Virus record (IMG/VR): IMGVR_UViG_3300021425_000151
Location: 1 to 27,216 of that record
DNA from: a virus
Direction: 5' to 3' (one strand)
Length of the DNA stretch: 27,216 nucleotides
Both the position numbers and the translations under genes were made by a program. Under the pieces are notes generated by a model. It ran no database searches. It had not been told where the DNA came from and saw nothing but the letters and a program-made list of their open reading frames with translations. Positions 1 through 27,216 of this stretch are shown piece by piece. Within the stretch, counting starts at the first letter, position 1. The number at the start of each line of letters is the position of its first letter.

Positions 1-153
1 CTTCTGTGGGAAGTTTTCTGTAACGACCGCAGTTGAAACAACATTCTTTGCTTCACTGATCGTTTTAATAATGTTACCGCCTTGGAACATCAGGTTCTGA
101 TTGATACCTGAGAAGTTCTTCAAGACGGAAAGAGTGTTATCACTTAATTCCAT
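1..153 (-). CDS. 45: Sliding clamp gp45, N-terminal part (cut by window edge)
   Basis: The ring-shaped processivity clamp of T4-type DNA polymerase, which is also the mobile activator of late transcription through contact with gp55. Only the first 51 codons are present. The N-terminus (MELSDNTLSVLKNF) aligns with T4 gp45 (MKLSKDTTALLKNF), and the following segment also fits (GINQNLMFQGGNIIKT against T4's TINSGIMLKSGQFIMT). The start is supported by a GGAG motif about 6 bases before the ATG. It lies directly after gp46, keeping the T4 46-45 order without T4's intervening small genes, and it has its own early-type promoter in the 58-base gap. The rest of the gene lies beyond position 1. Identification rests on a short stretch, but the context agrees. 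Confidence 0.88.
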   Translation of the reverse strand, partial: MELSDNTLSVLKNFSGINQNLMFQGGNIIKTISEAKNVVSTAVVTENFPQK

Positions 154-179
154 AATCTACTCCGCGATTGATTTTATAT

Positions 180-209
180 ATTATATCACAAATGGCCATA
201 AAAGTAAAC
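180..209 (-). promoter_or_regulatory. Early-type phage promoter upstream of gp45
   Basis: On the minus strand a GTTTAC -35 box (204-209) and a TATAAT -10 box (180-185) are separated by 18 bases, with TGA directly before the -10 box, giving an extended -10. The same arrangement occurs upstream of gp55 and uvsY. Transcription would start near 173, about 20 bases before the gp45 ATG. The layout matches T4 early promoters, which favour GTTTAC and TATAAT. Confidence 0.8.
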
Positions 210-211
210 AG

Positions 212-1924
212 TTAAGCCACCATTTTACTGAAGTTTTTTTCTTTCTTGAATTCGATCTTCGATGCAAACTTACCGTCAAGGATCTCACCTTTATGAGAGA
301 TGACAAAGATATTTGTATCGTCGTCGAGAGTATAGAGAATCTTTAAGAGATTGTCTACGCCTTCATGGTCAAGAGAAGAATCGAATGTCTCATCGAGAAT
401 TAGAAGATTAGTTGCTACAGAGTTTTTCATCTTCGCAATCTGTCTCCATGTAAACAAGAGAGCCAAATCGATACGTTGCTTTTCGCCTTCAGAGAAACTA
501 TCGTATGTAAACTCGTCACGATGTCTCGAACGAATTGTTTCCTGAAATGATTCATCAAGATTGAAATGCACAAAGAAATCCAGAATCTGTAGATACTGAT
601 TGACAAGCTTATTGATTGCAGGAAGATACTGCTTAATAATCTTTGTCTTGATACCAGTATCTTTGAGCATCTCAGATATTACAGAATTATAGTTGAACTC
701 TTCTGACATGGTCAGCTTCTCTTCGAACAGACCGTTCTTTTCATTCGTAAGACTATCGAGATCTGCTTTCGCGTTATTCAGATCAGCGCCTACATCTTTT
801 TCGATGGAAGACTGGTATTCTTGAATTTGTTTCTGAAGGCTAGAGATCTCCCGGTTGTTCTCACCGAGTTGAGATACTTTAGATCGAAGCGATTGAAGTA
901 CGCCGCTGGCCTCGTTAATCTTTTCCTCCATCGAGGTCCCGTCCTCACCAACCTTACGGCGCTGGGATTGTAACGATTTGGCTTCTTGCTTCGCATGCTT
1001 GAGAATGTCATGTTTATGCGAGTCTGAGATGGTTTGGTCGCATACGGAACATACCTCATTCTCTTCAAAAAACATGGCACGTTTGGCAACTTCCTTCGAC
1101 TGTGTTTGAAGATCTTGACCTCTGAGCATAAGGGTCTGGCGTTGATCATGTAGAGTCGATAGCTCTTCCTCGGCGCTTCGAAGATTTTCTTCGAGGCCCA
1201 CGCTAAGCTCACTATTCTGAGCTTGTAGGTCATCGATGCTATCCTGCGCCGTTGATATCCTAGATTCATATTCTCTTTTATTCTCTTCAGTTAATGCTGT
1301 AATATCACGAATGTATTTTTTCTGTGTTTCGATTTTTGTATTCTGTATGTCAATCTTGTAATTATTATCTTTCAGTTTGTCTTTCAGTACGTTTATCTTT
1401 TCTCGAAGAATAATGTTCATCTTACTGAAAACATTGATATCAAGAAGATCCTCGATTACATCTCGTCGATGACCAGCAGGTAACTGCATGAATGGTATAA
1501 AGGATGAGGAGCCAAGCACGATTACCTGATGAAAGCTCTTATGATTGAGCTTTAAGATATTCTGTTCGAGGATCTTCTGATATTCTTTGGCATGAGAAGA
1601 TTGGTTGATCATTGTACCATTCTTCCATATTTCAAAGATACCTGGTTTGATGCCACGTACGACTTTGAATTTGCCTTGACCAACAGTAAACTCAACTTCA
1701 ACTACGCAACTTTTACCGTTGACAGAGTTGATCAGTTGTGGTTTGTTGATATTACGGTGTGGTTTACCAAACAATGCAAACGATATCGCATCGAGCATTG
1801 TAGATTTACCAGCACCATTTTGACCAACTATCAAAGTAGATTTTTGCTTATCAAGTTGGATTTCGGTAAACGAATTACCTGTCGAAAGAAAATTCTTCCA
1901 ACGAATCGTATTGAATATTATCAT
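212..1924 (-). CDS. 46: gp46, SbcC/Rad50-like recombination endonuclease subunit
   Basis: ATPase subunit of the gp46-gp47 complex, the phage Mre11/Rad50 (SbcCD) equivalent that resects DNA ends for recombination-dependent replication and host DNA breakdown. In the 570 residues (T4: 560) I see an N-terminal Walker A loop (GQNGAGKS, 34-41), a long coiled coil (about 170-410) interrupted by a CSVC zinc hook (292-295), an ABC signature (SFSEGEKQR, 476-484), and Walker B with the catalytic glutamate (LLILDET, 507-513) followed by a D-loop. A late switch histidine is likely in VISHKGE. The start overlaps the end of gp47 by 4 bases (ATGA), so the two are translationally coupled. All motifs are intact, and nothing suggests decay. 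Confidence 0.97.
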   Translation of the reverse strand: MIIFNTIRWKNFLSTGNSFTEIQLDKQKSTLIVGQNGAGKSTMLDAISFALFGKPHRNINKPQLINSVNGKSCVVEVEFTVGQGKFKVVRGIKPGIFEIWKNGTMINQSSHAKEYQKILEQNILKLNHKSFHQVIVLGSSSFIPFMQLPAGHRRDVIEDLLDINVFSKMNIILREKINVLKDKLKDNNYKIDIQNTKIETQKKYIRDITALTEENKREYESRISTAQDSIDDLQAQNSELSVGLEENLRSAEEELSTLHDQRQTLMLRGQDLQTQSKEVAKRAMFFEENEVCSVCDQTISDSHKHDILKHAKQEAKSLQSQRRKVGEDGTSMEEKINEASGVLQSLRSKVSQLGENNREISSLQKQIQEYQSSIEKDVGADLNNAKADLDSLTNEKNGLFEEKLTMSEEFNYNSVISEMLKDTGIKTKIIKQYLPAINKLVNQYLQILDFFVHFNLDESFQETIRSRHRDEFTYDSFSEGEKQRIDLALLFTWRQIAKMKNSVATNLLILDETFDSSLDHEGVDNLLKILYTLDDDTNIFVISHKGEILDGKFASKIEFKKEKNFSKMVA

Positions 1925-2982
1925 GCAACTTCTAGAGCCTGTGCTTCTGTCATGAGCTCACGCATTTGAGTTTTGATCTTCTCTTTATCGAGATCGGTTT
2001 CCACCGCTTCGATATACGTGTCGACGATTGTACTCGTATCGTCAAAGCTCACTTCCTCATCCTCAACATTCTCGCCGACAAACTCACTAAAGTTTTCGGC
2101 AATCTTTAATTCATATATATCTTGGTTCTGTATGCGATCAATAAAGCGATCGAATACGAACTGGTCTTTCTTATTGACCACCACGACCTTGATAAACTTC
2201 TTGCTCAGATCTGGTAGTTCTATATTATTATAATCTGTTTCCTCGTCATTGTACACAATTTTATGGAATAAAGTGTGAGGATTTCGAATCTTTTCAATCT
2301 CACGTGTTTCAGTATCGATGACATAGAAATATTTGGGGTCATGAGCATCTGACCAGAAAAACTCCATCTGACTTCCAAGATACCAGATATTATCCTGTCT
2401 TGAAGAAACATGGAAATGACCAGTGAGAACGAGTTCGAACTTCGAGAAGAGCTTATGGTCTAGACCACCATGTGCTTTGACACCCCTCATCAGTTCGAAC
2501 CCGCCGAGCTCAAGATGAGCACCAAGCCAGTCGGCTTTACAATCACGAATAAAACTCATTGAAGTTTCGTAGTTTTCCTGGTTTATCCATGGAAGCATAG
2601 CAAGCTTCAGTGACCCATATTCCAGAACAGTGGGCTCCATGATAATATGGACTTCATTCATGTAATAACCCAGAAGCTCCTTCAAAGAGTTCAAGTCATT
2701 CGTATTCTTGTAGTAAGTATCGTGGTTACCTGGAATGATATCCATTTTCATCCCAAGTTTGCGCATCGGATCAAGGAAACATTTCCTGTTATGATTCAAT
2801 GCCTTAAAGTTTACGAACTTACGGTGATCATAATAATCGCCAAGGTGTACGATCTGTTCGATCCCATGGTCTTGGCAATATGGAAAGAAAACCTTTGAAT
2901 AAAAGTCTTCTGCATTCTTCAAAAAGATCTCTGAAGAATTTCTGATACCGCAATGGGTATCGTTTAACACTGCAATTTTCAC
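1921..2982 (-). CDS. 47: gp47, SbcD/Mre11-like nuclease subunit
   Basis: Metallophosphoesterase nuclease that pairs with gp46. In the 353 residues (T4: 339) the full two-metal signature is visible in order: DTH (8-10), GDYYDHR (48-54), GNHD (85-88), GAHLE (154-158) and TGHFH (187-191). These provide the Asp, His and Asn ligands for Mn ions. The C-terminal third is acidic and less conserved, as in relatives, and would form the gp46-contacting region. The start overlaps the end of gp55 by 4 bases and the stop overlaps gp46 by 4 bases. The 55-47-46 genes therefore look like one translationally coupled unit behind the promoter at 3594-3623. Confidence 0.97.
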   Translation of the reverse strand: MKIAVLNDTHCGIRNSSEIFLKNAEDFYSKVFFPYCQDHGIEQIVHLGDYYDHRKFVNFKALNHNRKCFLDPMRKLGMKMDIIPGNHDTYYKNTNDLNSLKELLGYYMNEVHIIMEPTVLEYGSLKLAMLPWINQENYETSMSFIRDCKADWLGAHLELGGFELMRGVKAHGGLDHKLFSKFELVLTGHFHVSSRQDNIWYLGSQMEFFWSDAHDPKYFYVIDTETREIEKIRNPHTLFHKIVYNDEETDYNNIELPDLSKKFIKVVVVNKKDQFVFDRFIDRIQNQDIYELKIAENFSEFVGENVEDEEVSFDDTSTIVDTYIEAVETDLDKEKIKTQMRELMTEAQALEVA

Positions 2983-3572
2983 TGCATAAACTCCGTCAAA
3001 TCAGAATCTGCAATTCGAGTACGTTTCTTTCTTTTTTCCTCTTTTACAAATTCTTTCACTTCGGCATCGACATGTCTGACTTTTTCGATACGGTCTCGTA
3101 ATGTATCCACAAAGGCACCAACGACTTGTTGTGACATCTCGTCGCCTAATTCATTATCAATAAAGTTCTCAATACCGGATTTTGTCAGATATTTTAGCTT
3201 AATGTCTTGCTGTTTCTTTTCTTTCGCAATGCGACGTAGAAAAGCGTACCACGTAATCTGTGTAAAGTATGCAAAAGCATTCGGTTTACCAGTACGAGTG
3301 GCCGCAGAAATATCGTAGTTCTCGATAGCCTTCAAACAATTTTCAACAGCATCCATCACCATTTCTTCGCGATATGTGTAACGAATAAAATTAGATTTGT
3401 GAGACAAACCTTCAGCGATTCTTAGGAAACAGCTGGCAATATAATCTGGTACAATTGGAAGTTGTTGTTCGTTCTTCTTGGCCTCTTGAACTAGCGTAAC
3501 GTAATCCACTACGGCCTGAGAAAACTCGGCGTTGTTGACGTAATGGATTGCTGCTCTTTTTGATCGTGCCAT
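2979..3572 (-). CDS. 55: gp55, late-transcription sigma factor
   Basis: A divergent sigma-70-family subunit that directs host RNA polymerase to the TATAAATA late promoters of T4-like phages. Of the 197 residues (T4: 185), several blocks align with T4 gp55: YVNNAEFSQAVVDY near the N-terminus, then IAEGLS and NF, an EM..D.....L..I.NYD block, and NAFAYFTQ....AFLRRI.KEKK, which corresponds to the DNA-binding and core-binding region. The C-terminus ends in DLTEFMQ, which resembles the T4 gp55 tail (SLDFLYE) that docks on the gp45 clamp. An SD-like GAAAGG lies about 10 bases before the ATG. The gene opens the 55-47-46 unit. Two exact late boxes elsewhere in the window are its plausible targets. Confidence 0.93.
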   Translation of the reverse strand: MARSKRAAIHYVNNAEFSQAVVDYVTLVQEAKKNEQQLPIVPDYIASCFLRIAEGLSHKSNFIRYTYREEMVMDAVENCLKAIENYDISAATRTGKPNAFAYFTQITWYAFLRRIAKEKKQQDIKLKYLTKSGIENFIDNELGDEMSQQVVGAFVDTLRDRIEKVRHVDAEVKEFVKEEKRKKRTRIADSDLTEFMQ

Positions 3573-3593
3573 AATAAACTACCTTTCAATAAT

Positions 3594-3623
3594 ATTATAT
3601 CAAATCAATCACGTATTGTACAC
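3594..3623 (-). promoter_or_regulatory. Early-type phage promoter upstream of gp55
   Basis: Minus-strand GTGTAC (3618-3623), an 18-base spacer and TATAAT (3594-3599) preceded by TGA. Spacing and extended -10 are the same as at gp45 and uvsY. A start near 3587 leaves a leader of about 15 bases. The surrounding 117-base gap (3573-3689) holds nothing else I can support: there are weak inverted repeats, such as the self-complementary AACTATAGTT at the stop of the upstream gene, but no convincing terminator. Confidence 0.8.
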
Positions 3624-3689
3624 ATATAAACTTATCTCTAAGTCCGAAATTTTTTAGTGTACAACGGCACTTTTAGGTGTTATAATAAA

Positions 3690-4358
3690 CTATAGTTTAG
3701 TTGGAGCGGAGGTAGTACCCGGGGCAAGGGCCTCGTAGTAATATTCTTCCGTATCACCTAGTCTGTATTTATTACCACTTTCAACCTGATAGTAGTCTGT
3801 CGATACCTTAAAGTCAGGCATCATTGGATTCTCAGGCGTAAGAGAGTTATCGTACACTCTCATACGATTATTAGGATAAAGCGCATATTGACCGTTTTCA
3901 AGTTCAATCAGATTAAAAGATTTATGTTCTTCCGGAACTTCAGCAGTCGAATAGTCAACCTCATCGGCCTGCGCATGGTAGTTATCGAGAGTGCAAATAT
4001 AGGTACCATACATGTTACCCTGGTCCCGAGTTCTAATCTCGAAATCCATAGACCCAATAAATTGTTTATAGATCGATGTAACACCATAATCCATGCAATT
4101 CCAAAACTGAAGATTCGGCAATGTCAAATCCGGATTTGGCGTTTCTGGACTCGAAACAAAGGCACTGATTGGTAACTTATCATAAAGAGCACCGTAATGC
4201 GGCAGATAAGTTTCGAAATAAAATGCCCGACCTGGTATCGACTTTGCAGTTACCCAATGTCCTTCAACGAATTCGCCATGCCCGCTTTCGTGGTCCATGA
4301 GATATTCTTTTCTGACGTAAACTTTCTGATTCGGTAAATTTGTAATAAGAGTTGACAT
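3690..4358 (-). CDS. Uncharacterised protein, last gene of the uvsY-uvsW unit
   Basis: I do not recognise the function. The 222-residue product is acidic, soluble and rich in Tyr, Asn and Pro, with no signal peptide, membrane segment or nucleotide-binding motif. Visible features are an aromatic-rich block (about residues 45-60, GRAFYFETYLPHYGALYDKLP), a WNCMDYG segment around 106, and a Tyr-rich C-terminal stretch (DTEEYYYEA). The start overlaps the previous stop by one base (TAATG), so translation is coupled to the gene at 4358-4813. Sitting at the end of a recombination/replication unit suggests an accessory role in DNA metabolism or an early function, but a structural role is also possible because the sequence looks beta-rich. 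Gene call firm, role unknown. Confidence 0.85.
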   Translation of the reverse strand: MSTLITNLPNQKVYVRKEYLMDHESGHGEFVEGHWVTAKSIPGRAFYFETYLPHYGALYDKLPISAFVSSPETPNPDLTLPNLQFWNCMDYGVTSIYKQFIGSMDFEIRTRDQGNMYGTYICTLDNYHAQADEVDYSTAEVPEEHKSFNLIELENGQYALYPNNRMRVYDNSLTPENPMMPDFKVSTDYYQVESGNKYRLGDTEEYYYEALAPGTTSAPTKL

Positions 4359-4813
4359 TAGTGTTTCGTTGTTCCTGGGTTAAAGTGAATAATCTTTGGA
4401 TCCGCTGAATCCTGCGTAAAGCTCTCTTCTCTCATCTTTTGTTCAAGAAACTCTTCAAGCATATCGTCTGTCCAGTCATCGCCCATTTCGTCAATGATGT
4501 CTTCGATCTTGAAGTCTCTCTTAAACTTCTTTGCTTTCTCTACGTCTTCCATCGCACCTTTAAAATGAATTGCGATCGTGTTTGACGGTGTCGTTTCACC
4601 GATGATATGACCAATATTCAATACTGACAACTCATCGAAGTCATCTTGAAATGAGAGCCATGGTCTAAATGCATAGTATCTGATGTTTGTTTCGAAATCA
4701 TCCGTAGCAAGAACCTTTAACACCTTTCGAATTACGAGACCTTGTTCTGTATCTTCTACGACTTCACAGATAATTTCATCGTCATTCGTCAGCTTAAATT
4801 GTTTAAGATTCAT
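4358..4813 (-). CDS. Uncharacterised small acidic protein, possible Sm-like fold
   Basis: A 151-residue protein between uvsW and an unknown gene. The N-terminal half (about 1-95) has the look of a small beta barrel: a start in FKLTNDDEIICEVVED, a mid segment YYAFRPWLSF, then VLNIGHIIGE and IAIHF. It resembles a family of small T4-like phage proteins that I recall as Sm/Hfq-like, though this is from memory and unverified. The C-terminal third (about 96-140) is strongly charged and helical (EDVEKAKKFKRDFKIEDIIDE and following), with an Asp/Glu-rich tail. The start overlaps uvsW by 4 bases, so expression is coupled. An RNA- or DNA-binding accessory to UvsW would fit the place, but the sequence does not show it. 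Confidence 0.83.
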   Translation of the reverse strand: MNLKQFKLTNDDEIICEVVEDTEQGLVIRKVLKVLATDDFETNIRYYAFRPWLSFQDDFDELSVLNIGHIIGETTPSNTIAIHFKGAMEDVEKAKKFKRDFKIEDIIDEMGDDWTDDMLEEFLEQKMREESFTQDSADPKIIHFNPGTTKH

Positions 4814-6306
4814 ATTGACACCTCTACGGTTTTGTAATCAAATTCTTCTTTTTGATATATCTTCAGCCGTTCCCATGAATGAAGTAAACTAAAGTTCTTT
4901 CTGTTCTTCCAACTCAGATCGTCAGTTATATCATATAGTTCTGTTACACGACCATCACTACTCTTTCGAAGGCCTCGACCAATCGACTGTAACACTCGTA
5001 TTTGTGATTTCGATGGCGAAGCGAAAATGATATTATGTAACTCTTTTATATTTATACCTGTACTAAAAGTACCAAGTGAAGCAACTACAATTGCATCCCT
5101 CTGCTTTTCCACAATACCTCTAATTGCTTCTCTGTCGGAAACATCCGTACCACCCGATACAAAAAAGACTTTACGATCTTCATTTGCTTTATCCCTTATT
5201 AAATTGAACAATGGTTTACCATGCTTATCTACATAATTGAAAAGAACTAATGTGTTTCCTTTCATATCTATAGCTAGGTTTCGAATAAATTTATTCCGTT
5301 TTTCGTGGCTAACGATAAAGTCGATTTCGTCTTGGTATGTTTGTTTCCCGAAGTCCTTGCGTACCTCCTGTCCATAATCAAGAACGAGTCGCCTGATCGA
5401 TAGTTTTGCCAAAGTGTCGTTATCTTGTAATTCGCGAGTGGTCGTAACTTTGTAGGTTTTTCCGAATAGGCCTTGAAGTACAAGCTCATGAGTCTGCGAT
5501 CCATCTAATGTTCCTGTCGTACCAAATCTGTATTCTGCTTCTGTGCATTTATTCATAATATTCATCAGTGACTTTGATTTAAAGCCATGACACTCGTCAC
5601 CGATCACGCAACCGAATTGTTCGAACCATTGTTTCGGTAACTTATATACCGACTGCCATGTCGTAACTACGCATGCAGCTTTAATATTGTTTTTATCTTT
5701 GCCTGAATAGATTCTATGTATCGCACCTTCAGACCATCCGTACTCGATAAAGTCAGCATGCATCTGCTCTACAAGAGATGTTGTAGGTACGATAATCAGT
5801 ACACGTCCCGCTTTCGGATAGTTCGCTCCATTTGTCAGACGCTGTAACCAATATCTGATTACATTGTAGATTATGAACGATTTTCCTGATCCTGTTGGGC
5901 TGAGGAGGATTCCTCTTTTTCTCGTAAGCGCTTCTCCCACGCATTGGTACTGATACTCGCGAAGAGTGTAAGGGGAATTAAGAGTATCACAAAAACTGTC
6001 AAGATCGTGCTTAGTAATTCTTGTTCGATCATCGGCCGCTCCATACTTGGTTCTCTCTGACTCTAGTATATATCCCCGTTTCTCACAAAATTCACTTAAA
6101 TGGTAAAATAAACCTGCCGGCAGTGTACGATCTCTGAGTTGAAAGAGTCGTATCTTACCGTCCCACATACGATTACGATATGCAGGCATAAACTTGTAAC
6201 CGGGCACGTAGAAGCTAAAGAACTCGTTGAGCTCTTGTGCTGCACCCGAATCACAGGTAATTTCGAAATTTGCGTGATCTAGCTTCCGGACTCGAATTGT
6301 TTCCAC
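4810..6306 (-). CDS. uvsW: UvsW, superfamily 2 DNA/RNA helicase
   Basis: ATP-dependent helicase that in T4 unwinds R-loops, regresses forks and moves Holliday junctions, switching replication from origin-dependent to recombination-dependent mode. The 498 residues (T4: about 503) carry an N-terminal domain (1-105), then motif Q-like TLREYQYQC (about 114-122), Walker A SPTGSGKS (136-143), TTWQS (motif Ib region, about 215-219), the DECH box (237-240), TTGTLD (motif III, 263-268), an STGINI segment (motif V, 415-420) and QSIGRGLRK (motif VI, 440-448). All helicase motifs are intact. The start lies 28 bases inside uvsY, and the stop overlaps the next gene by 4 bases. A TATAAATA sequence occurs inside the coding region (5049-5056) but is explained by its codons. 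Confidence 0.96.
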   Translation of the reverse strand: METIRVRKLDHANFEITCDSGAAQELNEFFSFYVPGYKFMPAYRNRMWDGKIRLFQLRDRTLPAGLFYHLSEFCEKRGYILESERTKYGAADDRTRITKHDLDSFCDTLNSPYTLREYQYQCVGEALTRKRGILLSPTGSGKSFIIYNVIRYWLQRLTNGANYPKAGRVLIIVPTTSLVEQMHADFIEYGWSEGAIHRIYSGKDKNNIKAACVVTTWQSVYKLPKQWFEQFGCVIGDECHGFKSKSLMNIMNKCTEAEYRFGTTGTLDGSQTHELVLQGLFGKTYKVTTTRELQDNDTLAKLSIRRLVLDYGQEVRKDFGKQTYQDEIDFIVSHEKRNKFIRNLAIDMKGNTLVLFNYVDKHGKPLFNLIRDKANEDRKVFFVSGGTDVSDREAIRGIVEKQRDAIVVASLGTFSTGINIKELHNIIFASPSKSQIRVLQSIGRGLRKSSDGRVTELYDITDDLSWKNRKNFSLLHSWERLKIYQKEEFDYKTVEVSI

Positions 6307-6722
6307 TTGATTATATTACCAATAGTTTGATGTCGCCAGTTAAGGTTACTGATGATCTGTTCTAAAGTATCTATAACAGTCTTATAGTACTGTATTTTCT
6401 CTTCAGACTTCTGTATTTCTGGATCTGAGTCGTAGTAGTAATCCATTTCGCCTTTGAGTATTTTTAGACCATCAAATGGATCAGGATCCCATCCTTTTTC
6501 TACGACGTCTTCTTGTGACATCTTGCCGTTATAATATAACCACTTTTCTTTCAACAAAACTTTTTGTTGAAACTCTGCTCGTTTAAGTTGTAGCTTAGTT
6601 GTTGAAAGAAGTTCCAAATACTTGGCATGCAGTTTCGGTGTTTCACGCGATGATTCATCAAGTTGCATCTTGATCTCACTATCACGAGACCACATTTCAT
6701 GTATTTGTTTCAAGTCAATCAT
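6279..6722 (-). CDS. uvsY: UvsY, recombination mediator
   Basis: Loads the UvsX recombinase on gp32-coated single-stranded DNA. The 147-residue product (T4: 137) aligns in its core with T4 UvsY: HAKYLELLSTTKLQLKRAE followed by QQKVLLKEKWLYYNGK, against T4's YSKWLNKHSSIKKEMLRIE and QKKVALKARLDYYSGR. It ends in a similar helix (IKWKQFESG). It is all-helical and highly charged, as expected. The start at 6722 is favoured because MIDLKQIHEMWSRDS resembles the N-termini I recall for marine T4-like UvsY proteins. The ATG has no Shine-Dalgarno sequence and sits at the predicted start of the early-type promoter, so the early transcript would be leaderless. The overlap with uvsW (28 bases) mirrors the T4 pairing of these genes. 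Confidence 0.9.
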   Translation of the reverse strand: MIDLKQIHEMWSRDSEIKMQLDESSRETPKLHAKYLELLSTTKLQLKRAEFQQKVLLKEKWLYYNGKMSQEDVVEKGWDPDPFDGLKILKGEMDYYYDSDPEIQKSEEKIQYYKTVIDTLEQIISNLNWRHQTIGNIIKWKQFESGS

Positions 6723-6728
6723 ATTATA

Positions 6729-6758
6729 ATTATATCACAAAGTTGTTTAAAAGTACAC
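6729..6758 (-). promoter_or_regulatory. Early-type phage promoter upstream of uvsY
   Basis: Minus-strand GTGTAC (6753-6758), an 18-base spacer and TATAAT (6729-6734) with an extended -10 (TGTGA directly before it). It shares CTGTKTACTTTTA and TTGTGATATAAT with the promoter upstream of gp45. The -10 box ends only 6 bases before the uvsY ATG, so the predicted +1 falls on or beside the start codon. Confidence 0.78.
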
Positions 6759-6761
6759 AGT

Positions 6762-6769
6762 TATTTATA
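6762..6769 (-). promoter_or_regulatory. T4-type late promoter box (TATAAATA) upstream of uvsY
   Basis: An exact match to the T4 late -10 element on the minus strand, in the 53-base gap between the fibre block and uvsY. It would start transcription near 6756 and give uvsY a leader of about 35 bases. It is recognised by gp55, encoded in this window. Together with the early-type promoter 4 bases downstream it would give uvsY-uvsW both early and late expression. Confidence 0.7.
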
Positions 6770-6775
6770 AGCGAA

Positions 6776-7588
6776 TTAGCTCCATGATTCTGGATCGGCT
6801 GCTACACCGCCACCACCGCCACCACCACCGCCTGAACCTGCAGCTGAATCATATGCGGCCTGTGAATAAAATGCGGGTGTACTATCATATTCGAAAGGAA
6901 CCTGATTTGCAAAGGCAGTTATATTCGCTTCTGTATTTGAATAGCCTCCATAAAATCCTAGGGCATCAAAGTCCATCATAGTTGTATGCAAACCATATCT
7001 ACTATTTACTATATTTCGCGGCGCTGAGTAAAAAGAATCCTCTTGATAATTCAAGAAGTCAGAATCGGGAGCAGATGCTAAGTTCGTTGCGATAGAGTCT
7101 TGTTCTGCTAGTCCCTGTATCATTAAGGTAGAGTGATCAGCGCCGCCTCTAAAATAGTTCGAATCTACGAAGTTTATATCTGGAGTCGTACCATCAGAAT
7201 ATATTCGTACTCCTCCACCATATGTCCACATCGTATCTTTATATCTAGCACCCGAATCAGAACTAATACTGATGTACTGATCGTTTAAGAAGTTCCGCAT
7301 CAAGTTCTTATTACTATAATTTGCATTACCTGCGTCACGATCAATAATAACAGGAACAGAAAAACTTTTGATAAAAGATTCTGTATGCCAAGCATCCTGT
7401 GCAGAGTCAAAGGCAGCAGGAGTGTGATTCGTTATAACATTTACCCTTGCAAAACCTTTGCTGGTTCCAAGAGTAACAGGTTGAGTACGATCATCTATAC
7501 CAGAAATCAGATTATCATTCTGGGTTAGTGCATCATCTATCTCTTGAGCATTGATTCTATTAGTATGTTTCGGGCGATCGTACGCCAT
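6776..7588 (-). CDS. Putative virion/fibre protein with poly-glycine C-terminus
   Basis: Last gene of the fibre block, 270 residues. I do not recognise a family. The sequence is rich in Asp, Ser, Asn, Tyr and Gly and is predicted to be mostly beta or loop, with DSA/DSD/DSN dipeptides like the neighbouring fibre genes. It has no catalytic or membrane signature. The C-terminus carries nine consecutive glycines (253-261) followed by a short acidic, Trp-containing tail (VAADPESWS). The start is 2 bases after the stop of the 730-residue gene, so it is co-expressed with it. A fibre-tip, fibre-assembly or receptor-contact role is possible from position only. Confidence 0.78.
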   Translation of the reverse strand: MAYDRPKHTNRINAQEIDDALTQNDNLISGIDDRTQPVTLGTSKGFARVNVITNHTPAAFDSAQDAWHTESFIKSFSVPVIIDRDAGNANYSNKNLMRNFLNDQYISISSDSGARYKDTMWTYGGGVRIYSDGTTPDINFVDSNYFRGGADHSTLMIQGLAEQDSIATNLASAPDSDFLNYQEDSFYSAPRNIVNSRYGLHTTMMDFDALGFYGGYSNTEANITAFANQVPFEYDSTPAFYSQAAYDSAAGSGGGGGGGGGVAADPESWS

Positions 7589-7590
7589 AT

Positions 7591-9783
7591 TTATGCACCG
7601 TATGCTGCTGTAATATTAAATGAACCTGCTCCTGTGATCGTAATAGTTTCATTCACAGTACCAGAAGATGAGGTTGTTACATCTTTAGTTTGAGTACCAT
7701 TATCAAACTGAGCATCTGAACCATGAATTGTAAGAGTGATTGTCTTAGCAACTCTCTGCGCTTTAAAGTTTAATGCTTCGATAGTCAAAGTCTTGTCGAT
7801 GTTTGACCCAGAATATGAGATTGTATCTGTAGTAGCGTTGCCTGTCAGATTAATTTTAAACGGTGTTGCTGTAGTAATCATCCACATTTGTTTATGATAA
7901 TATCTTGTGTTATCTGAACTTGCGCTAGTATATCCAGTCGGAACTTCGTGAGTCACATACCATAAACGGTCATACTTGTCAATGCCCATTTGCAGAACAG
8001 TGTATGGGATTGTTGCTGTATGCGCCCAACCCATTTGGTCGGCATCCGGATTAACATTGAAAGTCGATGATGAAGTAGCATTATTGTAAGTAAAGTAATC
8101 TCCGCTTGTTGTGCCATGCGCGATACTTGCTCCTTTTCTACACTGATAGATGTAGGTATTATTTAAACAAATCGCCGCGATTGTTGTTTTCCCTTCGTCA
8201 CACCATACCCAATCAAGAGGAGTTTCTGGAACGACAGTAGCACCTCTCCATACCAAATAATAATAATAGTCATTGGTTGAATATTGATTAGTTGTGTAAC
8301 AACCGATAGAACGGCCTTTATGTGAATCGTCATAAAAAGTTCCTTCTCCAGAACTATTGAAAACACTCATTGCTACAATACCGGTATCGTCTGCGTCTTG
8401 AGGATCAAATGGCACTGAAGTTGAACCATCTGCATTTGTATATCCATGAACATCGCAATGCATGTTAGCAGTTAACGCTTGCTGGTTTTGTGCAGATGCT
8501 GCACCAGAAGATCCAGGAAGAGTCTTGCCTGTTCCTTTTGGCGTCCAAAGATAATCATCTGCCATCCCCTCATAACCAAGGGCCGCATTGTAATTAGTAT
8601 GATAGAAACTAGCATAAGAAGTACTTACGCCCTGCATCCCTGCTCCAACAAACGTATCAGTTGTTGTATCCCAACGGAAAATATCAAAGAATGGAACACC
8701 TCTAAAACTCGTTGGTTGAATCGTGAATAGATATTTAGAATCAATGCTTCCATTTCTGAACCAAACTGATCCCCATCTTCCAAAAGAATCACTCGATCCA
8801 CTATTACTATCTGTATCAGTATTTGTCCCAGTGACTAAGTTGCCATAAGTGTAATTAGTAGATACAGTTGAAAATGCCTGCGCACCAGCGCTTGTCTGAA
8901 ATCTATCGAGCAGTGTTGTCCACGCTGATCCACTCCACTTACAAATTCTAAACCACGGTTGATGTAGGCTATGTTCTCTTTCAATGAAAATAGGCCGGCC
9001 GTCTCCTCTACTCATACCACAGAATTGATGATAATAGCCATTAGATGCGCCACCACTTGCATAACTATTTTCTGCACTGTAAGTCGATCCAGGAATATAT
9101 GAAGTGATGTTTGGATATAGAGGATACGAAGAGACCATATTCGACATCAACAAAAATCCTGAATTTGTTCCGTCAAGCGCACTGTAGCCAAGATTACAAC
9201 CACGCAGTGCGGCAGTTGTTGTATGAGTAGTATGTGAATTAGGAGTAACCTCATACAATTCATGATCGTCTGGTATATTTACATAATCAAATTTTCCTGA
9301 ATAACCTTCATGTCCAAAATTGCCCATCACGAAATTGTTCATCATAATTGTTTTTGTGCCATCACCGTTATCTTTGACTTGATGATACTCTCTACGGTTT
9401 TCAGAATCCATATTCAATGTTATACTAGAAGGAGCATTATGATAGGATGTAGCGGTACTGTTCCAATTAGTACCTACACCATTTCTACCATATCCGCATG
9501 GGTGTTTACCAGCAAGCATCATATATGTTGTTGATCCTTGTTCGTGGTTTTGCCCGTTTGTGCTATAATGGTAAACTGCTCCACCCCAGTTAGCGGTAGT
9601 CGACTGTGCTCGCATGGTTCCTGCTAATCCATAAAGCGGTTTCAAAGAAATAGCATCGATTGCTAATAGGTCTTGTCCGATATACATGACATTATGACCT
9701 GCTCTAGGATCTTCTGTCAGCAAATGAAAACCTGCATACGATGTTTCTTTACCTGACGCTGATGCTCTCCAAATTACTGGCAT
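7591..9783 (-). CDS. Large putative receptor-binding or tail-tip protein with C-terminal Ig-like domain
   Basis: A 730-residue protein rich in Tyr, Trp, His, Gly, Ser and Thr, a composition typical of surface beta-structured phage proteins. It opens with MPVIWRASASGKE and contains many short aromatic strands (for example WVWCDEGK, LWYVTHEV, WFRICKWSG). This could be a beta-propeller-like or irregular beta domain, but I cannot assign a fold. The last 86 residues (645-730) look like a separate Ig-like or similar beta-sandwich domain with alternating Thr/Ile strands. It has few of the DSAYV repeats of its neighbours, so it is the most likely distal adhesin of the block. It is spaced 1 base after the previous gene and 2 bases before the next. 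The adhesin role is inference from size, composition and distal position. Confidence 0.78.
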   Translation of the reverse strand: MPVIWRASASGKETSYAGFHLLTEDPRAGHNVMYIGQDLLAIDAISLKPLYGLAGTMRAQSTTANWGGAVYHYSTNGQNHEQGSTTYMMLAGKHPCGYGRNGVGTNWNSTATSYHNAPSSITLNMDSENRREYHQVKDNGDGTKTIMMNNFVMGNFGHEGYSGKFDYVNIPDDHELYEVTPNSHTTHTTTAALRGCNLGYSALDGTNSGFLLMSNMVSSYPLYPNITSYIPGSTYSAENSYASGGASNGYYHQFCGMSRGDGRPIFIEREHSLHQPWFRICKWSGSAWTTLLDRFQTSAGAQAFSTVSTNYTYGNLVTGTNTDTDSNSGSSDSFGRWGSVWFRNGSIDSKYLFTIQPTSFRGVPFFDIFRWDTTTDTFVGAGMQGVSTSYASFYHTNYNAALGYEGMADDYLWTPKGTGKTLPGSSGAASAQNQQALTANMHCDVHGYTNADGSTSVPFDPQDADDTGIVAMSVFNSSGEGTFYDDSHKGRSIGCYTTNQYSTNDYYYYLVWRGATVVPETPLDWVWCDEGKTTIAAICLNNTYIYQCRKGASIAHGTTSGDYFTYNNATSSSTFNVNPDADQMGWAHTATIPYTVLQMGIDKYDRLWYVTHEVPTGYTSASSDNTRYYHKQMWMITTATPFKINLTGNATTDTISYSGSNIDKTLTIEALNFKAQRVAKTITLTIHGSDAQFDNGTQTKDVTTSSSGTVNETITITGAGSFNITAAYGA

Positions 9784-9784
9784 G

Positions 9785-10075
9785 TTACTCTCCTACTACC
9801 CAATTAAATGCTTCACCAGCACTATCCCATGGTCTGTTATATTCTACGATTGTTAAGGGAATGATACCGTTTTCATCTGCTGGACCTGTAGCAGAATCTC
9901 TATCCCATGGTGAATTATCTTGTACGATAAACAATCTTCCTGTATCAGAACTGTCTGCCAAATCCGTATAGACTTTCAGACCACCATTTTCGAAGACTGC
10001 TTTATTTAAGACGGATGTTTGATTCAAACCGTTGCTATCTACGGCACCGTCTGTATAGAAATATTTATCTGCCAT
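9785..10075 (-). CDS. Small putative virion protein
   Basis: A 96-residue acidic protein in the fibre block, 2 bases after one gene and 1 base before the next. I do not recognise it. It is rich in Asp, Ser and Asn, with two similar PWDRDSA and PWDSAGE segments (about residues 56 and 82), possibly a pair of matching beta hairpins, and ends in FNWVVGE. There is no signal peptide or membrane helix. It is likely a structural component or a small fibre connector. Confidence 0.72.
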   Translation of the reverse strand: MADKYFYTDGAVDSNGLNQTSVLNKAVFENGGLKVYTDLADSSDTGRLFIVQDNSPWDRDSATGPADENGIIPLTIVEYNRPWDSAGEAFNWVVGE

Positions 10076-10077
10076 TT

Positions 10078-10602
10078 TTAACTCGCTATCCTAAAATTGA
10101 TGTACAAATCTGCACCAGCAGTTGATGATCCGATTTGTGTAATATCTACTGTTAAATAATCTCCACTAACAAATCCAGCATTTGATGTCGCAATTGAATT
10201 TGCGGTCGAAGATGTAGCCCCGTCTGTAATCGATCCTGTAGCTATTTGACTTCCGTTCTTTTTAATGGTCACTGTTAAATTTGCTCCTACTGGAGCTGTT
10301 TCAACAAACATATCAAAGTCGCCTAGTGAACCTGTCCTGGTCATATATAATCTTTTTGAACCAGTGTTAACGGCTAGAGTGCCGTCATAGTTATATGATT
10401 TGTTATCACGATCTTGACTTGTCAATGTAATCGTAGAAACCTGAGATGAGTCTAGACTTACACTTGATGCAAGGGTTGTGACTTGAGCCGAGTCTAGTGC
10501 AGTGCTTGACGCTCTTGCAATGGTTGTGACCTGAGCCGAGTCTAGCTGCGACAATCCTCTTGCAGTTTCTTGTATTCTTCTCAAATTACTAAGCCGTGTC
10601 AT
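10078..10602 (-). CDS. Fibre-associated protein with DSAQVTT repeats and beta-sandwich C-terminus
   Basis: A 174-residue protein. Residues about 20-60 hold three DSAQVTT/DSSQVST repeats, shorter relatives of the DSAYV repeats in the giant fibre encoded just upstream. The C-terminal 110 residues look like a jelly-roll or beta-sandwich domain (KRLYMTRTGSLGDFDMFVETA, then LTVTIKKNGS, and a closing LYINFRIAS), a type I associate with fibre tips in marine T4-like phages. The start is one base after the stop of the giant fibre gene. A trimeric cap or distal part of the same fibre is a reasonable guess. Confidence 0.78.
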   Translation of the reverse strand: MTRLSNLRRIQETARGLSQLDSAQVTTIARASSTALDSAQVTTLASSVSLDSSQVSTITLTSQDRDNKSYNYDGTLAVNTGSKRLYMTRTGSLGDFDMFVETAPVGANLTVTIKKNGSQIATGSITDGATSSTANSIATSNAGFVSGDYLTVDITQIGSSTAGADLYINFRIAS

Positions 10603-10603
10603 A

Positions 10604-13600
10604 TTAGTTCTCTATTAATATCCAACCTTGTGAGTCATTATAGTAAACAAACCCGACGGCAGCTCTGTTAACGTCAAGAATAAAGTTATCAGCCGCGCCT
10701 TGAATATTGTTACCATTTCTATTTATTGTAATATTGTTTGTAGCAGAGGTGCCAGTGCCATCAATTACTCTAATTTCATCACCAAATGTAGGTAAAGATG
10801 GGAAGGTAACAGTAATTGCACCATCTGAGCAATCTACAATGTTCTTCGTATTCGATCCTACATTAACAGAGGTGGCTGTTTCTGTCCAAATTCTTTCACT
10901 CGAAGGTATGAAGTTCTGAATTAAGATTTCATCGCCGGCCGCGGTCGCTGTATCGAGTACGATTGAAGTACCCGATGTCGCTGTAAAGTCAGCCGAATCG
11001 ATCAGAGCAATACCATTCAAGAAGACTTGTACTTGATCTTCGGTATAGTTTAGAGTCTTACCTTTAACATCTGCACCGGTAATTGTCGTAGTACCTGCAG
11101 ATGGTGTAAAGCGATATGAGTTAATCCCTCCGGCTACATGACGGCCTTTGAAAGTTTCAACTGTTAGAATATCACTTGCACTGACACTACCAGTCAATGT
11201 GACCTTAGTATCGGTTGCATTAAAGTCGTCTGAATCAAGAAGTAAGATACCGTTTAGACTTACGCGATAGTTCTTTGAAGCAGAACTCAATGCAAGTACA
11301 GCACCATTATCATCAGCACCTTCATAGGCAACATGACCTGCAGAATCTGCAGTATAAACGTATGTTGTGACTGTCAGATGAGTATCATTAATCAGAGCGA
11401 TTGTGCCGGCAGAGTCTAGACCGGTACCTGAGACGGTCGACTGTCTTGCCTGCACATATGCTGAATCGATCAAATCAATCGTTAAAGCGGAATCAAGTGT
11501 TCCACTACCACCGCCACCGGCAGCTTCTCTGAGCTGAACGTATGCACTATCAACAGTTGCTTCAATCAATGCAATGGTTGCGGCTGAGTCTGTACCTGCT
11601 CCTGCTCCTGTTGTTCTTGCTTGTACGTATGCCGAATCGATCAGTGAAGTGGTAAGTGCAGAATCAATGAGAGACTGCCTTGACTGGATGTAAGATGAAG
11701 TGATTAACGATGTTGCTCTTGCTGAGTCTAATGCATTTGCGTCAATCAGTATCAGTGCTTGTGCAGAATCGATAAAGTCTGTGCCAAGTACCGGTAAGCT
11801 TGATGTAACAAATGCAGAGTCTACGAATGTATTCACATCGAAGATGTAAATTCTACCGACCATGCCGCCATGATTAGTACACTGATAGAAGAGAACATCT
11901 GGCGCATTCATATCAGGCGTAAAGAGGACATTGCCAGTTTCGGCGCCGTTATTCGTTACGCCTGTATTATACGCAGACCCGCCATTAGATGAACGGATTT
12001 GAAAAGGATGACCTGAAGCATTGACTTCAAATTTATATGTCTTACCTCTTTGTAGATAGATATCCGGATTGTCACGACCTGATGAGAAGCCATCGCCGTT
12101 GAATGTATATGCACCCGCTCCATTATTTGTAACACCGAATACTGCTTCAGGTGGTCTACGTAGTTCGATATAAGCGCTATCGATCAATGATGTAGCACGA
12201 CCTGAATCCAATGCATTTGCATCAATCAGAATTAATGCTTGAGCTGAATCGATGTAATCAGTGCCTAATGAAACACCAGCTGCAGTAGAGTCAAACTGGA
12301 ATTGAGTACCCGTCCATTTTAGGAATTGACCGCCAACTGCCTTTTCAGTATCAAGGCCGAGACCTTCAATCATCAGTCTGTCAATACCTGAATCACCAAT
12401 TGCAATCGTATTGTTTGTTGCCGCCCAACTTGATATCGCGTTACCGGCATTTACACCGATAATAATATTATTCGAACCAAAATTAAGTGTGCTACCTGCG
12501 TTTGATCTTCCGATAACAATATTGTCTGCACCGCGAGTTAGTCGCCCACCGGCTTCGTGGCCAATAACTACGTTATTTCTTGCTTCAGACCGAAGTCCAT
12601 TTAATGACCCACCCACGGTTCCAAGTGTTTTATTACCAATAGCAATGTTACGAGATCCACCTGGATTTAATCCACTGCTTACATACTGTCCTGCCTGATA
12701 TCCAATTAATACGTTACCAGAATCAAGATCTGTTACACCTGTTTGATAGCCGATTGCTATAGTTGTTTCTGCGGATTTGGCACGATAACCAATCGCAAGA
12801 CCACCGTCACCAGTCTGGCTTTGTTGACCTATTGATATAGTACCAGGCCATGCATCGGCTCCCTGGCCAATAACAACTGTATTACTACCGTCGGCTAGTA
12901 AGTTTGCGTCAGAACCAAGTGCGACGTTGTTTGATCCACCGTAAGAACCGCCGGCGTTGTAACCTACATAAACGTTATCATCAGCATTTTGAATGTCCAT
13001 ACCAGCGCGATTACCGATATGAGTATTTCTCTGATCAGATGATGCAGTACCGTTAGTCGTAAACTGACCAATATAAACTCCGTAATTAGCAACGCCTAGC
13101 TTATCAGGTCCGATCGTATTTAGATTTTGGAAAAGTTCATTTCGAACATGTGAATCAATAACAGCATCAACCATCTCAGAATCAAATACTACAGGCGATC
13201 CTGTTAAAGAACCGTAAGCAAAGTCCTGTCTGAGCTGGACATAGGCACTGTCTACTATTAATTCGACCTGAGCAGAATCAACAAAGTCAGTGCCAAGTAC
13301 AGGATTCGGAGTTTCTAAGTTACGAACGTAAGACTGATTGACTGTCGATGTTACTAGACTTGAATCTTGGAAACGATCTCTCAGCTGAATATAAGCACTA
13401 TCGACAAGAGCAATTGTAAGGTCTGAATCGAGTGCCTCATTGCTGATCATTCTCAGAACACGAGCAGAATCAACAAAGTCAGTATCGATTGTAGGTATTG
13501 TTGGCGTGCCAGTTAGTGAACTATATGCAAAGTCTTGTCTAAGCTGTACATAGGCAGAATCGATAAGGTTTGTGACACCAGTCGAATCTAATCCTACATC

Positions 13601-15883
13601 ACGACCTCTGAATTTTTCAATTGTAATAACGTCATTTACATTTGCACTATCGATAAGTGTAAGAGAGCTTCCGTTCGTCGCTGTATAATCGTCAGAGTCG
13701 ACTAGAAGAATACCGTTAACGCTTACACGAATATGTCCTGCATGATAATCAAGTGAAAGATTATTATCATCAGCTCCAGTGAATACCGTTTGACCGGCTG
13801 TCGCTGTATACTTAAATGTTGTAATCGACAGACTTACATTATTGATTAGACTTGAATCAACAGTTGACGTTGCTTCTCTTGCCTGTACATATGTAGAATC
13901 GATGAGTGCAATCACAGCATTCGAATCTAAACCGGAGCCGGTTGCAGACTGACGAAGTTGCACATAGGCAGAATCAACAATTAATTCTACTTGTCCACTA
14001 TCAACAAAGTCTGTACCAAGCACTGGAAGACTTGATGAAGTGATATAGCCTTGACCTGTAACAAAAGCAGAGTCTACATAATCTGTGCCGAAAGCAGGTA
14101 TTGTTGGAGTACCTGTTAAAGAACCATAAGCATAATCTTGTCTTAGTTGAACGTATGCTGAATCGATTAACGATGTTGCTCTACCTGAATCAAGAGCATT
14201 CGCATCGATTAGTTTTAATGCTTCGGCTGAATCTACAAAATCAGTACCGAGTACAGGAATTGTCGGTGTGCCGGTAAGAGAACCATAGGCACCATCGAAG
14301 ATTTCGCTTTGATTTGCAAGTCTTATCCAGTTGCCGGCATGTGCAAAATAACCAGCACCAGTCGCGTGTACATGAGCAAACATACCGTGATAGGTACTTG
14401 CATCTGGCAGATCACTTACGTTAGAATAAACATTTGAATATGTAATCTTATAAGATCCAAAATCGATATCGCTATCACCAATACGAGTTTTCAATCTTAC
14501 ATAATTTGAATCAACGATTAACTCTACTTGTCCACTATCAACAAAGTCCGTGCCAAACTTTGGTATAAGTTTTAGTGCTTCTGCTGAATCAATAAAATCG
14601 TTACCAAGAGAAGGTAAGACTTGTCCAGCTGTTTCTCTCAGTTGTACATATGCTGAATCAACTGTTGATGTAATCAGAGCAATCGTTGCTGCCGAATCTG
14701 TACCACTAGTCTGTCTCGCTTGAATGTATGCACTGTCAATCAGGTTTGTGGCATCTTCACTATCAAGACTGATGGCACGTACACGATCATTTGTAAAGTA
14801 AAGTCTTGAACCTTCAGATACGTCACTTGTAGATGTAATTACGTCGTTTGTAAAATCAGACAGAGCTGTAGGTGTACCGGTCAAAGATCCGTATGCAAAG
14901 TCCTGTCTTGCTTGTACATAGCCTGATGTAACGACGGTTGAGATCTCTGAAGAGTCAAGTGTAATGGCTTTAACGGCTTCACTGTCCAGATACTTAATCT
15001 GTCTGGCTTGAACATATGCAGCATCTACAGTCGATGTAACAAGAGAAGAATCCTGAAAACGATCGCGTAATGAGATGTAAGCACTATCAACAAGAGCAGT
15101 AACTAGATCTGAATCTAATCCTTCAGAGTTGATAATATTCACTATATTGGCTGAGTCTAATATATTTGGCTTGCCAGTCAGTGAAGAGTATCTAAAATCT
15201 TGTCTCAGTCTAACATAGTCAGAATCGATCTGATTTTCTACGTCGACGTTATCAAGGATCGTAGGACGACTCGTCAGATTATTATAGTTACGATAGAATG
15301 CAGAGTTCTGCCCGTCAAAGAGATCGGCATCGATACCAGTTACAGTCTTGATATACGCAGAGTCTGCTCTTGCTAGAATATAAGCAGAGTCAATTAGTGC
15401 AAGTGCTTCGGCCGAATCAAGGAAGTCAGTTGCATCTACACGAGATTGAACATATGCACTATCAACAGTCGATGTAATTTCATTAGTAATGGTGATCGTA
15501 ATGTCACCGTCTGTTTCGACGATGCTTGCAACGTATGCAGAGTCGATAATGTTCTTGACATATGCAGCATTAATAATCGCCTGCACCTGCGCTGAATCAA
15601 CGAAGTCATTACCAAGAGTCGGAAGTGTGTATGTAATCTGACGTGTTTGGATATAATTCGAATCGATCATATCCGTCACATTGCCGGAATCGAGTGTTGA
15701 TACCGAGTTGTTTATGAGTGTATTGACACCAGCAGAATCCATAAACGCATGAATGGCACCATCGTGACCGGTATAATAAATCTTACCGTCAGCAGTGTTA
15801 AGCGCGAGTTCCCCAGAATCCAGACTGGTAGGTACTCTACCCGCAACGTTGGATCTTTTTATGAGTATTTTAGGTGTTGCCAT
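10604..15883 (-). CDS. Giant tail-fibre protein with DSAYV repeats, YadA-head-like and cupredoxin-like domains
   Basis: 1759 residues, the largest gene here. The N-terminus (ATPKILIKRSN...GRVPTSLDSGELALN...G.IYYTG) is the attachment segment common in marine T4-like tail fibres. Over 20 copies of a DSAYVQxRQ-type unit follow, often joined by AYGSLTGTP and LGTDFVDSAQ units. Domains are inserted among them: a YHGMFAHVH...GYFAH..NW module (near 14310-14440), a YadA-head-like segment (12364-13030), a cupredoxin-like domain (11836-12156), and three NGILLxDSxDxxAT beta domains (about 13595-13830, 11137-11375, 10900-11130). A C-terminal domain ends in GWILIEN. The start overlaps the previous stop by one base. 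Repeat copies differ in codon choice, so the repeats are old. It very likely forms a long trimeric fibre. Confidence 0.9.
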   Translation of the reverse strand: MATPKILIKRSNVAGRVPTSLDSGELALNTADGKIYYTGHDGAIHAFMDSAGVNTLINNSVSTLDSGNVTDMIDSNYIQTRQITYTLPTLGNDFVDSAQVQAIINAAYVKNIIDSAYVASIVETDGDITITITNEITSTVDSAYVQSRVDATDFLDSAEALALIDSAYILARADSAYIKTVTGIDADLFDGQNSAFYRNYNNLTSRPTILDNVDVENQIDSDYVRLRQDFRYSSLTGKPNILDSANIVNIINSEGLDSDLVTALVDSAYISLRDRFQDSSLVTSTVDAAYVQARQIKYLDSEAVKAITLDSSEISTVVTSGYVQARQDFAYGSLTGTPTALSDFTNDVITSTSDVSEGSRLYFTNDRVRAISLDSEDATNLIDSAYIQARQTSGTDSAATIALITSTVDSAYVQLRETAGQVLPSLGNDFIDSAEALKLIPKFGTDFVDSGQVELIVDSNYVRLKTRIGDSDIDFGSYKITYSNVYSNVSDLPDASTYHGMFAHVHATGAGYFAHAGNWIRLANQSEIFDGAYGSLTGTPTIPVLGTDFVDSAEALKLIDANALDSGRATSLIDSAYVQLRQDYAYGSLTGTPTIPAFGTDYVDSAFVTGQGYITSSSLPVLGTDFVDSGQVELIVDSAYVQLRQSATGSGLDSNAVIALIDSTYVQAREATSTVDSSLINNVSLSITTFKYTATAGQTVFTGADDNNLSLDYHAGHIRVSVNGILLVDSDDYTATNGSSLTLIDSANVNDVITIEKFRGRDVGLDSTGVTNLIDSAYVQLRQDFAYSSLTGTPTIPTIDTDFVDSARVLRMISNEALDSDLTIALVDSAYIQLRDRFQDSSLVTSTVNQSYVRNLETPNPVLGTDFVDSAQVELIVDSAYVQLRQDFAYGSLTGSPVVFDSEMVDAVIDSHVRNELFQNLNTIGPDKLGVANYGVYIGQFTTNGTASSDQRNTHIGNRAGMDIQNADDNVYVGYNAGGSYGGSNNVALGSDANLLADGSNTVVIGQGADAWPGTISIGQQSQTGDGGLAIGYRAKSAETTIAIGYQTGVTDLDSGNVLIGYQAGQYVSSGLNPGGSRNIAIGNKTLGTVGGSLNGLRSEARNNVVIGHEAGGRLTRGADNIVIGRSNAGSTLNFGSNNIIIGVNAGNAISSWAATNNTIAIGDSGIDRLMIEGLGLDTEKAVGGQFLKWTGTQFQFDSTAAGVSLGTDYIDSAQALILIDANALDSGRATSLIDSAYIELRRPPEAVFGVTNNGAGAYTFNGDGFSSGRDNPDIYLQRGKTYKFEVNASGHPFQIRSSNGGSAYNTGVTNNGAETGNVLFTPDMNAPDVLFYQCTNHGGMVGRIYIFDVNTFVDSAFVTSSLPVLGTDFIDSAQALILIDANALDSARATSLITSSYIQSRQSLIDSALTTSLIDSAYVQARTTGAGAGTDSAATIALIEATVDSAYVQLREAAGGGGSGTLDSALTIDLIDSAYVQARQSTVSGTGLDSAGTIALINDTHLTVTTYVYTADSAGHVAYEGADDNGAVLALSSASKNYRVSLNGILLLDSDDFNATDTKVTLTGSVSASDILTVETFKGRHVAGGINSYRFTPSAGTTTITGADVKGKTLNYTEDQVQVFLNGIALIDSADFTATSGTSIVLDTATAAGDEILIQNFIPSSERIWTETATSVNVGSNTKNIVDCSDGAITVTFPSLPTFGDEIRVIDGTGTSATNNITINRNGNNIQGAADNFILDVNRAAVGFVYYNDSQGWILIEN
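11836..12156 (-). other. Cupredoxin-like domain inside the giant fibre protein
   Basis: About residues 1243-1349 of the 1759-residue fibre. It shows a beta-rich module with YLQRGKTYKFEVNASGHPF, then VLFYQCTNHGGMVGRI. The set His, Cys-x2-His-x2-Met matches the type 1 copper ligand order, and C-x2-H-x2-M is the spacing in amicyanin (plastocyanin has C-x2-H-x4-M). Whether it binds copper or is only a structural relative cannot be told from sequence. Confidence 0.65.
12364..13030 (-). repeat. YadA-head-like IGxxA repeat segment in the giant fibre protein
   Basis: About residues 950-1174 of the giant fibre. Repeats of the form NNVALGSDA, TVVIGQGA, LAIGYRA, IAIGYQTG, VLIGYQAG, NIAIGNKT, VVIGHEAG, NIVIGRS, IIIGVNAG and TIAIGDS occur every 13-25 residues. 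This is the hydrophobic-I-G pattern of the left-handed parallel beta-roll in trimeric autotransporter heads such as YadA. Confidence 0.72.
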
Positions 15884-17571
15884 TAGTAAGTTCCACAGTC
15901 AATTGTTGCGATCTCAACGTTACCGGATGTAACTGCAAAGTCTGTTGCATCGAATGATGCTACACCGAGATTCGAGCTCGTTGCTTCTTCTGCTGCAACA
16001 GTAAATGTATTTCCTACATCGTTATAAGTGAAACTCATAGCCTCACCTGCTACAAATAAGTTGTTGATACGATCATCTACTCTTTCGTTTGTATAATAGA
16101 GGTTTGTGCCTTCAGTAAGTTCAGTAGTCGTCTTAATCGCAAATCGGGCATCTACTCGACCATCTGTGTAATAGAGATTTGATGAGCCTTCGGGTAACTC
16201 ATCGGTAGTCGCAGCACTTAGATCAGAATCAAAGTTTGCTTTGGTGTAAACAGTCTCAACATCGATACTAAATACACCTGTCGATTGGTTATATGACAGA
16301 TCTCCGGATGCACCGAGATGTGCTCTTACTTCTGTAGCACTCGGACCGGTATATGTAAATGTACCGTTTGAGGAATCGTATGCAAATGAACCATCCCCAC
16401 CTGCATCGATAACATTTAGAGCATTTCTTGCTCTTGTATTTGTAAAGTAAAGGTTCGAACTTCCTTCACTAACATCGTCTGTAGTCTTTGTTGCAATTCT
16501 TACATCAAAATCTGAATCTGCATACTGTGTCAGATAGTACTTGTTCGAATCGCCTTCTGTTAGATCGTCTGTAGTCTTACGAGTAAAGTCTGAATCAAAG
16601 CCTGCATATCGACCGGTCAAATCACCGGTAATTTCGATATTCGGTGCTACGATCTTTTTGTTAAAGTTCCACGTATCAGGTGTTGACTTATAGTAGATCT
16701 GAGCATTTGCACCATCGAGTGTAATCCCGCCCGAGTCAGCGGCTGCAGCGCTTGCTGCACCATCTGCAAGTACAATATTCTTATCATCAATAGTCAGGTT
16801 TGTTGAGTTAATCGTAGTTGTGGTACCATTAACTGTTAGGTTACCTTGAATGTAGACATAACCTGCTTGCGGATCAAGTGTAATATTACCTTGTGTTGTC
16901 GATATTCTCTGACCGTTAAAATTTAATTGATCGACAGATAGACGAGAAAGATTTAGAACATCAGAATCAAGATTAACAGTAATACTGACACCGTCAGATG
17001 TTTCTTTGACACTCGTATTTGTATTGAACCCGCCGAGTACTGAGACTTGCTGACCAGGATTGACCTCGCCGTTCCCTGTAAGTACATCACCCGTAAAGTC
17101 AAAGAGATCAAGAGCGTCAACATAATTTTTAGTTGCAGCATCTTGTGCATTTACTGGATCAACTACATTCTTAATTCTAGAATTTGTAGCATTGATTTCA
17201 TTTGTATATGAAACAAATGAAAGATCGCCTTCAGTCGTACTTACGTTTCTGCCGTCTAAGGAGATGTCATCAACAAGAAGTTTACTGATCTTGCTATTTG
17301 AATCTGTCGTAATCGCACTGAGCGGTGTCAGTGTACCACGCACATGATCCATCATGTCAGTGTAATATTTACCACCGATCGTATGAATTTCTGTGGCAAA
17401 GCCATTCGCCGAATCGTTTTCACCAGCACCAATAAAGAACCGTAAACCGCCAGAAGAATCACCAGCAGCGTAGGTATAGGCTACTTCACCCGATTTCAGT
17501 ATATTATCGGATGGTGTAATTGTTTTTGTTACACCTGATTTCTTTAGTATGATGCGGTTAATGGTCGTCAT
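15883..17571 (-). CDS. Tail-fibre protein with LYFTN/YYT repeat units
   Basis: A 562-residue fibre-type protein directly upstream of the giant fibre gene, whose ATG overlaps this stop by one base. The N-terminus (INRIILKKSGV...G.....LKSGEVAYTY) resembles that of the next gene and of marine T4-like tail fibres. The middle contains an ATKNYVDAL segment common to trimeric tail fibres (about 140). A NGTTTTINSTNLTIDDKNIVLA block follows (about 248-270; split here as NGTTTTINST and NLTIDDKNIVLA). From about residue 340 there are repeated TTDDLTEGDSN.YYL, TTDDVSEGSSNLYFTN, TTDELPEGSSNLYYTD and TTELTEGTNLYYTN units. It is probably a trimeric fibre or fibre-proximal segment. The C-terminus ends in EIATIDCGTY. 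Confidence 0.86.
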   Translation of the reverse strand: MTTINRIILKKSGVTKTITPSDNILKSGEVAYTYAAGDSSGGLRFFIGAGENDSANGFATEIHTIGGKYYTDMMDHVRGTLTPLSAITTDSNSKISKLLVDDISLDGRNVSTTEGDLSFVSYTNEINATNSRIKNVVDPVNAQDAATKNYVDALDLFDFTGDVLTGNGEVNPGQQVSVLGGFNTNTSVKETSDGVSITVNLDSDVLNLSRLSVDQLNFNGQRISTTQGNITLDPQAGYVYIQGNLTVNGTTTTINSTNLTIDDKNIVLADGAASAAAADSGGITLDGANAQIYYKSTPDTWNFNKKIVAPNIEITGDLTGRYAGFDSDFTRKTTDDLTEGDSNKYYLTQYADSDFDVRIATKTTDDVSEGSSNLYFTNTRARNALNVIDAGGDGSFAYDSSNGTFTYTGPSATEVRAHLGASGDLSYNQSTGVFSIDVETVYTKANFDSDLSAATTDELPEGSSNLYYTDGRVDARFAIKTTTELTEGTNLYYTNERVDDRINNLFVAGEAMSFTYNDVGNTFTVAAEEATSSNLGVASFDATDFAVTSGNVEIATIDCGTY

Positions 17572-17814
17572 TTAGAATGATCCCCCTCGAATCGTCAAAC
17601 TTGCAGGTAAAGATGTCACTTCAAATTTACCTGTTGACGCATTGTACTGGAGGATATGATCATCCTGTAAACCTGTCAGGTCTACATTTGTGAGATCGCC
17701 GAGAGTCTGTACAGAAGCACCAATCACCTTACGAATTGGAGTACCAATCGTAATCTTTTTGATTTGGGTTCTGTCGATGACCTCGACTTTTTTTACATAG
17801 GTAGGTGCCGTCAT
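17572..17814 (-). CDS. Small fibre-associated virion protein
   Basis: 80 residues in the fibre block, ending exactly where the 562-residue fibre gene begins and overlapping the previous gene by 4 bases. It contains DLTNVDLTGLQDDHILQYN followed by GKFEV, a short unit I have seen as a module within marine phage fibres, where it connects beta segments. Here it is a separate protein with a basic N-terminal half (KKVEVIDRTQIKKITIG). It is likely a minor fibre or collar component; the exact role is unknown. Confidence 0.75.
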   Translation of the reverse strand: MTAPTYVKKVEVIDRTQIKKITIGTPIRKVIGASVQTLGDLTNVDLTGLQDDHILQYNASTGKFEVTSLPASLTIRGGSF

Positions 17815-18152
17815 GAAGTTACCGATGGACTAACTCTAATTTTGCCTTCAAGAATCCTTTCGACGATAGTGTTACTTGCACTATCTTCGTAAGAAATCTC
17901 AACGTCATACACATAGTTACCGGTCTTTAAAGCGTCGGTCTGTGTATTTGTCAAAGAAAGAGTTATAGTACCTTCGGTAGGAACAATTGCTATGGAGAAA
18001 TCTGTAGCGGAGTCAGAGCTATAGTTGCGCTTCATCTGCGCAGCCGCTGAATAGTCTGTGAGATTTTTGGGGTTACCGCTCTTGTCAACTAGATCTAGTT
18101 GTATAGCGACGTCCGATCCTTTGTCGATCGTGAATTTTTCGTATTCTGCCAT
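17811..18152 (-). CDS. Small beta-sandwich virion protein, first gene of the fibre block
   Basis: A 113-residue protein with the layout of a compact beta sandwich: FTIDKGSDVAIQLDLVDKSG, NPKNLTDYSAAAQMKRNY, ITLSLTNTQTDALKTGNYVYDVEI (split here as ITLSLTNTQTD and ALKTGNYVYDVEI), and ILEGKIRVSPSV. This strand order resembles the N-terminal domain of phage baseplate-upper proteins (BppU type), which attach receptor-binding parts to the baseplate. That resemblance is from memory. An SD-like GGGAA stands directly before the ATG. The gene begins about 45 bases after the late-promoter box at 18198-18205 and would be the first one expressed from it. Confidence 0.8.
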   Translation of the reverse strand: MAEYEKFTIDKGSDVAIQLDLVDKSGNPKNLTDYSAAAQMKRNYSSDSATDFSIAIVPTEGTITLSLTNTQTDALKTGNYVYDVEISYEDSASNTIVERILEGKIRVSPSVTS

Positions 18153-18196
18153 TTCCCATTTCCGATACTAAGTAACTCGACCATTATGAATTACTA

Positions 18197-18880
18197 TTAT
18201 TTATAATATTTCCAATCTGTAGGTTTGTTTTGGGCATGGGTAAAGTGAATAAATTTTATATCTGGATGCCAGTCTCCCATCCAAATATAATCATTTCCGG
18301 TTAATTGTTTATATCTTTCTGTCATATTAAATTGGAATTCAGTATAGGTCATATCTGTATCACCATATCCTGATTTCCATCTAGTAAACCAAGCTTTTGG
18401 TAATAATTTAAGTTTTAGCTTTTTATTAACTTGATCAAATACAAAATACTGCTCACCATTCACTGGGCCTTTTGTAATACCATTTTTAATATAATGCTGT
18501 TGCCAGTAATCTACATTTGACATAAACTCATCATAAATGTATTTACAATCTTTTGGATAATATTTAAAGAATCCACCATTAATCGTATATTCTGAATTAC
18601 TATCTCTCCACCATCCTGGCATGGCAAGAAATTCACCTGGTTCAATTGGATATTCAAATACTTTTTTATAATCATTTGTAAGCAAAACGTCAATATCCAT
18701 AACACAGATTGGTTCATCTATGTCAAGTGACATTCCATACATTTTATTCCATTGAAGTGTTACATCCTTGCGAATTGGTTCTCTTACCCAAATAAATTCG
18801 TATTCAGGTAATTTGGATTCCAAATATTCTTCATATTCAGGTCCATATCTATTGCCTATTCTAACCGCTACAACTTTCAT
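18197..18880 (-). CDS. Putative GT-A-type glycosyltransferase (second of the cassette)
   Basis: 227 residues from the ATG at 18880. It starts MKVVAVRIGNRYGPEYEEYL, a nucleotide-sugar-binding Rossmann-like N-terminus, followed by CVMDIDVLL with a D-x-D metal site (62-64), a TINGGFFKYY acceptor-side segment (about 99-108), and a C-terminal IHFTH..NKP (about 211-220) whose histidine is a common extra metal ligand. It belongs to the same broad family as the gene at 21440-22159. An upstream GTG at 18907 would add nine residues and lengthen the overlap with the radical SAM gene from 20 to 47 bases; I prefer the ATG because MKVV aligns with the start of the other glycosyltransferase. Sugar donor and acceptor are unknown. 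The last codons contain the late-promoter box. Confidence 0.8.
   Translation of the reverse strand: MKVVAVRIGNRYGPEYEEYLESKLPEYEFIWVREPIRKDVTLQWNKMYGMSLDIDEPICVMDIDVLLTNDYKKVFEYPIEPGEFLAMPGWWRDSNSEYTINGGFFKYYPKDCKYIYDEFMSNVDYWQQHYIKNGITKGPVNGEQYFVFDQVNKKLKLKLLPKAWFTRWKSGYGDTDMTYTEFQFNMTERYKQLTGNDYIWMGDWHPDIKFIHFTHAQNKPTDWKYYK
18198..18205 (-). promoter_or_regulatory. T4-type late promoter box (TATAAATA) for the fibre block
   Basis: An exact TATAAATA on the minus strand, overlapping the last codons and stop of the glycosyltransferase gene at 18197-18880. The predicted start is near 18192, giving the 113-residue gene a leader of about 40 bases. The gap 18153-18196 holds nothing else evident. 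Position at the boundary between the enzyme cassette and the fibre genes supports a real promoter rather than chance. Confidence 0.72.
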
Positions 18881-20090
18881 AATATTTTGTCCATTCAGGT
18901 AGAACACTCAAGAGATTTGTTCCTCTGAGCTTATCTCGTTTTTTTATTTTACTTAACATTGCCCACATATGAAATTCATTAAATTCAGAATTATCTAAGT
19001 AACGAGTTAATGCTTCCAACATTTCATGATTATTAGTTTTTGATGACCACAGTTTGTCATAATAATATTCTTTAATGTCAGGTGGTATACTATTAAGAGA
19101 AAATTCATTATTCATTATCAGACTTTGAGCAACATGATCTTTGACTGGTGTAGAATCAACTTCCAATAAGTGATGAATATTTAATGCCCCAACAGTAGAA
19201 ACATAAAACGTTTGAGCATTAGGTATTTCATTCATAATTTTAATATTTTTTTGTATGGTTGACCACTTTGATGGATATCTAATATATTCATTTATTTCTT
19301 TAGGACCTTCAATGGAAATATTCCACGTAACACGCTTAAATTTTTCAAATACGGATAAATCCTTTATAGTAATTGTACCATTGGTTATTATTCTAAGAGT
19401 GGTATTTTCTTCCATTTGAGATATTAGATCCCAATTTTGTTTTATCATAAGTGATTCACCCCCAGTAAGTTTTAGCTCACGAACTTTACTTATATCTGGA
19501 AGTTCTTTTATGATAGGTTTTACAATATGGCTTTGTCCATGGGATGGTTTACCATCTTGACGACTATTAATATATTTTTCACCAAGTTCTATTTCCTCTT
19601 TTCTATAAGTTGAAGATGTTTGGCCATCGCACATTGAGCACGCTAGATTACATACGTTACCACCAACTGCACTGTGTTCCATAGAGTGATAAAAGGAAGG
19701 TTGTTTATCATTATCAATAATGTCAATTAGATCGTCTTTTAGATGCTTGAAAAAACCGTTTTCTTCATCCCAGAATTTTTCAACATATTGTTCTCTAAAA
19801 GATTTACTACCATTACCCTCTGTTACTCTACATGCCTCGCAAACTTTATTTAACCAATCATCATCGCCACCATTTTTCATGGCATTTCTTAGTCTTTTCA
19901 TAAATGCTGAATTGTAAAATTCATCATGGGTATAATCTTTAGTTGTATAGAACAAATCTGATTCATCGTAAAACACACTATCGTTGATAACACAGCAAGG
20001 CTTCCACCACCCATAAGGTGAGGAGAAAATATTAGTAAATGGTTCTGGGCATATCCAGTGATACTTGTCTTTAGATGATTCCTGTGTCAT
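18861..20090 (-). CDS. Radical SAM protein with N-terminal cysteine-rich (twitch/SPASM-like) module
   Basis: 409 residues from the ATG at 20090. The core has the [4Fe-4S] motif C-x3-C-x2-C (C147, C151, C154 in CNLACSMC), GGE (210-212) for SAM binding, then RIITNGT and NISIEGP strands. Before the core lies a cysteine module: ICPEPFTN (C14), PCC (C32, C33) and CEAC (C84, C87). That layout resembles the SPASM/twitch region of peptide-modifying radical SAM enzymes, but placed ahead of the core. An auxiliary iron-sulfur cluster is plausible. An open frame extends to 20177 but would overlap the PP-loop gene by 107 bases, so the 20090 start (20-base overlap) is preferred; 20117 is the alternative. 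The substrate is unknown. It sits between the PP-loop ATPase and a glycosyltransferase in the cassette. Confidence 0.85.
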   Translation of the reverse strand: MTQESSKDKYHWICPEPFTNIFSSPYGWWKPCCVINDSVFYDESDLFYTTKDYTHDEFYNSAFMKRLRNAMKNGGDDDWLNKVCEACRVTEGNGSKSFREQYVEKFWDEENGFFKHLKDDLIDIIDNDKQPSFYHSMEHSAVGGNVCNLACSMCDGQTSSTYRKEEIELGEKYINSRQDGKPSHGQSHIVKPIIKELPDISKVRELKLTGGESLMIKQNWDLISQMEENTTLRIITNGTITIKDLSVFEKFKRVTWNISIEGPKEINEYIRYPSKWSTIQKNIKIMNEIPNAQTFYVSTVGALNIHHLLEVDSTPVKDHVAQSLIMNNEFSLNSIPPDIKEYYYDKLWSSKTNNHEMLEALTRYLDNSEFNEFHMWAMLSKIKKRDKLRGTNLLSVLPEWTKYYESCSG

Positions 20091-20829
20091 AACACCCAAA
20101 CGCCCATAGTTTTTCATGGCACCAGAAACATTTTCTACATGGTTCTGTATAATATTTTGAATCTGCATTATCTCCAATACATGACATAGTCATAGGAAAT
20201 AACTCATCCATCAAATCAAGTTTTTCATACATTCCAGCCACCCATCTCTTATCAACATTTACAAAAGGTTTATGGTGTATATTTTTTCCACTGGGGCTTA
20301 TAACTATAGGATCATACCATTGATTTCTTCTAGATTCTGCAACGTGTTCAAATCCTAATTCTCTTTGAACTTCTATTGGTGGATTTCCTGTGATACCGTG
20401 AGTTGACATAGTTATATTATATTTTTTTCGCATTATACTTTTATGCTCTTTCTGTGCAATACTTTTGGCATGTCCATATACTGTAGGAAATATAGATTTA
20501 TCCTCAGCCGCTTCAATTTCCTCTCTTGCTTGTATTATATGTCTTGTTTCTCGGCTATTAAATTTATATAATTCATGAATCATGTTCACATTAGGAAATT
20601 GTTTTTTCATCCAAATAACAATGTCCGTGGCATATTCTCCAACAAAAGGATCTTTAGTTACATCGGTTCCTGTATGACATACTATTCTTTTTTCAGGTAG
20701 ATATAAACAAATTAGATAAAGCAAAAGAGACGAATCCGTGCCACCCGAGAGTGCAACATATATATTGTCATGCATACTATGATCAAAACCAAAAAAATCT
20801 ACTGTTTGTCCTACTGCTTCTAATTTCAT
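20071..20829 (-). CDS. PP-loop ATPase with QueC-like zinc site
   Basis: 252 residues. The N-terminus has VALSGGTDSS, the SGGxDS pyrophosphate-binding loop (28-33) of N-type ATP pyrophosphatases, which adenylate a substrate. CHTGTD (51-56) is the second PP-loop strand region. Near the C-terminus are C217 (MSCIGD) and C231-x2-C234-x2-C237 (CRKCFWC), followed by LWAFG. This four-cysteine layout parallels the zinc tetrad of QueC (7-cyano-7-deazaguanine synthase), where a Cys precedes C-x2-C-x2-C. The middle of the protein (about 90-200) is not recognisably QueC. The start overlaps the methyltransferase-like gene by 4 bases. No queD, queE-sized or folE-like gene is in the window, so a deazaguanine pathway is not established. 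The ATPase class is firm and the substrate unknown. Confidence 0.83.
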   Translation of the reverse strand: MKLEAVGQTVDFFGFDHSMHDNIYVALSGGTDSSLLLYLICLYLPEKRIVCHTGTDVTKDPFVGEYATDIVIWMKKQFPNVNMIHELYKFNSRETRHIIQAREEIEAAEDKSIFPTVYGHAKSIAQKEHKSIMRKKYNITMSTHGITGNPPIEVQRELGFEHVAESRRNQWYDPIVISPSGKNIHHKPFVNVDKRWVAGMYEKLDLMDELFPMTMSCIGDNADSKYYTEPCRKCFWCHEKLWAFGCYDTGII

Positions 20830-21452
20830 CTTCCTATCACCATAAATCTTTTCATACCATTATCTAGAACTTTTGTTCCACTATAAATTATATCAACAAA
20901 CTCTGCTTGATCAGCTAATTCATCTGGTCCAGATACACAGTTAATATGATCATCGTATTTGTCCTCATCAGTTGACTGAAGAACGTATAATGGTATTTCA
21001 TCTAGTTGCTTATTGATTCTATTTTTCATCATACTAAACGGATGCATGTGTTCACATGATGTATTTATTACAAGCCCTATCACGCCTCTTTCTACATGCT
21101 GCTGATCAAAATTTTCTATATTAAGATCTTTTACCATTGCATCAAAATATTCTACCTGATACCTATTAAATGTTTTTGATATATCAGCGACAAAAGGATC
21201 TATTTCATAGTTACAAATATAGGTACTATACTCTCTTAAATAGTGTGCTAAATAATGACAAAACCATCCTCCTATAACGGCTGTATTTTGATATGTATCG
21301 CCAATGTTTTTTAATTCCTCAAAAATCCATTGCTTACCTTGAAGCTGAGAATACAAAAAGGAGTGGTTTATTCTTTCAATAATCCATGGATGCTTTTTAA
21401 TGCATATATTATACGTGTTAAACCAACACGCTAAAGCTTCTATTGTTGCCAT
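20826..21452 (-). CDS. Methyltransferase-like protein (class I SAM fold suspected)
   Basis: 208 residues. A motif I-like strand and glycine turn is seen at TAVIGGWFCHYLA (57-69), followed by an acidic residue at the end of the second strand (YEIDP, 82-86) and a possible motif IV strand (GLVINTSCEHM, 126-136) where a catalytic D/N-P-P-Y would stand in N6/N4 DNA methyltransferases. Instead there is NTSCEHM, so it is not a typical DNA-amino methyltransferase. A Cys in this place could be catalytic or a metal ligand; that is speculation. It overlaps the upstream glycosyltransferase by 13 bases and the PP-loop gene by 4, so it is an integral part of the cassette. It might bind SAM without methylating. 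Confidence 0.72.
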   Translation of the reverse strand: MATIEALACWFNTYNICIKKHPWIIERINHSFLYSQLQGKQWIFEELKNIGDTYQNTAVIGGWFCHYLAHYLREYSTYICNYEIDPFVADISKTFNRYQVEYFDAMVKDLNIENFDQQHVERGVIGLVINTSCEHMHPFSMMKNRINKQLDEIPLYVLQSTDEDKYDDHINCVSGPDELADQAEFVDIIYSGTKVLDNGMKRFMVIGR

Positions 21453-22159
21453 AATTTTTCAATTGCTTTATCATCTATATCTGAGCTATTATTAAATAAA
21501 CAAATCATATGATCAGATCTAATCTTATGCTCATCAATATCATCTGGAAAAACATTACCTTTGTACCATGAATATGTAGTGCCTTTTTCAAAGATATTAA
21601 ACATATCAGAGGTATCAGTGGTAATATCATACCATTTTCTATGCAAGTAATTATCTATAGATTTATATGTAAAGAATATAAACTGTGCATTTTTTTCTAT
21701 ATCATCATAAATGGGTTTTAATTGTCCTCTATTCCATCTAATAACAGAAGAATTTATTATTGGAGATATACCTTTGCCATAATTTTTTTTACAAATATCT
21801 ATATTATTCCACCAACCTTTCACTATCCACGGCTTATTCATTTCAAGTGTAAATAGTGGATCTATAGAGTTATGGATTAAAATATCTAAATCAAAAAATA
21901 AAAACTCATCTCCACTGATTTGTGGAAATAAGTCTTCATTAAACATATATAATTTTCGATAAGCCCAGAAATGATTTTTTTCTGGAATATAATGTTTATC
22001 CCAGAATGATGGTAAGTGAATATCATATTGATTTTGAAGATTGTCAGTCAGGCAATAGAAATTAAAGTCATATGAACAATTGTTTTTAATTTGTTCATAT
22101 AATTTATCAACATAAGAATTGTATTTGTCACCCCACTTGACACATAATATATTTTTCAT
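21440..22159 (-). CDS. Putative GT-A-type glycosyltransferase (first of the cassette)
   Basis: 239 residues. It starts MKNILCVKWGDKYNSYVDKLY, closely parallel in layout to the glycosyltransferase at 18197-18880. FYCLTD (35-39 region) is followed by HFWAYRKLYMF (63-73) and FFDLDIL, with D-x-D at 90-92 for metal and nucleotide-sugar binding, then PWIVKGWWN (110-118) and IINSSVIRW (134-142). This is the order of GT8-like transferases. The gene begins one base after the stop of the 158-residue structural-region gene and opens the A+T-rich cassette. Donor sugar and acceptor are unknown; candidates are a fibre protein, host surface glycan or modified base. Confidence 0.82.
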   Translation of the reverse strand: MKNILCVKWGDKYNSYVDKLYEQIKNNCSYDFNFYCLTDNLQNQYDIHLPSFWDKHYIPEKNHFWAYRKLYMFNEDLFPQISGDEFLFFDLDILIHNSIDPLFTLEMNKPWIVKGWWNNIDICKKNYGKGISPIINSSVIRWNRGQLKPIYDDIEKNAQFIFFTYKSIDNYLHRKWYDITTDTSDMFNIFEKGTTYSWYKGNVFPDDIDEHKIRSDHMICLFNNSSDIDDKAIEKLWQQ

Positions 22160-22160
22160 T

Positions 22161-22637
22161 TTAAAATTTTAAATATGCTTTTAGTACATCAGCAATAGTT
22201 TTTGCTTTTCTTAATTCACTCTTTAGCTCTCTATTATTAGACTTAAAGACATGCTCTTGTTCAAACAATTTTAACTTTAAATTAAATACATCTTTTTCAC
22301 CATCACCTGTATTAATATATTTTATAAGCAGGTCATGATCTGCCTGTCTATTACCAAAGATATCATCCCATTCATTATTAGCAATTGCAATTTCTTTCAA
22401 TTCATTCTCATATGTCTGCCGCATATTACGAATTCTATTATATGTATTTTCATGAATTTGCTCAATGTCGATATGATGTTTAAGAAGAGCTCTCCACCAC
22501 CTATTGTTTTCATCGACATTAAAAGTGTATGTTCTGAATGCTTCATCTTCAGTATTCGACTGCCATTCGGTACAAACAATCGATTTTTCATTGTCTGTAA
22601 AATATGCATTCACTAATGTATGATCGACCGGAATCAT
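22161..22637 (-). CDS. Conserved-type hypothetical protein of the structural region
   Basis: 158 residues, acidic N-terminal half (MIPVDHTLVNAYFTDNEK...) and helical, basic C-terminal half (FNLKLKLFEQEHVFKSNNRE, then LRKAKTIADVLKAYL). From memory it resembles a small protein found next to fibre or structural genes in marine T4-like phages, but I know no function. It overlaps the 649-residue structural gene by one base and ends one base before the enzyme cassette. Possible roles are assembly chaperone or connector for the upstream structural protein. Confidence 0.78.
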   Translation of the reverse strand: MIPVDHTLVNAYFTDNEKSIVCTEWQSNTEDEAFRTYTFNVDENNRWWRALLKHHIDIEQIHENTYNRIRNMRQTYENELKEIAIANNEWDDIFGNRQADHDLLIKYINTGDGEKDVFNLKLKLFEQEHVFKSNNRELKSELRKAKTIADVLKAYLKF

Positions 22638-24586
22638 TAGTATCTCTCCAGCTTAAGGTTATATGTATCTTGATTCACAATCGTTCCATTTGGAAATTCT
22701 TGTGCTCGATAATCGTTAATGTTAACAAATCTTGTTGTATATGCACCAGATACACTAGTCATTTGTTGATTATATATGCTACTGACTATTGTTCCATAAG
22801 TACCGTCAAAGTTATATCTAAGTCTATAGCCGGCAGCATTCTTTGTTGTGTAGTTAATCAGTGACCCGAAGAATGTATCAAATTCTGCATACGTCATCGC
22901 CCTTAGCCCGACAGCTGTACCGCTTCCATTGTAATCAACAATCAGTGGTGTTCTATATCCTGTACCTTGTGTTTGCTTTTGCGAATCAACCTTATGCAGA
23001 TAATAGTTTGTTGTATTAAAATGATCTTGATAGGTTGTTGTACCACTTGTTTGAGTATACGAACCTGCTGCAATTGTCCAAGAATTTGAGCTACCTAATG
23101 ACCATGTCGATAATGGTGCACGTGTAGTACCAATTGGAGTTTGGATATAGAAACCAGTATTATTCTGTGCAGTAACAGTCGTACCTTCGACAAAGGCAAA
23201 TCCTCCAGAATAGGGCTGTGAACCTGCTCTAAAATCACCATTAATGTGTTTAAGTTTTCCTCCTAGTACAAGTCTAAGTGCAGCTCCGTTACTCGGCTTG
23301 GCATACGTACCACTAGATATAATATTATCGCTCACCAATTCATTTATTCGTGTCTGCAAGGTTGAATTTGAAGAATTTCTATTAAAGCTAAAGTACCGAC
23401 TATTCCCGTTAGTGCCTTCTAATCTTACAAATGCATTCTGATCATTACTTGCTCCGTCATCTCCACTAATCCAAATATAAAGATGTGTTGCTCCATCTGG
23501 AGTAATTTTAACGACGTCTGTGCCAGTAGAGTGATTAGGAGAACCGGTCGCGTATAAAAATGGATCTGGGGTATAATCAATTAGATTGGTATCGTCTGCA
23601 GTAGGATAGTCTACATCCCATTTATTATGTCCATACGAAAGATAAGCACTATTAAAAGTTGCTCTTCGAGTAGCATCTGCAGCGTTATAATAAACCTCAT
23701 AGGCCACATCATCACTGAATACATATGTCCTATGGCCATTAGCGTTTATACCCGCCCTAAACCAATTTGTGGCGCCATTGGGTCTCGTGTTAGCAGTGTT
23801 AGTAGTAGAATATCTTGCATCACCGAAATGAAATACGCCAGCACCTGATAATGAAACGCTATTTACTGTTACTGAAACACCTGTACCACCAATGCTTGTC
23901 AATACAGTTTGTGAACCTGTGCCGCTTACTGCAGAGAAGTTTGTTGTGGTTGTGGTTGTGGTAGTGCCACCAATAAGAGATGCTTGATATGAACCAGCGT
24001 CTGCTACAGTGTCGACAAAAACTGGAGTAGCACTTACGGCGGTTGCTCCAGTTTCAGATGAATTCGTTGTGATAAAATAACTACCTGCGGCAGCAGGATC
24101 TGAAGGACTTGCACCTTCCTGATAATCATACCAATCTTCAATATATGTATCTAAAACATCTTGATAAGACATTTCAACAAAGCCACCGTTTTCAAATTTG
24201 ACAGGCTTAATCGCCTGTGCTTTATACCAAGTTTCATTTGCCTGAACAGGAACTACTCCAGAAAAAAGCGTTTGATTTACTCTATCGTAAGAAAATCCTG
24301 TAATAAGTTCCGGTTCTGCTGTCGTCGGTTCTTGAGGATATTCAGCTGCGCCGTCATCGACTGCATCATTATCACCAGTCGACTGTGAGTATGCACCTGA
24401 ACGATAGCGGGTGTCTGTCATGTTCGGTGATATATTACCGCCAGATGTTACGACTGTTAATTCAGTAGCAGCATCTGAATCATAAAGATGCGCCATACGA
24501 CCTAGCATATTATTATATTCAGCAGTTTGGAATTGCCTTACAATTTCATCGTTATTTTGTGCGATGAACGGTCTAAAATTGCCCAT
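22637..24586 (-). CDS. Large virion structural protein with poly-threonine linker
   Basis: 649 residues, rich in Thr, Ser, Asn, Gly and Tyr, predicted mostly beta. The N-terminal part (1-150) has a defined segment starting MGNFRPFIAQNNDE with a long acidic, Pro-rich stretch (about 70-95). An eight-threonine run (208-215, encoded by an ACAACC-type tandem at about 23943-23966) separates it from a beta-rich body that includes FHFGDARYSTTN and IWISGDDGAS segments. The C-terminal 100 residues carry YAEFDTFFGSLI and end in NLKLERY. I recognise it only as a structural protein, possibly baseplate or fibre. The stop and start overlap neighbours by one base each, so it is coupled to both. Confidence 0.8.
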   Translation of the reverse strand: MGNFRPFIAQNNDEIVRQFQTAEYNNMLGRMAHLYDSDAATELTVVTSGGNISPNMTDTRYRSGAYSQSTGDNDAVDDGAAEYPQEPTTAEPELITGFSYDRVNQTLFSGVVPVQANETWYKAQAIKPVKFENGGFVEMSYQDVLDTYIEDWYDYQEGASPSDPAAAGSYFITTNSSETGATAVSATPVFVDTVADAGSYQASLIGGTTTTTTTTNFSAVSGTGSQTVLTSIGGTGVSVTVNSVSLSGAGVFHFGDARYSTTNTANTRPNGATNWFRAGINANGHRTYVFSDDVAYEVYYNAADATRRATFNSAYLSYGHNKWDVDYPTADDTNLIDYTPDPFLYATGSPNHSTGTDVVKITPDGATHLYIWISGDDGASNDQNAFVRLEGTNGNSRYFSFNRNSSNSTLQTRINELVSDNIISSGTYAKPSNGAALRLVLGGKLKHINGDFRAGSQPYSGGFAFVEGTTVTAQNNTGFYIQTPIGTTRAPLSTWSLGSSNSWTIAAGSYTQTSGTTTYQDHFNTTNYYLHKVDSQKQTQGTGYRTPLIVDYNGSGTAVGLRAMTYAEFDTFFGSLINYTTKNAAGYRLRYNFDGTYGTIVSSIYNQQMTSVSGAYTTRFVNINDYRAQEFPNGTIVNQDTYNLKLERY

Positions 24587-25257
24587 TATGCTACCTCAGC
24601 AGAATCCGTGGTAGATAGGAAGTAACCTGCTAACACTATAGTTCCACCTTCATTCTTAATTGTAAATTGTTTCACATTATCTAGTTCAACATTATCTAAC
24701 GTCAATTTTGTAACTGTTAAGTCCGTAATCGTGGCACTGTCAATATCGGCAGAATCGATATCTGCATATTGAGCTTTCAACCTGACGATGTCAGCAGAAT
24801 CAATCGTTAATGAAGTAACAGTAAGTTTATTTACTTCAGCAGAATCAATTGTAAGTGTTGCACCAGAATCAATACCGATGCTATCAACGTGAATCGTTTT
24901 GAATCTTGCGCTGTCTGCGCGAAGAGTGCCTGATATGTATAGATCATTAATCGTCGCACTGTCAATAGTGGAACTGTCTGCGGTAAGTTTACCGACACGA
25001 AGTCTTTTAAATTCTGCTGAGTCGCCGATGAACCCCTGTACTCGAAGAGTTCCACCTCCACCGAATAATACTCCGCCGATACTATCAAGTTTATCACTTA
25101 AATGATTCAGCGCGCTTACGACACTTGAATCAGAAAAATTTGCTGCAAAGTCTGCATCTAAATTATCTAGATCACCTACGTAATCTGATATTAGATTCGT
25201 TTTGGACATAAATGTACCAACAGCATCAACAAGATCTACTACAACTTTTCTGGTCAT
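24586..25257 (-). CDS. DS-rich fibre-type protein, paralogue A
   Basis: 223 residues. The N-terminus (MTRKVVVDLVDAV..FMSKTNLISDYVGDLDNLD; quoted in parts) matches that of the next gene upstream, MARKILVDSSNTV..WSQKTNTLSDYIGDLDNLD, so the two are paralogues. The rest is a ladder of short units: IDSATI, ADSARFKTIHVDSIGIDS, TIDSAEVNKLTVTSLTIDSAD and similar, about every 10-20 residues, as expected for a beta helix or beta-roll fibre. The unit shares its DS core with the giant fibre repeats on the other side of the enzyme cassette. It starts 8 bases after paralogue B. Confidence 0.82.
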   Translation of the reverse strand: MTRKVVVDLVDAVGTFMSKTNLISDYVGDLDNLDADFAANFSDSSVVSALNHLSDKLDSIGGVLFGGGGTLRVQGFIGDSAEFKRLRVGKLTADSSTIDSATINDLYISGTLRADSARFKTIHVDSIGIDSGATLTIDSAEVNKLTVTSLTIDSADIVRLKAQYADIDSADIDSATITDLTVTKLTLDNVELDNVKQFTIKNEGGTIVLAGYFLSTTDSAEVA

Positions 25258-25265
25258 TTTTACCT

Positions 25266-26102
25266 CTAATTACTATCAATCAGTTGATAGGCTGCAAAAT
25301 ATGTTACACTTGAATCATTTAATGTTATAATGCCCATAGAATCGGTTACGTAAAAAGGTCTTACGACATTAAAATTCAAACTTGAGCTATCAGTAAATGT
25401 TATACTACTATCTATATCTAAATGAGTAATCCTTGCAACATCGATATTTACACCAGAATCTCCGCCACTATCAGACTGAAAATGTTCAACACTAATTTTA
25501 TTTAGTACAAGGGCACTGTCAATTAAAGCAGCGCTATTACCTTTATACTTTAAATTTTTGATGATAAGTTCTGAGGTGCTATCAGCAGTGGTGATTGTTC
25601 CTATGAATCCAGAATCACCGACAATTAGTCTGCCGATTATTGCACTGTCAGGCGCTTGTCTTAATCTTACAACATTTAGATTTCTAAATTCTGAACTATC
25701 TGCTGTAAAATCAAATTTATTTGTGCCAGGAGAATCGCCGTACCAAGTTGAATCAGACGGACCATATGTCATTGCGCCGTCGTAATTCCACAATTGATTC
25801 GTATGCAACAAATCAAAATCTGCAGAATCGGCAAGTATCTTTGCTCTTACAGTTTGTCTTGATGTTGATGTGCCACCGACTAATGAAGAATAAATTGCAT
25901 CTGCATAATCTTCAATATAATTAATAGCGCTTACAGCACTCGAATCGCGATCGACATTCGGATATCCTATTGCCCAAGTATTACCAGGTGCAAAGGTATT
26001 ATCTAGATTGTCTAGATCACCTATATAATCTGACAAAGTATTGGTCTTCTGAGACCATACAGCAACTGTATTGCTGCTATCTACTAATATCTTACGCGCC
26101 AT
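25266..26102 (-). CDS. DS-rich fibre-type protein, paralogue B
   Basis: 278 residues, paralogous to the gene at 24586-25257 through the shared N-terminal 35 residues (about KTN.LSDYIGDLDNLD) and the DS ladder, here less regular (ADSADFDLLHT, ADSSEFRNLNVVRL, DSALVLNKISVEHF). It contains an extra segment of about 40 residues with WNYDGAMTYGPSDSTWYG. Both paralogues end with a similar strand pair (GIITLNDSSVTYFAAYQLIDS here, GTIVLAGYFLSTTDS there; quoted in parts). Probably a homologous or alternative fibre subunit. It overlaps the small coiled-coil gene by 11 bases. Confidence 0.82.
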   Translation of the reverse strand: MARKILVDSSNTVAVWSQKTNTLSDYIGDLDNLDNTFAPGNTWAIGYPNVDRDSSAVSAINYIEDYADAIYSSLVGGTSTSRQTVRAKILADSADFDLLHTNQLWNYDGAMTYGPSDSTWYGDSPGTNKFDFTADSSEFRNLNVVRLRQAPDSAIIGRLIVGDSGFIGTITTADSTSELIIKNLKYKGNSAALIDSALVLNKISVEHFQSDSGGDSGVNIDVARITHLDIDSSITFTDSSSLNFNVVRPFYVTDSMGIITLNDSSVTYFAAYQLIDSN

Positions 26103-26307
26103 CTAATTTCTCTAAGATCAACTTCATCATGCCTTTGAGCTCAGAGACATCATCCTTTAGCTGATCAACATCCTCTTCTCTTCGTTTTTGAGCCTGCTTT
26201 CGAGCTCTTAAAGCCTGAACTTTTTCTTCACTGTTAGTATAGAGAACAGCACCTGTATCTTTGTCACGTACAATGTCTGTTCGTCCTTCAACTCTTTGAT
26301 AATCCAT
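26092..26307 (-). CDS. Small coiled-coil protein of the structural region
   Basis: 71 residues. The first 28 (MDYQRVEGRTDIVRDKDTGAV followed by LYTNSEE; quoted in two parts) carry a conserved-looking RDxxTGAxLxT motif, and the rest is a charged heptad helix (VDQLKDDVSELKGMMKLILEKL). I recall similar small proteins in the structural region of many marine T4-like phages, function unknown. The overlap with the upstream structural gene is one base and with paralogue B is 11 bases. A trimerisation or assembly helper is possible. Confidence 0.8.
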   Translation of the reverse strand: MDYQRVEGRTDIVRDKDTGAVLYTNSEEKVQALRARKQAQKRREEDVDQLKDDVSELKGMMKLILEKLDGA

Positions 26308-27216
26308 TATGCACTCAATGCGATCGCTCTTAAATCCTTTAATACTGGTACTTTAGCATCATTTGTTGATGTCATTACAATTTTAATCTGGAACTGTGTA
26401 AATGCGGGGAAGTTGCCGCCAGGACCACCTACTAAATAATTATACTGTCTGAAAACATTCGGATTTTCATCTGAAGGAATCGACTGTTCTTTCGCTACAA
26501 GCTTAAATGCTTTCTTTCGAATATCTTCGCCTGTTGCATCTGATGTACGATAATACACTTTAAAGTCTGCTTCTTTTGGTCTATGAGCAGTCAAGCAGAG
26601 TTTCAGACCGACAGCAGATGTTTGCAATGTGATAGGTTTTGTAATATGTTTTGAACCTTGAGTACCGTGTGTTGCTGTTGTTTCATCCACAAAATTAAGA
26701 GGAACATTAAATCCTGTTGTAACAGAACTTGCCTGATTATCAATCACATTATTTACAAGAGTGATCGAACATCTTTGCAAATCAATCATTGGAGAAACAA
26801 AATCATTGTCTGTATAGAAAGATGCCTGCATCTCGAGAGACTTAGCACCTACAGCAATCTCATTGTCAGCAATTGAATCTGCACATACGAGATAAGGTTC
26901 ATTTGCATACATCGTTTTGCCGGGTGTAAATGGTGCAAAGACAGTTTCTTTATCGTAAAGAGCTGTATTTGAACCAGCGAGCGATTTACCCTTTGTGCCT
27001 AGGAATCCGAAGGAAAGACCAGTTTGAGAAGGCTTGAGAGTTGCAAGATTCGAATACATTACCGAATATGGAATATTCTTTGTCGATTGTACTAGGCTAC
27101 CGCCTGCAACTTCATTCGAGTCTGCATTCGAGTTCATTGCAAATCTAAATCCTGACAGATCAACAGCAGTAATAGTATGATCTGCATTCAAAGAGTCTGC
27201 CGTAAATCCACCGACT
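26307..27216 (-). CDS. C-terminal part of a large virion structural protein (cut by window edge)
   Basis: An open frame runs from the window edge; at least 302 residues are present. The codon at 27191 is TTG in a continuing frame (VGGFTADSLNADH), so no real start is visible and the gene extends beyond 27216. The visible part is beta-rich and ends with FYTDNDFVSPMIDLQRCSI, then a LCLTAHRPKEADFKVYYRTS strand pair, and FTQFQIKIVMTSTNDAKVP..KDLRAIALSA (quoted in parts). That C-terminal pattern resembles large structural proteins placed between baseplate-wedge and fibre genes in marine T4-like phages. A baseplate-associated role is inferred from location. Confidence 0.78.
   Translation of the reverse strand, partial: VGGFTADSLNADHTITAVDLSGFRFAMNSNADSNEVAGGSLVQSTKNIPYSVMYSNLATLKPSQTGLSFGFLGTKGKSLAGSNTALYDKETVFAPFTPGKTMYANEPYLVCADSIADNEIAVGAKSLEMQASFYTDNDFVSPMIDLQRCSITLVNNVIDNQASSVTTGFNVPLNFVDETTATHGTQGSKHITKPITLQTSAVGLKLCLTAHRPKEADFKVYYRTSDATGEDIRKKAFKLVAKEQSIPSDENPNVFRQYNYLVGGPGGNFPAFTQFQIKIVMTSTNDAKVPVLKDLRAIALSA

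Follow-up and report, generated by a model that had tools for sequence, protein, structure and literature searches.

The closest described counterpart of the locus analysed here is the host recognition cluster (HRC) of pelagimyophages and cyanomyophages, a hypervariable island that follows VrlC and lies between VrlC and the neck gene gp14. According to its published description (PMC7029224), the HRC carries radical-SAM cassettes and numerous glycosyltransferases next to tail-fibre genes, and the glycosyltransferases, mostly GT8, are assigned to modification of the host O-chain or LPS. Virion glycosylation has been reported for the mycobacteriophages Che8, Corndog and Myrna (Freeman 2023, as cited in PMC12363180 and PMC11652166). 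Among enzymes of the QueC fold, Cap9 links a base to the N-terminus of a protein (PMC13279940, PMC11996544), and QatC is marked by N- and C-terminal extensions, a length of about 400 aa and the motif C(x)19CGxCxxRR (PMC13329287, PMC13279940).

We analysed a stretch of 27,216 nucleotides, positions 1 to 27,216 of IMG/VR record IMGVR_UViG_3300021425_000151 (hereafter the window). Five of its genes are one version of an exchangeable cassette amid the tail-fibre genes of a marine T4-like phage, and the cassette appears to occupy the known hypervariable site of these phages, the HRC. At the window edge, the gene at 26307-27215 aligns with the final 280 positions of phrog_358, a profile about as long as VrlC. 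None of the window genes was identified as a neck gene; in Mosig, P-HM1 and S-T4 the site comes after VrlC.

Layout of the cassette and its virion neighbours

The tight five-gene enzyme unit of the original prediction was confirmed as five minus-strand open reading frames at 18197-22159 (Table 1), which overlap by 13 (21440-21452), 4 (20826-20829), 20 (20071-20090) and 20 (18861-18880) bases, with ATG 18880 used as the start codon of GT_A and ATG 20090 as that of the radical SAM gene. Its predicted placement between DS-rich virion genes was also borne out by matches and dipeptide counts on the flanks. On one side asm113 matches phrog_3304 (E 1e-20) and phrog_1084 (E 9e-27), with fibre proteins of 562 and 1759 aa beyond it, and the opposite flank encodes two DS-rich proteins and one of 649 aa. 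DS dipeptides number 5.8, 6.1 and 3.75 per 100 aa in g223, g278 and g1759, and 0-0.8 in the cassette proteins. A member of the fibc17 family stands directly before fib158 at the same site in most relatives.

The octamer TATAAATA overlaps the GT_A stop codon, 46 bases upstream of the asm113 start, and is suggestive of a late promoter by position only, because 3 such octamers were observed in the window and 2.7 are expected by chance. The promoter scan of the window was at chance level, and Rfam and tRNA scans of the window gave no match.

Table 1. Features of the cassette and its borders in the window
Feature	Position	Strand	Description
fibc17 family, fibre-like protein	22637..24586	-	649 aa
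fib158	22161..22637	-	158 aa; constant left border; function not assigned
GT_B	21440..22159	-	Glycosyltransferase-like, 239 aa; frame gene
MT	20826..21452	-	Class I SAM methyltransferase fold, 208 aa; frame gene
PP-loop ATPase, QueC/Cap9-type fold	20071..20829	-	252 aa; payload gene
Radical SAM, N-terminal twitch (auxiliary Fe-S) domain	18861..20090	-	409 aa; payload gene
GT_A	18197..18880	-	Glycosyltransferase-like, 227 aa, DxD; frame gene, asm113 side
TATAAATA	18198..18205	-	T4-late-promoter-like octamer
asm113	17811..18152	-	LtfC-like / L-shaped tail fibre assembly family; constant right border

A constant frame with an exchangeable middle

Across dozens of contigs, the ends of a frame fib158-GT-MT-[payload]-GT-asm113 are kept and the enzymes of the middle are exchanged. 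Among 54 distinct MT loci, a GT gene lies directly upstream of MT on the same strand in 38, a further GT lies downstream in 43, and fib158 homologs are present in 42; a PP-loop gene occurs in only 12, which speaks against a fixed five-gene set. Because several comparisons were seeded with cassette genes, these genes are over-represented in them. A search seeded with a subset of the fib158 alignment, and hence independent of the cassette enzymes, placed a GT or MT at most five genes away in 21 of 26 distinct loci and any module enzyme in 24. We read the region around asm113 in 13 reference Kyanoviridae: Mosig and C48C1, both with enzyme genes at the site, have fib158, which was not detected in the other 11, and asm113 occurs in reference Kyanoviridae both with and without the cassette. 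The frame is present in Mosig EXVC030M and missing from HTVC008M. When phage isolates were searched directly, MT and GT_A as queries matched only Mosig, and the PP-loop protein and GT_B gave no match; neither did the radical SAM protein in a single-protein scan of IMG/VR.

The payloads seen are PP-loop alone, PP-loop with an O-methyltransferase, radical SAM and PP-loop with a further gene, an Asp/Asn-hydroxylase with a 430-aa protein, radical SAM with a nitroreductase, and a carbamoyltransferase. The nearest relative of the window, L001 (contig 3300021356_000043, read as L073), keeps GT-MT-PP-loop-GT with an O-methyltransferase where the window has radical SAM, and L013, another close relative, keeps the same four genes and has no radical SAM gene, while the nearest kin of the window radical SAM protein (30-36%) sit in frames devoid of PP-loop; a fixed five-step pathway is therefore not upheld. 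What survives of the proposed single linked pathway is the recurrence of its enzyme families: of 41 distinct PP-loop loci, 20 also contain radical SAM, MT and two or more GTs, and fusion proteins unite PP-loop with radical SAM and, in L014, L015 and L033, a GT_B-type GT with MT.

GT_A is 74-85% identical to its homologs in L001, L013, L076, L091 and L094. Its identity correlates with that of asm113 (r 0.65, 15 genome pairs), and the identity of PP-loop correlates with those of GT_B and MT, so the frame genes lack one common history. The minimal cassettes lie on the same strand as the fibre genes. In larger islands (L011, L024 and L027) enzyme and fibre genes point in opposite directions, and co-expression with fibres is thus not general; GT8, DegT aminotransferase and carbamoyltransferase genes, a recurrent sugar-type chemistry, are also found in larger islands.

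Base composition

The cassette had been described as visibly richer in A+T than its neighbours, and its GC content is indeed lower than that of the flanks (30.9% versus 40.0%, Mann-Whitney p about 5e-5), as is its GC3 (22.0% versus 33.0%, p about 9e-5). The dip is not confined to the enzymes, since it extends to the neighbouring fib158 (22161-22637, 30.4%), and much of the contrast is explained by fibre-versus-enzyme amino-acid composition: the GC3 of most adjoining late virion genes is only 24-30%, so that the contrast lies largely at codon positions 1 and 2. GC3 is 38-40% in two small genes adjoining the cassette, and in L001 both GT genes, at 31% and 34%, exceed most of their virion neighbours. 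A recent joint import read from the low GC was rejected as unproven, because the cassette proteins are about as conserved between the window and L001 (54-77% identity) as the virion neighbours (44-73%).

A variant member of the QueC fold

Identification of the third enzyme as a PP-loop ATPase is solid, given its fold and cysteine cluster, and the protein falls in the PF06508 superfamily of QueC-type fold. It scores 23.0 bits against PF06508, for which the Pfam gathering score is 22, and the Pfam model hits 36 of the 40 family members at E<=0.01. Its AF2 model (pLDDT 92.7) gave tied VIA Z scores of 13.7 for Cap9, 13.2 for QueC and 13.0 for MesJ/TilS, with rmsd values of 3.0-4.0 over 169-184 residues for the Cap9 and QueC folds. 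The window protein carries SGGTDS and C217-x13-C231xxC234xxC237; across the family, the SGGxDS phosphate-binding loop is present in 39 of 40 members, with SAG in the 40th, and C(x)13CxxCxxC in 33.

Using the motif definitions of PMC13329287, we found the C(x)8CxxCxxC zinc motif of canonical QueC in none of the 40 members, nor YxQxHxxE, VPxRN or YPDC, for all of which E. coli QueC is positive, and the score against the QueC equivalog TIGR00364 is 18.1 bits versus a cut-off of 150.3. The Cap9 substrate motif YxDC is likewise absent from all 40, and there is no CD-NTase among the neighbours scanned. The QatC-type C(x)19CGxCxxRR was not found, the cysteine spacing being 13 in most members and the window protein only 252 aa long. 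N-acetyl-sugar amidotransferases of the WbpG type, whose motif is CxxC(x)6CxC (PMC13329287), were also considered and were set apart by motif from the C-terminal CxxCxxC seen here.

A genome-contig scan with two short patterns found PP-loop in 3 contigs only, all with cassette or island genes around it: L069, assigned to a Muricauda bin and carrying fib158 plus the frame; L070, resembling L032; and the island fragment L071. Absence elsewhere is unproven, as the scan used just these patterns. The PP-loop group appears to be the novel part of the cassette, a QueC relative with a variant four-cysteine site that, judging from these sequences, is confined to phage-like islands.

The other cassette enzymes

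The radical SAM assignment is solid: the protein matches NF033640 (N_Twi_rSAM) with 215.8 bits over 41-433, above the curated cut-off of 170, and has a CNLACSMC motif and invariant C14, C32, C84 and C87. Against the QueE model TIGR03963 it reaches 24.0 bits, versus a cut-off of 260.1. BtrN is a twitch radical SAM aminocyclitol dehydrogenase, and the phage protein resembles it in the auxiliary-cluster twitch region, where its profile matches the C-terminal twitch of BtrN (E 1.6e-4); only that region matched, and it lies N-terminal to the core in the phage protein but C-terminal in BtrN.

MT is predicted, from its fold, to be a class I SAM methyltransferase, in keeping with the earlier methyltransferase-like call. 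Its AF2 model (pLDDT 89.6) has a Rossmann methyltransferase fold with the N-methyltransferase NodS (3ofk) as best VIA match (Z 15.7, rmsd 3.0, 176 aligned), although other methyltransferases come within 1-1.5 of that Z and 998 of 1000 chains have Z of at least 8. Conserved motifs are G.W(F/Y), an NTSCEHM signature and H.NCV. MT also matches spermidine synthase and CntL, compatible with aminopropyl or aminobutyryl transfer.

GT_A and GT_B, joined into one family by an iterated profile, are putative glycosyltransferases. The DxD motif (D90 and D92 in GT_B) is invariant in the family, which favours the original assignment; the profile similarities, to GT8/glycogenin and to a phage glycosyltransferase profile, are weak. 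GT_B matches phrog_1962 at E 1e-4, the frame-GT profile matches the GT8 structure 5gvv at E 0.013, and PF01501 (GT8) matches 1 of 25 family members (E 0.0017) and neither GT_A nor GT_B of the window. In a profile comparison, the frame GTs remained separate from the GT8 family seen in the larger islands (probability 8%).

The resemblances of MT to NodS, of the radical SAM protein to BtrN and of the PP-loop protein to Cap9/QueC were taken as pointers to glycan decoration.

Possible roles of the cassette

The best explanation, to which we give about an even chance, is a modular glycan-building cassette that decorates distal tail proteins. The constant frame, two GT-A-type transferases plus a class I methyltransferase, would build a methylated glycan, with the PP-loop and radical SAM steps as exchangeable tailoring: the PP-loop ATPase would adenylate a substrate carboxylate (or amide) and, as QueC/Cap9 do, couple it to an amine, and the radical SAM enzyme with its twitch domain would oxidise or rearrange a sugar or side group. 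A distal tail protein may receive the product; the likeliest acceptors or adaptors would be fib158 and the fibre by asm113. The decoration would vary or shield the recognition surface of the phage. More tentatively, and on balance improbably, the PP-loop protein could be a phage-only QueC-fold ligase that forms an amide bond between a small carboxylate, produced or tailored by the accompanying radical SAM and glycan enzymes, and either a fibre glycan or the N-terminus of a protein linked to fibres, for instance fib158; if so, phages would swap whole surface decorations via one or two payload genes in a GT-MT-GT frame. Points noted against tail decoration are the publication of HRC glycosyltransferases as host O-chain modifiers (PMC7029224), the antiparallel enzymes of the larger islands, glycosyltransferase calls made from DxD and weak profiles, the mixed history of the frame genes and the cassette-seeded comparisons.

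Of the other readings, remodelling of a glycan on the surface of the infected host, either O-chain or capsule, for superinfection exclusion or progeny release, fares best, although we consider it rather unlikely. The place amid fibre genes would then be a recombination hotspot for host-interaction genes. Such a role is published for pelagimyophage glycosyltransferases, mostly GT8, of the same region (PMC7029224), and GT8 and sugar-tailoring enzymes of the larger islands agree with it. The minimal cassettes (window, L013), however, hold no visible gene for sugar-nucleotide synthesis, a flippase or a polymerase, late expression is a late moment for blocking superinfection, and a virion role agrees better with the constant association with fib158 and asm113 and with the packing on one strand beside late fibre genes.

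We think it quite improbable that the radical SAM and PP-loop proteins act on a phage peptide or the fib158 tail, by RiPP-like or Cap9-like N-terminal conjugation, before the GTs glycosylate it. The PP-loop fold is nearest that of Cap9, which conjugates a base to an N-terminus (PMC11996544, PMC13279940), PP-loop-radical SAM fusions exist and fib158 is a constant partner, but the base-recognition motif of Cap9/QueC is missing in 40 of 40 members, neither a short precursor gene nor a CD-NTase was seen in the cassette, and the window fib158 begins MIPV, as opposed to the MG motif of Cap9/QatC substrates. Nucleotide, DNA or tRNA modification related to 7-deazaguanine synthesis, which the PF06508 fold and profile and a likeness to the QueE-QueC pairing might suggest, is very improbable and was rejected given the absence of YxQxHxxE, VPxRN and YPDC from all 40 members, the QueE and QueC equivalog scores far below cut-off, the lack of FolE, QueD or a transglycosylase among the window proteins scanned, and the location among fibre genes.

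With its constant ends and exchangeable middle, the frame allows a set of auxiliary genes to be treated as a single testable system that has named borders and, in fib158, a likely partner; phages that have it and phages that lack it form natural pairs. It bears on what the many sugar, radical-SAM and nitroreductase genes do in the hypervariable islands of abundant ocean phages.

Comparison with known systems

The window shares with the HRC the kind of phage, apparently the place, and glycosyltransferases and radical SAM beside tail fibres. The frame fib158-GT-MT-[payload]-GT-asm113, the QueC-fold protein, the fusions and the tie to fib158 are not described in the available part of PMC7029224. 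The earlier statement that no described system has exactly this set thus holds for the exact frame, as far as that part goes, but not for the site or for its glycosyltransferases and radical-SAM cassettes.

In Che8, Corndog and Myrna, phage glycosyltransferases have been shown to modify the phages' own capsid and tail proteins, whereas here such a modification is predicted. These are also different phages, with different hosts, from that of the window. We know of no PP-loop or radical SAM component in their virion glycosylation.

With QueC, Cap9 and QatC, the phage PP-loop protein has in common SGGxDS, the fold, a four-cysteine cluster and a conserved lysine before the SC motif. It differs in its C(x)13CxxCxxC spacing, as against C(x)8 or C(x)19, and in its neighbours, which are GT, MT and radical SAM genes in place of the CD-NTase or qat partners of Cap9 and QatC. 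It fits no cluster whose motifs are described in PMC13329287, where the archaeal clusters 7, 8 and 10 are not detailed. With this group, a fold for which protein modification in anti-phage defence was recently demonstrated gains a further lineage, one that belongs to phages and has changed motifs at the substrate site.

Gene organization, composition and history of the cassette

The five open reading frames of the original prediction are all present on the minus strand, with successive genes from GT_B to GT_A (the two glycosyltransferases, GTs) overlapping by 13, 4, 20 and 20 bases. Because the gp46/47-type nuclease genes, gp55, the DNA helicase and ferredoxin have their best relatives in cyanophages and pelagiphages, the window, a virus record of 27,216 bases, derives from a marine T4-like phage.

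Features of the cassette and its borders in the window
Feature	Position	Strand	Remarks
GT_B	22159-21440	minus	first in transcription order
MT (class I methyltransferase)	21452-20826	minus	second
PP-loop	20829-20071	minus	third
radical SAM	20090 (ATG)-18861	minus	fourth
GT_A	18880 (ATG)-18197	minus	fifth
asm113 (LtfC-like tail fibre assembly family)	17811-18152		one flank, with two long fibre genes
fib158 (158-residue protein)	22161-22637		opposite flank, with a 649-residue fibre-like gene and two DS-rich genes
TATAAATA, first copy	18198-18205	minus	overlaps the GT_A stop
TATAAATA, second intergenic copy	6762-6769	minus	precedes by 40 bases the gene that starts at 6722

The cassette is lower than its flanking genes in mean gene GC (30.9% versus 40.0%) and in GC3 (22% versus 33%), as its predicted A+T-richness implies, but what can be drawn from this is weakened: the dip extends to fib158, and most adjoining late genes have a GC3 of only 24-30%, so that much of the contrast reflects amino-acid composition. 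In the nearest relative (locus L073, on the same contig as L001), GC3 of the GT genes is above that of most virion neighbours. Between the window and L001 the cassette proteins are 54-77% identical, comparable to fib158 (44%) and asm113 (73%), and the cassette genes thus look co-inherited with their virion neighbours. Identity correlations across six genomes (15 non-independent pairs; GT_A-asm113, r = 0.65; PP-loop-GT_B, 0.56; PP-loop-MT, 0.54; GT_A-PP-loop, -0.11) point to recombination within the block, but are indicative only.

A recurrent frame with an exchangeable middle

An IMG/VR scan with the MT family yielded 80 loci, 54 of them distinct. A GT lies directly upstream of MT on the same strand in 38 of the 54, an additional GT lies downstream in 43, and fib158 is present in 42; when the scan was seeded with fib158, 21/26 distinct loci had a GT or MT at most five genes away. 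Between MT and GT_A lie PP-loop alone (L013), PP-loop and an O-methyltransferase (L001), radical SAM, PP-loop and one further gene (L076, L091, L094) or, elsewhere, an Asp/Asn beta-hydroxylase relative with a 430-residue protein, radical SAM with a nitroreductase, or a carbamoyltransferase. This description of a frame (fib158-GT-MT-[payload]-GT-asm113) is new here; the module is real and recurrent, at a known kind of site.

Because the MT-to-GT_A content varies, the question of whether the five families occur independently, on which the single-pathway proposal turned, has a mixed answer. In 20 of the 41 distinct PP-loop loci, PP-loop is accompanied by radical SAM, MT and two or more GTs. Cassette genes served as seeds for these locus samples, so the frequencies are not population frequencies. 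PP-loop adjoins radical SAM in 29/46 cases, more often than in within-island shuffles (mean 19.7, s.d. 3.0; 2/1000 reach 29), and two kinds of PP-loop-radical SAM fusion and a GT-MT fusion support joint action of these enzymes. Even so, the precise combination varies: there is no radical SAM gene in L001 or L013, and the nearest relatives of the window's radical SAM protein (30-36% identical) are in frames without PP-loop.

Several related loci deserve mention. A conserved ~430-530-residue protein with no convincing Pfam family (L081, 5435-6718, and homologs) follows the Asp/Asn-hydroxylase-like gene in most frames without PP-loop. A bin assigned to a Muricauda MAG includes L069 (NHBR02000105.1), a contig with the order fib158-GT-MT-radical SAM-PP-loop-GT that looks to be of phage origin despite its bacterial bin. 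Large islands such as L048, L049, L050 and L060 have a recurrent gene order ending in DegT-radical SAM-carbamoyltransferase-MT-GT; they contain several radical SAM genes, nitroreductases, SGNH-like proteins and, beside the radical SAM genes, a separate 110-130-residue cysteine-bearing protein (family c3) that may represent a free-standing SPASM-like domain.

The site in reference phages

In the cyanophages P-HM1, S-T4, ACG-2014f and S-CAM7 the order is VrlC, a short ORF of ~70 residues, asm113 and other genes, with no enzyme genes between VrlC and asm113; HTVC008M also lacks a cassette at this site. In C48C1 the site holds fib158, a GT-like gene with a DxD and one more gene, whose motifs we interpret as those of a dioxygenase; in the SAR11 phage Mosig it is occupied by an ~18 kb island. 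fib158 was detected in these two and in none of the other 11 reference records, where it may have been missed because the family is divergent. The site is probably the host recognition cluster of pelagimyophages, which holds GTs and radical SAM cassettes (PMC7029224). In the Prochlorococcus phage P-SSM2 (173637-177714, L155), two asm113-type genes have beside them genes whose annotations read tryptophan halogenase, NAD synthetase and 2OG oxygenase, a further case of enzymes in a fibre-linked position.

Predicted chemistry and target

GT_A and GT_B belong to a single family with an invariant DxD and weak GT8 similarity. MT has a class I methyltransferase fold, for which NodS is the best structural match (Z 15.7) and many other structures score nearly as high; with its sequence matches to spermidine synthase and CntL, it may also carry out a transfer other than methyl. 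Against the twitch-domain family NF033640, which has a cut-off of 170 bits, the radical SAM protein reaches 215.8. Searched as a profile with its relatives against solved structures, it matched only BtrN (two entries, E = 1.6e-4 and 8.1e-4), its N-terminal region pairing with the C-terminal twitch region of BtrN. BtrN oxidizes an aminocyclitol, a hint, and no more, of sugar-like chemistry.

The best reading is that the frame enzymes would build a methylated glycan, which the payload enzymes would tailor, with the PP-loop enzyme perhaps forming a bond, and that the product would decorate a distal tail protein. The host surface is an alternative target; we prefer the virion because fib158 and asm113 are fixed neighbours and the block is packed on the same strand as late fibre genes. 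The late-promoter-like TATAAATA lies directly ahead of asm113, which may therefore have its own late start; this octamer occurs in the window at chance level. Phages that glycosylate their own virions provide a precedent (Freeman 2023, as cited in PMC12363180 and PMC11652166).

The PP-loop protein belongs to a phage-associated QueC-fold lineage that is new here. Its predicted structure (pLDDT 92.7) best matches Cap9 (Z 13.7, rmsd 3.0, 169 aligned), followed by QueC (Z 13.2) and MesJ/TilS (Z 13.0); all three are tied, as Z differences within 1 are not ranked. PF06508 (QueC) is matched by 36/40 family members, and every one of the 40 carries a CxxCxxC preceded by a further cysteine. The canonical QueC motifs YxQxHxxE, VPxRN and YPDC, which include residues required for preQ0 formation (PMC13329287), were found in none of the 40, whereas E. 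coli QueC was positive for all three. From this pattern, the protein retains the ATP-activating scaffold but very likely not the deazaguanine substrate. There is also a precedent for protein modification by a QueC-type enzyme (PMC13279940).
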